A stretch of DNA of 64,000 nucleotides from NCBI RefSeq assembly GCF_000722875.1, contig NZ_JFHR01000015.1, forward strand, positions 1-64,000. Direction: 5' to 3'. The translations under genes were made by a program, and so were the position numbers. This document shows positions 1 to 64,000 of this stretch, piece after piece. The notes beneath the pieces were generated by a model. That model was not told the DNA's origin and ran no database searches. It worked only from the letters and a program-made list of their open reading frames with translations. Every line of letters starts with the position of its first letter. The stretch's first letter is position 1. This stretch comes from Sphingobium chlorophenolicum. GTDB lineage: Bacteria > Pseudomonadota > Alphaproteobacteria > Sphingomonadales > Sphingomonadaceae.

Positions 1-74
1 TGCCGTACAACTGGGTCGACACCAATGCCGCGCAAGCTTCGTTCGAACTGAACGGCATCGCAAGCGCCGCCTGA
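1..74 (+). CDS. C-terminus of an unidentified protein (partial)
   Basis: Only the last 23 codons lie in the window. The first complete codon is at position 3 and the TGA stop is at 72-74. The tail reads PYNWVDTNAAQ followed by a small hydrophobic end (GIASAA). This is too short to assign a family. The frame is chosen because it is the only one whose composition looks protein-like up to the stop; the other two frames are Arg/Cys-rich or stop early. Confidence 0.35.
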   Translation, partial: PYNWVDTNAAQASFELNGIASAA

Positions 75-101
75 CCATCCCAAATTACAGAACCGCCTCA
101 A

Positions 102-320
102 ATGCCATGTGGGGGATTTTTACCGCTTACGTTCGGTTGGCAGGCCTTGCCCTTCATCCTGTTGCTGGCGGCAAGCCTTGGCCTGCTGGCCATTCTCGCG
201 GCGATGGCGATCGGCCGAACGGTCGATGGCGCCACGCGAGTGCCGCTGGGCACTTTCCTGGCCGTGGCGGCGGTGCCTGGATGGTGGCTTTCGATGCTGA
301 CCACGGGGGCAGGTGCATGA
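102..320 (+). pseudogene. Remnant resembling the C-terminus of a prepilin peptidase (A24 family)
   Basis: The 72 codons encode GWQALPF, then a run of Leu/Ala-rich membrane sequence, then RVPLGTFLAVAAV. This resembles the last two membrane segments of type IV prepilin peptidases (GspO/PilD type), whose C-termini usually read GWQALP...PFGPFLA. The catalytic aspartate regions and the N-terminal methylase part are absent. The ATG at 102 has no clear ribosome-binding site, so this is more likely a decayed fragment than a functional small membrane protein. The reading frame is the same as that of the upstream partial ORF, from which a TGA separates it. The family call rests on motif resemblance only. 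Confidence 0.35.
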
Positions 321-427
321 CCTGCGCAGAGAATTTTCATGATGCGGTGAAACCCCGTTGACCCATCAGCCCGCGCTGCTTATAGCGCCGCCTCACCGCA
401 GGGCAGCGCCCGGCGGCATGCCCATGG

Positions 428-504
428 GGCGGAGTAGCTCAGCTGGTTAGAGCAGCGGAATCATAATCCGCGTGTCGGGGGTTCAAGTCCCTCCTCCGCT
501 ACCA
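428..504 (+). tRNA. tRNA-Met (CAT), elongator type
   Basis: This 77-nt cloverleaf has acceptor strand GGCGGAG (428-434) pairing with CTCCGCT (494-500), including one G-U pair. It has a D-arm with GGTTAG, an anticodon loop with CAT inside GGAATCATAATCC, a T-loop GTTCAAG and an encoded CCA at 502-504. It resembles alphaproteobacterial elongator tRNA-Met; an Ile2 (lysidine) identity cannot be formally excluded. Its 3' part (457-504) is the integration core of the downstream element, which restores a complete tRNA on integration. Confidence 0.95.
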
Positions 505-506
505 TT
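457..506 (+). repeat. attL, 50-bp direct repeat in the 3' part of tRNA-Met
   Basis: The 50 bases from 457 to 506 are repeated identically at 12394-12443. They span the anticodon stem-loop to the CCA end of the tRNA plus two bases. A tyrosine integrase gene lies directly beside it, as expected for a tRNA-targeting integrative element. Confidence 0.93.
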
Positions 507-508
507 CC

Positions 509-527
509 AACGTATTGATATTGCACG
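509..527 (+). repeat. Direct repeat near attL (possible integrase arm site)
   Basis: AACGTATTGATATTGCACG, 2 bp inside attL, recurs with one mismatch at 12321-12339, 54 bp inside attR. Paired direct repeats just inside both ends of an integrase-bearing element are typical positions for arm-type binding sites of lambda-like integrases. The function is inferred. Confidence 0.5.
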
Positions 528-572
528 ACTTTCCCCAGATCGTCATTGGACGCGCCCAAGGCAGTTGGGCGG

Positions 573-1640
573 TCAGTTGGGAGTTTTTGTTCCCCTTTCG
601 AGCTTTGCGATAGCCGATTTCCCTAGCTCCGGGTCGCGGTGGAGATAGTGCGCGTCCATGATCGCGCCGACATCCCGGAGGCTATGGCCGGTGATGGTCG
701 CGATCTCCGGCGGGGTGCATCCGGCAACTGCCAGTCGAGTTACGGCGGTCCCGCGAAGGTCATGGAATGTGACGCCCACGACGCCCGCCTTCGCACATGC
801 CTTGCGCCACGAGGCGCGGAAGCCGGATTCGGTCCATGTCGTGCCGTTCTCGGTCGCAAGGATCGTCATCGGAAGCGGTTTCTTGTTCGCCGGGTCGCGG
901 TTCGCCAGCTTCTCCTTTGCAGCGTCCAGCGCCGCCCTGAGCGGAGCGCCCACCGGCACCACGACGGGAACCTTCGTCTTGCGCTGGCGGAGCCGGATCG
1001 TGTCGCCGTCATAGGCGGCCCATGTCAGCCGGAGCAAATCGCCTTGCCGCTGTCCGGTCCAGAGCGCCAGCCGGAGCGCCAAATGAAGGTGAGCCGGGGC
1101 CTTGGCATAGAACGCGGCCTCATCGGCTTCCGTCCAAACGCTATCGGAGCGAGCGGCACGATAGAGGCGGCCCGGACGCTCGCATGGATTCACGGCGACA
1201 ATGCCACGATTGAGCGCCCATGACATCGTGCGGGCCAGAACGGCATAAGCATAATCCGCTTGCCGCCGGGACTTCACCGCCAGCCGTTCGCGCCATGCAA
1301 GGAACTCGCCTCTGGTCCGGCGGTCCTCCAGCGCGGCAATCGGGAAATCGCCGAACTCGGATTCGATGACGCGCAATAGCTTGCGGTAATCCTTCTGGGT
1401 CCGGGGTGCGAGGTCCGCGAAATCGGTTGACGCCTCATAGCCGTCGAACACGGTTTGCAATTGATCCTTGGGGGCCGCGCGCCGCGCTTCCACCGCCCGG
1501 TTATAGCTGGCGATGAACTCCGGGGAGCCGGGTGTTCCCTCCAGTCGAGGGCCGCCTTTCCAAGCATAATAATAGGTGACGGACTTTCCGGACGCGAGTT
1601 TCTTCGTGATCCGGTTAAGTCCCTTGAGGCGAACGCGCAT
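573..1640 (-). CDS. int: Tyrosine recombinase (phage-type integrase)
   Basis: Site-specific recombinase expected to insert and excise the element at tRNA-Met. With the start chosen here it has 355 residues: an arm/core-binding N-terminal half and a C-terminal catalytic domain. The catalytic set is visible: Arg198 in TGQRQGD, a Lys around 221-223 (RKTKVPV), His293 and Arg296 in FHDLRG, His319 in TGHS and nucleophile Tyr332 in DAHYL. The ATG at 1640 follows GGAGAG at a good distance; an upstream in-frame ATG at 1661 and a longer extension to 1754 are less likely. The gene overlaps the end of the preceding 70-aa gene by 26 bp, suggesting coupled translation. It sits 67 bp from attL. Confidence 0.93.
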   Translation of the reverse strand: MRVRLKGLNRITKKLASGKSVTYYYAWKGGPRLEGTPGSPEFIASYNRAVEARRAAPKDQLQTVFDGYEASTDFADLAPRTQKDYRKLLRVIESEFGDFPIAALEDRRTRGEFLAWRERLAVKSRRQADYAYAVLARTMSWALNRGIVAVNPCERPGRLYRAARSDSVWTEADEAAFYAKAPAHLHLALRLALWTGQRQGDLLRLTWAAYDGDTIRLRQRKTKVPVVVPVGAPLRAALDAAKEKLANRDPANKKPLPMTILATENGTTWTESGFRASWRKACAKAGVVGVTFHDLRGTAVTRLAVAGCTPPEIATITGHSLRDVGAIMDAHYLHRDPELGKSAIAKLERGTKTPN

Positions 1641-1827
1641 CTTTTTTGGCTCTCCACTCATCAAAAGGGTCGATTGAGGCAGGAACAGAGGAGCAGTCAG
1701 AATGTATAAGCCGGATTGTGCCATCCGGCAGAACTTCCGTCCGCACAATATCAAGCCCGGCGGCGAGAGCGGCTTTCACCGCCCTCACCATGTCCGTTTG
1801 CTTGAAGTTGGCGGGCGTCCGGGCCAT
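1615..1827 (-). CDS. Small unknown protein encoded next to the integrase
   Basis: Seventy residues beginning MARTPANFKQTDMVRAVKAALAAG. The N-terminal half (QTDMVRAVKAALAAGLD) looks helical, followed by a short strand region (EVLPDGTIRLI) and an acidic DPFDEWRAKK tail. Small proteins of this layout are frequent immediately upstream of tyrosine integrases in alphaproteobacterial prophages; I know no assigned function. It overlaps the integrase start by 26 bp and lies 7 bp after the decoration-protein gene, so it belongs to the same transcript. A role in integrase regulation or directionality is possible but unproven. Confidence 0.7.
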   Translation of the reverse strand: MARTPANFKQTDMVRAVKAALAAGLDIVRTEVLPDGTIRLIHSDCSSVPASIDPFDEWRAKKDARSPQGT

Positions 1828-1834
1828 TGGAGCC

Positions 1835-2164
1835 TCAGAAAGCGCCGCTCAGGCGGACAGCGACCGTCGGGCTGGGGTTTGCGGCGGCTTCCGTCGCCAC
1901 GCCCAGCTTCGTGTTGCCGCTGGCAGTTTTGTTGACCAGCTTCGTCGCCGCGTCGAAATAGACGACATCGCCAGCCGCGATTGCGAGCGCCGACACCTTG
2001 GGCAGGCGGAAAACGCCGACCGTATCGACATCGACCGGAGCGCCGTTCGCGGCATCGCCATTGGCAACGCCGATGATCGAGCCGACGGCGACAACATCGC
2101 CGGAAGCGATTGCCGCCGGAGCGGTCAGGGTGAGCGTGTCGCCACGCTGGACATAGTTCTTCAT
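1835..2164 (-). CDS. Capsid decoration protein, DUF2190-like
   Basis: A 109-residue protein with the layout of the DUF2190 family: MKNYVQRGDTLTLTAP, alternating short strands rich in Gly/Ala/Val, VGVFRLPK, then GDVVYFDAA and a C-terminal AVRLSGAF. Such proteins decorate or cement the outside of phage heads. AAGGA lies about 12 bases before the ATG. It follows the gpW-like gene by one base and belongs to the head gene block. It shows that the element encodes a nearly complete shell of its own. Confidence 0.75.
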   Translation of the reverse strand: MKNYVQRGDTLTLTAPAAIASGDVVAVGSIIGVANGDAANGAPVDVDTVGVFRLPKVSALAIAAGDVVYFDAATKLVNKTASGNTKLGVATEAAANPSPTVAVRLSGAF

Positions 2165-2165
2165 T

Positions 2166-2384
2166 TCAGAGTCCTTTGCTTGTGCGAAAGATAATCGTGG
2201 AAGGGGGCCGACCGCCGCTCAGGTTCGCGATTTCCCGGTCCAGAGCAGCCAAGGCCGCCCGCATTTCGGAGCCGGAGGAAAAGGCGACTTCTTCCCCGTT
2301 CTGGTCCCTGAACGAACGGATTCCGTCCGTCAGGGCCTTGAACAGGGCGTCACGCCGTTGCTGGAGGTCGGCCAAGGTCGCCAT
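2166..2384 (-). CDS. gpW-like head-tail joining protein
   Basis: Seventy-two residues: an N-terminal helix (ATLADLQQRRDALFKALTDG), a hairpin (SFRDQNGEEVAFSSGS), a second helix (EMRAALAALDREIANL) and a basic tail. Length and secondary-structure order match lambda gpW, the connector that closes a filled head below the portal before tail joining. The start at 2384 overlaps the capsid-gene stop by one base (TAATG), whereas longer upstream extensions would run into the capsid gene. No gpFII-like partner is visible in the element, so the next neck protein may come from a helper. Confidence 0.8.
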   Translation of the reverse strand: MATLADLQQRRDALFKALTDGIRSFRDQNGEEVAFSSGSEMRAALAALDREIANLSGGRPPSTIIFRTSKGL

Positions 2385-4198
2385 TAGAGGCTGTCCCCCG
2401 GATTGCGGTAAGCGCCCCGGTGATCCACCGCGCCCGCGCCGAAGTCGAGGACGACGCGGAACTCCCGGCCCAGCGTTTCCCAGCCGTCGCGGCTGGCCAG
2501 CTGGGGACCCGGAGCGGACGACAGATAGGCATATTCGAGGACGGGCAGAATTGCCGGGTCCGCGAAAACATACCACGCGGCGGCGTCGGTCAGACGCGGC
2601 TCCACCAGCAGCGTCAGCTTGCCGGTAAACGGATTCTGGTCGTCCACCTTGGCGGCTGCCAGTTCGGCCAGCAGCTTCTCAAAGGTCGTTTCCAGTTCCG
2701 GCGGGGCCAGGACGAATTTCGGCGTCGCGCTGATCGGCGAAACGCCGTCCAAGCCGGTCTGACGGCGGAGCGCCAGCCGGGCAGCGGAGAGCGTGTCCAC
2801 GTCCGGCACGTCCCCACTGGCGGCAAGGTTGCCGTGGCTGGCGTGGAACAGCGCCACGCCGTCACTGAGAACCGGGTTTCCGGTCAGCAGGGCGACAAGC
2901 TGGTCCGCTTCCGTTTCGGCAGCGGCCCGGCCCATCATCTCCGCCCAGCGGGCAAACGCGCCAAGGTCATCGTTGATGATCGCCTTGCGGCTGAGGTTGA
3001 ACAGGCCGCCGAACGTGTCGAGCGAATAGCCCTCCACGGACTCCCCGGTCGTCAGGGCTTTGACCTCGCCCGCCTCCGTCACCTTCGCGAGCTTCCCGAA
3101 CTCGCCCAGCTTGAGCAGCGACATGGGGCGGAAGTCGTCCGCCGTGCGCTGGCGGGCCAGCCGCTTGAGTCGGGATTCCGCCGCCGTATATGCGGGCATG
3201 AGAATCCGGTTGCCGGTCGCCGTCGTCAGATTGGCGAAATCGCTGGTAACGTGCATGGCGCGCGTCACCAGTTCTTCCCGGCCCATCATATTGACGCCGG
3301 GAACGCCCGCCCGTTGCAGCGACAGGCGGGCCATGTCCGCAAATCCCATGTTCATGTATGGACGGGCGGCATCGCTGGGGGCCGTGCCAGTCGCCCGGCA
3401 GGCCAGAGCTTCCGCCATCCGCTCATGCACCACGGCGGGATCGTCGCCCGACGGCCCGACGCGGACAGTCGAGATATTCACGTTCCGGCGCTGCATGGCG
3501 TCGAAAGCAGCGGCCCGCGTATGTAGCAGGTCCCGGCCTTCGTCGATCATGCGGTTAGCGAAGTCGTCGCCCAGCCCGACGCTTTGGGCAATGCTGCGAA
3601 TTTGGGCGTTGACCTCCGCCCGCGTCTCATTGCCGGGATTTTCGGAAATGGTTTCCGTGCCCGGCTCAATCACTTCATCATCTTCCATAGTCTTGCTCCT
3701 GATGAGGGCATTTTCGTCGGCAGGAACAACGACAAGGCTACACTCGACTATTGCGAAACGAGTCACGGTGCGGACCAATTGGCCTGTCCCGGCTTCGCGG
3801 CGGTCGGTGAATTTCTGGACTCGGTATCCGATACTGACGCCGGTTAGGATACCGTCGGCGACCAGTTCAAAGGCATGATCGTCGCGAATGTGCAGCATCG
3901 CCCAGAGGCGACCGCCTGCATCAAACCGGAAATTGTCGGCATATCCGAGAATGTTGCCGATGCTGCCTTGATTGTGGGCGTCGATCAGCGGCATCCGCGT
4001 GGGCAGCGCCACGGCCTCCGGCACGATGGACAGGCGCTCGATACGGCCCGGCATCGGAACCGGGGAGTCCGTCGCAATGACAGCTTCCACGGTGCGGGCA
4101 TCGCGGTTCAACGTGGACGGCTCAAAGGTCGCCCGTGCCCGGCGGATTTCAATCCCGGTCGTCCGGGCGTGGCGGCGGCGAAGTTCCATTGTCGTCAT
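2384..4198 (-). CDS. Prohead protease-major capsid protein fusion
   Basis: A single 604-residue polypeptide. Residues about 20-165 form a prohead serine protease: His75 in LIDAHNQ, Ser122 in GVSIGY and an acidic position in VECSLVVVPAD (Glu152). A linker rich in Glu/Asn (about 170-215) follows, and residues about 215-604 are a capsid protein of the Mu gpT-like type (ATGNRILMPAYT, KAIINDDLGAF, ending DHRGAYRNPGDSL). The protease would mature the shell and release itself. Fused protease-capsid proteins are a known tailed-phage arrangement. Start and stop overlap its neighbours by one base each (TAATG). Confidence 0.9.
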   Translation of the reverse strand: MTTMELRRRHARTTGIEIRRARATFEPSTLNRDARTVEAVIATDSPVPMPGRIERLSIVPEAVALPTRMPLIDAHNQGSIGNILGYADNFRFDAGGRLWAMLHIRDDHAFELVADGILTGVSIGYRVQKFTDRREAGTGQLVRTVTRFAIVECSLVVVPADENALIRSKTMEDDEVIEPGTETISENPGNETRAEVNAQIRSIAQSVGLGDDFANRMIDEGRDLLHTRAAAFDAMQRRNVNISTVRVGPSGDDPAVVHERMAEALACRATGTAPSDAARPYMNMGFADMARLSLQRAGVPGVNMMGREELVTRAMHVTSDFANLTTATGNRILMPAYTAAESRLKRLARQRTADDFRPMSLLKLGEFGKLAKVTEAGEVKALTTGESVEGYSLDTFGGLFNLSRKAIINDDLGAFARWAEMMGRAAAETEADQLVALLTGNPVLSDGVALFHASHGNLAASGDVPDVDTLSAARLALRRQTGLDGVSPISATPKFVLAPPELETTFEKLLAELAAAKVDDQNPFTGKLTLLVEPRLTDAAAWYVFADPAILPVLEYAYLSSAPGPQLASRDGWETLGREFRVVLDFGAGAVDHRGAYRNPGDSL

Positions 4199-4413
4199 TA
4201 CAGGCCCCCAAATTCATCGGCGGGCAGCGGCTTCGCCGGTTTGCGGATAAGGGCGTCGGCAGCCTCTAGGCGGGCCTTCGCGTCGGGCTTGTCCGCCAAA
4301 AGATCGGCCAGCAGCGGCGCGAGCGGCCCCAGATGGATTATGGTCGGGATACGCGCCATGCCGGTTGCCGCCGGTTCAATGCGGATCGAATAGGCGGGGC
4401 TAGGCTGGGGCAT
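4198..4413 (-). CDS. Small unknown head-region protein
   Basis: Seventy-one residues: a Pro/Ile-rich N-terminus (RIPTIIHLGPLAPLLADLL) followed by a charged helix (DKPDAKARLEAADALIRKP) and the end LPADEFGGL. The gene overlaps the portal gene by 14 bp upstream and the capsid gene by one base downstream, so it is firmly part of the head operon. I do not recognise its family. Position between portal and protease-capsid would fit a short scaffold-like or assembly factor, but nothing in the sequence proves it. Confidence 0.65.
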   Translation of the reverse strand: MPQPSPAYSIRIEPAATGMARIPTIIHLGPLAPLLADLLADKPDAKARLEAADALIRKPAKPLPADEFGGL

Positions 4414-5824
4414 TTGCCGCCTCCGTCGTTTCGCCGAAGGACAGCCCCAGTTCGCGTTCGCGCTCCCGGTCGGAAATGATTTCCGCGTCCAGTTCGTCCA
4501 CGGAATAACCCTGAGCCGCGACGGCCCGGCGGCGGGAGGTCAGCCCGGCGGAAATCATTTCGGCGGTTGCGCGGGCATCCTTCTCCGGGTCGATCCATTC
4601 GCGCGCCGGGGGAATCCACTCGCAAGCGAACCAGTCGCCCGCATTGGACTCGAAATCGGCGGCATCCAGATCGCCCGCCAAAACGGCGGTTGTGATGAAC
4701 CGTCGCCAAACGGGAGTCAGGACTTGCGGAATGATCGTCTGAAACTGGACAGCCTCAACCCGGCCCCGGAACTCCAACAGCCCAGCCCGGAGGCTGGAAT
4801 AGTTCGCCCCGCTCAGGTCCCCGGTCAGCATATACTCCGGGACGCCCAGCCCGGCGGCGATGCCGCGCAACTGGAGCTTGGCGAAATCCACCGTCTGTTG
4901 TGCGTTCTGGGGGCCAGAAAACTTGATGTCGAAACCGGCAGGCAGGACTTTGAGGGTCCCCGGCTCCAATCCGGTTTGCATGATGGAGTCAGCGGTGACG
5001 CCCTCAAACGGAAAACCGGCGGCGCTCCCGTTCTGGTCGATAAGGAAGCCCGCGAACATGGCGGCGACCTTCGCGCCGACAAGCAAGGCGTCGTCCAACT
5101 GGTCCAATTCGCCCGCCCGGATCAGGACAGGGGCCAGCCACGAAATGCCGCGAACCTGTCCCGGCCCCAGTGGCTTGAACAGATGCACAATATCGGCGGC
5201 GGGGACGCGGACGGGCGGCGCATAGCCCTCAAAGATGGCAGTCGGATCAATCGGGCGAATCCAATAGGCGACCCGGCGGCCTTCCGCGTCAAACTCCACG
5301 CCCGCGATGATGCGACCGCCGGAACTCAGTTCGGAGGTCTGGGCAATGTCCACTTGCTCCGGCGCAATCCGGCGGAGCCGCAAACCTTCGTCCGTCGTCA
5401 TCATCTGGGCGAACGCTTCGCCGCTAACCACCATATCGCGAGCCATGCCCGCAATGAGTCCGTGGAAATCGGTCAGTTCGTCATAATCGGCGACAGGTGC
5501 CCAGCGGTTGAACGCTGACTGCACCACTGGGCGGGCTTCGCGGTTCGGATGCTGAGGCGTCGGGACGATCCCCGGCCCGACAAGCGCCGTGACGTGGGCC
5601 GCAACGCCGTTCGCAATCCAAGCATTGTTCTCCGCCGCATGGCGGGCTTTCCGGGCGATGATGGCGCTGCCTGCCAGCGTCTCCGGCCCATAGCTGCCGA
5701 ACGACGGATTGCCCCGATGCCCAGACGCTGCATCCCAATGCCGTTGCAGCACGTCGCGGCGGGTCGCGCGCTCTTGCTTGGCGTTGCGGCTGAACAGCCG
5801 GTCAAGGAAGGACAGGCGACGCAT
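4400..5824 (-). CDS. Phage portal protein (lambda gpB family)
   Basis: A 474-residue portal of the lambda gpB-type family, forming the ring through which DNA enters and leaves the head. Recognisable stretches include the N-terminal RHWDAA...GPETLAG region, RARHAAENNAWIANG, the GIVPTP motif, the long central HLFKPLGPGQVRGISWLAP and GIPEY-like GLGVPEYMLTGD followed by NYSSLRAGLLEFR. The C-terminus is Glu/Arg-rich. Length is close to that of lambda gpB. The gene starts 3 bp after the 192-aa unknown and overlaps the 71-aa gene by 14 bp, consistent with one head operon on the minus strand. Confidence 0.92.
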   Translation of the reverse strand: MRRLSFLDRLFSRNAKQERATRRDVLQRHWDAASGHRGNPSFGSYGPETLAGSAIIARKARHAAENNAWIANGVAAHVTALVGPGIVPTPQHPNREARPVVQSAFNRWAPVADYDELTDFHGLIAGMARDMVVSGEAFAQMMTTDEGLRLRRIAPEQVDIAQTSELSSGGRIIAGVEFDAEGRRVAYWIRPIDPTAIFEGYAPPVRVPAADIVHLFKPLGPGQVRGISWLAPVLIRAGELDQLDDALLVGAKVAAMFAGFLIDQNGSAAGFPFEGVTADSIMQTGLEPGTLKVLPAGFDIKFSGPQNAQQTVDFAKLQLRGIAAGLGVPEYMLTGDLSGANYSSLRAGLLEFRGRVEAVQFQTIIPQVLTPVWRRFITTAVLAGDLDAADFESNAGDWFACEWIPPAREWIDPEKDARATAEMISAGLTSRRRAVAAQGYSVDELDAEIISDRERERELGLSFGETTEAANAPA

Positions 5825-5827
5825 GGC

Positions 5828-6406
5828 TTAGTGCGCCTTGCTCGGTTCGGTCAGCAGTCGCTCAAACGGCGGCTGGAGAGCGATGGTGAAGCTGAGCCGG
5901 GGCAAGCTGCCATCCGCGCCCTTGAACTTGGGGATTCCCTTTTCCGCGTTGCAAAGGGTCGTCTGGACCATCTTGCTTCCGGTTTCTTCGTGGCGTCGGA
6001 TGTCGATACGGCAGACCCAAGGTTCGCCGCGAGCGACGCCAGCGAGGGCCGCGCGGATCGAATTGGGGTAGCGCGCGTCGCGTTCGTCCCAATAGTGTTC
6101 CGGCCATCCGTAAAGTTGCGCGCTGACCGCCCCCAAAATGGAAGGATCATTCACGGCGGCATCGACAGTCAGGATGGAAAGGACTTTCGCGACAGCGAGG
6201 TCCCATAGCGTGAACAGGTTGTGGACAACCTTGCCCTCGCCCACGGTCCCGCCGTTCGCCCATACGAGCTTGCGGGACGCAAGGCCGCGAAGCTGCCCCG
6301 CCGCATGTTCAACCGACAGGCCCGGCTCCGCCAGCCGCTCAGCGGCCTTGCCGACCTTGAGCGTCGGGCCTGCATTGTCCTTCGTAAAGAGCTTCGCGTC
6401 GTCCAC
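5828..6406 (-). CDS. Unknown 192-aa protein at the head of the head operon, possible regulator
   Basis: I choose the GTG at 6406, because GGAGG sits 8 bases upstream; the longer in-frame ATG at 6472 lies beyond the promoter-like elements. The protein starts DDAKLFTKDNAGPTLKVGKAAERL, and residues about 15-55 could form a winged-helix-like unit (KVGKAAERLAEPGLSVEHAAGQLRGLASRKLV is helical with a basic end). The rest contains Trp-rich ALYGWPEHYWDERDARYP-type sequence and a strand-rich C-terminus. I do not recognise the family. It is the first gene of the portal-capsid transcript and lies directly downstream of paired operator-like palindromes, which makes autoregulation a reasonable guess. Confidence 0.7.
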   Translation of the reverse strand: MDDAKLFTKDNAGPTLKVGKAAERLAEPGLSVEHAAGQLRGLASRKLVWANGGTVGEGKVVHNLFTLWDLAVAKVLSILTVDAAVNDPSILGAVSAQLYGWPEHYWDERDARYPNSIRAALAGVARGEPWVCRIDIRRHEETGSKMVQTTLCNAEKGIPKFKGADGSLPRLSFTIALQPPFERLLTEPSKAH

Positions 6407-6425
6407 TTTCGACCTCCATAACCAA

Positions 6426-6440
6426 AATATCGCTGAGGTT
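6426..6440. promoter_or_regulatory. Operator-like palindrome, copy 2
   Basis: AATATCGCTGAGGTT matches the reverse complement of the palindrome at 6471-6485 at 13 of 15 positions. It overlaps the -10-like hexamer of the minus-strand promoter. Function inferred from position. Confidence 0.5.
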
Positions 6441-6466
6441 ATGCCTGATCCGCCAAACTTGGTCAA
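6438..6466 (-). promoter_or_regulatory. Candidate promoter of the head operon
   Basis: On the minus strand, TTGACC (6461-6466) and CATAAC (6438-6443) are separated by 17 bases and lie 32 bases before the GTG at 6406. The two operator-like palindromes flank the -35 and overlap the -10, a typical repressible layout. The -10 match is imperfect. Confidence 0.4.
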
Positions 6467-6470
6467 CCGC

Positions 6471-6485
6471 AATCTCAGCGAGATT
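6471..6485. promoter_or_regulatory. Operator-like palindrome, copy 1
   Basis: AATCTCAGCGAGATT is a perfect inverted repeat of 6 bp arms around a 3-bp centre. A degenerate copy lies 45 bp away at 6426-6440. It is placed immediately upstream of the minus-strand -35 and could also control plus-strand transcription towards the cargo. Confidence 0.5.
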
Positions 6486-6517
6486 TAGGATATTGCAATC
6501 TAAGAAGCTCTGAGGTA

Positions 6518-6565
6518 GGAGTGATTCGCCGGGCGGGGGAGCAGGAACCTCCCGTCTGGCACTCC
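6518..6565 (+). ncRNA. Candidate structured leader or small RNA upstream of the cargo genes
   Basis: GGAGTG (6518-6523) pairs with CACTCC (6560-6565), enclosing a further GC-rich hairpin (GGGAG with CTCCC around a 7-base loop). No ORF with a convincing start occupies this stretch. A plus-strand intrinsic terminator follows at 6618-6657, so a short RNA could be made here or the region could be a leader for the cargo genes. Purely structural evidence. Confidence 0.3.
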
Positions 6566-6617
6566 TGATTGGTCCGCCAAGCCATAGCGGGCCTGTCATC
6601 TTGGAAATGGTTGGGGT

Positions 6618-6657
6618 CGCCCGGAGAGTCGTAGCTCCGGGCGGCCTTTTCTATTTT
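6618..6657 (+). terminator. Rho-independent terminator between leader and cargo
   Basis: GCCCGGAG (6619-6626) and CTCCGGGC (6635-6642) form an 8-bp stem with an 8-base loop, followed by a T-rich run (CTTTTCTATTTTC). Orientation is plus strand only. It lies 43 bp before the first cargo start codon, so it ends an upstream RNA or acts as an attenuator. Confidence 0.75.
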
Positions 6658-6699
6658 CTCGTGAGTTGATAGACCTCTGACAAATATTCGGAGGAAATT

Positions 6700-6903
6700 A
6701 TGTCAGTGCCTGCAATCTATGCTTTGAGAGCTATTGTCCGGGGCCTTGCACAGGGCGGCGCGCTGAATGTCGGCCAAGTCCATGCCATCTTCCACGAACT
6801 CGAAGCCGCTGCGACCAAGCTAGACGAACGAGGCAGGACCGATGACGCTCAGCAGGTGCGCGAGATAATAGAATATGCGTTGGACGGAAATCAGTCGCAG
6901 TGA
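6700..6903 (+). CDS. Small helical cargo protein of unknown function
   Basis: Sixty-seven residues, almost entirely helix-forming: an N-terminal segment (VPAIYALRAIVRGLAQG), then NVGQVHAIFHELEAAATKLDERG and a C-terminal AQQVREIIEYAL. A strong ribosome-binding site (GGAGGA) lies 7-12 bases upstream. The stop overlaps the GTG start of the HNH-domain gene, so the two are translationally coupled. Both run opposite to every other gene in the element, the mark of an independently acquired cargo module. No family recognised; a partner or inhibitor of the HNH protein is one possibility. Confidence 0.75.
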   Translation: MSVPAIYALRAIVRGLAQGGALNVGQVHAIFHELEAAATKLDERGRTDDAQQVREIIEYALDGNQSQ

Positions 6904-7583
6904 CCCGGAAGCCCGTCGCGAAAGATGTTGAAACTGCCGTTCTCGTCAGTTCACGACGGCGATGCTGTATATGCTTCGGTTTGAACCGTGATACCAGCCT
7001 TCAATCGGGGCAAATCGCGCATCTGGACAAAGACAACACGAACAATGCCGAAAGCAATTTGGCTTTTCTTTGCTTTCATCACCACGACGAATATGACAGC
7101 AAATCATCTCAGCGAAAAAATCTCACCATCGGCGAAGTCAAAGAATTTCGCGCCGAGCTTTACCGGACAATCAACAAGGCATTTACTCAGCAGGTCCATT
7201 TTGGCGAAATGATGACGCCGCCCGCCGACCCTTATGCTGGTCAATATATTCGTTTAGGGTCGGGCAAAGATAGCGCCGAAATATCGCTCACTCCCCTTCC
7301 TGATTCAATCGAAGGTGAAAAACGCTACTTCATATCGGGCTATGCTCTATGGGGGGCGCATCGGGAATATGGTCCCAATATGGGCACTCTTGAATTTGTT
7401 GGCGAGATAGACAGCCACCAGCGGATGACCTTCATTCGCGGCGATGGCGACGAGCGCGCCATATCGACATTGACGTTCCACGATGACGGAACTTTGGAAG
7501 TCGATGAGGAGAACTGGATCGGCCAATACGGCATGAATGTGTCTTTCATTGGCATGTATCGGCGCGCGGGTTTGACAAATTAG
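6900..7583 (+). CDS. HNH-domain protein with an unrecognised C-terminal beta-rich domain
   Basis: GTG start at 6900 overlapping the previous stop. The protein has 227 residues. Residues about 20-66 carry an HNH nuclease motif: Cys22-x2-Cys25, His41 in QIAHLDKDN, Asn53 in ESNLAFLC and the His60-His62 cluster followed by DEYD. A helix (about 72-98) links it to a beta-rich C-terminal domain (about 108-225: RLGSGKDSAEISLTPL, GTLEFVGEID, STLTFHDDGTLEVD) that I cannot assign. Base composition is more AT-rich than the flanking head genes. Location in an oppositely oriented accessory slot suggests a defence, anti-phage or superinfection-exclusion function; no methylase or nucleotide-cyclase partner is present. 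Confidence 0.85.
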   Translation: MTRKPVAKDVETAVLVSSRRRCCICFGLNRDTSLQSGQIAHLDKDNTNNAESNLAFLCFHHHDEYDSKSSQRKNLTIGEVKEFRAELYRTINKAFTQQVHFGEMMTPPADPYAGQYIRLGSGKDSAEISLTPLPDSIEGEKRYFISGYALWGAHREYGPNMGTLEFVGEIDSHQRMTFIRGDGDERAISTLTFHDDGTLEVDEENWIGQYGMNVSFIGMYRRAGLTN

Positions 7584-9355
7584 CGGCTCATCCATTTCGA
7601 CCGGATAACAGGCGACAAGACCGGTGGGAGCGCGGCGGGCGTCGATAGCTCCTCCTCGCGTCGATCCATGTTGGCCGTGACCAGATGCCGGGCAGCAAAG
7701 GCATAGACGACGCAATCCAGCGCCTCCGCCCTCATGCCCGGCTTGCGCTCAAATCGGCGGACGGGCTGCCCGCGCACATAGCGGACGACGCGCCGCTCCG
7801 ATGCTAGTTGCTCATACCACGCCGTCTCCAGATCGGCACTGAACCGGATCGACCGGCCCCGCGACAGGCGAGTCAGGATTTGCGATTTCAGGCCGTCCAC
7901 GCCCACGAGGAACAACCGGACGCCCTTCGCCTGAGACGCGGTGACGGGCGGGCGGGTCCCTGCCACGCCTTTCCCGGCCATGATCTTCCGGGCGAACCGG
8001 GGGCGACAGAACGAATAGACGGAAGCTGTCCATTCACCATCGCCGGAGTCGATGATCGCGGAGTCCAGGCGGAGGGTTCCGCCGCCCGGATGCGGCCAGC
8101 TTGTCTTTAGCAGGTCATCAAGTTCGGCCCATGTGGAGTCATCGGCGACGCTGCCCCAGATGACGACATGCCCAAGGATCAACGCGGCATCGCGGCTCCA
8201 GCCGATGAACGTGATTTCAAGGCGATCATCCTGAACGTCCACGCCAGCCGTGACGGCAAGGACCTCCGGCGGGATCGCGTCAAGGCCCCACGGCTCCGCC
8301 CGCGCCTGCAATTCGCCTTCCTCCAGTTCGTCCGCCGCTTCCTTCCATCCCTGAGCGAGGATCGTATTAACGAACGTCTGGAGCGTGTCCGGGCTGCCCT
8401 TGGCCGCCAGAAACTCAGTCGCCAGTTTGCCCCACGCGGCGTTCGCATGGGGACTGACAAGCGCATTGATCCTGAAACCGGCATGTCCCACGATCTCCGG
8501 GCGTGTCGCGCGCCAGCGTCCCCCGTCGATCATCGCCGGTTTGAATTTCTCCGAAATCATTTCCATGCAGATCGGGCAGCGGAAGGCCGCCGTCTCCGGC
8601 TGGTCGGGCTGCCATTCGATATGCGACCAAAGGATTTCCGTGAATGTGCCGCACTCCGGGCACGGGACCTCAAAGACACGCTGGTCGGACTGGGCATAGG
8701 ATCGAAGGACATTGCTGGTCGCCTCCAGCGTTGGGGTCGATCCCATGATGATCTTGCGGTTTGCGAAACTCAGCGTCCGGCGCTCCGCCAGCAGGACCGG
8801 GCTGCCTTCCGCTCCCGGTTCCATGGCGTCCGCTTCGTCGATCAGCAGGACGCGGACATTATGGCGGCGGAGGTTGCGGGGCGATTTGGCCGCCACGATC
8901 TTGAGCGAGCCGCCGGGGAAGCGCCGGGACAGCAGCGTATTGCGTCCGCCTTCGGAACTATCGTCGCTGAGCAGCCCGGCAAGCGCGGGCGTGGCGGCAA
9001 AGATCGGCTCCAGATCGGAGACGGTATAATCCCGGCAATCAGCTTCCGTCGGCAATAGCAGCAGGATCGGGGACGGCTCATTCGCGGCGAAGCTGCCAAC
9101 GGTCGCGGTCAACAGCGTGGACAGTCCGACGCGAACCGATTTAACGAGCGTTACGCGCTCAATTGTCGGGTCGCTCATGGCGTCGGCAATCTCGCGTTGG
9201 AATTGCCATAGTCGGACATCGCCGGGCAGCGCGGACACGTCGTCCGGGAGCCGGAGGTTCGATTCAATCCATCGGCTCAGCGTCAGGCGCGGCGGCGGGC
9301 GGAGGGATTGCAGCGCCTCCAGCCGGGCAGCGAATATCGGACTCTCAAAGCCCAT
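7580..9355 (-). CDS. Terminase large subunit (lambda gpA family)
   Basis: A 591-residue packaging motor. The N-terminal ATPase has a Walker A-like KSVRVGLST (about 72-80) and Walker B VLLIDEADAME (Asp/Glu about 173-174). A Cys4 zinc-like site is formed by CPECG and CPIC (Cys232, 235, 260, 263). The C-terminal nuclease has acidic motifs TAGVDVQDDRLE, AIIDSGDGEW and ALDCVVYA. The ATG at 9355 is preceded by GGAGG 12 bases upstream inside the terS gene and overlaps its stop by 11 bp; the ATG at 9412 would overlap much more. The gpA family cuts DNA at cos sites, so headful packaging is less likely. Confidence 0.93.
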   Translation of the reverse strand: MGFESPIFAARLEALQSLRPPPRLTLSRWIESNLRLPDDVSALPGDVRLWQFQREIADAMSDPTIERVTLVKSVRVGLSTLLTATVGSFAANEPSPILLLLPTEADCRDYTVSDLEPIFAATPALAGLLSDDSSEGGRNTLLSRRFPGGSLKIVAAKSPRNLRRHNVRVLLIDEADAMEPGAEGSPVLLAERRTLSFANRKIIMGSTPTLEATSNVLRSYAQSDQRVFEVPCPECGTFTEILWSHIEWQPDQPETAAFRCPICMEMISEKFKPAMIDGGRWRATRPEIVGHAGFRINALVSPHANAAWGKLATEFLAAKGSPDTLQTFVNTILAQGWKEAADELEEGELQARAEPWGLDAIPPEVLAVTAGVDVQDDRLEITFIGWSRDAALILGHVVIWGSVADDSTWAELDDLLKTSWPHPGGGTLRLDSAIIDSGDGEWTASVYSFCRPRFARKIMAGKGVAGTRPPVTASQAKGVRLFLVGVDGLKSQILTRLSRGRSIRFSADLETAWYEQLASERRVVRYVRGQPVRRFERKPGMRAEALDCVVYAFAARHLVTANMDRREEELSTPAALPPVLSPVIRSKWMSR

Positions 9356-9809
9356 TGTCGGCAAGCTCCTCCAGAGCGTCGCGAAGTTCGCGGTCGATAA
9401 TGTCGAGGTCATGGGCGCTCAGATGCCCAAGGGTCTGTTGAATCCGGCTGGGGGCCGCCAGCATCCGGGAACGGACAAGCCGGAGGATCGAAGCCCATTC
9501 GTCCACCACCTCTTGCCGGGACAGCATCTCGCGCCGGGCAGCCGCGTTCTGCATCTCCAGCTTGTCGGCTTGCTCCCGTGCAATGCGTTCGCGCTGAGCG
9601 GTCAGGCCCTCCGCCGATGATGCACCACGGGCGGAAGCCGTTTCCCGGAGATGCGTGGCGACCGCGCGGACGGATTCCCGGAGCATGAACTTGCCCCGGC
9701 GGCTCCGGGACAGGATGCCCTTTTGCACATAGCTCCCGATTGTCCGTTCAGAGACAGCCAACAGGTCGGCAAGCTCTATGACGCCGATTTCAGAGTCTGA
9801 ACTCATCAT
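9345..9809 (-). CDS. Terminase small subunit (gpNu1-like)
   Basis: With the ATG at 9809 the protein has 154 residues. Residues about 8-45 form a winged helix-turn-helix (GVIELADLLAVSERTIGSYVQKGIL) that would bind the packaging site. A basic/acidic helix follows (LTAQRERIAREQADKLEMQNAAARREMLS), then a C-terminal region (VDEWASILRLVRSRMLAAPSRIQQ) that would contact the large subunit. This layout parallels lambda gpNu1. The ribosome-binding site is weak. A long N-terminal extension to 9998 is rejected because it is Pro/Arg-rich and covers the repeat cluster. It overlaps the large-subunit start by 11 bp. Confidence 0.88.
   Translation of the reverse strand: MMSSDSEIGVIELADLLAVSERTIGSYVQKGILSRSRRGKFMLRESVRAVATHLRETASARGASSAEGLTAQRERIAREQADKLEMQNAAARREMLSRQEVVDEWASILRLVRSRMLAAPSRIQQTLGHLSAHDLDIIDRELRDALEELADNGL
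9786..9800. promoter_or_regulatory. TCAGAnTCTGA palindrome, copy 1
   Basis: GATTTCAGAGTCTGA contains the 11-bp palindrome TCAGA-G-TCTGA and lies in the first codons of terS. A copy with a single central difference is at 9880-9894. Candidate binding site for the small terminase or a regulator. Confidence 0.4.
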
Positions 9810-9879
9810 GATTCTATTTCCCAGATTGAAATGCTGCGGCTCAGCGTCCCCCCAACGGCCCCCGGTGGGAGGGACCCGC

Positions 9880-9894
9880 GATTTCAGACTCTGA
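9880..9894. promoter_or_regulatory. TCAGAnTCTGA palindrome, copy 2
   Basis: GATTTCAGACTCTGA, matching the site at 9786-9800 at 14 of 15 positions in the same orientation, 94 bp away and upstream of terS. See the first copy for interpretation. Confidence 0.4.
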
Positions 9895-9931
9895 CAGGGG
9901 TTGTCCGGGCACCGGAGAGGCGGCCAGCATC

Positions 9932-10051
9932 GGGACCGGGAATACGGGAACGGGTCTAAAGACCCCGTTCCCGTTCCTTCCCGGCCTACCGACGACATGC
10001 TCAGCGGGTATTCTCGGGTAATTCCCGTCCATTCCCGTTATTCCCGGTCCC
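9932..10051. repeat. Inverted-repeat and iteron cluster, candidate origin or cos region
   Basis: GGGACCGGGAAT (9932-9943) is repeated in inverted form at 10040-10051. Inside, ACGGGAACGGG pairs with the CCCGTTCCCGT side of a hairpin spanning 9944-9974. Three ATTCCCG repeats start at 10021, 10031 and 10040, about 10 bases apart, straddling the primase stop codon. Iterons beside a primase gene suggest a replication origin; position beside terS equally suits a cos/packaging site. The sequence alone does not decide. Confidence 0.5.
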
Positions 10052-12338
10052 ACTGGTCGCCCTCCTCATCGTCGAACGTCTGAATCTGAATGGGCTTCAC
10101 CGCGACGCGGCCATCATCGCGGAGCGTGATCCGGTCGGCAGCGAGCAGCGCCTTGCGGGCATAGTTGAACGTGCGGCGGCGGCTGTCCCGGTCCTCATGT
10201 TGCGACACGCGACGGCCATCGACGCAGGCATCCCGCCAAACCTCATCGGTGACGGGATCGTCCCCCGCTTCCAGTTCGGTCAGGATCGCCAGCGCCTCCC
10301 GGAGAGCGGGCGGCAAGGGCTTTCCTCGTGGTGCAGAGCCGGGCGCAAGTTCGCTGACGATGGCCGCCGTGATCGCGTCGCCATCCTCATCCCGGCCCAG
10401 TTCCTCCGATGCCACGCGAAACGCGATGTCGAGGTCCGGCGGCCCGTTCCGGTTCTTGCTGAGCCTGCCCCGGATAACCCGGTCGCTGTCCGCCGGGAGA
10501 AGCTGGAGCGCCACGTCCAGCGCGCCGTTCAACACGCTATGCCCGCGCGGCGTCGATCCTTCCGCCTTCGTTCCATGGTGGATGAGGACGACAGCCGCAC
10601 CGTGGCACGTCAGCGACCGCGCAATGCGGACAACCTGATTCATGCTCTGGGCGTCGTTCTCCTCCAGATCGCGGAAAGCCATTGCCAGCGTGTCGATAAA
10701 GACCAGCGCCGGACGGACCTCCTCCACGATTTCGAGAAGGGCCGCGAGGTCTGGGCTGTCCTCCGCCAACAGATCGGTCACGTTGGGGATGACCGCGAAT
10801 TCCGGGGCATCGCCATCCCGGCGACAGAGAGCCGCCACGCGGTTCTTCATTCCGTGGGCGTCCTCCGCCGCGACATAAAGGACCTTGCCCGGCTTCGTCC
10901 GCAATCCGAACACGGACTCGCCCCGCGCGACATGATAGCCCAGATGCGGGGCGATGGTGGACTTGCCGCCGCCCGGAGCGCCGAAAATGCAGGCGACATC
11001 GCGCGGGGCGATCAGGCCCTTGATGATGTAGCCGCGCGCCGGGGCATTGATGCAATCGGCTGGGGTGAGAAGCTGGAGCCGGGAAGGCTCCCGTGGCGCT
11101 GCGGCCTTGGCCTGCTTTCGCCACTCCGGGACCAGATCGTTCGCCATCCGATAGAGCGAATCAACGCGGATCGGCTTGCCGTCGCCCTTGCCCAAGGACC
11201 GCCACCTCTCCCGCAATTCCCCGTCATCATAGTTGCTGCACCGCTGCGAAATCTCGTCGGCAAGCGCCAAGCCTTTGCCGCTCCCGCTCGACGCATGGTG
11301 GATCGCCGCGACCATCTTGAACCACGGGTCATGGCTTTCGAGGTGGCCACCTTCCGCAAGCGCAACGCCCGCGCGCCGCATCCTGTCCCACTGGGGGATG
11401 ACGGGAATCTCGTCGTCATCTTCGCCGTTGTCCGGGACCGCCGGAGAGTCCGGCGCGGGCGCGCGATGCCCGGCCATCTCCGCCAGCTTCGCCGGGAACG
11501 ACGGCAAGGCGACCGTGCCGACAGGCTCCCCCTCCGGCATATAGCGGCGGTCGCCCTTCCATGATCCGGGCGCGACGATGAATCCGCCCTCCGCCCGGAC
11601 ATCAATGCCGGGACCAATCCGCGATGCAGAATTGCGGAGGTCCGCTTCATGGCTGAACAGCAGATGGCAACCGCCGCTTGGCGTCCGCACTCTGACAGGC
11701 GAGAGGGAATCGACATCCGCGAAACCAACGGCAGCCATGGCCGCCACGCCGTCCTTCCCGTTCTTCGTGTCGAGGTCGAGCGCCACGATGCCATTGCGCT
11801 TGCCGGTCGGCAGGCCCACGCGGGCATCGGGCCAATCGGTCCACCATTCCACGATCCGGGCGAAGTCGTCGGACGCCGAATCCTGCCAGCCGCTGATCGG
11901 CGTCCACTTCTCTCGGCCCTTGTCATCCGTGCCACGGTGGCGGATCGGGAAAACGGCAAGCCCTTGCCGCGCGAGGTCGAGCGCCGCGACCATGTTGCGC
12001 GGGACATCCATGAAATCGTCAGCCGGGGCGGCACTGGCGCGCGATCCCGCCTCACCATAACCGGCAGGCCCGCCAGACGCCGGAATCGCCGTCGCGGGCT
12101 TCTCTGGGGACTGCCGGGTCTTGCCCCCGTCAGCGGCCTTGTCCGCCCCTTGTTTGCTTGTCGGGGAAGCGCCGGAATGGTAATCCTGCCCCCGTCGATC
12201 CGGGTTTTCTAGGGCATCGTCCGGGCGGCCATGTAGAAACACGCGAGCGCCGTTCCGGGGACCATCCGGGGCGGCGTTTTCGTGTCTGTGAGCCTCACTG
12301 TCAGTTGGACTTTCCGATGTAACGTATTGATCTTGCAC
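10038..12338 (-). CDS. Bifunctional primase/polymerase-helicase (Prim-Pol plus RepA-like ATPase)
   Basis: A 766-residue replication protein. The first 110 residues are a Gly/Pro/charged, probably disordered tail. About 113-265 is a primase-polymerase domain with catalytic Asp188/Asp190 in ALDLDTKNG, TPSGGCHLLF (His225) and GIDVRAEGGFIVAPGS. About 320-405 is a primase C-terminal helical unit. About 440-655 is a RecA/RepA-type ATPase with Walker A GAPGGGKS (453-460) and Walker B LVFIDT (Asp549), plus VVLIHHGTKAEG. It would start replication of the excised element. The start is GTG at 12338, inside the right-hand direct repeat and behind AAAGGG; an in-frame ATG at 12011 is the alternative. Confidence 0.9.
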   Translation of the reverse strand: MQDQYVTSESPTDSEAHRHENAAPDGPRNGARVFLHGRPDDALENPDRRGQDYHSGASPTSKQGADKAADGGKTRQSPEKPATAIPASGGPAGYGEAGSRASAAPADDFMDVPRNMVAALDLARQGLAVFPIRHRGTDDKGREKWTPISGWQDSASDDFARIVEWWTDWPDARVGLPTGKRNGIVALDLDTKNGKDGVAAMAAVGFADVDSLSPVRVRTPSGGCHLLFSHEADLRNSASRIGPGIDVRAEGGFIVAPGSWKGDRRYMPEGEPVGTVALPSFPAKLAEMAGHRAPAPDSPAVPDNGEDDDEIPVIPQWDRMRRAGVALAEGGHLESHDPWFKMVAAIHHASSGSGKGLALADEISQRCSNYDDGELRERWRSLGKGDGKPIRVDSLYRMANDLVPEWRKQAKAAAPREPSRLQLLTPADCINAPARGYIIKGLIAPRDVACIFGAPGGGKSTIAPHLGYHVARGESVFGLRTKPGKVLYVAAEDAHGMKNRVAALCRRDGDAPEFAVIPNVTDLLAEDSPDLAALLEIVEEVRPALVFIDTLAMAFRDLEENDAQSMNQVVRIARSLTCHGAAVVLIHHGTKAEGSTPRGHSVLNGALDVALQLLPADSDRVIRGRLSKNRNGPPDLDIAFRVASEELGRDEDGDAITAAIVSELAPGSAPRGKPLPPALREALAILTELEAGDDPVTDEVWRDACVDGRRVSQHEDRDSRRRTFNYARKALLAADRITLRDDGRVAVKPIQIQTFDDEEGDQWDRE

Positions 12339-12339
12339 G
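12321..12339 (+). repeat. Direct repeat near attR (possible integrase arm site)
   Basis: AACGTATTGATCTTGCACG, 18 of 19 bases identical to 509-527. It overlaps the GTG start codon of the primase gene, so integrase binding here could also affect primase expression. Function inferred. Confidence 0.5.
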
Positions 12340-12393
12340 GCCCTTTATTCCCCTAGTTGGGGGAAAAATCGTGTAAAATCAACGTGTCGTCAG

Positions 12394-12443
12394 GGAATCA
12401 TAATCCGCGTGTCGGGGGTTCAAGTCCCTCCTCCGCTACCATT
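12394..12443 (+). repeat. attR, 50-bp direct repeat (3' tRNA-Met fragment)
   Basis: Identical to 457-506. Only the anticodon loop onward is present; the 5' half of a tRNA is missing upstream, so this is the displaced chromosomal core and not a second tRNA gene. Confidence 0.93.
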
Positions 12444-12473
12444 TTTCAAGCACTTATAAGTAGTGTATCCCTG

Positions 12474-14018
12474 CTAGCGTAGCAAAACCTCGTCCTTCGT
12501 CAGATCAAGCCCAAATAACGCTTGGAATCGTTGACGTATGCGGCTGCGAACCTTTTGCTCCTGCAATGACCATGGAGGGAGGCGGAGGGTGCCCGGCCGG
12601 CATTCTGACGGCCGCAATCCAGATTCAGCTAAATGATGACCAAATTCGTAAAAATAATAATCTTGGCCGTTAAAGCCCTTTGGCACGTAGAATAGCTGTC
12701 TGATTTCCCCTGGAATAATAATTCGCCTATCGCTTAATATGTAAAATCTCCCATAATATTTTGCTAGATTTTTTAACTGTTCGATATTCATTGTGTCCGA
12801 TCTTGGATGTAAGTCATTGTTCCATCGAGTGAAATCTTGCTGGCATACCTTTCCCAAACGCGTAAAGCGCATACCGTTGAGCATGGCTATGCCTTGCGCT
12901 CGACTATCAGGAACAGAAACCCAATGTTTATGCATGAGCCCGGACTGGCGAAGCCAGGCTGCGGCTTGAGCGCCGGTATCAAATGGGTACACCAAATTCA
13001 CGCCCCCAAGGAAAAGCCCACATACTGTCGTTACGAAAAGCCAGGTTGGAAACAGGGGCGAATGCCTGATTCCCATTTCTTGCTCGCGCCAGACCAGCGC
13101 AATGAGAAGCAAAGCGAGGAGAGACAGGTGGCGGATTGGCAGCATGTAAACAAGCAGGCTGAAGAGCAAACAAATGCCGCAAAATACCCCAAGCGCAATT
13201 CGATGATATGGTATGGCCAGTTTCATGAAGTAGGCAGCAACTATGGCAAAAAAGCCTGTTATGCACGCAATCACGACAGGAAAAGTTGTATTCCAGGCAA
13301 GGCCCTTGGTGCTGAGAGGCAGCGGCACAAGCAACTGCGCGAGGTTTGCCAAAAAGACCAGTACAGAAACTAGCGGACTGGATGGCGGAGGAAGTGCCGG
13401 GACCACATCCGGTGCGGGAATAACGGTCCATGCAGCAAACAGTGCGCTCACCATCCACAAGACAAATCCGGTCCATGACCAATTTCGATCAAGCCAGAAT
13501 ATCAAAAGACAGGCTAAAGACAGAACTCCGAAAAGGAAGTCGACGGCGGGCAGAAGGATGAGCGCTGCCCAAGCCCACCGATACTTGCGAAAAGCCCACG
13601 CGGTCAGAAATAATAATACGCCGAGAGAAAGGCTGCGCGCTATCGTGCCATAATCAATGAGAACAAATGCGCTTAGAGCGAAGCAAAGCCGATATAAGCG
13701 ATTTGGAAAGCTTCTGAATAGGATTAATCCCTGGGTTGAGAGAGCTATGGGTAGCTGAACTGTCGCAAAGACCCAGGGTAGCGGTACGATGCTAGCTGTA
13801 GCGCGAAGTAACAAGTAATAGAGTGGGGGATGACCTTCGTACCGCAAATTAGCCAGCAACTCGGCTAAGCTTGGCGATTGTACCGCTAACTGTAGAGATT
13901 GCCATTCGTCTAGCCAAGGCTCGTGCAGCAGCACCAGTGCCGCTTGAAAACCGAGTATCAATGCGGCGATCACAAGCCATGCTGCACGGCTTGCTCGCAC
14001 GGAGACATTTCGTTCCAT
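12474..14018 (-). CDS. GT-C type membrane glycosyltransferase
   Basis: With the ATG at 14018 (after GGGTGGGGAA) the product has 514 residues. It has an N-terminal membrane helix (WLVIAALILGFQAALVLL), the loop EPWLDEWQSLQLA with the acidic pair expected in GT-C enzymes, EGHPPLYYLLL typical of PMT/ArnT-like proteins, then about ten more membrane segments and a soluble C-terminal third. Such enzymes move sugars from polyprenyl-phosphate carriers at the periplasmic face. An extension to 14213 is possible but reads as soluble, unrelated sequence. The gene is more AT-rich than its neighbours and lies just outside attR, suggesting separate acquisition. Substrate unknown. Confidence 0.7.
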   Translation of the reverse strand: MERNVSVRASRAAWLVIAALILGFQAALVLLHEPWLDEWQSLQLAVQSPSLAELLANLRYEGHPPLYYLLLRATASIVPLPWVFATVQLPIALSTQGLILFRSFPNRLYRLCFALSAFVLIDYGTIARSLSLGVLLFLTAWAFRKYRWAWAALILLPAVDFLFGVLSLACLLIFWLDRNWSWTGFVLWMVSALFAAWTVIPAPDVVPALPPPSSPLVSVLVFLANLAQLLVPLPLSTKGLAWNTTFPVVIACITGFFAIVAAYFMKLAIPYHRIALGVFCGICLLFSLLVYMLPIRHLSLLALLLIALVWREQEMGIRHSPLFPTWLFVTTVCGLFLGGVNLVYPFDTGAQAAAWLRQSGLMHKHWVSVPDSRAQGIAMLNGMRFTRLGKVCQQDFTRWNNDLHPRSDTMNIEQLKNLAKYYGRFYILSDRRIIIPGEIRQLFYVPKGFNGQDYYFYEFGHHLAESGLRPSECRPGTLRLPPWSLQEQKVRSRIRQRFQALFGLDLTKDEVLLR

Positions 14019-14284
14019 TTCCCCACCCTGGCTGAATTCCCGCAAATTTAGAGAGCGATTAGCAACAAACGGAAGGGCAGCAAAGTCGTGGTCAATTCGA
14101 CGATCGGTGTGCAAGCCGAAGATCGTCTGGCTTGACAGGCCAGCGTTACGGTGCGCTTCATTCAGTACCATCCTTTCCATCCCGTTAGGCATAGGCGGAT
14201 TTTCCGCTTGCATTCGTCCTTTCCTGTTGCACTAATGTTGCAATGCACAACCAGCCCAATGCCGGCTGAGGGAGGAACGACACT

Positions 14285-15694
14285 TTGCCCTTCCACGAAA
14301 TGTTTGAGCCGGACGGTTCGATACGCCCCTGCTATGCGGAAGTGCAGAATTGGGTGGAGCGGACGGGCATTGCCGGACTCAATCGTCGGATGGATGAGGC
14401 GGAGGCGATCTTTCGGCGCATCGGCATCACCTTCGCCGTCTATGGGGAGGGGGGCGATCCGGAACGGCTGATCCCCTTCGACCTGCTGCCCCGCATCTTC
14501 ACCGGCCAGGAATGGCGTGTGCTGGACAAGGGCATCCGCCAGCGGGCGCGCGCGCTCAACGCTTTCCTCCATGACGTCTATCATCGCGGCGAAATCGTGA
14601 AGGCGGGGATCATGCCCGCCGACATTATCTACCGGAACAGCGCCTATCTGGCCGAAATGGCCGACTTCACCCCGCCGGGGAAGGTCTACAGCCATATCGT
14701 CGGCATCGACATCGTCCGCACCGGCCCAACCCGGTTCGAGGTGCTGGAGGATAATTGCCGCACCCCCTCCGGCGTGTCCTACATGCTCGAAAATCGCGAG
14801 ATCATGACGCGCATGTTCCCCGAACTGTTCGCGCAGGGGGTGGTCGCGCCGGTCGACGATTATCCGGCGGAATTGCTGAAAAGCCTGAAGGAAGTCGCGC
14901 CCCCGGCCTGCAAGGGCGATCCCGTGGTGGTGGTGCTGACGCCCGGCTCGCTCAACAGCGCCTATTATGAACATAGTTTCCTGGCCGACCTGATGGGCGT
15001 GGAACTGGTCGAACCGGCGGACCTGTTCGTGGACAATGACCGGGTGTGGATGAAGACCACGCTGGGGCCGAAAGCGGTCGACGTCATCTACCGCCGCATC
15101 GACGACGAATATATCGACCCGCTGGTGTTCCGCCCCGACAGCCTGCTGGGCGTGCCGGGCATCTTCAACGTCTATCGCAATGGCGGCGTGACACTGGCGT
15201 CAGCACCCGGATCGGGCATCGCGGACGACAAGGCGGTCTACATCTACGTGCCGGAGATGATCCGCTTCTATCTCGGCGAACAGCCGATCCTGGACAATAT
15301 CCAGACCTGGCAATGCGGCAAGCCCGACGAGTGCGCCTATGTGCTGGAGAATCTCCACGATCTGGTGGCCAAGGAAGTCCATGGATCGGGCGGCTACGGC
15401 ATGCTGATCGGGCCGAAATCGACCAAGGACGAGATCGCCGCCTATGCCGATCGCATCAGGGCCAATCCGGGCGAATTCATCGCCCAGCCGACCTTGGACC
15501 TGTCGACCGTACCCACGCTCGGCCCGGCGGCGGTGGTCGGGCGTCATGCGGATTTCCGCCCCTATTGCCTGGTGGGCAAGCAGATCAGGCTGGTGCCGGG
15601 CGGGCTGACCCGCGTGGCGCTGACCGAAGGATCGCTCGTCGTGAACTCCAGCCAGGGCGGCGGGGTGAAGGACACCTGGGTTTTGCAGGATTGA
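14285..15694 (+). CDS. Circularly permuted ATP-grasp protein (CP_ATPgrasp_2, Anbu operon)
   Basis: A 469-residue protein of the circularly permuted type 2 ATP-grasp family, thought to form amide-like bonds between a carboxylate and an amine. Recognisable stretches are GGDPERLIPFDLLPRI near the N-terminus, VLEDNCRTPSGVSYMLENRE, VVVLTPGSLNSAYYEHSFLA, VIYRRIDDEYIDPL, KEVHGSGGYGMLIGP and the C-terminal FRPYCLVG. The start is a TTG at 14285 about nine bases after GGGAGGA; an ATG at 14300 is an alternative. It is the first gene of a four-gene operon with alpha-E, transglutaminase-like and Anbu proteins. Confidence 0.9.
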   Translation: MPFHEMFEPDGSIRPCYAEVQNWVERTGIAGLNRRMDEAEAIFRRIGITFAVYGEGGDPERLIPFDLLPRIFTGQEWRVLDKGIRQRARALNAFLHDVYHRGEIVKAGIMPADIIYRNSAYLAEMADFTPPGKVYSHIVGIDIVRTGPTRFEVLEDNCRTPSGVSYMLENREIMTRMFPELFAQGVVAPVDDYPAELLKSLKEVAPPACKGDPVVVVLTPGSLNSAYYEHSFLADLMGVELVEPADLFVDNDRVWMKTTLGPKAVDVIYRRIDDEYIDPLVFRPDSLLGVPGIFNVYRNGGVTLASAPGSGIADDKAVYIYVPEMIRFYLGEQPILDNIQTWQCGKPDECAYVLENLHDLVAKEVHGSGGYGMLIGPKSTKDEIAAYADRIRANPGEFIAQPTLDLSTVPTLGPAAVVGRHADFRPYCLVGKQIRLVPGGLTRVALTEGSLVVNSSQGGGVKDTWVLQD

Positions 15695-15723
15695 TGATGC
15701 CTAGAATTTTCATCGCCTCTCTT

Positions 15724-15834
15724 CGTCATTCCCGCGAAGGCGGGAATCCATCTCCTGTCCTATCCTCCAGCGGAACGATTGGGAGATGGATTGGCTGCGC
15801 CGAACTGGCGTTTCCCGCCTTCGCGGGAATGACG
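15724..15834. repeat. Palindromic intergenic repeat inside the Anbu operon
   Basis: A 23-bp arm beginning CGTCATTCCCGCGAAGGCGG at 15724-15746 is exactly inverted at 15812-15834, and inner arms TCCATCTCC (15747-15755) and GGAGATGGA (15782-15790) also pair. The core resembles repeats scattered widely through proteobacterial genomes. It separates the ATP-grasp and alpha-E genes and would form a large hairpin in the operon mRNA. Confidence 0.8.
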
Positions 15835-15854
15835 GAAGAGAGGGAGCGCGTAGC

Positions 15855-16787
15855 ATGCTGAGCCGCACCGCCGAAAATCTCTTCTGGATGGCCCGCTACA
15901 TGGAACGGGCGGAGGCGACCGCCCGCCTGCTCACCATGGGCCAGCGCATGGCGATCCTGCCCGGCGCGCATCATCGCGACGAATGGCGCTCGGTGGTGCG
16001 GGCCACAGGCGCGCTCAACCATTTCCCCGAAGGCGCGCAGGTGACGGAGAGCGACGCCATCGCCTTCCTGATGCTGGACCTCGACAATCCCTCGTCCATC
16101 CGCTCCTGCCTGCTGAAGGCCCGCGCCAACGCCAAATCGGCCCGCACCATGCTGACGCAGGACATGTGGGAGGCGCTGAACGAGGGCTGGCGCAAGCTCG
16201 ACAGCTACGACGTGGCCGAAGCGCGCCAGCAACTCCCCGCCCTGATCGACTGGGTGAAGACGCGGGTGATGACCTTCCGCGGCGCAGCCCATTCCGGTCA
16301 ACTCCGCAACGAAGGGCATGATTTCCTGCGCACCGGATCGGCGCTGGAGCGGGCGCAGATGACGCTGCGCCTTCTGGACGTCAAATATTATGTCCTGCTG
16401 CCGGAGACCGAGGTGGTGGGCGGCAATCGCGACCATTATCAATGGACGTCGGTGCTGTACGCGCTGTCGGGCGCGCGGGCCTTCCATCATATCTATGGCG
16501 GCACCTACACGCCCTGGCAGATCACGGATTTCCTGGTGCTGAACCGGCTCTTCCCGCGCAGCATCGCCTATTGCTACGACCAGCTTGCCTATCGGCTCAA
16601 CCGGCTGGCGGGCTGGCACAATGCCCGCGCCGCCTGCCACGACACCGTCCGGGAAATGGTGGCCGATCTGGAAAAGCTCGACAGCGGCGAAATCTTCCGC
16701 GCCGGGCTGCACGAAACGGTTCAGAACGGCCTGATGAGCACCAACCGGCTGGGCGTGGAGATCGCCCAGGCCTATCATTTCGGCTGA
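15855..16787 (+). CDS. Alpha-E domain protein (DUF403), Anbu operon
   Basis: A 310-residue, almost wholly helical protein with the typical opening MLSRTAENLFWMARYMERAEATARLL and internal landmarks LDLDNPSSIRSCL, YYVLLPET, NRLFPRSIAYCYDQL and the end GVEIAQAYHFG. The alpha-E family is of unknown biochemical function but almost always sits with a circularly permuted ATP-grasp and a transglutaminase-like gene. The ATG at 15855 is chosen over upstream in-frame codons because it matches the family N-terminus and the extension lies within the palindromic repeat. It is followed at 12 bp by the transglutaminase gene. Confidence 0.9.
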   Translation: MLSRTAENLFWMARYMERAEATARLLTMGQRMAILPGAHHRDEWRSVVRATGALNHFPEGAQVTESDAIAFLMLDLDNPSSIRSCLLKARANAKSARTMLTQDMWEALNEGWRKLDSYDVAEARQQLPALIDWVKTRVMTFRGAAHSGQLRNEGHDFLRTGSALERAQMTLRLLDVKYYVLLPETEVVGGNRDHYQWTSVLYALSGARAFHHIYGGTYTPWQITDFLVLNRLFPRSIAYCYDQLAYRLNRLAGWHNARAACHDTVREMVADLEKLDSGEIFRAGLHETVQNGLMSTNRLGVEIAQAYHFG

Positions 16788-16799
16788 GGCGCGCCCCCC

Positions 16800-17669
16800 A
16801 TGAAACTGCTCGTCCGCCACCAGACGGTCTACCGCTATGAGGCTGCGGCGGGCCGGGTGGCGATGCGGCTGAAACTGATGCCGGTCGACACGCCAAGCCA
16901 GAAGGTGCTGGACTGGCAAATCAGCGTGAATGGCGATCCGCTGACCGGCTTTCGCCCCAACAGCTATGGCGAGATGGAGGCGATCTGGGTCCGTCACGAC
17001 CGCACCGACAATGCCGTGATCGTCGCCGAAGGACTGGTCGAGACGCAGGAAAGCCATGGCGTGCTCGGCTGGATCGGCGGCCGGGTAGATCCGCGCTATT
17101 TCCTGCGGGATACGCGGCTGACAGCGGCGTCTCCGGCCATCCGCGACATGGCGCTCGCCCTGCCCGATGAGGAGGGGCCGCTGGCCCGCCTCCATTCCCT
17201 GTCGGCGGCGGTGAGCGATGCCGTGGCCTATCGCCCCGGCGTCACGACCGCCAGCACCACGGCGGCGGAGGCTTTCGCGCTCGGAGCGGGCGTTTGTCAG
17301 GACCATGCGCAGGTCTTCATCGCCGGCGCCCGCGCTCTCGGCGTCCCCGCCCGTTACGTGTCGGGCTATCTGCTCGCCAATGAGGGCGATGTGCTGCACG
17401 AAACCCATGGCTGGGCGGAGGCGTTGGTGCCCGAACTGGGCTGGGTCGGTTTCGACCCCTCCAACCGCGTCTGCGTGACGGAACGTTATCTGCGCCTGGC
17501 CTGCGGGCTGGACGCGGATGAGGCCGCTCCGATTCGCGGTTCCGTGACGGTGGCGGGCGATATCTGGATTGACGCGGACGTCCGGATCGCGCAGGCGGAG
17601 GATGGGGTGGAAGAGCGGCAACTGCAACGGCAGCAACAACAAAGCGCCCAGACCACCACGCAGGGTTGA
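16800..17669 (+). CDS. Transglutaminase-like protein, Anbu operon
   Basis: A 289-residue protein with an N-terminal beta domain (MKLLVRHQTVYRYEAAAGRVAMRL) and a C-terminal transglutaminase core. The catalytic triad is visible as Cys in GAGVCQDHAQVF, His in ETHGWAEALV and Asp in GFDPSNRV. The C-terminus ends in a Gln-rich tail (QLQRQQQQ). Such proteins are cysteine peptidases or amide-bond-forming enzymes. In this operon type it is proposed to work with the ATP-grasp and alpha-E proteins on an unknown peptide substrate. It lies 12 bp after the alpha-E gene and 24 bp before the Anbu gene. Confidence 0.9.
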   Translation: MKLLVRHQTVYRYEAAAGRVAMRLKLMPVDTPSQKVLDWQISVNGDPLTGFRPNSYGEMEAIWVRHDRTDNAVIVAEGLVETQESHGVLGWIGGRVDPRYFLRDTRLTAASPAIRDMALALPDEEGPLARLHSLSAAVSDAVAYRPGVTTASTTAAEAFALGAGVCQDHAQVFIAGARALGVPARYVSGYLLANEGDVLHETHGWAEALVPELGWVGFDPSNRVCVTERYLRLACGLDADEAAPIRGSVTVAGDIWIDADVRIAQAEDGVEERQLQRQQQQSAQTTTQG

Positions 17670-17693
17670 ACGACTATAGGAGCCCTTTGGGCC

Positions 17694-18431
17694 ATGACTT
17701 ATTGTGTGGCGGTGCGCGTCGACCAGGGCTTGGTCATGCTGTCCGACACCCGCACCAATGCGGGGATGGACAATATCGCGCGCTTCCGGAAGAGCTTCAC
17801 CTACAGCGTGCCGGGCGAGCGGGCGATCACCCTGATGTGCTCAGGCAACCTGTCGATCACCCAGGGCGTGAAGGCGATGCTGGGCCGCGCCATCAAGGAT
17901 TCGGCGATCGATCCGCAGGTGGAAACGATCCTCAACTGCCCTACCATGCACCGCGCCGCGCAAATCGTGGGCGATGCGATGTGCGCCATGCAGGGCCGCT
18001 ATCGCAGCACGATAGAGATGCAGGGCGCGGCGGCGGACGCCTCCATCCTGATCGCGGGCCAGCGAAAGGGCGGCAAGCCGCGCCTCTACCTCATCTATTC
18101 CGCGGGCAATTTCATCGAAGCGACGGAGGACACGCCCTTCTTCCAGATTGGCGAGCATAAATATGGCAAGCCGATCCTGGACCGCATCATCAAGCGCGGG
18201 ACCAGCCTGGAGGATGCGACCAAGGCGGTGCTGGTGTCGATGGATTCGACGCTGCGCTCCAACCTGTCGGTAGGCATGCCGCTGGACCTGACGGTGATCG
18301 AGCGGGACGCCTTCGACTTCCGCGTGCGCACGCGGATAGAGGCGGACAATGAGGAATTCCAACTTCTCTCGCATAGCTGGTCAGCGGCACTGCGAAAGGG
18401 TTTCGAGGATTTGCCCAACGTCCTTGATTAA
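17694..18431 (+). CDS. Anbu-type bacterial proteasome homologue (Ntn hydrolase)
   Basis: A 245-residue member of the Anbu family, a proteasome-beta-like Ntn hydrolase. It starts MTYCVAVRVDQGLVMLSDTRTNAG, matching the family pattern in which Thr2 becomes the nucleophile after Met removal without a propeptide. Other landmarks are LMCSGNLSITQ, the Lys of RFRKSF and the C-terminal strand VIERD. Anbu assembles into a helical or ring-like oligomer; its natural substrate is unknown. It is the last gene of the ATP-grasp, alpha-E, transglutaminase operon, the arrangement on which its proposed link to that pathway rests. Confidence 0.92.
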   Translation: MTYCVAVRVDQGLVMLSDTRTNAGMDNIARFRKSFTYSVPGERAITLMCSGNLSITQGVKAMLGRAIKDSAIDPQVETILNCPTMHRAAQIVGDAMCAMQGRYRSTIEMQGAAADASILIAGQRKGGKPRLYLIYSAGNFIEATEDTPFFQIGEHKYGKPILDRIIKRGTSLEDATKAVLVSMDSTLRSNLSVGMPLDLTVIERDAFDFRVRTRIEADNEEFQLLSHSWSAALRKGFEDLPNVLD

Positions 18432-18437
18432 CCCGTT

Positions 18438-18457
18438 ATCCCAGCGCAGGCTGGGAT
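18438..18457. repeat. Short palindromic repeat after the Anbu operon
   Basis: ATCCCAGCGCAGGCTGGGAT is an 8-9 bp stem with a short loop, 6 bp after the Anbu stop. It resembles a common intergenic repeat type and may terminate the operon, although no T-tract follows. Confidence 0.55.
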
Positions 18458-18637
18458 CTCGTGCGGCTATGCCGTGCCCCATCGCCTGAAATCGCAGCCT
18501 ACGCCGCGATAACGACAACGAGGGAAGGCGAGACGAAGAGGCTCAGCTTCCACCCCATCAAGCAAATCCATCGCTTGCGCCCCCGCCCGCTTGGCCTATC
18601 TCATCCCGACACACGAATCGCAGCCGGAAAGAGTTTC

Positions 18638-19600
18638 ATGACCGCCACCCATTCGACCCGCATGCTGATCCTCGGTTCCGGCCCCGCTGGCCTGTCCGCC
18701 GCCATTTACGGCGCGCGCGCGGGTCTGGCGCCGATCGTGGTGCAGGGCATGCAGCCGGGCGGGCAGCTCACCATCACCACCGATGTCGAAAATTATCCCG
18801 GCTTCCGCGACGTCATCCAGGGCCCCTGGCTGATGGAGCAGATGCAGGCGCAGGCCGAACATGTCGGCGCGCAGATGATGTACGACCAGATCGTCGACGT
18901 CGACCTTAGCGAACGGCCCTTCAGGCTCAAGGGCGACAGCGGCACGCTCTATTATGCCGACAGCCTGGTGATCGCGACCGGCGCGCAGGCCAAATGGCTC
19001 GGCGCGGAGGGCGAGCAGCTTTTGCAGGGCAAGGGCGTATCGGCCTGCGCAACCTGCGACGGCTTCTTCTATCGCGGCAAGAAGGTAGTGGTGATCGGCG
19101 GCGGCAATACCGCCGTCGAGGAAGCCCTCTACCTCACCAACCACAGCCAGGACGTTACGCTGATCCACCGCCGCGATTCGCTGCGGGCGGAGAAGATCCT
19201 GCAACAGCGCCTGTTCGCGCACCCCAATATCAAGGTGCTGTGGAATCAGGCAATCGAACGCTTCGTAGGCGGCGGCAATCCGGAAGGACTGGTGGGCGTC
19301 GACCTGATCGACACGGTGACGGGCCACAAGTCGCATATCGAGACGGACGGCGCTTTCGTCGCCATCGGCCATCAGCCCGCCACCGAATTGTTCGCCGACA
19401 AGCTGCCGATGGACGAGGGCTATCTGCTGGTCGAGAAGGGCACGACGAAGACCGCTATCCCCGGCGTATTCGCGGCGGGCGACGTCAGCGACAAGGTCTA
19501 TCGTCAGGCGGTGACGGCGGCCGGCATGGGCTGCATGGCGGCGCTGGACGTGGAGAAATTCCTGGCCGAAGCCGATTTCGAAGCCGTCGCGGCGGAATAA
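18638..19600 (+). CDS. trxB: Thioredoxin-disulfide reductase
   Basis: A 320-residue FAD/NADPH enzyme that keeps thioredoxin reduced. It has an FAD-binding GSGPAG (13-18), the redox motif CATC (Cys137 and Cys140) in ACATCDGFFYRGK, an NADPH-binding GGGNTAVEEAL and the C-terminal FAAGDVSD that contacts FAD. Length is as expected for the bacterial low-molecular-weight type. The start at 18638 matches the family N-terminus (STRMLILGSGPAGLSAAIY); the longer upstream reading frame is unlike protein. Monocistronic, with a 200-bp upstream gap. Confidence 0.95.
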   Translation: MTATHSTRMLILGSGPAGLSAAIYGARAGLAPIVVQGMQPGGQLTITTDVENYPGFRDVIQGPWLMEQMQAQAEHVGAQMMYDQIVDVDLSERPFRLKGDSGTLYYADSLVIATGAQAKWLGAEGEQLLQGKGVSACATCDGFFYRGKKVVVIGGGNTAVEEALYLTNHSQDVTLIHRRDSLRAEKILQQRLFAHPNIKVLWNQAIERFVGGGNPEGLVGVDLIDTVTGHKSHIETDGAFVAIGHQPATELFADKLPMDEGYLLVEKGTTKTAIPGVFAAGDVSDKVYRQAVTAAGMGCMAALDVEKFLAEADFEAVAAE

Positions 19601-19639
19601 GGAGAGCAGCGCCCGCGCCCCGTGCGGGCAGCCCTCATT

Positions 19640-21163
19640 CTACTGCCCGAACCCGGCTTCCCGGGCCAGCGCCACGGCTTCCCGCGCGGCCGCCAGCAGC
19701 GCGCCGCTCTTCGCCTCGCATTCGCGCTGTTCATATTCGGGCGTCGAATCCGCGACGATGCCCGCGCCCGCCTGCACATGCATCACCCCGTCCTTCAGGA
19801 CGGCGGTGCGCAGGACGATGCAGCTATCCATATTGCCGTCCGGCCCGAAATAGCCGACCCCGCCCGCATAGGCGCCCCGCGTCTCCGGCTCCAGTTCGGC
19901 GATGATCTCGCAGGCCCGCACCTTGGGCGCGCCGGAAACCGTGCCCGCCGGGAAGCCCGCGAACAGAGCATCCAGCGCATCCTTCTCCGGCGCCAGCCGC
20001 CCGACGACGTTGGAAACGATGTGCATGACATGGCTGTAGAATTCGACGGCATAGCTGTCCGTCACGGTCACGCTGCCCGCCACAGCGACCCGGCCCACAT
20101 CGTTGCGGCCAAGGTCCAGCAGCATCAGATGTTCCGCCCGTTCCTTGGGATCGGCCAGCAGGCTTTCGCGATTGGCCGCATCCTCTACCGCATTCTTGCC
20201 GCGCGGACGGGTGCCCGCGATAGGCCGGATGGTGACTTCGCCGTCCCGCGCCCGCACCAATATTTCCGGGCTGGACCCGATCAGCGCGAAGCCGGGCAGA
20301 TCGAGATAATAGAGGAAGGGCGACGGATTGATCCGCCGCAAAGCCCGATAAAGCGAGATGGGCGGTAATGTGAAGGGGCTGGTGAAGCGCTGCGCCAGCA
20401 CCACCTGAAAAATATCGCCCGCGACGATATAATCCTTCGCCTTCTCGACCATCGCGGCATAGCGCCCCGGCTCCAGCACAGGCGTCACCGCGACATCGGC
20501 GATTTCGGCCGGAGCGGCCTGCGCGGGCAGCGGCGCCGCCAGTTTCGCGGCCACGGCGTCGATCCGTTCCAGCGCCTGATCCACAGCGCGGTCGGCATCG
20601 GCAAAGCTGCCCTTCCACACCGGTGCGACCAGATAGAGCGCGTCCGCCAACCGGTCGAACACCAATATGACCGTCGGCCGCACGAACAGCATGTCGGGCA
20701 GGGCAATCGGATTTTCAGCGGGACGGGGCAGCTTTTCCACCAGCCCCACCGTCTCATAGCCGAAATAGCCGACCAGACAGGCAAGGGCAGGGGGCAACGC
20801 CGGATCAAGCTCCGCCCGGCATTCCGCCACCAGCGCCCGCAACGCATCCAGCGCATCGGCGCTTTCCGGCACGAAGGCGTCCCGGTCGGTCGCCCATTGC
20901 CGGTTGATCTCCGCCGCATGGCCCTGCGCCCGGAAAACCAGATCGGGGGCCAGCCCGATCAGGCTGTGGCGGCCGCGCACCGCGCCGCCCTCGACCGATT
21001 CCAGCAGAAAGTCGCCCCGGTCGGCCTCGAACAATTTCAACGCAGCGGAAATCGGCGTGTCGGTATCAGCGATCTGGCGCCGCCACACCAGCGCGGATTG
21101 CCCCGCCGCCAGCGCCGTGCGCGCGCTCCCGATACCGTCCATCCCCGCCGTTCCCCCAACCAT
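19640..21163 (-). CDS. trpE: Anthranilate synthase component I
   Basis: About 507 residues. It forms anthranilate from chorismate, the first step of tryptophan synthesis, with ammonia from TrpG. Visible motifs are LLESVEGG and GRHSLIGLAPD near the N-terminus (feedback-inhibition region), then GDIFQVVLAQRF, PSPFLYYLDLPGF, SSPEILVR, PIAGTRPRG, LVDLGRND-like LLDLGRNDVGRV, and GTVSGAPKVRACEII. The ATG at 21163 is 1 bp beyond the upstream ppiD stop; ATG at 21142 is an alternative. Cotranscribed with ppiD on the minus strand, a pairing seen in sphingomonads. Confidence 0.92.
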   Translation of the reverse strand: MVGGTAGMDGIGSARTALAAGQSALVWRRQIADTDTPISAALKLFEADRGDFLLESVEGGAVRGRHSLIGLAPDLVFRAQGHAAEINRQWATDRDAFVPESADALDALRALVAECRAELDPALPPALACLVGYFGYETVGLVEKLPRPAENPIALPDMLFVRPTVILVFDRLADALYLVAPVWKGSFADADRAVDQALERIDAVAAKLAAPLPAQAAPAEIADVAVTPVLEPGRYAAMVEKAKDYIVAGDIFQVVLAQRFTSPFTLPPISLYRALRRINPSPFLYYLDLPGFALIGSSPEILVRARDGEVTIRPIAGTRPRGKNAVEDAANRESLLADPKERAEHLMLLDLGRNDVGRVAVAGSVTVTDSYAVEFYSHVMHIVSNVVGRLAPEKDALDALFAGFPAGTVSGAPKVRACEIIAELEPETRGAYAGGVGYFGPDGNMDSCIVLRTAVLKDGVMHVQAGAGIVADSTPEYEQRECEAKSGALLAAAREAVALAREAGFGQ

Positions 21164-21164
21164 C

Positions 21165-23114
21165 TTACTGACCGCCATTATTGGCGGTGGCGAGGGCGCG
21201 CTGGACGCCCGCCACCGCGTTGGGGTTGCGCTTGACGCCCAGTTCCTTCTCGACGGCGCGCTCGAACTGCTGGCCATATTCCTGGCCGACGACGTCGCTC
21301 AACTGGTCGCGGACCTGATTGAGCAGCGCCTTGTCGCTGCCCGCGTCGCCGCGCTTGATGCCGTTCAACTGCACCACGAAATAGCCGCGATCCTGCCCGG
21401 CTGGCAGCGTCTTCACGCTGTTCGGCGCCATGGCGAAGAGCATCGCGATCTCGGCGGGCGGGCGCTGCCCGTCGCGCAGGATGTCGGCGCGGCGTCCGCC
21501 CACCACCTGCGGCTTGGGCAGGGCGATACCGGCGGCGGCGACCGCCTCGTCCAGCTTCGCGCCCTTGGCGACCTTCGCCCTGATCTGCTCTGCCAGCGCC
21601 TTCGCCTTCTCATTGCCCTGCGCCAGCTTATACTGCATCGCCACCAGCGCCTTCACCTTGGCCAGCGGCGGCGGCGCGGCGGCCTGGACATCGCCCGGCG
21701 CGGCGAGCGCATAGCGCTTGTCGGCGGCGATCGGGATCAACTGCGCATCGTCATCCTGACTCATCGCGAAGACGGGGGCCAGCAGCGGCTGCACATCCGC
21801 CGGAAGCTGATAAGCCGCATCCTCGACCTGCTTGCCGGAGGAGATAAGGAAAGGCGTGGTTTCCAGCTTCAGCCCATTATCCTTCACCACTTCCTCGAAG
21901 CTGCCGCCATTGGCGACCTGATCCTCGATCTTGCCGGTGAAATCGTTCAGCAGCCGCTTCTCCTTCTGCGTCCGCAGCGTGGCGACGATCTCGCTCTTCA
22001 CGGAGTCCAGCGCGCGGGCAGGGGTCGACTTCACCGCCGTGACGCGCAACAGCGCCCAGCCCAGCGAACCGCGCAACGGCCCGACCAGTTCGCCCTGCTT
22101 CGCGGCGAAACCCGCATTGGCGACGGCGGCCGAAGCGGTAGCGGTCAGCCCCTGGCGGCTCTGATCCTTGAGTTCCGACACGGAAAGACCCGCGCCCTGC
22201 GCCGCGGCGGCGAGCGACTTGCCACCCTTCACCTGATCGGCGATGGCCTTCGCGCCCGCTTCCGTTGGCAGGATCAACTGCTCGAAATCGCGGCTTTCCC
22301 TGGCGGCATAGGCGGCCTTGTTCTGGTTATAATAGGTCGCGATCTCCGCATCGGTCGGCTGCGCCGCCTGGGCAAAGCGCTCGACGTCGATCACGGCATA
22401 GCGGATGCGGCGCTGTTCCGGGATGGTGTAGCGCGCCGCATTCTTCTTGTAGAAGTCGCCAAGCTGCGCGTCGGTCGGCTCCGCTATATCCTTGAAAGCG
22501 CTGGCCGGGATCACGGCGATAGTGCCCTGACGCGCCTCCAGCAGCAGGGAGGCATAGGGCAGCACCATGGAATCGCTCAGCTTCACGCCCAGGCCCAGCG
22601 GCGCGAGCATCTGCCGCTCCAATATCTCCCGGCTGATATCGTCGCGCAGCGCCTGCTCGGTGATCCGCTCGCGCAGCAGCAATTGCCGGAAATTTTCCTG
22701 GCTGAAATTGCCCGCCGCATCCTGAAAAGCCGGGATCTGCGCGATCTGCGCATCGACCAGCCGCTTGGAGATATGGACCTTCTGGTCGCTCGCATATTCC
22801 TTCAGCGTCATCGACGCGACAAGCTGGTCATAGACCTGCGCCCCGCCGCCCTGCGCCAGGAAATCGCCGATCTGGAGGCCTGGATTGGACCGGCGCGCAT
22901 TTTCGAAGACGCGCTGCACCCGGTCCTGAAATTCCGCCATCGTCAGCTTCGATCCGCCCGCCTTGGCGACGGTTTCCCCGCTGCCGATGGACGATCCGAA
23001 CTTGCCGCTGGTGATGTCCCCCATGATGAAGGCCGCAGCGATGATCGCCAGGAAGATCAGCGCGGTGAATGCGCCGAATTTGGAGCGGATGAAGCTGCGA
23101 AAGACTGAAAGCAT
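21165..23114 (-). CDS. ppiD: Membrane-anchored peptidyl-prolyl isomerase, PpiD/SurA-N type
   Basis: A 649-residue periplasmic folding helper. It has one N-terminal membrane anchor (about 14-32, FGAFTALIFLAIIAAAFIM), a SurA-like N-terminal helical domain with KLTMAEFQDRVQRVFE, a parvulin-like region (about 240-360, with EQLILPTEAGAKAIADQVKGG and GELVGPLRGSLGWALLRV) and a further helical C-terminus. PpiD works at the exit of the Sec translocon. The ATG at 23114 gives the canonical MLSVFRSFIRSKFG start; a longer ORF to 23384 runs into the divergent tpiA promoter zone. trpE follows immediately. Confidence 0.88.
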   Translation of the reverse strand: MLSVFRSFIRSKFGAFTALIFLAIIAAAFIMGDITSGKFGSSIGSGETVAKAGGSKLTMAEFQDRVQRVFENARRSNPGLQIGDFLAQGGGAQVYDQLVASMTLKEYASDQKVHISKRLVDAQIAQIPAFQDAAGNFSQENFRQLLLRERITEQALRDDISREILERQMLAPLGLGVKLSDSMVLPYASLLLEARQGTIAVIPASAFKDIAEPTDAQLGDFYKKNAARYTIPEQRRIRYAVIDVERFAQAAQPTDAEIATYYNQNKAAYAARESRDFEQLILPTEAGAKAIADQVKGGKSLAAAAQGAGLSVSELKDQSRQGLTATASAAVANAGFAAKQGELVGPLRGSLGWALLRVTAVKSTPARALDSVKSEIVATLRTQKEKRLLNDFTGKIEDQVANGGSFEEVVKDNGLKLETTPFLISSGKQVEDAAYQLPADVQPLLAPVFAMSQDDDAQLIPIAADKRYALAAPGDVQAAAPPPLAKVKALVAMQYKLAQGNEKAKALAEQIRAKVAKGAKLDEAVAAAGIALPKPQVVGGRRADILRDGQRPPAEIAMLFAMAPNSVKTLPAGQDRGYFVVQLNGIKRGDAGSDKALLNQVRDQLSDVVGQEYGQQFERAVEKELGVKRNPNAVAGVQRALATANNGGQ

Positions 23115-23308
23115 GGAGGAAAGTCCGTAAAAAGCGGCTTTGATGGCGGCCCGCTTTAAGGGCGGATCGTCGCGTGGGCAAGGGGCGCGACGGGCGGAAG
23201 GCTGGACAAATGGCCGCCCGCCGTCCATCGGCTCGGCCAAGCTGGCGCGTCGCATGGGAAAGCGGCGCTGCCGGACACGTGCAGCAATAACCACAAGGGG
23301 AACAATCG

Positions 23309-24049
23309 ATGGGCAGGCGCAAGCTGGTTGTCGGCAACTGGAAAATGAACGGCCTTCGCGCCCAGTTGGGCGAAGTGGAAGCAATTGGCGGCCTGGCCCG
23401 CGACCATGCGGCGGTGGAAGTCGGCCTCTGCCTGCCCGCGACGCTGATCGCGGCGGCGGACGGCGTGAAGGGCGGTGCCTTCATCGGCGCGCAGGATTGC
23501 CATATGAAGGCCAATGGCGCCCATACCGGATGCCTTTCCGCCGTGATGCTGGCGGAAGCGGGCGCAAGCTGGACCATCGTCGGCCACAGCGAACGGCGTC
23601 AGGACCAGGGCGAAACCGACGCCGACATCGCGGCCAAAGCGCTGGCGGCGAAGGCTGCGGGCCTGAAGGTCATCCTCTGCGTGGGCGAAAGCCTGGACGT
23701 CCGCGACGCAGGCAATGCGGAGGCGGTGGTGTCGGCGCAACTGCTCGCCTCCCTGCCGGAAGGTGCGGCGTCCGACTGGCTGGCCATCGCCTATGAACCG
23801 ATCTGGGCCATCGGTACCGGCCGCATCCCCACCATGGAAGCGGTCGCCACGATGCACGCGGCCTTGCGCGCTGCGCTGGCCAGCCGGATCGGCGCGGATG
23901 CCGATGCGATGCGAATCCTCTACGGCGGATCGATGAACGGCGACAATGCGGCGGAGTTGCTCGCGATTGCAGACGTCGACGGCGGCCTGATCGGCGGCGC
24001 AAGCCTGACGGCGGAAAAATTCGCCCCCGTCATCGCCGCAGCGGCCTGA
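23309..24049 (+). CDS. tpiA: Triosephosphate isomerase
   Basis: A 246-residue TIM-barrel enzyme interconverting glyceraldehyde 3-phosphate and dihydroxyacetone phosphate. The active-site lysine is in VGNWKMN (Lys12), the catalytic histidine in IVGHSERR and the glutamate in AYEPIWAIGTG; the phosphate-binding YGGSMNGDNA and GLIGGASL loops are intact. Divergent from ppiD across a 194-bp gap. The start is the family-typical MGRRKLVVGNWKMN. Confidence 0.95.
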   Translation: MGRRKLVVGNWKMNGLRAQLGEVEAIGGLARDHAAVEVGLCLPATLIAAADGVKGGAFIGAQDCHMKANGAHTGCLSAVMLAEAGASWTIVGHSERRQDQGETDADIAAKALAAKAAGLKVILCVGESLDVRDAGNAEAVVSAQLLASLPEGAASDWLAIAYEPIWAIGTGRIPTMEAVATMHAALRAALASRIGADADAMRILYGGSMNGDNAAELLAIADVDGGLIGGASLTAEKFAPVIAAAA

Positions 24050-24060
24050 CAAAAAATAAG

Positions 24061-24111
24061 CCCCTCCCGCAGGCGGGAGGGGGAAGGGGTGGGCGCGAGC
24101 GAAGCGAGCTT
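24061..24111. repeat. GC-rich palindromic repeat after tpiA
   Basis: CCCCTCCCGCAGGCGGGAGG forms a 9-10 bp stem, followed by GGGGAAGGGGTGGG and GCGAGCGAAGCGAGC. It belongs to the same family as the repeats at 30115, 33590, 41702 and 43571. It may also end tpiA transcription. Confidence 0.7.
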
Positions 24112-24146
24112 CCATCCTATCCGCCAGCGCAGAACGCCGCTGGCAG

Positions 24147-24175
24147 TTGCCCCCGCGCCCCATCGCCGCTATGTG
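24147..24175 (+). promoter_or_regulatory. Candidate promoter of secG
   Basis: TTGCCC (24147-24152) and TATGTG (24170-24175) with a 17-base spacer, 39 bases before the secG ATG. The -35 is a good match to the TTGnnn pattern of sphingomonad housekeeping promoters; the -10 is moderate. Confidence 0.4.
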
Positions 24176-24213
24176 CGCGGCAACACACCCATTACCGGAC
24201 AGAGTTCGCCCCC

Positions 24214-24582
24214 ATGTTCACCTTCATCCTCGTCGTGCAGGCCATTGTCGCTGCTCTGCTGGTCACCGTCATCCTGATGCAGAAGTCGGAAGGCGGCGGC
24301 CTGGGCGTCGGCGGCAGCCCGGCGGGGTTCATGTCGGCGCGGGGCGCGGCGGATTTCCTGACCCGCTCGACCACGATCCTCGCGGGCATCTTCGTGACCC
24401 TGTCGGTCGTTCTGGCGGTCATCGCCTCGGTCCAGCATCGTCCCAGCGACATCGACACCTCGCTGGTAAAGCAGGCGCCCCAGAGTCCGGCGACCGCTCC
24501 TGCCCCGGCAACCGGCAGCGATCCACTGGCGGGCGCGGCGGGCAGCAACGCCGCCAACGGCGCGGTTCCGCTCGCAAACTAA
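24214..24582 (+). CDS. secG: Protein translocase subunit SecG
   Basis: A 122-residue inner-membrane protein stimulating the SecYEG channel. It has two membrane segments (MFTFILVVQAIVAALLVTVILM and TTILAGIFVTLSVVLAVIASV), joined by the conserved cytosolic loop QKSEGGGLG...GFMSARGAADFLTR. A Pro/Ala-rich C-terminal tail of about 40 residues is longer than in the E. coli protein, as is common in alphaproteobacteria. It lies 91 bp before pyrG. Confidence 0.93.
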   Translation: MFTFILVVQAIVAALLVTVILMQKSEGGGLGVGGSPAGFMSARGAADFLTRSTTILAGIFVTLSVVLAVIASVQHRPSDIDTSLVKQAPQSPATAPAPATGSDPLAGAAGSNAANGAVPLAN

Positions 24583-24673
24583 GCCACCTGACGATCATTT
24601 CGATCTTTTTTCGCACGCGCGATGATTCGCGCGCTTGCCCAACTTGTTTGTAAAAGGCTAAGCCTCCTCTCCC

Positions 24674-26308
24674 ATGGCGCGGTATATTTTCATCACCGGC
24701 GGCGTGGTCTCCTCGCTTGGCAAGGGCCTTATGGCCGCTTCGCTTGCAGCACTGCTGCAGGCGCGAGGTTTCCGTGTGCGCATTCGGAAATTCGATCCCT
24801 ATCTCAACGTCGATCCGGGCACGATGAGCCCCTATCAGCACGGCGAAGTCTATGTGACCGACGACGGGGCGGAAACCGACCTCGACCTTGGCCATTATGA
24901 GCGCTTTACCGGCGTTTCGGCGCGGCAGTCGGACAATGTGACGCAGGGCCGGGTCTATCAGACCATCATCCAGCGCGAACGGCGCGGCGACTATCTGGGC
25001 GCGACGGTGCAGGTGATCCCGCACGTCACGGACGAGATCAAGGCCTTCGCCCTGGCCGACTCCGACGACCTCGATTTCGTGCTGTGCGAGATCGGCGGCA
25101 CGGTGGGCGACATCGAATCGCTCCCCTTCATGGAGGCGATCCGTCAGCTCCATAACGATCTGGGGCGCAACCGCTCCATCTTCGTCCATGTGACGCTGGT
25201 CCCCTATATCGCGGCGGCGGGCGAGCTGAAGACCAAGCCGACCCAGCACAGCGTGCGCGAATTGACCTCGCTCGGCATCCAGCCGGACATCCTCCTTTGC
25301 CGCTGCGAACATCCGCTGCCCGACAGCGAGCGCAAGAAGATCGCCCTCTTCTGCAACGTCCGCCCCGAAGCGGTCATCCCCGCGCTCGACGCCAGCAGCA
25401 TCTATGCCGTCCCGACGCAATATCATGCCGAGGGGCTGGACGACGAAGTGCTCCGCGCCTTCGGCATCGAAAACGCCCCCGCGCCCAAGCTGGACCGCTG
25501 GCACGACATCATGGACCGCCAGCAGAATCCGGAGGGTGAAGTCACCATCGGCGTCGTCGGCAAATATGTCGGCCTGCTGGATGCGTATAAATCGCTCTAC
25601 GAGGCCCTGCACCATGGCGGCTTCGCCAACCGGGTGAAGGTCAACATCAAGTGGATCGACGCCGAACTGTTCGAGGAAGAGGGCGCCGACATCGCCGCCC
25701 GCCTGGAACCGATGCACGGCATCCTCGTCCCCGGCGGCTTCGGCGTGCGCGGGTCGGAGGGGAAGATCGCCTCGGTCAAATTCGCCCGCGAACGCAATGT
25801 GCCCTTCTTCGGCATCTGCCTTGGCATGCAGATGGCCTGCATAGAGGGGGCGCGTAACACGGCTGGCATCGCCAACGCCTCCACCACCGAATTCGGTGAA
25901 ACCAGCGAGCCGGTCGTCGGCCTCATCACCGAATGGATGAGCAAGGAAGGTTTGCAAAAGCGCACAGCCGAAACCGATCTTGGCGGCACCATGCGGCTGG
26001 GCGCCTATCCGGCGAAACTCACCGGCAACAGCGTCGTCGCGGGCATCTACGACGCCACCGACATCAGCGAACGGCACCGCCATCGCTATGAAGTCAATGC
26101 GGGCTATCGCGAACCGCTGGAAAAGGGCGGCCTGATCTTCTCCGGCATGTCCCCTGACGGCACGCTCCCGGAAATCGTCGAGCGGCCCGACCATCCCTGG
26201 TTCGTCGGTGTGCAGTTCCACCCGGAACTCAAATCCAAACCCTTCGACCCGCACCCGCTCTTCGCCAGCTTCATCGAAGCGGCGGTCAAGCAAAGCCGGT
26301 TGGTGTAA
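24674..26308 (+). CDS. pyrG: CTP synthase
   Basis: A 544-residue enzyme making CTP from UTP, ATP and glutamine. The N-terminal synthetase domain opens [27 protein letters not shown] (P-loop) and contains [21 protein letters not shown] and [12 protein letters not shown]. The C-terminal class I glutamine amidotransferase has the nucleophile Cys in [11 protein letters not shown] and the His-Glu pair in [10 protein letters not shown]. Full length for the family. An intrinsic terminator follows 3 bp after the stop. Confidence 0.97.
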
Positions 26309-26311
26309 GAG

Positions 26312-26339
26312 AAAACGGGGCCGAAATGGCCCCGTTTTT
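26312..26339. terminator. Intrinsic terminator after pyrG
   Basis: ACGGGGCC and GGCCCCGT form a stem around GAAAT, flanked by AAAA on the left and TTTTT on the right, so it can work in both directions. It separates pyrG from the convergent sugar-dehydrogenase gene. Confidence 0.85.
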
Positions 26340-26377
26340 CATTTCAGCCCCTCCTGCGCAAACCCTATCAACCCGTT

Positions 26378-26401
26378 CGTTTCGAGCGAAGTCGAGAAAC
26401 G
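26378..26401. repeat. Short palindrome of the TCGA-type intergenic repeat
   Basis: CGTTTCGAGCGAAG followed by TCGAGAAACG forms an imperfect hairpin in the pyrG downstream gap. It resembles the CGTTCGnnCTGAGC-type repeats at 34045 and 37048. Confidence 0.45.
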
Positions 26402-26427
26402 CCCAGCGCACGGGGAGGGGAGGGGCC

Positions 26428-27558
26428 TCACCCCACAGGCGTCAATTTCAACAACCGCCCCCGCGACCCTTGCCCGCCATCCTCCAGCAGCCAGAGCGCC
26501 CCATCCGGCCCTTGCTCCACCTCCCGAATTCGCGCCCCCATATCCCACTGATCGGCCTTGGCGGCATTCTCCCCGTCCAGCTTCACCCGCACCAGCGCCT
26601 GACTCGACAGCCCGCCGATGAATAGCGAATCCTTCCACTGCGGAAACAGGTCGCCCGAATAATAGACAAGCCCACCCGGAGAGATCACCGGATTCCACCA
26701 CACTTTAGGCGCCTCAAACCCGTCGCCCGCCTTATGATCGGGAATATCCCGCCCATCATAATGGCTGCCGTTGGAGGCGAGGGGATAGCCGTAATTCAAC
26801 CCCGGCTTGATCAGATTGACCTCATCCCCGCCCTTCGGCCCCATTTCCTGCTCCCAAAGCCGCCCGTCCTTGTCGAACGCGATTCCCAACAGGTTGCGAT
26901 GCCCATAGGACCAGACTGCCGGATGGAACCCCTTCGCCGCCAACGGATTGCCCGCCGCAGCCGTCCCATCCAGATTCAACCGCAACACCTTCCCCAATGT
27001 CGATTTCGGGGCCTGCGCCGGATCGAATTTCTGCCGCTCGCCATTGGTGAAGAACAGATATTTCCCGTCCGGCGAAAAGGCGATCCGCCCCGAATAATGT
27101 CCGTTGCCATCGACATATGGGCTGGCCCGGAAAATCACCTTCACCCCGTCCAGCTTGGTCGTCCCGTCGCTCGCCTGATCGAAGCGCCCGGTGGCCAACG
27201 CCACGCCCTTGCCCCCCGGACCCGCTTCGGAGAAACTGAAATAGACGTTCTTATTCTCCGCAAAGCCAGGCGCCAGCACCACATCCATCAGCGCCCCCTG
27301 TCCCGCGCTGTCGACCTTCGGAATCCCCGCAATGGGAATTTTCGTCCCATTTTTCGGATCGAACAGGATCATCTCGTCCGCCTTCTCGGTGATCAGCATC
27401 CGCCCGTCGGGCAGGAATGTCATCGCCCATGGCGCATCGAAATCCGCGATCACGGAAGTCTTGAACGGCTTTTCCAGCACTGCGTTCTGCCCGGTGGCAT
27501 TGTCCGCCGAACAGGCGATCAGGGCCAGCGGCAGGGCGGTCAGGGCGAAATGGCGCAT
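26428..27558 (-). CDS. PQQ-dependent aldose dehydrogenase-like lipoprotein (YliI/Asd family)
   Basis: A 376-residue six-bladed beta-propeller dehydrogenase. The N-terminus MRHFALTALPLALIACSADN is a signal peptide with a lipobox (LIAC), so the protein is likely a periplasmic lipoprotein. Family motifs are DAPWAMTFLPDGRMLITEK, QGALMDVVLAPGF, GHYSGRIAFSPDGKYLFFTNGER, SYGHRNLLGIAFD, EMGPKGGDEVN and YGYPLAS. It would oxidise aldose sugars with PQQ. A strong GAGGAGG site precedes the ATG at 27558; a longer frame to 27621 is rejected. Monocistronic, divergent from rimP. Confidence 0.9.
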   Translation of the reverse strand: MRHFALTALPLALIACSADNATGQNAVLEKPFKTSVIADFDAPWAMTFLPDGRMLITEKADEMILFDPKNGTKIPIAGIPKVDSAGQGALMDVVLAPGFAENKNVYFSFSEAGPGGKGVALATGRFDQASDGTTKLDGVKVIFRASPYVDGNGHYSGRIAFSPDGKYLFFTNGERQKFDPAQAPKSTLGKVLRLNLDGTAAAGNPLAAKGFHPAVWSYGHRNLLGIAFDKDGRLWEQEMGPKGGDEVNLIKPGLNYGYPLASNGSHYDGRDIPDHKAGDGFEAPKVWWNPVISPGGLVYYSGDLFPQWKDSLFIGGLSSQALVRVKLDGENAAKADQWDMGARIREVEQGPDGALWLLEDGGQGSRGRLLKLTPVG

Positions 27559-27604
27559 CTTTTTCCTCCTCGTCGGACGATGAAATGTCCCGCGACAAAT
27601 AATG

Positions 27605-27633
27605 TTGCAGCTTTGCGGCATCGCGCCTATATC
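27605..27633 (+). promoter_or_regulatory. Candidate promoter of the rimP-nusA-infB operon
   Basis: TTGCAG (27605-27610) and TATATC (27628-27633) with a 17-base spacer, about 93 bases before the rimP ATG. Good match to a housekeeping promoter. Confidence 0.5.
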
Positions 27634-27725
27634 GCCCTTGCTTCCTTACATCGTCAAACATGTCGGGGTCGCGGGCGGAACGCCTGCGGCAACAGGGAAG
27701 CTGCATATTTGCTTGTGGAGACTTC

Positions 27726-28250
27726 ATGGCGGACATCGCCGAACTGACAGCCCTGATCGAACCGGAGGTGAAGGCCCTGGGCTTCGACCTCGTGCGCATC
27801 AAGCTGTTCGGGTCGGGCGACGAATATACGCTTCAGATCATGGCCGAACGCCCTGAAACGAAGCAACTCGTCATAGAGGATTGCGCCACCATCTCCCGCC
27901 GCCTCTCGGACGTGCTGGACGAAGTCGACCCGATCGAGGAGGCCTATCGCCTCGAAGTCAGTTCGCCCGGCATCGACCGTCCGCTGACCCGCCTCACCGA
28001 TTTCCTCGAATGGGCCGGGCATGAGGCGAAGATCGCCGCCACCGAAACCGTGTCCGGCCGCAAGAGCTTTCGCGGCGTCCTGAACGGCATCGAAGGCGAG
28101 GACATATTGTTCACCGACGCCAAGGCTGGCGACGTCGCCATCCCTTTCGCGCTGGTCGGCGACGCCAAGCTGATACTGACCGACGCATTGATTGCTGCTA
28201 GTATGCCGCTCTCCTCCGATGGGGCGGACGAGTTCGAAACCGAAGAATAA
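27726..28250 (+). CDS. rimP: Ribosome maturation factor RimP
   Basis: A 174-residue 30S assembly factor. Recognisable stretches are ELTALIEPEVKALGFDLVRIKL, the signature DCATISRRLSDVLDEVDPIEEAYRLEVSSPGIDRPL and the C-terminal SH3-like barrel (FRGVLNGIEGEDILF). The start at 27726 follows GGAGA; an upstream frame to 27660 is not conserved in character. First gene of the rimP-nusA-ylxR-infB-rbfA operon, 12 bp before nusA. Confidence 0.95.
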   Translation: MADIAELTALIEPEVKALGFDLVRIKLFGSGDEYTLQIMAERPETKQLVIEDCATISRRLSDVLDEVDPIEEAYRLEVSSPGIDRPLTRLTDFLEWAGHEAKIAATETVSGRKSFRGVLNGIEGEDILFTDAKAGDVAIPFALVGDAKLILTDALIAASMPLSSDGADEFETEE

Positions 28251-28262
28251 GGGTTCACGATC

Positions 28263-29834
28263 ATGGCCAACGCCATTTCCGCCAACAAGGCCGAGTTGCT
28301 CGCGATTGCCAACAGCGTCGCCAGCGAAAAGATGATCGACAAGGCCATCGTCATAGAGGCGATGGAAGACGCGATCCAGCGCGCCGCCCGCGCCCGCTAC
28401 GGTGCCGAAAACGACATTCGCGCGAAACTGGACCCGGAAACCGGCGATCTGCGCCTGTGGCGCGTGGTCGAAGTGGTCGAGGCCGTGGACGATTATTTCA
28501 AGCAGGTCGATCTGCGTCAGGCGCAGAAGCTGAAGAAGGATGCCGTGATCGGCGACTTCATCGTCGACCCGCTGCCTCCCATCGACCTGGGCCGCATCGA
28601 CGCCCAGTCGGCCAAGCAGGTGATTTTCCAGAAGGTCCGCGACGCCGAGCGCGAGCGCCAGCATGAGGAATTCAAGGATCGCGTGGGTGAGATCATCACC
28701 GGCGTCGTCAAGTCGGTCGAATTCGGCCATGTCGTCGTGAACCTCGGTCGCGCCGAGGGCGTCATCCGCCGCGACCAGCAGATCCCCCGCGAAGTGGTCC
28801 GCGTCGGCGACCGCATCCGCTCGGTAATCCTGAACGTCCGCCGCGAAAATCGCGGGCCGCAGATTTTCCTCAGCCGCGCGCATCCCGAATTCATGAAGAA
28901 GCTGTTCGCGCAGGAAGTGCCCGAAATCTACGACGGCGTGATCGAGATCAAGGCCGCCGCCCGCGATCCGGGCAGCCGCGCCAAGATCGGCGTCATCAGC
29001 CGCGATTCCAGCATCGACCCGGTCGGCGCCTGCGTCGGCATGAAGGGCAGCCGCGTGCAGGCCGTCGTGCAGGAAATGCAGGGCGAAAAGATCGACATCA
29101 TCCCCTGGAGCGAGGACACCGCGACCTTCGTCGTCAACGCGCTCCAGCCCGCGCAGGTCGCCCGCGTCGTCATCGATGAGGAAGAAGAGCGCATCGAAGT
29201 CGTCGTCCCCGACGATCAGCTTTCGCTCGCCATCGGTCGTCGCGGCCAGAACGTCCGTCTGGCCAGCCAGCTCACCGGCAAGGCCATCGACATCATGACC
29301 GAGGCTGACGCTTCCGAAAAGCGCCAGAAGGAATTCGTCGCCCGTTCCGAATTGTTCCAGAACGAACTGGACGTGGACGAAACCCTCTCCCAGCTTCTGG
29401 TGGCCGAGGGCTTCGGCGAACTGGAAGAAGTCGCCTATGTCGGCGTCGAGGAACTGGCCGCGATCGAGGGCTTCGACGAAGACCTTGCCGCCGAACTCCA
29501 GAGCCGCGCCCAGGAAGCGCTGGACCGCCGCGAAGCCGCCGCCCGCGAAGAGCGTCAGGGTCTGGGCGTCGAGGACGCGCTGGCCGACATGCCGCACCTC
29601 ACCGAAGCGATGCTGGTGACGCTGGGCAAGGCGGGCATCAAGACGCTGGACGATCTGGCCGACCTCGCCACCGACGAACTGGTCGCCAAGAAGCGCGTCG
29701 ACCAGCGCCGCCGCCGCGAGAGCAAGGAAGAGGACAAGGGCGGCATCCTGGCCGAATATGGCCTCAGCGAAGAGCAGGGCAATGAGATCATCATGGCCGC
29801 CCGCGCCCACTGGTTCGAAGGCGAGGAAGCGTAA
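28263..29834 (+). CDS. nusA: Transcription termination/antitermination protein NusA
   Basis: A 523-residue RNA polymerase-binding factor. It has an N-terminal polymerase-binding domain (1-130), S1 domain (about 140-200, ITGVVKSVEFGHVVVNLGRAEG), two KH domains (about 230-345, VGACVGMKGSRVQAVVQEMQGEKIDIIPWS and LAIGRRGQNVRLASQLTG) and two C-terminal acidic helical repeats (about 370-490, LVAEGFGELEEVAYV and MLVTLGKAGIKTLDDLADLA). The extended C-terminus is typical of proteobacterial NusA. Confidence 0.97.
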   Translation: MANAISANKAELLAIANSVASEKMIDKAIVIEAMEDAIQRAARARYGAENDIRAKLDPETGDLRLWRVVEVVEAVDDYFKQVDLRQAQKLKKDAVIGDFIVDPLPPIDLGRIDAQSAKQVIFQKVRDAERERQHEEFKDRVGEIITGVVKSVEFGHVVVNLGRAEGVIRRDQQIPREVVRVGDRIRSVILNVRRENRGPQIFLSRAHPEFMKKLFAQEVPEIYDGVIEIKAAARDPGSRAKIGVISRDSSIDPVGACVGMKGSRVQAVVQEMQGEKIDIIPWSEDTATFVVNALQPAQVARVVIDEEEERIEVVVPDDQLSLAIGRRGQNVRLASQLTGKAIDIMTEADASEKRQKEFVARSELFQNELDVDETLSQLLVAEGFGELEEVAYVGVEELAAIEGFDEDLAAELQSRAQEALDRREAAAREERQGLGVEDALADMPHLTEAMLVTLGKAGIKTLDDLADLATDELVAKKRVDQRRRRESKEEDKGGILAEYGLSEEQGNEIIMAARAHWFEGEEA

Positions 29835-29840
29835 GCGCAG

Positions 29841-30074
29841 ATGCCCTTCGTAGACATCCGTCTGGCCGGAAACGCCACCCGCGAGCAGAAGGCGGCCATC
29901 GTCGCCGACGTCACCCGGTCGCTTGTCGAGCGTCTGGGGAAGTCGCCTGCCGCCGTGCAGGTGGTGATTTCGGAGGTTTCGACGGAAAATTACGGCGCTG
30001 GCGGCCAGCTCATCGCTGACCGCGACGCGCCCAAAGCAGGGGAGGACGCCAATGCCGCGGTCACTTCCCAATGA
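29841..30074 (+). CDS. 4-oxalocrotonate tautomerase-like protein
   Basis: A 77-residue member of the tautomerase family. Catalytic Pro is residue 2 after Met (MPFVDIRLAG), followed by TREQKAAIVADVTRSLVERLGKSPAAVQVVISEV, as in 4-oxalocrotonate tautomerases, and an extra polar tail of about 15 residues. It lies 6 bp after nusA and before ylxR, an unusual place within a conserved transcription-translation operon. Substrate unknown. It has no strong ribosome-binding site, so it may be translated by coupling. Confidence 0.85.
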   Translation: MPFVDIRLAGNATREQKAAIVADVTRSLVERLGKSPAAVQVVISEVSTENYGAGGQLIADRDAPKAGEDANAAVTSQ

Positions 30075-30114
30075 GAGGCTAAGCCGACCCCATCGCGCTA
30101 TTCCCCCTTATTCC

Positions 30115-30238
30115 CCTCCCTTTAAGGGAGGGGCTAGGGGTGGGTGCGATTGCGCAGCAATCGCCAGCAACGGCGATTGGGTGAGGGCGGATACGCGCTA
30201 CTCGCGACCCACCCCCAGCCCCTCCCTTAAAGGGAGGG
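30115..30238. repeat. Long inverted repeat between tautomerase and ylxR genes
   Basis: CCTCCCTTTAAGGGAGGGG (30115-30133) plus CTAGGGGTGGGT is inverted downstream as ACCCACCCCCAG and CCCCTCCCTTAAAGGGAGGG (30219-30238). The two ends enclose a middle region with further complementarity (TGCGATTGCG, CGATTGG). A member of the CCCTCCC family of this window. Confidence 0.8.
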
Positions 30239-30248
30239 AAGAAAAAGC

Positions 30249-30905
30249 ATGACCGAACGCAAATGCATCCTGTCCGGCGACCGTGCCGACCCGGAAATGC
30301 TGGTGCGCCTCGCCTGCGGCCCGAACGGTGAAATCCTGCCGGACATCCGCGCCAAGGCCCCCGGCCGCGGCGCCTGGATCGGCGTATCCCGCCCGGAACT
30401 CGAACAGGCTCTCGCCAAGGGCAAGCTCAAGGGCGCGCTCGCCCGCGCCTTCAAGACCGGCGACCTGCAAATCCCCGGAACGCTGCCCGCCCTCATCGAG
30501 GACGGCCTGCGCAAGGCATTGCTCGACCGCCTGGGGCTGGAGGCGAAGGCGTCCATGGTCCTCACCGGCTCGGAAAAGATCGACGTCGCCTGCCGAAAGG
30601 GCGAGGTCACGCTGCTGCTTCATGCCTCAGATGCTGCGGCTGACGGCAACCGCAAACTGGACCAGGCGCTCCGCGTCGGACAGGAGGCGGAAGGCACGGA
30701 TTTGGCGGGCATCGTCTTGCCTGTGGACCGACACGCCCTATCTATGGCAATGGGGCGGGACAATGTCGTCCATATCGCAGTGACCGACTCGCGTGCGGCG
30801 TCGCGTCTGCGTGCGGCCATAGGCCGCTTGGAAAGCTATCTGGGTTGCGCTAACGGGGCGCCGGTGCATGGGGAGCAGGACTCCGCTGGTGCGCTGGGCG
30901 CCTGA
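30249..30905 (+). CDS. ylxR: YlxR (DUF448)-type RNA-binding protein with L7Ae-like C-terminus
   Basis: A 218-residue protein. The N-terminal YlxR domain (about 1-85) opens with ERKCILSGD and contains LVRLACGPNGEILPD and the conserved GRGAWI. The C-terminal part (about 95-195, LLHASDAAADGNRKLDQALR and LSMAMGRDNVVHIAVTD) resembles an L7Ae-like RNA-binding fold. In alphaproteobacteria these are often fused. It lies between nusA and infB as in most bacteria, and probably binds RNA in transcription or ribosome assembly. Confidence 0.9.
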   Translation: MTERKCILSGDRADPEMLVRLACGPNGEILPDIRAKAPGRGAWIGVSRPELEQALAKGKLKGALARAFKTGDLQIPGTLPALIEDGLRKALLDRLGLEAKASMVLTGSEKIDVACRKGEVTLLLHASDAAADGNRKLDQALRVGQEAEGTDLAGIVLPVDRHALSMAMGRDNVVHIAVTDSRAASRLRAAIGRLESYLGCANGAPVHGEQDSAGALGA

Positions 30906-30978
30906 CGCAAGCCGTTGAATATGAAGGCGCCGGCGGGCCTTACCGGCCGGGTTGATGTGAAGGGTATAGTTCAGTCGT

Positions 30979-33576
30979 ATGAGTGACAGCAAGGAAGACA
31001 AACCGGTTCTGGGCCGCAAGCCGCTGGGGATCAAGCGCACGGTCGAGTCCGGTCAGGTGCAGCAGCAGTTCAGCCATGGCCGCAAGAATACGGTCGTGGT
31101 CGAGGTGAAGCGGCGCCGCATCCTGGGCAAGCCGGGCGAAGCCGGCCACGCTGCGCCTGAGCCGCAGGCCGATCCCGCGCCCGTCGCGGTCGCGCCTGCT
31201 CCGGCAGCGCCCGCGCCGCAGCAGACTCGCGCCCCCCAGCCTGCCGCCCCTGCGCGTCCGGCCCCGCCGCAGAGCCTGATGTCGCGTCAGGAATTGCAGG
31301 CGAAGCTGCTGCGCGAGGCGGAGGAAGCCCGCATGACCGCGCTGGAGGATGCCCGCCGCCGCGAGGACGCCCAGCGCCTCGCCGCCAGCGAGGACGAAAA
31401 GCGCCGCGCCGAGGAAAATCGCGTCGCCGCCGAAGCCGCCGAGGTGGAAGCCGTGCGCCAGGCCGAGGAACAGGCCAGGGCTGCCGCCGAAGCCGTCGCT
31501 GCTCCGGCTGTCGCCGATCCGGCCCCGCAGGCTGCCCCCGCTGCCGAAGAGGAAGCGCCCGCCGCGGAGCAGAAGGCCGCCGGTTCGGCCATGCCGCCGC
31601 CGCGCCGCTTCACCCCGGTCGCGCCGGTCAAGCGCCCCGAACCAGCCAAGCCCGACCGCGCCAAGCGCGGCGACGACAATCGCCGCCAGGCCGGCAAGCT
31701 CACCGTCACCCGCGCTCTTGCGGATGACGACAGCGCCCGCGCCCGCAGCCTCGCCGCGCTCAAGCGCGCTCGCGAGAAGGAACGCCGCGCCCATTATTCG
31801 GGCGGCGCCCAACAGCGCGAAAAGCAGAGCCGCGACGTGGTCGTTCCTGAAAGCATCACCGTTCAGGAACTCGCCAACCGCATGGCCGAAAAGGGCGCGG
31901 ATCTGGTGAAGGCCCTGTTCAAGATGGGCACCGCCGTCACGCTCAACCAGCCGATCGATCAGGATACGGCGGAATTGCTGGTCGAGGAATTCGGCCACCG
32001 CATCCAGCGCGTGTCGGACGCCGACGTGGAAATCGGCATGGAAGGCGAAGTCGACGCGCCCGAAACGCTGAAGTCCCGTGCCCCGGTCGTGACCATCATG
32101 GGCCATGTCGACCATGGCAAGACCTCGCTGCTCGACGCGCTACGCGGGACCGATGTGGTCGCGGGCGAAAGCGGCGGCATCACCCAGCATATCGGCGCCT
32201 ATCAGGTGACGACCAAGGGCGGCGATGTCATCACCTTCCTCGACACGCCGGGCCATGAGGCCTTCTCCGAAATGCGCGCTCGCGGCGCGAACGTCACGGA
32301 CATCGTCATCCTGGTGGTGGCGGCCGACGACGGGCTGATGCCGCAGACCATCGAAGCCATCAACCACACCAAGGCTGCCGGCGTCCCGATGATCGTCGCG
32401 ATCAACAAGTGCGACAAGCCCGAAGCGAACCCGCAAAAGGTGCGCGAACGCCTGCTCGAACATGAGATCGTGGTCGAGGATATGGGCGGCGACGTGCAGG
32501 ACGTGCAGGTTTCGGCGCTCAAGAAGACCGGTCTGGACGAACTGATCGAAAAGATCTTGCTCCAGGCTGAAGTCATGGAACTGACCGCCAACCCCGACCG
32601 CGCCGCCGAAGGCAATGTGATCGAGGCGCAGCTCGACAAAGGCCGTGGCGCGGTCGCGACCGTGCTGGTCCGCAAGGGCACGCTCAAGGTCGGCGACACC
32701 TTCGTCATCGGTGCGGAAAGCGGCAAGGTCCGCGCCCTCATCAACGACAAGGGCCAGAATGTGAAGACCGCCGGTCCCTCGACCCCGGTCGAGATTCTGG
32801 GCCTGTCCGGCGTGCCGATGGCGGGCGACCAGCTCACCGTCGTCGAGAACGAAGCCCGCGCCCGCGAAGTCGCCGCCTACCGTCAGGAACAGGCGACCAA
32901 GAAGCGCACCACGGCCGCCCCGACCAGCTTCGAACATATGTTCTCGGCGCTGAACACCAAGGTCATCGAATATCCGGTGGTGGTGAAGGGCGACGTGCAG
33001 GGTTCGGTGGAAGCGATCGTGTCGTCGCTGAACCGCATTTCGACCGACGAGATCAAGGTCCGCATCCTGCATTCGGGCGTCGGCGCGATCACCGAAAGTG
33101 ACGTCACGCTGGCCGCCGCCAGCCGCGCTCCGCTGATCGGCTTCAACGTCCGTCCCAATGCCAAGGCGCGCCAATTGGCGGAGCGCGAGAAGATCTCGCT
33201 GCGCTATTATGACGTGATCTACGACCTGCTGGAGGAAGTTCGCGGCGAAATGGCGGGCCAACTGGCGCCGGAACGCATCGAAACCATCGTCGGCCGCGCC
33301 GAGGTGCTTCAGGTCTTCCCGGCGGGCAAGAAGGACAAGGCGGCTGGTCTGCTCGTCCTCGACGGCATCATCCGCAAGGGGCTGGCCGCGCGCCTTACCC
33401 GCGAAGACGTCATCGTGTCGCGCACCCACATCGCCTCGCTCCGCCGCTTCAAGGACGACGTCTCCGAAGTCCGCGCAGGCATGGAATGCGGCGCGGTGCT
33501 CCAGGACACCAACGACATCAAGCCCGGCGACACGCTGGAACTGTTCGAGGTCGAGGAACGCGCCCGCACGCTGTAA
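30979..33576 (+). CDS. infB: Translation initiation factor IF-2
   Basis: An 865-residue GTPase that places initiator tRNA on the 30S subunit. The N-terminal 270 residues are an Ala/Pro/Glu-rich extension with coiled-coil-forming [22 protein letters not shown] sequence. Next comes the IF2 N-domain ([26 protein letters not shown]), the G domain with [17 protein letters not shown] and NKCDKP, and domains II-IV with the C-terminal tRNA-binding part. ATG at 30979. Operon member. Confidence 0.97.
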
Positions 33577-33589
33577 CACCACATATTAG

Positions 33590-33610
33590 CCCCTCCCTTC
33601 CAGGGAGGGG
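33590..33610. repeat. Short palindrome between infB and rbfA
   Basis: An inverted repeat of CCCCTCCCT around TCC with AGGGAGGGG, 14 bp after infB and followed by GGAGTTTTT. It could be a weak terminator or simply a repeat of the CCCTCCC family; the GGGGGGAG that ends it may double as the rbfA ribosome-binding site region. Confidence 0.65.
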
Positions 33611-33624
33611 GGAGTTTTTGGCTT

Positions 33625-34020
33625 ATGGCCCAACAATCCGAAGGTCCCTCCGTCCGCCTCCTCCGCGTGGGCGAACAGGTGCGCCATGTCCTGTCCGACA
33701 TCCTCCAGCGCGGCGACGTGCATGACGACGTCCTCGCCAGCCATGTGGTCAGCGTCACCGAAGTCCGCATGTCCCCCGACCTGCGCCACGCGACGGTCTT
33801 CATCAAGTCGCTGCTTGGCCAGGATGAGGAAGCGGTGCTGAAGGCGCTGCGCACCAACACCGCCTATCTCCAGCGCGAAGTCGCGACCCGCATCCGCCTC
33901 AAATATGCGGCGAAGCTCAAATTCCTCGCGGACGAGAGCTTCGACGAAGGCACCCATATCGACAAGCTGCTCCGCGACCCGAAAGTCGCCCGCGACCTGG
34001 ACCAGCCCGAAGAGGAATAG
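33625..34020 (+). CDS. rbfA: Ribosome-binding factor A
   Basis: A 131-residue late 30S maturation factor with a type-II KH fold. Visible family features are [42 protein letters not shown] and [35 protein letters not shown]. It follows infB by 48 bp, with the CCCTCCC palindrome in the gap. An acidic C-terminal tail (DQPEEE) ends the protein. Confidence 0.95.
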
Positions 34021-34044
34021 GGGGCTTTCCAAACCCCAAAACCC

Positions 34045-34070
34045 CGTTCGGGCTGAGCCTGTCGAAGCCC
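34045..34070. repeat. CGTTCGGGCTGAGC-type intergenic repeat
   Basis: CGTTCGGGCTGAGCC followed by TGTCGAAGCCC. Same family as the two oppositely oriented copies at 37048-37124. Located between rbfA and the hydrolase gene. Confidence 0.6.
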
Positions 34071-34164
34071 TCCACTTCCTTCCCCTCCACCACTCTCCCG
34101 TCGACGCAACGGCGCAGCCCCGCTAACAGCGTCTCTCCGGCAGGAGCAAAAGGGGCAGAGACTC

Positions 34165-35061
34165 ATGCAAAAGATCGGCATATTGGCAGTCGCATTGGCC
34201 CTCGCGCCACCCGCGCTGGCCGCCAAAGAACCCGCCATCCACCCCGCCGTCACCACGGACCCCGCGCCCGACGCCGCTTACCCCGCGGGCATGAGCGCCT
34301 TCACCATCCCGTCCGAAGACGGCGCGCTCAACGCGGTCCTCTACACCGCCGCCGGTTCCGGCCTGCACCCGACCCTGCTCCTGCTCCATGGCTTCCCCGG
34401 CAACGAACAGAATCTTGATCTCGCCCAGGCCGCCCGCCGCGCCGGATGGAATGTCCTCACCCTCCATTATCGCGGCAGTTGGGGCAGCCCCGGCCGTTTC
34501 TCCTTCACCCACGCCTCGGAAGACGCTTGGAACGCCCTCCAATATCTCCAGCAATCCGCCACCGTCGCGAAATATCGCATCGACACCAGCGCCATCGTCG
34601 TCGCGGGCCACAGCATGGGCGGCTTCATGGCCGCCGACGTCGCCGCCGCCGAACCCCATGTCGCGGGCCTGTTCCTGATCGACCCATGGGACCCGGCCGA
34701 AACCGTCGCCGCACTCGCCACCCCCCAGGGCGAGGCCGCCTGGAAGGCCGAAGTCGCCAGCGACCTGCCACCCCTGCAAGGCGCCTCTTACGACAGCCTG
34801 ACCACGGAAATCCGCGAAAAGACGGAAAAATTCGACCTCGGCCGCCGACTGGTCGGCTATGGCCGCCGCCCGCTCTCCATCATCGGCGCGGAAAGAGGCA
34901 TCGGCGCCATGGCGCGCAAGGTCGCGGCCGACGCGCAATCGGCCAATCCCGACACGCGGCTGATGGTCTGGCCCACCGACCACAGCTTCTCCGACAAACG
35001 CATCGCCCTGGCGGACGCGCTTGTGCGCTTCCTCAAGGGCGTCGCGCCCATGGCCCGCTAA
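34165..35061 (+). CDS. Secreted alpha/beta hydrolase
   Basis: A 298-residue protein with a signal peptide ([20 protein letters not shown]) and an alpha/beta-hydrolase fold. The oxyanion region is [12 protein letters not shown], the nucleophile Ser is in [11 protein letters not shown], and a likely catalytic His is in [11 protein letters not shown] near the C-terminus. The end overlaps the tdk start by one base (TAATG). Substrate unknown. It interrupts the usual rbfA-truB neighbourhood together with tdk. Confidence 0.85.
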
Positions 35062-35642
35062 TGGCCAAGCTCTATTTCTACTATAGCTCGATGAACGCGG
35101 GCAAATCGACCACCCTGCTGCAATCCAGCTTCAACTATCGCGAGCGCGGCATGGAAACCATGCTGTGGACCGCCGCGATAGACGACCGCTACGAACAGGG
35201 CCTGATCGTCTCGCGCATAGGGCTGGAGGCGAAGGCCCATCTGTTCGACGCCGCGACGGACCTGTTCGCTGCCATCTCCACGCAGCATGCCCAAACGCCC
35301 CTGTCCTGCATATTGGTCGACGAAGCGCAATTCCTCGACACGGCCCAGGTCTGGCAGCTTGCCGCCGTGGCCGACCGGCTGGCCATCCCCGTCCTCTGCT
35401 ACGGCATCCGCACCGATTTTCAGGGACAGTTGTTCGAAGGCAGCGCCGCCCTTCTGGGCCTCGCCGACACGCTGACGGAGATCAAGACGATCTGCGAATG
35501 CGGGCGCAAGGCGACGATGAACCTGCGCGTCGACGGGAAAGGCCGTCCGATCCGCGAAGGCGAACAGACGGAAATCGGCGGCAATGACCGCTATGTCGCG
35601 CTGTGCCGCCGCCATTTCGTGGAACGGCGCTCCGGCCATTGA
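35061..35642 (+). CDS. tdk: Thymidine kinase
   Basis: A 193-residue type II thymidine kinase salvaging thymidine to dTMP. It has the P-loop [13 protein letters not shown], Walker B-like ILVDEAQFL, the lid [19 protein letters not shown], and structural zinc-site cysteines (CECGRKA and ALCRRHF). The ATG at 35061 overlaps the hydrolase stop, so translation is coupled. Standard family length. Confidence 0.95.
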
Positions 35643-35691
35643 CGCCGCGACGGGCTGACAACAGGCGAAAGGAGGGTTAGAGCGCGCCGCC

Positions 35692-36651
35692 ATGCACGGC
35701 TGGATCATCCTCGACAAACCCCATGGCCTTGGCTCGACCCAGGCGGTCAGCGCGGTGAAGCGCGCCCTGCGGCAAAGTGGCGCCGGCAAATGGAAGGTAG
35801 GCCATGGCGGCACGCTCGATCCGCTGGCGACCGGCGTCCTGCCGGTCGCGGTCGGGGAAGCGACCAAACTCGCCGGACGGATGCTCGACAGCGATAAAAT
35901 CTATGATTTCACCGTCAGCTTCGGCGTCCAGACCGACACGCTGGACCTTGAGGGCAAGCAAATCGCCGCCAGCGACCATCGCCCGACGCTGGCGGAAGTC
36001 GAAGCGATCTTGCCCCGCTTCACCGGCCCGATCGAACAGGCTCCCCCGGCCTATAGCGCCATCCTGATCGACGGCCAGCGCGCCTACGACCTCGCCCGCG
36101 CCGGTCGGGACGTGGAAATGAAGACCCGCGCCATCACCATCCACAACCTCGCCATCTCCTCGCCCCACCGGGGAGAGGATAGCGCAGCTTACCCGCAAAG
36201 CGGGTTAGCGAAGCTTGGAGAGGGGGAGGGAGCGAGGATTTCGGAAATCACCCTCACCGCCCATGTCTCCAAGGGCACCTATATCCGCTCTCTCGCCCGC
36301 GACATCGCGCTGGCGCTTGGCACGGTCGGCCATGTCACCATGCTCCGCCGCGTGAAGGCAGGCCCTTTCACCCTGGAATCCGCGATTTCACTGGACAAAT
36401 TGGACGAAGCTGCTAGGGGCGGCGGCATCGCGCAGCTTATGCTGCCGTTGACCGCAGGGCTGGACGACATCCCGGCTCTCGCAGTCTCTCCCGATGAAGC
36501 GCTGGCTCTCCGACAGGGGAAGGTGCTCGTGGGGAAACCGCATACCGGTCTCATGCTGGCGATGGAGGGCGCAACGCCCGTCGCGCTGGTGGAGGCCAGT
36601 GGCCCGGAAACCCTTAGGGAAATCAGGGTGGTGCGCGGCTTCAATCTCTAG
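35692..36651 (+). CDS. truB: tRNA pseudouridine(55) synthase with an in-frame palindromic insertion
   Basis: A 319-residue enzyme making pseudouridine 55 in the tRNA T-loop. The catalytic Asp43 lies in [10 protein letters not shown]; other motifs are [41 protein letters not shown] and [16 protein letters not shown]. Residues about 156-181 ([14 protein letters not shown] onward, to GEGEGA) are not typical of the family and are encoded by a double palindromic repeat that keeps the frame open. The insertion falls in a surface loop before the [15 protein letters not shown] strand, so the enzyme is probably active. Confidence 0.93.
36158..36215. repeat. Palindromic element inserted in frame within truB
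   Basis: Two hairpins: CCTCGCCCC with GGGGAGAGG (36158-36178) and AGCTTACCCGC with GCGGGTTAGCGAAGCT (36186-36215). The structure and GC-rich flanks (GGAGAGGGGGAGGGAGC follows) look like the intergenic repeats of this genome, but this copy is translated as part of TruB. Confidence 0.75.
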
Positions 36652-36670
36652 ATGTTACGAAAGGAAGCCG

Positions 36671-36940
36671 ATGTCGATTACTGCTGAGCGCAAGGAAGCG
36701 CTGATCAAGGAACATGCCCGCGCCGAAGGCGACACCGGTTCGCCGGAAGTTCAGGTTGCGATCCTGTCGGAGCGCATTTCGAACCTGACCGAGCATTTCA
36801 AGGGTCACCACAAGGATAACCACAGCCGTCGCGGCCTGCTGATGCTGGTCAACAAGCGCCGTTCGCTGCTGGATTACCTCAAGAAGAAGGATGCGGGTCG
36901 CTACACCGACCTCATCAGCAAGCTGGGCCTGCGCAAGTAA
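36671..36940 (+). CDS. rpsO: 30S ribosomal protein S15
   Basis: An 89-residue S15 with the complete family sequence pattern: [70 protein letters not shown] and [13 protein letters not shown]. It binds 16S rRNA early in 30S assembly. AAGGAAG precedes the ATG at 36671. Between truB and pnp, as usual; S15 mRNA is often autoregulated but no clear pseudoknot is evident here. Confidence 0.97.
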
Positions 36941-36956
36941 GCCTGCTAAAGAAGGA

Positions 36957-36982
36957 GCGGCCCCCATGTCGGGGCCGTTTCC
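36957..36982 (+). terminator. Terminator after rpsO
   Basis: CGGCCCC (36958-36964) and GGGGCCG (36971-36977) form a GC-rich stem with TTTCC downstream, 17 bp after the rpsO stop. The T-run is short, so read-through to pnp is likely. Confidence 0.6.
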
Positions 36983-37047
36983 GATTCTGACAACATGGCG
37001 CTGGGCAATCCGGCACGGCGTCATGATCCGGGGGACATCCCCCACAC

Positions 37048-37124
37048 CGTTCGCCCTGAGCTAGTCGAAGGGCACTCCTTCTTTTGAAGGAAAGGATTGG
37101 GCTTCGACAAGCTCAGCCCGAACG
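37048..37124. repeat. Inverted pair of CGTTCG-CTGAGC-type repeats before pnp
   Basis: CGTTCGCCCTGAGC (37048-37061) with AGTCGAAGGGC, then in reverse GGGCTTCGACAAGC and TCAGCCCGAACG (37099-37124). The two copies could pair into a long stem in the 5' leader of pnp. Confidence 0.7.
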
Positions 37125-37212
37125 GAGGAGAGATAGGCTCTCCATTCATGGACCATCCGGTCCACCAAAGGCCCCGCCCGGCAATAGGGCCAGGCGGGCG
37201 AAGGAAAAATCT

Positions 37213-39558
37213 ATGTTCGATGTAAAGAAGGTATCAATCGAGCTGGGCGGAAAGACCCTCACGCTCGAAACCGGCCGCATTGCGCGTCAGGCCGACGCCG
37301 CCGTGCTGGCGACCTATGGCGAAACCGTGGTGCTGTGCGCCGTGACCGCCGCCAAGTCGGTGAAGGAAGGACAGGACTTCTTCCCGCTGACCGTCCACTA
37401 TCAGGAAAAATATTCGGCCGCCGGTCGCATTCCGGGCGGCTTCTTCAAGCGCGAGCGCGGCGCGACGGAAAAGGAAACGCTGGTTTCCCGCCTGATCGAC
37501 CGCCCGGTCCGCCCGCTCTTCCCCGAAGGTTTCTATAACGAAATCAACGTCATCGCCCAGGTTCTGAGCTTCGACGGCGAAAGCGAGCCTGACATCGTCG
37601 CGATGATCGCCGCCTCGGCCGCGCTGACGCTTTCCGGCGTTCCCTTCCTCGGTCCCATCGGCGCCGCTCGCGTCGGTTACAAGGATGGCGAATATCAACT
37701 CAACCCGTCGCTGGAAGAAGTGAAGACCGGCGAACTCGACCTGGTCGTCGCCGCCACCGGCAACGCCGTGATGATGGTCGAATCCGAAGCCAAGGAACTG
37801 TCGGAAGACGTCATGCTCGGCGCCGTCCTCTTCGCCCATGAAGCGTCGAAAAAGGTCGTCAACGCGATCATCGATCTCGCCGAAAAGGCCGCGAAGGATC
37901 CGTGGGACGTCGCCAAGGGCGACGATCTGGAAGATCTGAAGAAGAAGCTCAAGAAGCTGATCGGCAAGGACATCACGGCCGCCTACAAGCTGACCGACAA
38001 GTCGGCCCGCTCCAACGCGCTGAACGAAGCCCGCGCCAAGGCGAAGGCCCAGTTCGCTGCCGACGGCCTGGACGCACAGACCGTCATGGCCGGCATCAAG
38101 CTGACCAAGAAGCTGGAAGCGGAAATCGTCCGCGGCGCCATCCTGAAGGACGGCAAGCGCATCGACGGCCGCACCACCACCCAGATCCGCCCGATCGAGG
38201 CGATGGTGGGCTTCCTGCCGCGCACCCATGGTTCGGCGCTGTTCACCCGTGGCGAGACGCAGTCCATCTGCACCACCACGCTGGGCACCAAGGATGCCGA
38301 GCAGATGATCGACGGCCTGACCGGCGTTCATTATGAAAGCTTCATGCTGCACTATAACTTCCCGCCCTATTCGGTCGGTGAAGTCGGCCGCTTCGGCGCG
38401 CCGGGCCGTCGCGAAGTCGGCCATGGCAAGCTGGCATGGCGCGCCCTGCACCCGGTCCTGCCGACCAAGGAAGAGTTCCCTTACACGATCCGCGTCCTGT
38501 CCGACATCACCGAGTCCAACGGCTCGTCCTCGATGGCGACGGTCTGCGGCGGTTCGCTGTCGATGATGGACGCGGGCGTTCCGCTCAAGCGTCCGGTGTC
38601 GGGCATCGCCATGGGCCTGATCCTGGAAGGCAAGAATTTCGCTGTCCTCAGCGACATTCTGGGCGATGAGGATCATCTGGGCGACATGGACTTCAAGGTG
38701 GCGGGCACGGAAGCGGGCATCACCACCATGCAGATGGACATCAAGGTCGCCGGCATCACGCAGGAAATCTTCGAAGTCGCGCTGCGTCAGGCGAAGGAAG
38801 GCCGCGCCCATATCCTGGGTGAGATGAGCAAGGCCCTGTCCTCGACCCGCACCGAACTGTCGGCGCACGCTCCGCGCATCGAGACGATCCAGATCGACAA
38901 GTCGAAGATCCGCGACGTCATCGGCACCGGCGGCAAGGTCATCCGTGAAATCGTCGCGGAAACCGGCGCGAAGGTCGATATCGACGACGAAGGCATCATC
39001 AAGATCAGCTCGTCCGACATCAACCAGATCGAAGCCGCCAAGAAGTGGATTCTCGGCATCGTCGAGGAAGCGGAAGTCGGCAAGATCTACACCGGCAAGG
39101 TCGTCAACATCGTCGATTTCGGTGCGTTCGTGAACTTCATGGGCGGCAAGGACGGCCTCGTCCACGTCTCCGAAATGAAGAATGAGCGCGTGGAAAAGCC
39201 GACCGATGTCGTCTCCGAAGGCCAGGAGGTGAAGGTCAAGGTCCTCGAAATCGACCCGCGCGGCAAGGTTCGCCTGTCGATGCGCGTCGTCGATCAGGAA
39301 ACCGGCGAGGAACTGGAGGACACCCGTCCGCCGCGCGAACCCCGCGAGCCTCGCGGCGACCGCGGTGATCGTGGCGACCGTGGCCGCGGCCCGCGCCGTG
39401 ACGGCGGCGACCGTGGCGGACGCGGTGGCGACCGTGGCGGTGATCGCGGCCCGCGTCGCGACCGTGGCGGTGACCGTGGCCCGCGCGGCGAAGGCGGCCG
39501 TGGCGGCGATGACGACGGCGGCAACGCCGGTCTGCCCGATTTCCTGACCCAGGACTGA
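37213..39558 (+). CDS. pnp: Polyribonucleotide nucleotidyltransferase (PNPase) with RG-rich tail
   Basis: A 781-residue 3'-5' exoribonuclease. It has two RNase PH domains (first about 10-145 with [11 protein letters not shown]; second about 330-540 with TRGETQ and the catalytic-region [16 protein letters not shown]), a KH domain (about 560-615, [15 protein letters not shown]) and an S1 domain (about 625-695, [15 protein letters not shown]). The C-terminal 70 residues are a tail of RGDRGDRG and GGDRGGRGG-type repeats ending GLPDFLTQD, absent from the E. coli enzyme. The start is [14 protein letters not shown] at 37213. Confidence 0.96.
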
Positions 39559-39570
39559 TCACAGACCCTT

Positions 39571-39632
39571 AAATCCTCCCCATCGGAAGATGGGGAGGGG
39601 GACCGCCGCCGAAGGCGGTGGTGGAGGGGAAA
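39571..39632. repeat. GC-rich double hairpin repeat after pnp
   Basis: CCTCCCCATC with GATGGGGAGG, then ACCGCCGCC with GGCGGTGGTGG. Same organisation as the unit at 43692-43746 upstream of ligA. Confidence 0.65.
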
Positions 39633-39712
39633 TACGCAGGTCGCGCCACTTTCCCTCAATCACCCAGACGGGCAGGGTCTTGAACCAGCCCCGCCACAGG
39701 CCGAAACCAGAG

Positions 39713-39748
39713 AAAAGGGCGTCCGGACCATCCGGACGCCCTTTTCTT
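39713..39748. terminator. Strong intrinsic terminator after pnp
   Basis: GGGCGTCCGGA and TCCGGACGCCC (39717-39727, 39731-39741) form a perfect 11-bp stem with a 3-base loop, flanked by AAAA and TTTTCTTT. Works in the plus direction; also plausible on the other strand. Confidence 0.9.
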
Positions 39749-39798
39749 TGGTTCGGTTAATTTCCTGATCTCAATCAATTGGCGAGCGCGAAAGTTAT

Positions 39799-39809
39799 GT
39801 TACTGTAAC
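39799..39809. promoter_or_regulatory. Palindrome upstream of the histidine kinase
   Basis: GTTACTGTAAC, a perfect 5-bp-arm palindrome 21 bp before the kinase ATG. Possible operator; no promoter hexamers are obvious around it. Confidence 0.25.
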
Positions 39810-39829
39810 AATAAGCTTCGGGGGGGGAT

Positions 39830-40843
39830 ATGCAGCGCAAGAACGAAAAATTCGTGGAGCGCCTGCCGCTCATCCCGCGAAGACCCTGGCACGCCTATTT
39901 CCTGACCACCTGCCTGTGCCTGACCGCGCTCGCCATTCGCAGCGCCGCCGAAATCATCCTGCCCATCGGCTATCCTTTCGTTTCCTTCTTCCCGGCGGTC
40001 ATCCTCTCCTCCTTCCTCTTCGGCGTGCGGCCGGGCATCTATGCGGGGCTGCTCTGCGGCCTGCTGTCCTGGTATTTCTTCATCCCGCCGCGCATGGGCT
40101 TTCCCTTCAATCTGGGGGTCGTCCTGGCGCTGGCCTTCTACGGTGCGGTGGTGGCCGTGGACATCGCCCTCATCCATTTCCTGCAAAAGGCCAATTTCAA
40201 CCTGGCGGTCGAACGCGAACGCAGCCACGCTCTGGCCGAAAACCGCGAACTGCTGTTCCACGAACTGCAACATCGCGTGTCCAACAATCTTCAGGTCGTG
40301 GCCGCCATGCTCTCGCTCCAGCGGCGCCATGTCGACCATGACCACGCCCGCCGCGCTCTGGACGACGCCTCGGCCCGGCTGGCGCTGGTCGGCCGCATCA
40401 GCCGCGCCCTCTACAATCCGTCGGGGCAGGGGCAGAATATCCGCGCCTTCCTGTCGACCCTGACCGCCGACGTGCTGGAGGCCAGCGGCCGCGAAGACAT
40501 CGCCCTGACCATCGACGCGCCCGAAGACCTGATTTTCAAGCCCGACACGGCCGTACCCCTGGCGCTGATCGTGACGGAGGCGGTCAACAACGCCATCGAA
40601 CATGGCCTGCCGCACCAGGGCGGCAGCATATCCGTCAGCCTGAACATGACGGACGACGGGATCAGCCTGAACGTCACCGACGACGGCAAGGGGCTGTCGG
40701 CCGATTTCGACCCCGCCTTCAACCAGAGCCTGGGCCTGCGCATTTCCAACGCGCTGGCCGGTCAGTTGAACGGCCGCTTCTCGCTCCATCCCGCGGCGAA
40801 GGGCGGCGCGACCGCCCGGCTCGACCTGCCCGTCCGCGCATAG
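39830..40843 (+). CDS. Membrane sensor histidine kinase (DUF4118 plus HisKA_2)
   Basis: A 337-residue kinase. Residues about 20-120 are a membrane module of the DUF4118/KdpD-like type with four hydrophobic segments (YFLTTCLCLTALAI through VVLALAFYGAVVAVDIALI). Next is a coiled-coil linker and the HisKA_2 phosphoacceptor HELQHRVSNNLQVVAAML (His at about 145). The ATPase half has the N-box VTEAVNNAIEHG, G-box NVTDDGKGL and SLGLRISNAL. No response regulator gene is adjacent. The ATG at 39830 follows a G-rich run. A role in the general stress response is conceivable but unsupported. Confidence 0.88.
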   Translation: MQRKNEKFVERLPLIPRRPWHAYFLTTCLCLTALAIRSAAEIILPIGYPFVSFFPAVILSSFLFGVRPGIYAGLLCGLLSWYFFIPPRMGFPFNLGVVLALAFYGAVVAVDIALIHFLQKANFNLAVERERSHALAENRELLFHELQHRVSNNLQVVAAMLSLQRRHVDHDHARRALDDASARLALVGRISRALYNPSGQGQNIRAFLSTLTADVLEASGREDIALTIDAPEDLIFKPDTAVPLALIVTEAVNNAIEHGLPHQGGSISVSLNMTDDGISLNVTDDGKGLSADFDPAFNQSLGLRISNALAGQLNGRFSLHPAAKGGATARLDLPVRA

Positions 40844-40903
40844 TGACCCATCCCCTCCATTCTGCCGCTTGGCGAGGGCCATTCCCTCGGCTATGACCCG
40901 GCC

Positions 40904-41689
40904 ATGCTGACGAAAACCATGACGCGCATCGGCGCGGCTACCGCACCGCTTCTGCTCGCCGCCCTGCTGTCGGGCTGCGCGACGTCGAAGAACAAGGCCG
41001 ACACCCAATATGTCGCCCGCGATGTGTCCACGCTCTACAATGCGGGCAAATACCGGCTGGATCGCGGGCAGTACAAGCTCGCCGCCGCCCTGTTCGACGA
41101 GGTGGAGCGCCAGCATCCCTATTCCCCCTGGGCGCGCCGGGCGCAGCTCATGTCCGCCTTCAGCTATTATATGAACAAGGATTATCCGGAATCGATCGGC
41201 GCGTCGCAGCGTTTCCTGTCGATCCACACGGGCAACAAGGACGCGCCCTACGCTTATTATCTGATCGCGCTCTGCTATTATGAACAGATCGCCGACGTCA
41301 CCCGCGACCAGAAGGTGACGAGCCAGGCGCTGGACGCGCTGGGCGAACTGATCCGCCGCTATCCCGACACGCGCTACGCCGCCGACGCCCGGCTGAAGCT
41401 CGACCTCGTCAACGATCACCTTGCGGGCAAGGAGATGGAGATCGGCCGCTTCTACCAGCGCCGGGGCCAATGGCTCGCCGCCACGCTGCGCTTCCGCACG
41501 GTGATCGACAAATATCAGACGACCACCCACACCCCCGAAGCGCTGGAGCGCCTGGTGGAATCCTATCTCTCGCTCGGCATCCCCGCCGAAGCGCAGAAGG
41601 CCGCCGCCGTGCTGGGCCGCAACTATCCGGGTTCGAAATGGTATGAGCGCAGCCACAAGCTGATGCGCGAACATCCGAACAAGGCCTGA
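40904..41689 (+). CDS. bamD: Outer-membrane assembly lipoprotein BamD
   Basis: A 261-residue lipoprotein of the BAM complex, which inserts beta-barrels into the outer membrane. The signal peptide ends in the lipobox LLSGC. The rest is tetratricopeptide-like: YNAGKYRLDRGQYKLAAALFDEVERQHPYSPWA, MNKDYPESIGASQRFLSIH, ALGELIRRYPDTRYAADA and FYQRRGQWLAATLRF. Full length. It is followed by the CCCTCCC repeat and recN, a common sphingomonad order. Confidence 0.95.
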   Translation: MLTKTMTRIGAATAPLLLAALLSGCATSKNKADTQYVARDVSTLYNAGKYRLDRGQYKLAAALFDEVERQHPYSPWARRAQLMSAFSYYMNKDYPESIGASQRFLSIHTGNKDAPYAYYLIALCYYEQIADVTRDQKVTSQALDALGELIRRYPDTRYAADARLKLDLVNDHLAGKEMEIGRFYQRRGQWLAATLRFRTVIDKYQTTTHTPEALERLVESYLSLGIPAEAQKAAAVLGRNYPGSKWYERSHKLMREHPNKA

Positions 41690-41701
41690 CCTGCTCTTAT
41701 T

Positions 41702-41823
41702 CCCCTCCCTTCCAGGGAGGGGTTAGGGGTGGGTCGCGAGCGAAGCGAGCGCGCACTCCTTGCGTTCACCAGCGCCGCTGGCGCGGCACACCCACCCCCG
41801 GCCCCTCCCTGGAAGGGAGGGGG
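41702..41823. repeat. Long inverted repeat between bamD and recN
   Basis: CCCCTCCCTTCCAGGGAGGG and following TTAGGGGTGGGT are mirrored downstream by ACCCACCCCCGG and CCCTCCCTGGAAGGGAGGGG (to 41823). It occupies almost the whole gap. The most similar element is at 30115-30238. Confidence 0.8.
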
Positions 41824-41835
41824 GAGTTTGACGCC

Positions 41836-43500
41836 TTGCTGACCGCTCTCTCCATCCGCAACGTCGTGCTGATAGAGGCGCTGGACCTGGATTTCGGGTC
41901 CGGCCTCGGCGTGCTGACCGGCGAGACGGGCGCAGGCAAGTCGATCCTGCTCGATTCGCTCGGCCTCGCGCTGGGCGCCCGCGCCGACAGCGGCCTCGTC
42001 CGCAATGGCGAAGCGCAGGCCAGCGTCACCGCGACCTTCGACACGCCCCGCGCCGACCATCGCGCCATCGACCTGCTGACCGAAAACGGCATAGACATCG
42101 ATCCCGGCGAACCGCTGATCGTCCGCCGCATCGTCAAGGCCGACGGCGGCAGCCGCGCCTTCGTCAACGACCAGGCCTGCTCGGCCGCCCTGCTGCGCGA
42201 CCTCGGCAGCGCGCTGGTCGAAATCCACGGCCAACACGACGATCGCGGCCTGCTCAACCCGCGTGGCCATCGCGCCCTGCTCGACGCCTATGGCCGCTGC
42301 GACACGGCCGCCGTCAGCGCCGCCCATCACGCCTGGCGCGCCGCCGCCGACCGCCTCGCGGAAAGCCGCGCCAGCGTCGAAACCGCCGCCCGCGACCGCG
42401 ACTACCTCACCCACGCGGTCGACGAACTCACCCGCTTCGCCCCCGAACCCGGCGAGGAAGCCACGCTCGCCGAAGAACGCGCCACCATGCAGAAGGGCGC
42501 GCGCCTCTCCGACGATCTCTCCGCCGTCACCGAATGTTTCACCGGCTCCGACGGCGGCCTCGCCCAATTGCGTCAGGCCGCCCGCCGCCTCGACCGCATC
42601 GTCAGCGAATATGAACCGCTCGCCGAAGTCCTCGCCGCCCTCGACCGCGCCGTCATCGAAGCCAGCGAAGCCGAAGACCGCCTGGGCGAAGCCGCCGAGG
42701 CTTTGAGCTTCGATCCCGCCCGCCTCGACGCCATAGAAACCCGCCTGTTCGACCTGCGCGGCCTTGCCCGCAAACATCAGGTGCAGCCCGACGACCTCGC
42801 CGCCCTGCGCGACGAGATGGCCGCGAAACTGGCCGCCATCGAAGGCGGAGAGGAACATCTCGCTGCCCTCGAAGCCGATGTGAAGGCGAAGGCGGCGGCC
42901 TATCGCGAAGCCGCCCAGACCCTCTCCGCCGAACGCCGACAGGCCGCCGGAAAGCTGGACGCTGCCGTCGCCGCCGAACTCGCCCCGCTGAAACTGGACG
43001 CCGCCCGCTTCCGCACCGTCGTCGCGCCGCAGGACGAAGGCCAATGGGGCCCGCACGGCATGGATCGGGTGGAATTCGAAATCTCCACCAACCCCGGCGC
43101 GCCCTTCGCCCCCCTGGTCAAGATCGCATCGGGCGGCGAACTCTCCCGCTTCATCCTCGCGCTCAAGGTCGCGCTGGCCGAACAGGGCGGCGCGGACACG
43201 CTCATCTTCGACGAGATCGACCGCGGGGTAGGGGGCGCCGTCGCCTCGGCCATAGGCGACCGCCTCGCCCGCCTGTCGCAAACCAACCAGATATTGGTCG
43301 TCACCCACAGCCCGCAAGTGGCGGCACGGGGCGCAGGCCATATGTTGATCGCCAAATCCAGTGACGGCACCGTCACCCGCACCGGCGTCCACGCGCTGAG
43401 CGACGGAGAACGCCGCGAGGAAATCGCCCGCATGCTCTCCGGCGCCGAAATCACGGCAGAGGCGCGGGCGCAGGCCGAACGTCTGCTCGAAAAGTTATAA
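41836..43500 (+). CDS. recN: DNA repair protein RecN
   Basis: A 554-residue SMC-like repair ATPase acting at double-strand breaks. It has N-terminal LTALSIRNVVLIEALDLDF and P-loop GETGAGKSILLDSLGLALG, a long Ala/Glu-rich coiled coil (about 150-370), the ABC signature ASGGELSRFILALK and Walker B LIFDEIDRGVGG, then VTHSPQVAARG. The start is a TTG at 41836 twelve bases after GGGGAG; no in-frame ATG is near. Length as expected. Confidence 0.94.
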   Translation: MLTALSIRNVVLIEALDLDFGSGLGVLTGETGAGKSILLDSLGLALGARADSGLVRNGEAQASVTATFDTPRADHRAIDLLTENGIDIDPGEPLIVRRIVKADGGSRAFVNDQACSAALLRDLGSALVEIHGQHDDRGLLNPRGHRALLDAYGRCDTAAVSAAHHAWRAAADRLAESRASVETAARDRDYLTHAVDELTRFAPEPGEEATLAEERATMQKGARLSDDLSAVTECFTGSDGGLAQLRQAARRLDRIVSEYEPLAEVLAALDRAVIEASEAEDRLGEAAEALSFDPARLDAIETRLFDLRGLARKHQVQPDDLAALRDEMAAKLAAIEGGEEHLAALEADVKAKAAAYREAAQTLSAERRQAAGKLDAAVAAELAPLKLDAARFRTVVAPQDEGQWGPHGMDRVEFEISTNPGAPFAPLVKIASGGELSRFILALKVALAEQGGADTLIFDEIDRGVGGAVASAIGDRLARLSQTNQILVVTHSPQVAARGAGHMLIAKSSDGTVTRTGVHALSDGERREEIARMLSGAEITAEARAQAERLLEKL

Positions 43501-43570
43501 AGGCTTGATCCGGAGTCCCGCTCTTCTCCCTTCATCCACGACTGCAAGCCACCAGTTGCCCCATTTTCCT

Positions 43571-43591
43571 CCCCTCCCTGAAAGGGAGGGG
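43571..43591. repeat. CCCTCCC-family palindrome
   Basis: CCCCTCCCTGAAAGGGAGGG, followed by GCCGGGGGTGGGTAGTCGAGCG. This is one half of the longer inverted arrangement seen at 30115 and 41702; the partner half is missing here. Confidence 0.65.
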
Positions 43592-43691
43592 CCGGGGGTG
43601 GGTAGTCGAGCGCAGCGAGGCTCGTTACGGCAGGGTTATGCGCTGCGTCGCCGAAGCAGCCCGACCACAAGCGACCGATTGCGGACATTAA

Positions 43692-43824
43692 ATTCCTCCC
43701 TACGCGGAGCGTGGGGAGGGGGACCATGCGAAGCATGGTGGAGGGGAAATGCGGAGGTTGTGCCCCTTTCCCCTCCACCAGCCTCCGGCTGGTCCCCCTC
43801 CCCATCTATCGATGGGGAGGAATA
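43692..43824. repeat. Inverted pair of CCTCCC...GGGGAGG hairpin units
   Basis: Left unit: CCTCCCTACGCGGAGCG with GGGGAGGGGGACC and CATGCGAAGCATG. Right unit in reverse: CCACCAGCCTCCGGCTGG, then CCCCCTCCCCATC with GATGGGGAGG. The arms GGTGGAGGGGAAA and TTTCCCCTCCACC pair across the middle. Confidence 0.7.
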
Positions 43825-43850
43825 GGATAGGTCCGCTTTCCACCCAATAA

Positions 43851-46064
<2,214 letters not shown>

Positions 46065-46075
46065 TCCCGCGATAT

Positions 46076-46330
46076 TCAGTTCCCGACCTTCGCCTGCGCG
46101 AAAGCCACCAGCGAGCCGAACGTCTCGAACGTGTCGCCGTCGATATCCTCATCCTCGATCAGGATGCCGAATCGGTCCTCCATTTCGGTGAGCAGCCCGG
46201 CGACGGCCATGGAATCCAGTTCCGGCAGCGCCCCGAATAGCGGCGTGTCCGCATCGAAGGCGTCGACCCGGTCCTGCGACAGGGCCAGCACATCGCGCAG
46301 CAGGGCGCGCATCATCGTTTCGATATCCAT
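46076..46330 (-). CDS. Acyl carrier protein of the XrtA locus
   Basis: With the ATG at 46330 it has 84 residues. The phosphopantetheine attachment Ser lies in ELDSMAVAGLL. A second helix (EMEDRFGILIEDEDIDGDTFETF) follows. An in-frame ATG at 46366 would add 12 residues. ACPs of this kind sit beside the acyl-CoA ligase and PLP decarboxylase in exosortase-A exopolysaccharide loci. It is encoded just downstream of the acetyltransferase on the same strand (64 bp apart), and convergent with ligA. Confidence 0.88.
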   Translation of the reverse strand: MDIETMMRALLRDVLALSQDRVDAFDADTPLFGALPELDSMAVAGLLTEMEDRFGILIEDEDIDGDTFETFGSLVAFAQAKVGN

Positions 46331-46394
46331 TGCCCGGTCGACCGGTTGACTATTGTCCGCCCGCATGATGGGCGCCTACCTAATCGTTCCGATG

Positions 46395-47402
46395 CTAACC
46401 TACAAGCGCGGAAATGGCCGTGCGCGCCGCGGGCAGCCAGACGGAGGCGCGCCGGGGGTTGAAGAAATCCAGCCGGTACAGCGTCTCGCGCCGCTCCATC
46501 CAGTCGGTCTTGTAGCCATTGTCCCCCGTGCCATAATCGATCGTCGCGACATGATCGCGGTCGATGGCCTGGGCGAACATGGCATGGCTCAGCAGGCTGC
46601 CCGGCGAAGCGCCGTCGAACGCCTGATCATGCGCCAGCTTGTGGATCAGCGCCGTCCCATTCTCCACGGTCCACATCTGGGTGGCGACCGGCTGCTCCTC
46701 CAGCCGCGCAAAGCCCAGCCTCAGCGTCCCCGCAGCACTTTCCCGCTCCGCCAGCGCCCGCAGGAAGGACAGATTCGCTTCCGGCTGCTTCCAGCTTCGC
46801 CCATGCACCGCGACATAATCCCGCCACAGCGCATCGGTCAGCCGGTCCGAAATGCTCAGCGTGAAACGGCTGGCCCGGCCCTTGCGGCTGATCAGCGTAC
46901 GCAGCCGCCCCGGCCTCTGCGCCCAATATTGCTCGAAGCTCCGCCCGTTCAGATCCAGTATATGCCGTCCGCCCATCGGCCGCCGGACCCCGAACCATCC
47001 GGCCCGGCGAAAGGCTTCGAGCAGCAGGTCCGAAGCCTCCGTCACCGGATAGAGGTCGACCTGTGCGCTGTCCTTCAACAAATTCTGCGCGATAACCTCC
47101 ACCAACCGGCGGCGCACGGTCCAGTCAGGCGGCCCCAGAAAGACCGGCCCCCAATCGAAACTATACCAGTTGGCCAGAGCGCTCACCCGCCCGGCCTTGG
47201 GCGCGACCAGGAAAAGCCATGCCTGATGCTCCCCCTCCAACGCCTGAAAAATCCGCGCTTCCGTCGTCGCGAAACAATGCGCATGAAGCGATTCGAACCA
47301 CTCGATCCGCTCGAACAGTGAAGACATGGCCGCCCGGTCGAGCGCATCGCCCAGCGCCTGACGCGCTTCCATGACGCTGCGATATTCCCTTGCGACCAGC
47401 AA
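46395..47402 (-). CDS. GNAT-family acetyltransferase (BioF2-like), XrtA locus
   Basis: A 335-residue protein with two GNAT-like halves as in the FemAB/BioF2-like acyltransferases. Landmarks are FERIEWFESLHAHC, the middle HILDLNGRSFEQYWAQRPGRLRTLISRKGR and the C-terminal LRLGFARLEEQPVATQMWTVENGTALIHKLAHD with DYGTGDNGYKTDWM. Likely transfers an acyl or aminoacyl group, possibly taken from the adjacent acyl carrier protein, to an envelope or EPS component; substrate unknown. It is divergent from the acyl-CoA ligase gene across 51 bp. Confidence 0.85.
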   Translation of the reverse strand: MLVAREYRSVMEARQALGDALDRAAMSSLFERIEWFESLHAHCFATTEARIFQALEGEHQAWLFLVAPKAGRVSALANWYSFDWGPVFLGPPDWTVRRRLVEVIAQNLLKDSAQVDLYPVTEASDLLLEAFRRAGWFGVRRPMGGRHILDLNGRSFEQYWAQRPGRLRTLISRKGRASRFTLSISDRLTDALWRDYVAVHGRSWKQPEANLSFLRALAERESAAGTLRLGFARLEEQPVATQMWTVENGTALIHKLAHDQAFDGASPGSLLSHAMFAQAIDRDHVATIDYGTGDNGYKTDWMERRETLYRLDFFNPRRASVWLPAARTAISALVG

Positions 47403-47453
47403 ACCATTATCTCCCCGGCGACGACTCCCCGAAATTAGGAAAAAAGTCTGGAG

Positions 47454-48995
47454 ATGGAGTTAAGCGATTCCCCCCTGCCCATGATGGTCGACGGCGCGGA
47501 AGTGCGCCCCATCGACCATCTGCTGCTGCGCGGCGATCCGGCGCGCCCCGCGCTGGACGGCCGTTCGGGCACGCAAAGCTATGCCGAACTGGAAGTCACG
47601 CTGGGCCGCCTGGCCGCCTGGCTCGCCGGTTTCGGACTGGAAAAGGGCGCGCGAGTCGCAAGCTGGATCGCCAAGGGGCCGGTCGCCGCGCTGATGCCGC
47701 TCGCCGCACCCCGCGCCGGGCTGGTGCATCTACCGGTCAACCCGCTGCTCAAACATGCCCAGGTCGCCCATATTTTGGCCGACAGCGGCGCATCCCTCCT
47801 GATCGGCACCGCGAGTCGCCTCTCGACCCTGCACCCCTCCGACGTGCCGCAACCATGCCGCCTCCACCGGGAAGACGACGCGGCATGCGCGATGAGCGGC
47901 GGCGAGGCGCTGAATCCATCCGAAACCGCGCCGGACGATCTGGCCGCCATCCTCTACACCAGCGGCTCGACCGGACGGCCCAAGGGCGTGATGCTCAGCC
48001 ACGCCAATCTCTGGCTGGGCGCGGCATCGGTAGCGCATTACCTCAATCTCACCCCGCAGGACCGGACGCTCTGCGTGCTCCCCTTCAGCTTCGACTATGG
48101 CCAGAATCAGCTTCTTTCCACATGGTTCGCGGGCGGCTGCGTCTATCCGCTCGACTATCTGACGCCCCGCGACGTGGTGAAGTCGGTCGACCGCCGCGAC
48201 ATCACCACGCTCGCCGGAGTGCCGCCGCTCTGGGTGCAACTCACTGAACTGGACTGGCCGGAGGAGGTGGCGGGCAAGCTCAAACGCCTCACCAACAGCG
48301 GCGGCGCGCTCACCCGCCCGCTGGTAGCGAAATTGCGGGCGCTGTTCCCGAAAGCCGACCTCTACCCCATGTACGGCCTGACCGAGGCCTTCCGCTCGAC
48401 CTTCCTACCGCCCGCATTGGTGGAAAGCCACCCCGACAGCATGGGATCGGCCATCCCCCATGCGGAAATATTGGTCGTCCGCCCCGACGGAAGCATCACC
48501 GACGACGACGAACCGGGCGAACTGGTCCATTGCGGCCCGCTGGTTGCGCAGGGCTATTGGCGCGACGAAGCCCGCACCGCCGAACGCTTCAAGCCCGCCC
48601 CAAAAGCCTCCCGCTACGGCGGCATGGCGGTATGGTCCGGCGACACGGTGCGCCGCGACGCGCAGGGCCTGCTTTATTTCGTCGGCCGCGACGACGCGAT
48701 GATCAAGTCCGCAGGCAACCGCATCAGCCCCACCGAAATAGAGGAAGCCGCCGCCGCCGTCGAAGGCGTGGCCGAAGCCGTAGCGCTGGGCATCAAGGAC
48801 GACCGCCTGGGCCAGGCCGTCCTCCTCCTGTTGCGCGCCACCTCCCCGGAGCTAAAGGCGGAAGTCGAATCCCGGCTGAAGGCCGAACTCCCCAATTTCA
48901 TGCAACCGCGAGAAATCCTCATGCTCCCCGAATTCCCTCGCAATCCCAATGGCAAGATCGACCGGGTGGCGCTGGCGAAGGCGCATGGCGCATGA
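47454..48995 (+). CDS. Acyl-CoA ligase (AMP-forming), exosortase A-associated
   Basis: A 513-residue adenylate-forming enzyme. It has the P-loop-like YTSGSTGRPKGVMLSHAN (about 167), the adenylate-binding YGLTEAFRS, the hinge DDAMIKSAGNRISPTEIEE and the C-terminal Lys in NPNGKIDR. Members of this subgroup accompany XrtA exopolysaccharide loci together with an acyl carrier protein and a PLP decarboxylase. Their product is unknown. The ATG overlaps no other gene; its stop overlaps the next start by four bases (ATGA). Confidence 0.9.
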   Translation: MELSDSPLPMMVDGAEVRPIDHLLLRGDPARPALDGRSGTQSYAELEVTLGRLAAWLAGFGLEKGARVASWIAKGPVAALMPLAAPRAGLVHLPVNPLLKHAQVAHILADSGASLLIGTASRLSTLHPSDVPQPCRLHREDDAACAMSGGEALNPSETAPDDLAAILYTSGSTGRPKGVMLSHANLWLGAASVAHYLNLTPQDRTLCVLPFSFDYGQNQLLSTWFAGGCVYPLDYLTPRDVVKSVDRRDITTLAGVPPLWVQLTELDWPEEVAGKLKRLTNSGGALTRPLVAKLRALFPKADLYPMYGLTEAFRSTFLPPALVESHPDSMGSAIPHAEILVVRPDGSITDDDEPGELVHCGPLVAQGYWRDEARTAERFKPAPKASRYGGMAVWSGDTVRRDAQGLLYFVGRDDAMIKSAGNRISPTEIEEAAAAVEGVAEAVALGIKDDRLGQAVLLLLRATSPELKAEVESRLKAELPNFMQPREILMLPEFPRNPNGKIDRVALAKAHGA

Positions 48996-50224
48996 AGCCG
49001 ATGGGACCGATCCCCCCCTTCTTCACCAGCGAGGAGGGCATGTTGCTGATCGGCGGCAGCGGCGCGGCCAGCCTGGTCGACGAAGCAGGCGACACGCCCC
49101 TGTTCGTCTATGACATGGCCATAATAGAGGAGCAGGCACGGGCCTTCCGCGACGCCATGCCGCTCACCCTGTCGCTCCACTATGCGGTGAAGGCGAACCC
49201 CTATGCGCCCCTGCTGCAACGCATGGCGAAGCTGGTCGACGGCTTCGACGTGGCCTCCGGCGGCGAGCTGACGCGGGCGCTGGAGGCGGGCATGGACCCC
49301 GCCCATATCAGCTTCGCCGGGCCGGGAAAGCGCGACGACGAACTGATTGTCGCCATAGACAGCGGCGCGACGATCAATCTGGAATCGGAAGGCGAAGCGC
49401 GCCGCGCCATCGCCCTTGGCGAACAGCGCGGCCGAACGCCGAAACTGGCGATACGGGTAAACCCCGATTTCGACCTCAAAGGGTCCGGCATGCGCATGGG
49501 CGGCGGCGCCAAGCCCTTCGGCGTCGACGCGGATCGCGCCGCCGATCTCGCCCGCCGGGTGATCGACGCGGGGGCTGACTGGCGCGGCTGGCACATCTTC
49601 GCGGGCAGCCAGGCTTTGGGCGCGGAGGCGCTGATCGAAACGCAGGCGGCCACCATCGACCTCGCCACGCGCCTGTCCGATGCGGTGGGCGTCACGCCGC
49701 CGCTGGTCAATCTGGGCGGCGGCTTCGGCATCCCCTATTTCCCCGGCGACGAGCGTCTGGACATCCGGCCCATCGGCGAAGCGCTGGGCAAGCTGCTGGA
49801 GCAACGCGCCGACATATTGCAGGGCAGCGAATTCGCCATGGAACTGGGCCGCTGGCTGGTGGGCGAGGCGGGCGTCTATCTGACCCGCATAGTCGACATA
49901 AAGAAAAGCCAGGGCGAAACCTTCATCGTGGTCGACGGCGGCCTGCACCATCAACTGGCGGCCAGCGGCAATTTCGGCACGGTGGTCCGGCGCAACTATC
50001 CCATCGCCGTCGCCAACCGCTTCGGGCAGGCTCCCGCGCAGGAAGCCGCAACGGTCGTCGGCTGCCTCTGCACCCCCATCGACCGGCTGGGGGACAAGGT
50101 CGCGCTGCCGCCGGTGGAGGAGGGCGACCTGATCGCGATCTTCCTCGCCGGGGCCTATGGCGCGTCGGCCAGCCCCGCCGCTTTCCTTGGTCATCCGGCT
50201 CCCCTAGAACTTTTGATAGGCTGA
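48992..50224 (+). CDS. PLP-dependent decarboxylase, exosortase A-associated
   Basis: A 410-residue member of the ornithine/diaminopimelate decarboxylase (alanine-racemase-fold) group. PLP-binding Lys67 is in HYAVKANP; other motifs are FDVASGGEL, SFAGPGKRDDEL, HIFAGSQAL, NLGGGFGIPYFPGD and the partner-site GCLCTPIDRLGD. The exact amino-acid substrate is unknown. Coupled to the ligase gene by a four-base overlap. Confidence 0.9.
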   Translation: MKPMGPIPPFFTSEEGMLLIGGSGAASLVDEAGDTPLFVYDMAIIEEQARAFRDAMPLTLSLHYAVKANPYAPLLQRMAKLVDGFDVASGGELTRALEAGMDPAHISFAGPGKRDDELIVAIDSGATINLESEGEARRAIALGEQRGRTPKLAIRVNPDFDLKGSGMRMGGGAKPFGVDADRAADLARRVIDAGADWRGWHIFAGSQALGAEALIETQAATIDLATRLSDAVGVTPPLVNLGGGFGIPYFPGDERLDIRPIGEALGKLLEQRADILQGSEFAMELGRWLVGEAGVYLTRIVDIKKSQGETFIVVDGGLHHQLAASGNFGTVVRRNYPIAVANRFGQAPAQEAATVVGCLCTPIDRLGDKVALPPVEEGDLIAIFLAGAYGASASPAAFLGHPAPLELLIG

Positions 50225-50225
50225 T

Positions 50226-50255
50226 TTGCCAACAACTTAACTCTAACGGTATATT
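50226..50255 (+). promoter_or_regulatory. Candidate promoter for the export gene block
   Basis: TTGCCA (50226-50231) and TATATT (50250-50255) with an 18-base spacer, in an AT-rich patch just after the decarboxylase stop and about 100 bases before the polysaccharide-export start codon. Confidence 0.4.
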
Positions 50256-50356
50256 TACCCTTTCCGGGCATGAAGGCTCCCAAAGCCTCGTGCCCGATGG
50301 CCCGCCTGTCCCTTGGCGGCCTCTTGCGCGCGGCCGCAAGCAAGAGGGTGAAGAGC

Positions 50357-51001
50357 ATGCGTTTCCTGTCGGTTTCCCGGGCCTTGATCGGCGTATCGCT
50401 GCCTGCCATCGCCCTTTCCGGCTGCGCGTCGAACGGCAGCGCGCCGAACCTGCCGCCCGCATCCTTCGTCTCGACGCAGGAGGGGCCGGGCGAGGAATAT
50501 GTGATCGGCCCGCTCGACGACCTCACCATCTTCGTGTGGCGAAACCCCGATCTGGGGGCGAAGGTTCAGGTGCGGCCGGACGGACGCATCACCACGCCGC
50601 TGATTTCGGACATGCCCGCCGTCGGCAAGACGCCCAAGCAACTGGCCGACGACCTGAAGGTCGCGCTCGGCAAATATATCGAAAATCCGCTGGTGTCGGT
50701 GATCGTCAACAATTTCTCCGGCACGTTCAGCCAGCAGGTGCGGATCGTCGGCGCGACGGAAAAGCCCGCGTCCATCCCGTACCGCGCCAACATGACCCTG
50801 CTGGACGCGATGATCTCCGTCGGCGGCCTGTCCGAATATGCGGCGGGCAACCGGGCGAAGCTGGTCCGCTTCAACCGGGAAAGCGGCAAGCAGCAGGAAT
50901 ATCAGGTCCGCCTGGGCGACCTGTTGAAGCGCGGCGACAGCAAGGCGAACGTCATGCTGGCGCCCGGCGACGTCATCATCATTCCCGAAAGCATGTTCTG
51001 A
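50357..51001 (+). CDS. Polysaccharide export lipoprotein (Wza-like, XrtA system)
   Basis: A 214-residue outer-membrane export protein of the Poly_export family. The signal peptide ends in lipobox ALSGC (Cys23). The mature part has YVIGPLDDLTIFVWRNPDL and VQVRPDGRITTPLISDMPAVGKTPKQLADDL, then a SLBB-like end (VRIVGATEKPASIPYRANMTLLDAMISVGG, APGDVIIIPES). The ATG at 50357 gives the proper signal peptide; upstream in-frame starts (50270) do not. It opens a tightly packed series with the chain-length gene 1 bp downstream. Confidence 0.92.
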   Translation: MRFLSVSRALIGVSLPAIALSGCASNGSAPNLPPASFVSTQEGPGEEYVIGPLDDLTIFVWRNPDLGAKVQVRPDGRITTPLISDMPAVGKTPKQLADDLKVALGKYIENPLVSVIVNNFSGTFSQQVRIVGATEKPASIPYRANMTLLDAMISVGGLSEYAAGNRAKLVRFNRESGKQQEYQVRLGDLLKRGDSKANVMLAPGDVIIIPESMF

Positions 51002-51002
51002 C

Positions 51003-52514
51003 ATGGCGGCGCTGGTCGACGAACTGCTGGTCATCCTGCACGGCATCTGGCTCCGCCGCTGGCTGGCGCTCGCCGTCGCATGGGGCGTGTGCCTGTTGGG
51101 CTGGCTGGGCATCGCGCTCATCCCCAACAGCTATGAATCGAAGGCGCGGGTCTATGTGAACACCCAGTCGCTGCTGGAGGACAAGGTGGGCATCACCCAG
51201 GTCCAGTCGCAGCAGGATCTGGATCGCGTGCGCCAGACGCTGGCCAGCACCGCCAATCTGGAACGGGTGGTCAAGGAAACCGACCTCAGCCGGACGGTCG
51301 ACGGTCCCCGCGATCTGGCGGCCAAGATCGTCAAGCTGCGCGAAGGCATCATGGTCGTCGCGCAACTGGACCCCAGCATGATCGACATCAGCGCCACATG
51401 GGCCGATTCCGGCCTGTCGGACGGCGCCAATGCGCGCATTTCGCAGCAGATCGTGCAGAAGCTGGTCGACATCTTCCAGGAAACCAACCTGTCCTCCGAC
51501 AAGGTCGAAACAAAACAGAGCCTCAGCTTCCTCGACCAGCAACTGGAGGCGCGGGGTAAGCAGCTTGCCGCCGCCGAACAGCGCCGCGTCGAATTCGAAC
51601 AGCGCTATGCCGGGATGCTGCCGGGCGCGGGGTCGATCGGCCAGCGCATGGACGCCGCCCGGTCGGAAATCAATAGCATCGATTCGCAACTGGTGCAGGC
51701 GCAAAGCGCGCTGGCGGCGATGAACGGCCAGTTGGCTGGCACGCCGCAGACTTTGCCGGGCGTCGGCGCTTCGGGCGGCCCTTCGGCCCTGTCGCAGGCG
51801 CAGGCGGACCTTGCCTCCATGCGGGCGCGGGGCTTCACCAACAGCCATCCGGACGTGATCGCGGCCCAGCGGCAGGTCGACCTGCTGCGCGGGCAGGGCG
51901 GCGGCGGCGCGGGCAGCACGCCCAATCCCGCCTATCTCTCGATCCGCTCGATGCAGGCCGAACGCGCCGCGACGGTGCAGGGGCTTTCCGCCCGCAAGGC
52001 GCAGTTGCAGGCGGACCTGAACGCCATGGCATCCCGCCAGACCGACGAACCGGGCCTTGCCGCAGAGCAGGAACGGCTCGACCGCGACTATCAGGTGCTC
52101 AAGACCCAATATGACAAGATGCTGGCCGACCGGGAGGAAATCCGCCTGCGCGGCGACGTGAAGTCGGAAACCGGATCGATCCAGTTCCGCATCGTCAATC
52201 CGCCCAACCTGCCGACCGTGCCCGACGCGCCCAACCGGCCGCTGCTACTGCTGGGCGTGCTGATCCTGGGGATCGGCGCGGGCGTCGGCACGGCCTTCGC
52301 CATGGCGCAACTGAAGGGCGGCTTCCCCAATGCGGCGCGGCTGGAAAAGGCGCTGGGCGTGCCGGTGATCGGATCGATCAGCCAGACGGTGAACGCAGCG
52401 CAGGTCGCGGTGGAAAGGCAGCGGATGAAGTGGTTCGCGGGCGCCAGCGGCGGCCTTGCGGCGCTGTGCGTGCTGCTGGTCGTCATTGAATTCGTCCAGC
52501 GCGGACTGGCCTGA
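51003..52514 (+). CDS. Polysaccharide chain-length determinant (Wzz-like, XrtA system)
   Basis: A 503-residue inner-membrane protein. It has an N-terminal membrane helix (RWLALAVAWGVCLLGWLGIALI), a long periplasmic coiled coil with the GNVR-like region QTDEPGLAAEQERLDRDYQVLKTQYDKML, and a second membrane helix (LLLLGVLILGIGAGVGTAFAMAQ) followed by a third C-terminal hydrophobic stretch. It controls polymer length and partners the tyrosine autokinase encoded next. Confidence 0.92.
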   Translation: MAALVDELLVILHGIWLRRWLALAVAWGVCLLGWLGIALIPNSYESKARVYVNTQSLLEDKVGITQVQSQQDLDRVRQTLASTANLERVVKETDLSRTVDGPRDLAAKIVKLREGIMVVAQLDPSMIDISATWADSGLSDGANARISQQIVQKLVDIFQETNLSSDKVETKQSLSFLDQQLEARGKQLAAAEQRRVEFEQRYAGMLPGAGSIGQRMDAARSEINSIDSQLVQAQSALAAMNGQLAGTPQTLPGVGASGGPSALSQAQADLASMRARGFTNSHPDVIAAQRQVDLLRGQGGGGAGSTPNPAYLSIRSMQAERAATVQGLSARKAQLQADLNAMASRQTDEPGLAAEQERLDRDYQVLKTQYDKMLADREEIRLRGDVKSETGSIQFRIVNPPNLPTVPDAPNRPLLLLGVLILGIGAGVGTAFAMAQLKGGFPNAARLEKALGVPVIGSISQTVNAAQVAVERQRMKWFAGASGGLAALCVLLVVIEFVQRGLA

Positions 52515-52527
52515 GGGGGGACTGGAA

Positions 52528-53463
52528 ATGAACGAACATAAGTCCCTTTCCGGCGGAGGATCGCTGATCGAGCGGGCGACGCAGATTTACGATTTCGGCG
52601 CAGCCCTGCGCGGCCGGGCGGCTCCCGCGGTCGAAGTGCCGAAGGATGCGCCTGTCATAGAGGTCGCTCCGCCCGCGCCCATCGCCGCCGAAACGCCAGA
52701 GGCGGGCTATCGCGCGCCCGACTGGACCGGCCCGGTGCAGCCCATCGACCGCATCGCGCTGGTGGAGGCGGGCTATCTGCTGCCCGACGGCCCCGTCACC
52801 GCGATGAGCGAGGAATTCCGCCTGTTGAAGCGCGACCTGCTGGCCGAACTGGCGGGCAATGGACGCGGCAACCGCGTGCTGATCTGCTCCGCCCATAGCG
52901 GGGAGGGGAAGAGCTTCTGCGCGATCAATCTGGCGCTCAGCCTCGCGGCGGAAAAGGAGCGCGAAATCCTGCTGGTCGACGCCGATTTCGGCAAGCCCGG
53001 CATCCCTGAGGCGCTGGGCCTGAACGCCGGACCGGGCCTGATGGACGCGCTGGCCGATCCCGCCATCGCCATAGAAGATTGCGTGCTGCGCACCGACATT
53101 CCGTCCCTGTCCATCCTCCCGGCCGGACAGCGCAGCAATAACGACACTGAATATCTCGCCTCGGCGCGCACGGAAATGCTGCTCAACAGCCTGACCGAAG
53201 GCCGCCCCGACCGCATCATCCTGTTCGATTCGCCGCCCCTGCTGGCCGCCTCTCCGGCGGCGGTGCTGGCGGGCCATGTCGCCATCGCCCTGCTGGTGGT
53301 CCGCGCCGACCGCACCGGCGAAGGCGCGCTGCGCGACGCCGCCGGCCTGCTCAAGGGCGCGTCCAAGGTGAAGCTGCTGATGAACGGCGTGAATTTCGGC
53401 AGAAATAACCGCCGCTTCGGCAGCTATTATGCCCAGGCGCACAGTGCGGAGCAGGCAGACTGA
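52528..53463 (+). CDS. Tyrosine autokinase (XrtA-associated, CpsD/CapB-like)
   Basis: A 311-residue bacterial tyrosine kinase. It has an N-terminal Pro/Ala-rich segment (about 30-75), the VEAGYLLPDGPVTAMSEEFRLLKRDLL region, Walker A AHSGEGKSF, Walker A' LLVDADFGKPG and Walker B IILFDSPPLL. A short C-terminal tail with a Tyr pair (GSYYAQ) could be phosphorylated. Its stop overlaps the next start (TGATG-type overlap at 53461-53465). Works with the Wzz-like protein to regulate polymerisation. Confidence 0.92.
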   Translation: MNEHKSLSGGGSLIERATQIYDFGAALRGRAAPAVEVPKDAPVIEVAPPAPIAAETPEAGYRAPDWTGPVQPIDRIALVEAGYLLPDGPVTAMSEEFRLLKRDLLAELAGNGRGNRVLICSAHSGEGKSFCAINLALSLAAEKEREILLVDADFGKPGIPEALGLNAGPGLMDALADPAIAIEDCVLRTDIPSLSILPAGQRSNNDTEYLASARTEMLLNSLTEGRPDRIILFDSPPLLAASPAAVLAGHVAIALLVVRADRTGEGALRDAAGLLKGASKVKLLMNGVNFGRNNRRFGSYYAQAHSAEQAD

Positions 53464-55049
53464 TGATCTCCCGCATCGCCCTCCTTCTCGCAGGCATCGC
53501 CCTGGCCTCGCCCGCCATCGCGCAGGACGAACGGCGCCGGGTCGACGTCACCCCCTATCTCGGCATCGATCAGGTGGTGGTCGCGCCGATCAAGGGCGAT
53601 GGCGACGTCCTCACCTACACCAACGTCACCGCGGGCGTGACCGCCAGCATCCAGACCCGCCGTCTGGAGGCTTCGGCCGACCTGCAATATGCGCACAGCT
53701 TCGGCTGGGGCGGCGACCTGAGCGATCAGGACATCATCAGCGGCATCGTCAGCGGCCAATATGGCCTGGCGCGCGGCCTGACGCTGAACGCAGGCGGCCT
53801 CGCGACCCGCGTGCGAACCGATGGCCTGTCGGGCGCGTCAGTACGCAACGACGGCTATAGCAGCCAGGTCTATGCCGCCTATATCGGCCCGTCCTACACC
53901 ACGCGGCTGGGCGACCTCGATATCGGCGCTTCCTATCGCCTCGGCTATGCGCGGGTGGAGGATGACGTGAATGTCGACTTCCCCGGCGCGCCGCTGGGCA
54001 ACGGATTCGCCGAATCGACCACCCACGACCTGATGGGATCGGTGGGCGTCGGCCCCGGCGTCTGGATGCCGCTAGGCCTCGTCGCCAGCGCGGGCTACAG
54101 CCGGGAAGACGCGGACCAGCTCGACCAGCGTTTCGAGGACAAATGGGCACGGCTCGACGCGACCCTGCCGGTCTCGCCCACGCTCGCCCTGATCGGCGGC
54201 GTCGGTTATGAAAAAATAGAGGTCAGCCAGCGCTCTCCTTTGTTAGATTCCAATGGCTTACCGGTCATTTCCTCCAACGGCCGCTATGTCACCGATACCA
54301 CGTCACCTCGCCAACTCATTTATGATTTCGACGACATCATCTGGGATGTCGGCGTCCTCTGGCGACCAAGCCACCGCACCTCGCTGACCGCCCGCGTCGG
54401 CGAACGCTATGGCGGGATGACTTATTCGGGCAGCTTCATCTGGCAGGGCCGCAACAAGTCCTTCGCCCTGGTGGTGTTCGACGGCATCGACAGTTTCGGC
54501 CGGGTCATCACCTCCAACGTCGCGGCGATGTCGGGCAGCGACCTCAACATCGTCCGCAACCCCTTCACCGGCGACTTCACCGGCTGCGCCTTCTCCACCA
54601 CCGGTGGCGGGCAATGCTTCAACGATGCGCTGGCAGGCGTCACCGGCGTGAATTTCCGCTATCGCGGCGTCGCAGCCCAGTTCGCCGCAGAGCGGGGTCC
54701 ATGGGGAATGGGCATCGGCCTTGGCTATTCGCAGCGCAAGTTCGTCACCCCCTCCGGCGAGACGGTGCTGGTGCGCGGCTCGCGGGACCAGAACTGGTAC
54801 GGCAACGCCTCGCTCACTTACCGGGTCGACAGCCAGTCGAGCATCGATACGGCGGTCTACGCCAATTATTTCGACGCCAGCGGCAATCGCCTGGATGTGC
54901 TGAACCTGGGCGCCTTCACCAGCTATTACCGCCTGATCACGCGCAATTTGCAGGCGTCGGCCTCGGTCGGCGTCGACAGCGCCAAGGCGGACAATCTGGA
55001 CGCCGTCATCAACGCCATGGGCCAGCTTGGCCTTCGCTACACTTTTTAA
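53463..55049 (+). CDS. PEP-CTERM system-associated outer-membrane beta-barrel protein
   Basis: A 528-residue protein. The signal peptide is MISRIALLLAGIALASPAIAQ. The mature part is a series of amphipathic strands typical of a large barrel and ends in LGLRYTF, with the C-terminal aromatic residue expected for outer-membrane insertion. Its position between the tyrosine kinase and ATPase genes matches the XrtA-locus outer-membrane protein family. It may be the outer-membrane secretion pore for the exopolysaccharide, but this is not shown by sequence. Confidence 0.85.
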   Translation: MISRIALLLAGIALASPAIAQDERRRVDVTPYLGIDQVVVAPIKGDGDVLTYTNVTAGVTASIQTRRLEASADLQYAHSFGWGGDLSDQDIISGIVSGQYGLARGLTLNAGGLATRVRTDGLSGASVRNDGYSSQVYAAYIGPSYTTRLGDLDIGASYRLGYARVEDDVNVDFPGAPLGNGFAESTTHDLMGSVGVGPGVWMPLGLVASAGYSREDADQLDQRFEDKWARLDATLPVSPTLALIGGVGYEKIEVSQRSPLLDSNGLPVISSNGRYVTDTTSPRQLIYDFDDIIWDVGVLWRPSHRTSLTARVGERYGGMTYSGSFIWQGRNKSFALVVFDGIDSFGRVITSNVAAMSGSDLNIVRNPFTGDFTGCAFSTTGGGQCFNDALAGVTGVNFRYRGVAAQFAAERGPWGMGIGLGYSQRKFVTPSGETVLVRGSRDQNWYGNASLTYRVDSQSSIDTAVYANYFDASGNRLDVLNLGAFTSYYRLITRNLQASASVGVDSAKADNLDAVINAMGQLGLRYTF

Positions 55050-55079
55050 GCCAATGCCCGGTCGGGTGGAGAGATAGAC

Positions 55080-56309
55080 ATGTACGATCAGTTCTACGGA
55101 TTGCAGGGACGCCCGTTCCAGCTAACGCCGGACCCGCATTTCTATTTCGAAAGCGCGACCCATCGCAAGGCGCTGTCCTATCTGGGCTACGGCCTGGCGC
55201 AGGGTGAGGGCTTCATCGTCATCACCGGCGACATCGGCGCGGGCAAGACGACGCTGGTCGGGCACCTCATGAACACCATCGACCCTTCGCGACTGACGGC
55301 GGTCAAGATCGTCTCTACCCAGGTCGAAGGCGACGACATGCTGCGCCTCGCCGCCCAGAGCTTCGGCCTTGCCGTCGACGGCATGCCCAAGGCGCAGATA
55401 TTGAAGCAGATCGAAGCCTATCTCCACGCACAGGCGCGGGCGGGCAAGCGGTCGCTGCTGATCGTCGATGAGGCGCAGAACCTGCCGATCTCGGCCATCG
55501 AGGAATTGCGGATGCTCTCCAACTTCCAGTTGGGTGGGCAGTCGCTGTTGCAGATTTTCCTGCTGGGCCAGCCGGAATTTCGCGACCTGCTGAAGTCGCC
55601 GGAACTGGAACAACTCCGCCAGCGCGTGATCGCCACCCATCATCTCGACCCGATGATGCGGCGCGAGGTCGAACCCTATATCCTGCACCGCCTGTCGCTG
55701 GTCGGCTGGCAAGGCGATCCGCAATTCACGCCGGAGGCCTTCGCCGCCATCTATGCCGCGACCGGCGGCGTGCCGCGCCGGATCAACGTGCTGGTGAGCC
55801 GGGTGCTGTTGCTGGGTGCGCTCGATCAATTGTCGGTGATCGATGCGGAAGTGGTTTATGCGGTCGTCAACGACATGGGCGCCGACGCCGACGTAACGCC
55901 CGAACCGATGGCGCGCAGCGTGCTGGACGATGCCGAGGAACTGGCCGAGGCGCCTGCGCCGGTCGCCGCCGATCCGGCCGTGTCGGAAGAAGTCTTGGCG
56001 CTCCGGGCCGAAGTCGAAGCCCTGCGCAGCGCGCCGCCGGAACCGGCGGCCGGTCTGCTGGAAGAAATCGCCTCATTGCGGGCGGAAATCGATACGTTGC
56101 GAGCGGAGAACGACTTTGCCCGCGCCGTGCCGACCGTCGATCCCGAAGCGCTCAAGGACTGCTTCACCCTGATCGAGGAACGGCTTTCCACCCTGGAATT
56201 CCGCGTGACCGAACAGGATACGGCGCTGCGCCGGGTGCTGACTTTGCTGGTCGAATGGGTCGAGCGCGAGGAACGGATGGGCGATGCGCCGCACAGCGCC
56301 GCTGCGTGA
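55080..56309 (+). CDS. XrtA-associated AAA ATPase (ExeA-like)
   Basis: A 409-residue ATPase. It has the typical opening MYDQFYGLQGRPFQLTPDPHFYF, Walker A GDIGAGKT (50-57), Walker B LLIVDEAQNLP (about 127), sensor-like FLLGQPEFR and a basic RQRV. The C-terminal 120 residues are an acidic coiled coil (LRAEVEALR, LRAEIDTLRAENDF). Such ATPases accompany exosortase loci and resemble the secretion ATPase ExeA; function is not established. Confidence 0.9.
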   Translation: MYDQFYGLQGRPFQLTPDPHFYFESATHRKALSYLGYGLAQGEGFIVITGDIGAGKTTLVGHLMNTIDPSRLTAVKIVSTQVEGDDMLRLAAQSFGLAVDGMPKAQILKQIEAYLHAQARAGKRSLLIVDEAQNLPISAIEELRMLSNFQLGGQSLLQIFLLGQPEFRDLLKSPELEQLRQRVIATHHLDPMMRREVEPYILHRLSLVGWQGDPQFTPEAFAAIYAATGGVPRRINVLVSRVLLLGALDQLSVIDAEVVYAVVNDMGADADVTPEPMARSVLDDAEELAEAPAPVAADPAVSEEVLALRAEVEALRSAPPEPAAGLLEEIASLRAEIDTLRAENDFARAVPTVDPEALKDCFTLIEERLSTLEFRVTEQDTALRRVLTLLVEWVEREERMGDAPHSAAA

Positions 56310-56312
56310 TCC

Positions 56313-57158
56313 ATGCTCAATGCCCTTTCCGTTGACGTAGAGGACTGGTTCCAGGTCGGCGCGTTCGAGCGCACGATCCGGCGCGAGGATTGGGCCGGAT
56401 TGCCCCATCGGGTCGAAGCCAATACCGACGCAGTGCTGGCGCTGTTCGAGGAGGCTGGGGTCAAGGCGACCTTCTTCACGCTGGGCTGGGTGGCGGAACG
56501 CCATCCGGCGCTGATGCGGCGCATCGTGGATGCAGGGCATGAGGTGGCGAGCCATGGCTATGACCATAAGCGGGTGTTCACCTTCGACGGCGCGCAATTC
56601 CGGGCCGATCTCTGCCGCTCGCGCGCGATATTGGAGGATGCTTGCGGGCAGGCGGTAACCGGCTATCGCGCGCCCAGCTTCTCCATCGACCGGCGAGTCC
56701 CCTGGGCGCATGAGGTGCTGGCCGAGGAAGGCTATGCCTATAGCAGCAGCGTCGCTCCGATCCGCCACGATCATTATGGCTGGCCGGAAAGTCCGCGCTT
56801 TGCCTGGAAGCCTGTGATTGGTTCGCCTCTGATCGAACTGCCGGTGACGACGGCCAGATTGGCCGGCCGCAATCTGGCCGCCGGAGGAGGCGGGTTTTTC
56901 CGGCTGCTCCCCTATGGCTTTTCACGCTGGGCTATCCGGCAGGTCAACGGGCGGGACCGGCGGCCCGCGATCATCTATTTCCATCCGTGGGAGATCGATC
57001 CGGAGCAGCCCCGCGTAGAGGGCGCGCCGCTGCGCTCACGGGTACGGCATTACACTAATCTCTCGATAATGGCGGCCAAGCTGCGCCGCCTGACACGTGA
57101 TTTTGCCTGGGGCCGCGTCGATGCGCTGGCGGCGCAGGAAGCGGAGCGGGCGGCATGA
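56313..57158 (+). CDS. Polysaccharide deacetylase (XrtA system)
   Basis: A 281-residue NodB-fold deacetylase. The metal-binding motif 1 is in SVDVEDWFQ (Asp8, Asp11), motif 2 in ASHGYDHKRVF, and the catalytic Arg/Asp region in GYRAPSFSIDRRV. A C-terminal HPWEIDPEQPR motif follows. It likely removes acetyl groups from the growing exopolysaccharide. The stop overlaps the next ATG by four bases (ATGA). Confidence 0.92.
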   Translation: MLNALSVDVEDWFQVGAFERTIRREDWAGLPHRVEANTDAVLALFEEAGVKATFFTLGWVAERHPALMRRIVDAGHEVASHGYDHKRVFTFDGAQFRADLCRSRAILEDACGQAVTGYRAPSFSIDRRVPWAHEVLAEEGYAYSSSVAPIRHDHYGWPESPRFAWKPVIGSPLIELPVTTARLAGRNLAAGGGGFFRLLPYGFSRWAIRQVNGRDRRPAIIYFHPWEIDPEQPRVEGAPLRSRVRHYTNLSIMAAKLRRLTRDFAWGRVDALAAQEAERAA

Positions 57159-58216
57159 TGGCCGGAGAGAGCATGGTCACATCGCTCGATCTGACCGATC
57201 CGGCGCAACGGTCTGCGGCGGACGCGTTCGTGATGGCGCATGCCGACGGCACCCCCTTTCACCGCCCGGCCTGGTTGACGGCCGTGGCGCGGGGTACGGG
57301 CAATCCGGCGCATATGCTGGCCGCGGTGGCGCCGTCGGGACAGATTGCCGGGCTGCTGCCGTTGCATCATGTGAAGAGCGCCCTGTTCGGGCAGGCTTTG
57401 GTGTCTTCGGGCTTTGCCGTCGATGGCGGAATTCTGGCCAGCGATCCGGCGGTCGTCGCCGCACTGGCGGCCGCCTGCGAGGGCATGGCGCGGGGTGGCG
57501 GCATAGACTCGGTGGAACTACGCGGCGGGCCGGTCCCAGGCGAGGGCTGGGCGCTGCACGAGGGCAGCCATCTCGGCTTTGCGCGGCCGATTGCGGAGGA
57601 CGATGAGGCGGAATTGCTGGCCGTGCCCCGCAAGCATCGAGCGGAATTGCGCAAGGCGCTGGCGAACGATGCGCTGCGGATCGAAGTCGGGCGGAAGGTG
57701 CGACATCTGAAGGCGCATTATCGCGTCTATTCGGAAAGCGTCCGCAATCTCGGCACGCCGGTCTTTCCGGCGCGGCTGTTCCGCGAAGTGCTGGCGGCCT
57801 TTGGCGAGGATGCCGACATATTGGTCGTGCTGGAAGGCGATCGGCCGGTTTCGGCGGTGTTGACCCTCTATCATCAGGGTCGCGTGATGCCCTTCTGGGG
57901 CGGCGGCATCGCGGATGCGCGGCGGCTTCGGTCCAACGAACTCATGTATTACCGGTTGATGGGCCATGGGCGGGCGCGGGGCATGCGCATCTTCGACTTC
58001 GGGCGGTCCAAGGCGGGCAGTGGGCAGGCCGCGTGGAAGAAGAGTTTCGGCTTCGATCCGATGCCGCTTTCCTATCATAGCTGGTCAGCGACCGGCGAAC
58101 GGCGCGACATCAATCCCAACAGCCCGCAATATCAGCGGCGGATCGACCTCTGGAAAAAGCTGCCCCTGCCGGTTGCGAACCTGATCGGACCTTTCATAGC
58201 GCGGGGGCTGGGGTGA
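57155..58216 (+). CDS. FemAB family protein, XrtA/PEP-CTERM system-associated
   Basis: A 353-residue protein with two tandem GNAT-like folds as in FemAB/FemX peptidyltransferases. It has AFVMAHADGTPFHRPAWLTAVARGTG, LLPLHHVKSALFGQALVSSGFAVDGG, and in the second half VLTLYHQGRVMPFWGGG, YYRLMGHGRARGMRIFDFGRSKAGSG and the terminal KKSFGFDPMPLSY. Likely aminoacyl transfer, substrate unknown. Starts inside the deacetylase stop, and its own end overlaps the glycosyltransferase start by four bases. Confidence 0.9.
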   Translation: MMAGESMVTSLDLTDPAQRSAADAFVMAHADGTPFHRPAWLTAVARGTGNPAHMLAAVAPSGQIAGLLPLHHVKSALFGQALVSSGFAVDGGILASDPAVVAALAAACEGMARGGGIDSVELRGGPVPGEGWALHEGSHLGFARPIAEDDEAELLAVPRKHRAELRKALANDALRIEVGRKVRHLKAHYRVYSESVRNLGTPVFPARLFREVLAAFGEDADILVVLEGDRPVSAVLTLYHQGRVMPFWGGGIADARRLRSNELMYYRLMGHGRARGMRIFDFGRSKAGSGQAAWKKSFGFDPMPLSYHSWSATGERRDINPNSPQYQRRIDLWKKLPLPVANLIGPFIARGLG

Positions 58217-59442
58217 CGGGAGAGATACTCTTTCTCTGCCACCGCATCCCCTTTCCGCCGGACCGGGGGGACAAGATTCGATCCTATCATCTGCTGGAGC
58301 GGATGGCGCAGGTCGCGCCGGTGCATGTGGGCTGTTTCGCCGACGATGCGCGGGACATGGAATTCGCGCCGGACATGGCGAAGCTGACTGCCAGCCAGTG
58401 CCTGCTGATGCGGGACCGTTCGCGGGTGGTGGCGGGCTTGAAAGGTCTGGCAACGGGGCAGCCGCTGCTGGTGTCGCTGTTCGATCATCCGGACCTGCAT
58501 CGCTGGGTCGCGAAGCTGCTGGAGGAACGGCCCATAAGGGCGGTTGCCGCCTATTCCGCGCAGATGGCGCATTTCGTTCCGCCGCTGCCCGATGGGGTGC
58601 GCTTCGTCATGGATTTCGTGGATTTCGATTCGGCCAAATATGCGGCCTATGGCGCGCAGGGTGCCGGGCCAATGGCGTGGATCAATCGGCGCGAGGGACG
58701 GGTTCTGCTCGACTTCGAACGGAAGGTGGCGGAGCGCGCCGACCTTTGCGCCTTCGTGAGCGAGGCGGAGGCGGCCTTGTTCCGGCAGGCGAGCGGATTG
58801 GGACCGGATCGCATCGTCGGTATCGATAATGGCGTGGCGCTGGATTATTTCGATCCCGCTTCTGATTTCCCGATGGTGGAGCGTCCGGACGGTCCTCTGC
58901 TCGTCTTCACCGGACAGATGGATTACCGCCCCAATGTCGAGGCGGTGGAGAGCTTCGCCCGCGAAACCCTGCCTGCGATCCGCGCCCGTTGTCCGGAGGC
59001 GCTTTTCGCCATTGTCGGCCGCAATCCGACGAAATCGGTCCAGGCGCTGGCCGGGCTTCCCGGCGTGATCGTGACCGGCGCCGTGCCCGACGTGCGCGGT
59101 TGGCTGGCGGCGGCGGATGTGGTCGTGGCGCCGCTGCGGATTGCGCGGGGTATCCAGAACAAGGTGCTGGAGGCCATGGCCATGGCGCGGCCCGTGGTCG
59201 CCTCTCCGCAAGCCGCCGAAGGGATCGACGCGCAGGATGAAGAGCATCTGCAGATCGCCGCCGACCCCGCGCAGGAGGCGGAGAAGATCATCGCCTTGCT
59301 GTCGGACAAGGATCGCGCCGGACGTCTCGGCCGGGCGGCGCGCGCGCGGATGGAGGAACGCTATCGCTGGTCCGCGACGTTGGCCGGTTTGCCGGAGATG
59401 CTGCTTGGATCGCCGCTCCCCGCCGATAGAGAGGCCGTATGA
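58213..59442 (+). CDS. Glycosyltransferase, XrtA/PEP-CTERM system (GT4-like)
   Basis: A 409-residue GT-B glycosyltransferase. The N-terminal domain is LFLCHRIPFPPDRGDKIRSYHLLERMA with the G-loop. The C-terminal domain has LLVFTGQMDYRPNVEAVESF, AIVGRNPTK, VTGAVPDVRGWLAAADVVVAPLRIARGIQNKVLEAMAMARPVV. It uses an activated sugar to extend the exopolysaccharide. Start is GTG at 58213, overlapping the FemAB stop. The exosortase start overlaps its stop by four bases. Confidence 0.92.
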   Translation: MTGEILFLCHRIPFPPDRGDKIRSYHLLERMAQVAPVHVGCFADDARDMEFAPDMAKLTASQCLLMRDRSRVVAGLKGLATGQPLLVSLFDHPDLHRWVAKLLEERPIRAVAAYSAQMAHFVPPLPDGVRFVMDFVDFDSAKYAAYGAQGAGPMAWINRREGRVLLDFERKVAERADLCAFVSEAEAALFRQASGLGPDRIVGIDNGVALDYFDPASDFPMVERPDGPLLVFTGQMDYRPNVEAVESFARETLPAIRARCPEALFAIVGRNPTKSVQALAGLPGVIVTGAVPDVRGWLAAADVVVAPLRIARGIQNKVLEAMAMARPVVASPQAAEGIDAQDEEHLQIAADPAQEAEKIIALLSDKDRAGRLGRAARARMEERYRWSATLAGLPEMLLGSPLPADREAV

Positions 59443-60962
59443 TCGAGCGCATCCTGTCGATGAAGCCGGAGGGCGAACTGGTGGGCTGGCGCGGTCATCT
59501 GACGGCGCTTGGCATTATCGCCTTCACCATATTGGCGCTGTTTCATCGCGATGTGCTGGGCATGATGGCGATCTGGTGGAATGCCTCCACCTATGGCCAC
59601 TGCCTGTTCATTCCAATCATCATCGCATGGCTGGTGCAGCAGCGTTTGCCGGGCCTGCGCAAGCTGGAACCGACCGCCTGGATGCCGGGGCTGCTCTGGC
59701 TGGGGCTGGGCGCCTTCGCCTGGATGCTGGGCGCGGCGGCGGGCGTGGCGGTGGTCCGCCATGGCGCGTTGATCCTGATGTTGCAGGGGTCGGTGATCGC
59801 ATTGCTCGGCCCGGCGGTGGCACGGGCGCTGCTTTTTCCGCTTTTCTACGCCCTCTTCATGGTGCCGTTCGGGGAGGAGATCGTCGCGCCCCTGCAACTG
59901 GTGACGGCGCATATCAGCATGATTTTGCTCGATCTGACGGGCATTCCCGCGCAGATGCAGGGTATCTTCATCACCACGCCCAATGGCTATTTCGAGGTGG
60001 CGGAGGCTTGTTCCGGCGCGAAGTTCGTGATCGCCATGACCGCCTATGGCCTGTTGGTCTGCAATGTCTGCTTCACTCGTTGGAAACGGCGGATCGCCTT
60101 CATGACCGGGGCGCTTTCCCTCTCGATCCTGGCCAATGGGGTGCGGGCGTTCGCCACCATCTTCGTCGCGGAAATGACGACCATCGATGCGGCGGCGGGG
60201 TTCGACCATGTCGTCTATGGCTGGCTGTTCTTCGCCGTTATCATGATTGTGGTGATGGCCACCGCCTGGCCCTTTTTCGACCGCAAGCCGGGCGATCCCT
60301 GGTTCGATCCGGATCGTCTGCGGCAAAGAGGGGGATCGGCAACGGGGGCGGTGGCGGGCGGCGCCTTGGCGATCATCGTGGCGCCGCCGCTCTGGCTGGC
60401 GGCGAGCGCGGCGGCAGGCCCGGCTTTGCCCGCTGCCCCCGCGATGCCCGACGTGAAGGGGTGGGTGCGCAGCGACGAAAATCCGCTCCATCCATGGCGG
60501 CCGCGCTTCGACGGCGCCGACTATCTGAGCATGGCGCGCTATCGCAATGCGGCGGGGCAGGTCGTCGACCTTGCCGTCGCCACCTTCGACCGGCAGGATG
60601 AGGGGCGCGAACTGGTCGGCTTCGCGCAGGGGGCGGCCGACCCCGACGGCGACTGGACATGGGCGCAGCCGGCTCCAGCGCCATCCGACGGTCGGGGCGA
60701 ACAGATCACCGGTCCGGGCCGCGTGGTCCGCCATGTGGTGAGCTTCTATATCGTTGGAACGGGGCGTCCGACCGGCAGCGGCCATCTGGTAAAGCTGGAG
60801 ACGATGAAGGCAAGGTTGCTGCGCGGCGATCAGCGCGCCGCCGCTATCCTGGTCTCGGCAGAGGAAGGGGAAGGGCGTTCTTCTGATGCCGCGATTGCTG
60901 CCTTTCTCCATGATCTGGGCGATGTGAAGGATTTGGCTGACCGCAGCCTCCGAACCCGCTAA
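59439..60962 (+). CDS. xrtA: Exosortase A fused to an EpsI domain
   Basis: A 507-residue protein. Residues about 15-300 are the eight-helix exosortase membrane transpeptidase, with the catalytic Cys191 in AEACSGAKF, Arg236 in NGVRAF and His257 in FDHVVYGW. Residues about 310-507 are an EpsI-type periplasmic domain (KGWVRSDENPLHPWRP, VVSFYIVGTGRPTG). XrtA cleaves PEP-CTERM sorting signals and is tied to exopolysaccharide production. The start ATG overlaps the glycosyltransferase stop. Confidence 0.93.
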   Translation: MIERILSMKPEGELVGWRGHLTALGIIAFTILALFHRDVLGMMAIWWNASTYGHCLFIPIIIAWLVQQRLPGLRKLEPTAWMPGLLWLGLGAFAWMLGAAAGVAVVRHGALILMLQGSVIALLGPAVARALLFPLFYALFMVPFGEEIVAPLQLVTAHISMILLDLTGIPAQMQGIFITTPNGYFEVAEACSGAKFVIAMTAYGLLVCNVCFTRWKRRIAFMTGALSLSILANGVRAFATIFVAEMTTIDAAAGFDHVVYGWLFFAVIMIVVMATAWPFFDRKPGDPWFDPDRLRQRGGSATGAVAGGALAIIVAPPLWLAASAAAGPALPAAPAMPDVKGWVRSDENPLHPWRPRFDGADYLSMARYRNAAGQVVDLAVATFDRQDEGRELVGFAQGAADPDGDWTWAQPAPAPSDGRGEQITGPGRVVRHVVSFYIVGTGRPTGSGHLVKLETMKARLLRGDQRAAAILVSAEEGEGRSSDAAIAAFLHDLGDVKDLADRSLRTR

Positions 60963-60972
60963 GAGCCTTCGC

Positions 60973-62868
60973 ATGTGCGGAATTGCGGGCATCTTCCACC
61001 TTGAAACGGCCAAGCCCGTCGATCCGGCGCGGGTCGGGCTGATGCTGGACGCCATGCCGTGGCGCGGGCCTGACGACAGCGGCATCTGGACCGCGCCGGG
61101 CGTGGGATTGGGCCATCTGCGCCTGTCGATCATCGACCTCGGCAGCGGATCGCAGCCGATGCTGACCGAGGATGACAGCCTTGCCGTCGTCTTCAACGGC
61201 GAGATCTACAATTTCAGGGAGGTCCGTGCCGAACTGGAGGCGAAGGGCCATGTCTTCCGCACGGAAAGCGACACCGAAGTCATCCTGCACGGCTACCGCC
61301 AATGGGGCGAGGCCTGCGTCGAGAAATTCAACGGCATGTTCGCCTTCGCCCTGTTCGATGCGCGGGCGCAGGCGCTTTGGCTGGTGCGCGATCGCCTGGG
61401 GGTGAAGCCACTCCATTATGCGCTGCTGTCCGACGGCAGCCTGATCTTTGGATCGGAACTGAAGAGCCTGCTCGCCCATCCCTTGCTGCGCCGGGCGCCG
61501 GATCTGTCGGCGGTCGAGGATTATCTCGCTTACGGCTATGTGCCCGACGATGCTTGCATGGTGGCGGGCGTGCGCAAGCTGGGCGCGGGCGAGACCTTGC
61601 GCATCGTGCGCGGACGCCCGATGCCCCAGTCGCAGCGCTATTGGGACGTCAGCTTTGCCGACCGCAGCAGGGCGAAGCCGGAGGCGCTGGAGGAGGAACT
61701 GGTCGCGCTGATGCGGCAGGCGGTGCGGTCGCGTATGGTGGCTGACGTGCCGCTGGGGGCCTTCCTTTCCGGCGGCGTGGACAGCAGCAGCGTGGTCGCG
61801 CTGATGGCGGAGGCGTCGAAACAGGCGGTCAAGACCTGCACCATCGGCTTCGACGTCAAGTCGCTGGACGAAACCGCCTATGCCGACCGGATTGCGCGGC
61901 GTTTCGCTACGGATCACCGGATGCGGATCGTGTCGCCCGACGATTATGGGCTGATCGATACGCTCGCCCTGCATTTCGACGAACCTTTCGCCGACGCGTC
62001 CGCGCTGCCGACCTATCGGGTATGCGAACTGGCGCGGGAGCAGGTGACGGTGGCGCTGTCCGGCGATGGCGCGGATGAGGCTTTCGCGGGCTATAGACGG
62101 CACCGGTTCCAGATGCAGGGCGAGCGTTTGCGCGGACTGATACCGGCATCGGTGCGCCAGCCTCTGTTCGGCACTTTGGGCCGCTATTATCCCAAGGCGG
62201 ACTGGGCGCCGCGGGCCTTGCGGGCCAAATCGACCTTCCTCGAACTGGCGGGGGAAGGCGGGGAAGCCTATGCCGCTTCGGTCGGGGCAACGCCTCACGC
62301 GCTGCGGCAAAGATTGTTCAGCCAGGATATGAAGACGCGGCTGGGCGCCTATAGGGCAGAGGATCGATATATCAAGGCGATGGCCGAGGCGCCTGCCCGC
62401 GACCCGCTGGACCGGGCGCAATATGCCGATCTTCGCATCTGGCTACCCGGCGATATCCTGACCAAAACCGACCGGATGAGCATGGCCGTCAGCCTGGAGG
62501 CGCGGGAACCGCTGCTCGATCACCGGCTGGTGGAATTCGCCGCCCGTCTGCCGGTCGCTCAGCGAATAAGGGGCAATAGCGGCAAATATCTGATGAAGAA
62601 GGCGATGGAGCCTTATCTGCCGCAGGACATCCTCTACCGGCCGAAAATGGGTTTCGTGACGCCGATCAGCGCCTGGTTCCGGGGACCGCTCGCCGGGGAG
62701 GCGACGGCGATCGCCGGGGGATCGGCTTTGGCGAAGACCGGCTGGTTCGACGCGAAGATGCTGGGCAAGGTTGCGGCGGATCATAAGGCCGGGCTGGCCG
62801 ATCATGGACGGCTGTTGTGGCAGTTGCTGATGCTGGATAAGGCTTTGGGAAGGTTGTTCAGCCTTTGA
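60973..62868 (+). CDS. Asparagine synthetase-like amidotransferase, XrtA/PEP-CTERM system
   Basis: A 631-residue two-domain enzyme. The N-terminal class II glutaminase begins MCGIAGIF (nucleophile Cys2) with RGPDDSGIW and NGEIYNFREVR. The C-terminal synthetase domain has the PP-loop SGGVDSSS (about 266-273) and LSGDGADEAFAGY, LPGDILTKTDRMSM and EPLLDHRLVEFA. It probably amidates a sugar or peptide of the exopolysaccharide pathway; the acceptor is unknown. It lies 10 bp after xrtA. Confidence 0.92.
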   Translation: MCGIAGIFHLETAKPVDPARVGLMLDAMPWRGPDDSGIWTAPGVGLGHLRLSIIDLGSGSQPMLTEDDSLAVVFNGEIYNFREVRAELEAKGHVFRTESDTEVILHGYRQWGEACVEKFNGMFAFALFDARAQALWLVRDRLGVKPLHYALLSDGSLIFGSELKSLLAHPLLRRAPDLSAVEDYLAYGYVPDDACMVAGVRKLGAGETLRIVRGRPMPQSQRYWDVSFADRSRAKPEALEEELVALMRQAVRSRMVADVPLGAFLSGGVDSSSVVALMAEASKQAVKTCTIGFDVKSLDETAYADRIARRFATDHRMRIVSPDDYGLIDTLALHFDEPFADASALPTYRVCELAREQVTVALSGDGADEAFAGYRRHRFQMQGERLRGLIPASVRQPLFGTLGRYYPKADWAPRALRAKSTFLELAGEGGEAYAASVGATPHALRQRLFSQDMKTRLGAYRAEDRYIKAMAEAPARDPLDRAQYADLRIWLPGDILTKTDRMSMAVSLEAREPLLDHRLVEFAARLPVAQRIRGNSGKYLMKKAMEPYLPQDILYRPKMGFVTPISAWFRGPLAGEATAIAGGSALAKTGWFDAKMLGKVAADHKAGLADHGRLLWQLLMLDKALGRLFSL

Positions 62869-62996
62869 TTCTGGCACCATCGTGCTCCTGCCTCCGCAGG
62901 AACGCGATGTTCTGATGTCCCGTGGCATTCAAACCCTTGAAAGCAGTGGCGAGCAATGCCAACGGGATTTTCGAGCAAAGCAATTAAGGTCCATAG

Positions 62997-64000
62997 GTGA
63001 CAGTCTCCAAGGAAATCGTGCGGGTGCGCCTGTACCTGCTGTGTCTGCTGGGGGACATGGCGGGGCTTTTCCTGTCCTTCCTGTTCGCCAACTGGCTGGT
63101 GCTGGGGGCCTTTTCGGGCGAGCCGGGCAAGCCGCACGGCCTGGTCATGTTCGCGATGATCGCGCCCCTCTACGTGCTGCTGGGGGTGCAGGGCGGCGCC
63201 TACGGCATCCATATGCTGGAGGATTTGCGGCGCGGCATCTTCCGGGGGCTGCTTGCCCTCGCGCAGGCGGCGATGCTGATGCTGCTGATCGTCTATCTGG
63301 GCAAGATCGCGGAGCAGCTTTCGCGTCTGACCTTCATCGTCGGGCTGGCCCTTTCGGCGGTCGGGGTGGCGATGGTGCGGCTGGCTATCGGCCGCCTGGG
63401 CGCGCGGCTGCTGGGCGAGGTGCCGCACCTGACCGTCGTCATCATGGACGGCGTGCCGATCGACGCCGGTCCGCATATGCATGTGATAGAGGCCGCCGCC
63501 GCCGGCCTGCATCCCAAGGGGCATGATGCCGACATGGCCGCCCGCCTGGCCGCCGCCGTCGGCATGGCGGAGCGGGTGATCGTCGCCTGTCCGATGGAGC
63601 GGATGGATGACTGGTCGGTAGCGCTGAAGTCGCTTTCAGCTCGCGGCGAGATAGTGGTGCCGGAACTGCTGCGCTTCGCCCCGGCGCGGGTGGACGAGTT
63701 TGACGGCCAGCCCACGATCATCGTGGCGGGCGGACCCTTCCAGTTTCGCGACCGGCTGATCAAGCGCTTCTTCGACATTATCGTGGCGACGGCGGCGACC
63801 ATCGCCTTGTCGCCGGTTTTGATTGCGGCGGCCCTGGCGGTGAAGCTCACCAGCCCCGGCCCGGTTATCTTCCGCCAGCCGCGTATCGGCCGCGACGCCC
63901 GGCCGTTCAGCATCTACAAGTTCCGGTCCATGCGCGCCGAAGCCAGCGATCACAAGGCCGACAAGCTGACTGGACGCGACGATGATCGGGTGACGGCGGT
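62997..64000 (+). CDS. Polyprenyl-phosphate sugar transferase, XrtA system (partial)
   Basis: The gene starts at a GTG (62997, with AAGG about 10 bases upstream) and runs off the window after 334 codons; GTG at 63018 is an alternative start. The N-terminal half has membrane segments (LYLLCLLGDMAGLFLSFLFANWLVLG, LVMFAMIAPLYVLLGV, AAMLMLLIVYL, LTFIVGLALSAVGVAMV) and a CoA-binding-like linker domain. From about residue 249 the initiating sugar-transferase domain begins: RLIKRFFDIIVATAATIAL, LTSPGPVIFRQPRIGRDARPF and YKFRSMR. It would load the first sugar phosphate on undecaprenyl phosphate. Confidence 0.88.
   Translation, partial: MTVSKEIVRVRLYLLCLLGDMAGLFLSFLFANWLVLGAFSGEPGKPHGLVMFAMIAPLYVLLGVQGGAYGIHMLEDLRRGIFRGLLALAQAAMLMLLIVYLGKIAEQLSRLTFIVGLALSAVGVAMVRLAIGRLGARLLGEVPHLTVVIMDGVPIDAGPHMHVIEAAAAGLHPKGHDADMAARLAAAVGMAERVIVACPMERMDDWSVALKSLSARGEIVVPELLRFAPARVDEFDGQPTIIVAGGPFQFRDRLIKRFFDIIVATAATIALSPVLIAAALAVKLTSPGPVIFRQPRIGRDARPFSIYKFRSMRAEASDHKADKLTGRDDDRVTA

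Follow-up and report, generated by a model that had tools for sequence, protein, structure and literature searches.

Mobile palindromes that lie in frame inside genes are known mainly from Rickettsia, and a REPIN consists of two mirror halves. Three further species enter this account, Sphingopyxis alaskensis, Erythrobacter litoralis and Stenotrophomonas maltophilia. In the available part of an earlier survey (Di Nocera et al. 2013, PMC3733652), REPs are listed in truB of these three species, RPE-1 is recounted as occurring in R. conorii truB, and the recB repeats of two Xanthomonas are described as sharing roughly one site, the repeats in other genes of this functional category as differing in position. 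REPs and an RPE in truB are already in print and our observation is not wholly new; what our literature search (open papers) did not return is an account of a single truB loop that is a hotspot for many repeat families, with turnover among them. The window that we analyzed, that is, the whole stretch of 64,000 nucleotides from Sphingobium chlorophenolicum, contains one such loop; its first-pass annotation missed that the same loop houses many different repeats in related species.

The insert lies in truB, for which the whole S. chlorophenolicum genome contains a single match. The protein matches the TIGR00431 profile (220 bits; cut-off 151) and contains the PF01509 and PF16198 domains; its domains and catalytic region are intact as judged from sequence profiles and a structure match, from which we assume that the enzyme is active. 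The following features are referred to below.

35692-36651, + strand: truB, tRNA pseudouridine-55 synthase, 319 aa (profile and domain matches).
36127-36156, codons 146-155, + strand: beta strand before the insert, as predicted by the structure model.
36154-36234, codons 155-181, + strand: half copy of palindromic repeat family A, in frame, about 27 residues, 93% identical to the truB copy of G053.
36157-36179, + strand: hairpin 1, TCCTCGCCCC acc GGGGAGAGGA, with one G-A mismatch.
36181-36215, + strand: hairpin 2, AGC, internal loop, GCTTACCCGC aaa GCGGGTTAGC, internal loop, GCT.
36216-36234, + strand: remainder of the half element (TGGAGAGGGGGAGGGAGCG), from comparison with full-length copies.
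36235-36267, codons 182-192, + strand: beta strand after the insert, running into HVSKGTY, as predicted by the structure model.

The two in-frame hairpins are confirmed close to where the first-pass annotation had put them. The pattern of hairpin 2 occurs once in the window (0.00 occurrences expected by chance) and, with up to 3 mismatches, has no second match in the S. chlorophenolicum genome; a repeat search of 36000-36400 returned nothing. The identity of the insert comes from relatives: 36154-36234 corresponds to bases 1-81 of the 155-bp family-A element in truB of G053. In full-length family-A copies the counterpart of 36216-36234 pairs with the second half of the element, which is missing here and is retained in truB of several relatives (e.g., L096-L102); full-length copies of families A and F carry terminal inverted repeats. 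Two other loops (L105 and L106) retain just the outer arms of family A, as if the middle had been deleted. The insert is wider than the first-pass annotation had it, and the net gain, measured from PPAYSA to KGTY, is smaller than its estimate of about 26 residues: 18 residues relative to the commonest loops (58 residues) and 23 relative to 53-residue loops.

With a looser search, a second family-A copy is found in the same genome (G000:C30:25598-25666; 75% identity, E 1.5e-5), located between reading frames that we named by eye as ribosomal L15-like and ribosomal S5-like, in a ribosomal-protein cluster. Family A has 2 matches in this genome (truB and the copy just described) and 4-13 in five other Sphingobium genomes, counts that include truB and in which a palindrome may score on both strands; it occurs outside truB in 6 of the 6 genomes searched (2-13 matches each), in agreement with the proposal that a sphingomonad repeat with related copies elsewhere had entered the gene. 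Family A is not high-copy in S. chlorophenolicum: a strict pattern identifies the truB copy only, and a short-pattern search for further copies in this genome gave 12 and 10 matches compared with 27 and 26 for the reversed control, that is, noise.

The family-A insert is placed in the beta-hairpin turn that precedes HVSKGTY. In an AlphaFold2 model (35 sequences; mean pLDDT 86.7), residues 160-170, between strands 146-155 and 182-192, have values below 50; this suggests that the turn holding the insert is disordered. Among solved structures, the model is closest to E. coli TruB (1k8w; TM 0.80, normalized to the query length), and by sequence residues 165 and 166 of 1r3f chain A flank the site of the insert.

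TruB was found in 94 of 94 Sphingobium genomes and read in 90 (the remaining four are G022, whose gene is split between two contigs; G067, with a piece at a contig start; G039, with a stop inside; and G080), and 35 further loci (L160-L194) were added; the TruB search for relatives kept the best 80 of 229 loci, mostly Sphingobium and Sphingomonas. The alignment of 170 loci represents 124 distinct TruB proteins (46 rows are identical to another). Interior insertions of at least 10 residues occur in 67 of these 124 proteins and are located solely in the turn before HVSKGTY (residues 158-177); the next largest interior insertion elsewhere in TruB is 5 residues. From PPAYSA to KGTY, the loop is 53-101 residues long in the genus and reaches 102 in another genus. 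The presence of the insert among relatives, a comparison that the first-pass annotation had singled out, is variable, with some TruB proteins having it and others not.

We sorted 80 of 123 loops into ten palindromic families: F is the commonest (27 loops), followed by A (19), C (8), H and D (7 each), K (4), B and E (3 each), and I and J (1 each); the other 43 loops were left unassigned. The letters are labels of the present analysis, set by pattern with some corrections by eye and with short remnants counted; some of the families may be related, namely A to F, B, C and K to one another, and D to E. Loci L115-L159 were omitted from the classification as repeats of the genus set, and a few other rows may duplicate; L085/L162 were relabeled from F to I and L107 from F to A, and assignments by eye placed L005, L008, L025 and L105 in A and L172 and L178 in F. 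All seven families that we searched for outside truB (A-F and H) are interspersed. For example, family F has 33, 63 and 6 matches in 3 of 3 genomes searched and family D has 16, 73, 26 and 5 in 4 of 4; no match to family D was found among the plasmids searched. Copies of B, C, E and H are located on sphingomonad plasmids, mostly with no listed gene beneath them (the gene table is incomplete), and family C has partial matches in other bacteria too.

Part of the variation in the truB loop is not palindromic. The loop of L073 (G081) has 89 residues (PPAYSA to KGTY) at the same site and neither palindromic arms nor a recognized repeat; L292 and L293, from other genera of the family, have in common a non-palindromic stretch, TAGRPDPYDPxAPL, that in L293 adjoins a family-C repeat. 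In two of the genomes that could not be read, the second truB part starts no more than 22 bases from a contig start, near the loop (G022:C16:12-422 and G067:C61:22-444), as expected if repeats break assemblies. In the loop of L066 (G070), Ns are present and the AYDLARAG motif appears a second time, probably through an assembly error around a family-F repeat.

In other genera of the same family, 3 of 3 members have long loops (81-102 residues); by eye, two of these hold a palindromic repeat (F-like in one, C in the other) and the third a stretch that is not palindromic. Among alphaproteobacteria outside the family, the loop has 53-54 residues in 12 of 13 readable genomes (17 were fetched, which are not a random sample because they were picked among the better-scoring rows); the L295 loop (G209, another family) has 66 residues with a low-complexity GEGEGEGE expansion. 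No long loops were seen by eye in the TruB proteins read from a class-level search and two small-genome searches (the family of G307 being 6 genomes).

On a TruB tree built without the loop, in which 52 of 120 inner branches are open and from which L162 and L179 were omitted as duplicates, 53 label changes are needed for the ten families and 'none', or 28 for repeat vs none, counts that may be too high owing to recombination or loss. If the starred branches alone are considered, 'none' must change 14 times, F 9 times, C 7 times, and A and D 5 times each. Even truB genes that are nearly identical may differ in their loops: 11 of 15 flank windows show 0 differences between L108 (a 97-residue loop with family F) and L058 (a loop of 58 residues), and in L108 a full family-F element replaces the 36-bp empty loop of L058, that is, it is not simply added. 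Directly after the loop the two genes differ at 6 of 60 bases and then at 0 of 330 (of 390 bases); in those 60 bases L108 has 1 difference to L013 and 2 each to L011, L025 and L069. This pile-up of differences beside the loop fits the import of a short allele. Loop cassettes might then be spread by homologous recombination between the conserved truB flanks, with new transposition being rare, a possibility that we take seriously although we place it somewhat short of even and that overlaps the explanation preferred below; however, L058 and L108 also differ further upstream (6/60 and 7/60), the window comparison involves six query rows, and the occurrence of family F in two truB frames is not easily derived from one origin. 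As a separate observation, L003 (Sphingobium-like) and L185 (Sphingomonas) are identical at 60 of 60 bases directly after the loop, as a result of either codon constraint or recombination.

We then compared codon positions in 11 non-overlapping pairs of same-length inserts (families A, D, F and H; insert identity at least 75%), some of which may be separate insertions that diverged outside truB. Differences in the inserts are distributed evenly over codon positions 1, 2 and 3 (64/72/81 at 509 sites each; evenness p 0.37), whereas those in the flanks are 145/102/475 (2024 sites each; Fisher p 1e-13); for the three most alike insert pairs (L019/L024, L176/L192 and L081/L083), the values are 7/15/5 for inserts and 17/11/75 for flanks. 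Codon-level conservation of the insert is rejected by this even distribution. The inserted peptide would seem to be under no visible selection at the protein level beyond staying open and in frame.

Within truB, family F occurs in two frames (15 and 13 rows as labeled at that time), and families other than F and A occur in one frame each. For 31 copies outside truB we collected the open reading frames over them and scanned 10 with Pfam; the remaining copies may or may not be intergenic. Outside truB, family F is read in frame in three proteins of genome G062, in frames 2, 1 and 0, respectively.

L230:1134-2519, + strand: family F in frame in the linker of a PDH E2-like protein, between the lipoyl and E3-binding domains.
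L240:322-1983, - strand: family F in frame in the N-terminal domain of an Lnt-like protein.
L237:2-1663, + strand: family F in frame in the C-terminal part of a ThiC-like protein.

Because family F is used in several frames, it is a repeat that is short of stops and has no kept frame; the alternative that it keeps one coding frame is rejected. The lack of codon-position bias and the use of all three frames by family F leave the idea that the repeat evolves a coding frame unsupported. A loop shared by all sphingomonad TruB proteins, conserved at the codon level and lacking copies elsewhere, would have refuted the first-pass reading; this combination is not what we observe. The same data bear on the possibility of a function specific to TruB for the loop peptide, with selection for diversity: the rapid turnover at a single site of an RNA enzyme is in its favor, as is the report of RPE-1 and REPs in truB of unrelated bacteria (in the part of PMC3733652 available), but the inserts have no codon-position bias, and the different frames and families encode unlike peptides; we consider this the least probable of the alternatives.

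The hairpins themselves could be kept for the mRNA, that is, for stability or regulation of the truB-rpsO-pnp region. Folding of 36140-36240 is strong (-47.1 kcal/mol, z -3.2; 0 of 200 shuffles are as low), and in 12 family-A copies 96.4% of the stem cells are paired (reached by 7 of 500 shuffles) and 3 cells in 2 pairs are changed on both sides (reached by 6 of 500). However, 42 of 500 shuffles attain the covariation score and 494 of 500 the number of pair types, rows that are related can score above shuffles even without structure, and the 43 of 123 loops with no recognized repeat include some in near-identical truB genes; a role in the mRNA is very unlikely to be the reason that the repeats are kept.

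For mobilization, a Y1 transposase (Y1_Tnp) is encoded by 3 of the 7 genomes with copies of A, D or F, including G000, and one of the three genes has an internal stop; the other four genomes have no match, and two of these are rich in family F. No convincing copy of A or F was found within 1.5 kb of the three Y1 genes; a family-D match near the G000 Y1 gene is weak (E 0.005). A Y1 gene flanked by the repeat, the arrangement of a REPIN with its RAYT, was not observed, and mobilization by a RAYT is unlikely as the general driver. In 24 copies of A, D and F outside truB, no target-site duplication was seen: with ends taken from BLAST, and so crude, the longest direct match at the copy edges has a mean of 1.38 compared with 1.31 for mismatched flanks.

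This last result also concerns the possibility that the hotspot is one of DNA target, with the local sequence attracting the elements and protein tolerance being secondary. The occurrence of the large insertions at one place of the gene in 67 of 124 sequences is what such a target would produce, but several different families would need the same target, the empty loops differ in sequence, no target duplication is apparent, and other in-frame copies are located in unrelated genes; we judge it unlikely, and tolerance instead of target preference would account for the hotspot.

We conclude that the truB insert is very probably a tolerated landing of interspersed palindromic repeats in a disordered turn, with turnover. 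In S. chlorophenolicum, an interspersed, non-autonomous palindromic repeat would have landed as a truncated copy, in frame, in the beta-hairpin turn before SKGTY, inserted by some mobilizer; sphingomonad truB would repeatedly have taken up, swapped, shortened and lost different palindromic repeats at this turn, because the turn is disordered and tolerant, and the inserts would survive because it accommodates extra residues. Homologous recombination may have contributed to the spread by swapping alleles.

One loop of one housekeeping enzyme thus displays the process many times within one bacterial family, and empty, filled, swapped and shortened states coexist in close relatives, so the question of whether inserts are tolerated or useful becomes directly testable. 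The truB loops provide a library, made by nature, of insertions into one loop of an RNA-modifying enzyme; they also are a caution that peptides of this kind, when met in annotated proteins, may be translated repeats, not conserved domains. More tentatively, and with doubt outweighing confidence, the turn before SKGTY could serve generally, in different bacterial orders, as a permissive landing pad for palindromic repeats, with cassettes gained, swapped by recombination and lost fast enough that sister species have unlike loops. If so, truB would naturally keep a record of repeat activity, and the Rickettsia and Stenotrophomonas inserts would lie in this loop as well.

Compared with known systems, the full-length copies of A and F resemble REPINs in their two mirror halves; in contrast to REPIN/RAYT systems (PMC3116915, PMC2817692 and PMC8049555), a match to a Y1 transposase is lacking in 4 of the 7 genomes in which A, D or F occurs, although the S. 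chlorophenolicum genome has one. The repeats are like MITEs (PMC10969869, in the part available) in being short and interspersed with inverted arms, but target duplication is unseen in the truB families (with crude ends) and we identified no parent transposon. The REPs of Di Nocera et al. are likewise palindromic repeats inside truB, two of the three species being sphingomonads; those REPs are GTAG- or CGTC-tagged, whereas by eye neither tag is seen at the edges of families A, D, E, F and H (for family A, the true element ends are uncertain) and families B, C and K in other species start with CGTCA or GTCA, and the truB account, in the available part of PMC3733652, does not include one shared loop, many families or turnover. 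Finally, the sphingomonad repeats are like RPEs (PMC3733652 and PMC10969869, in the parts available) in being palindromic, interspersed and in frame inside conserved housekeeping proteins, truB among them; RPEs reportedly encode a conserved peptide, whereas the sphingomonad truB peptide drifts, with no one preferred frame and with family F read in three.
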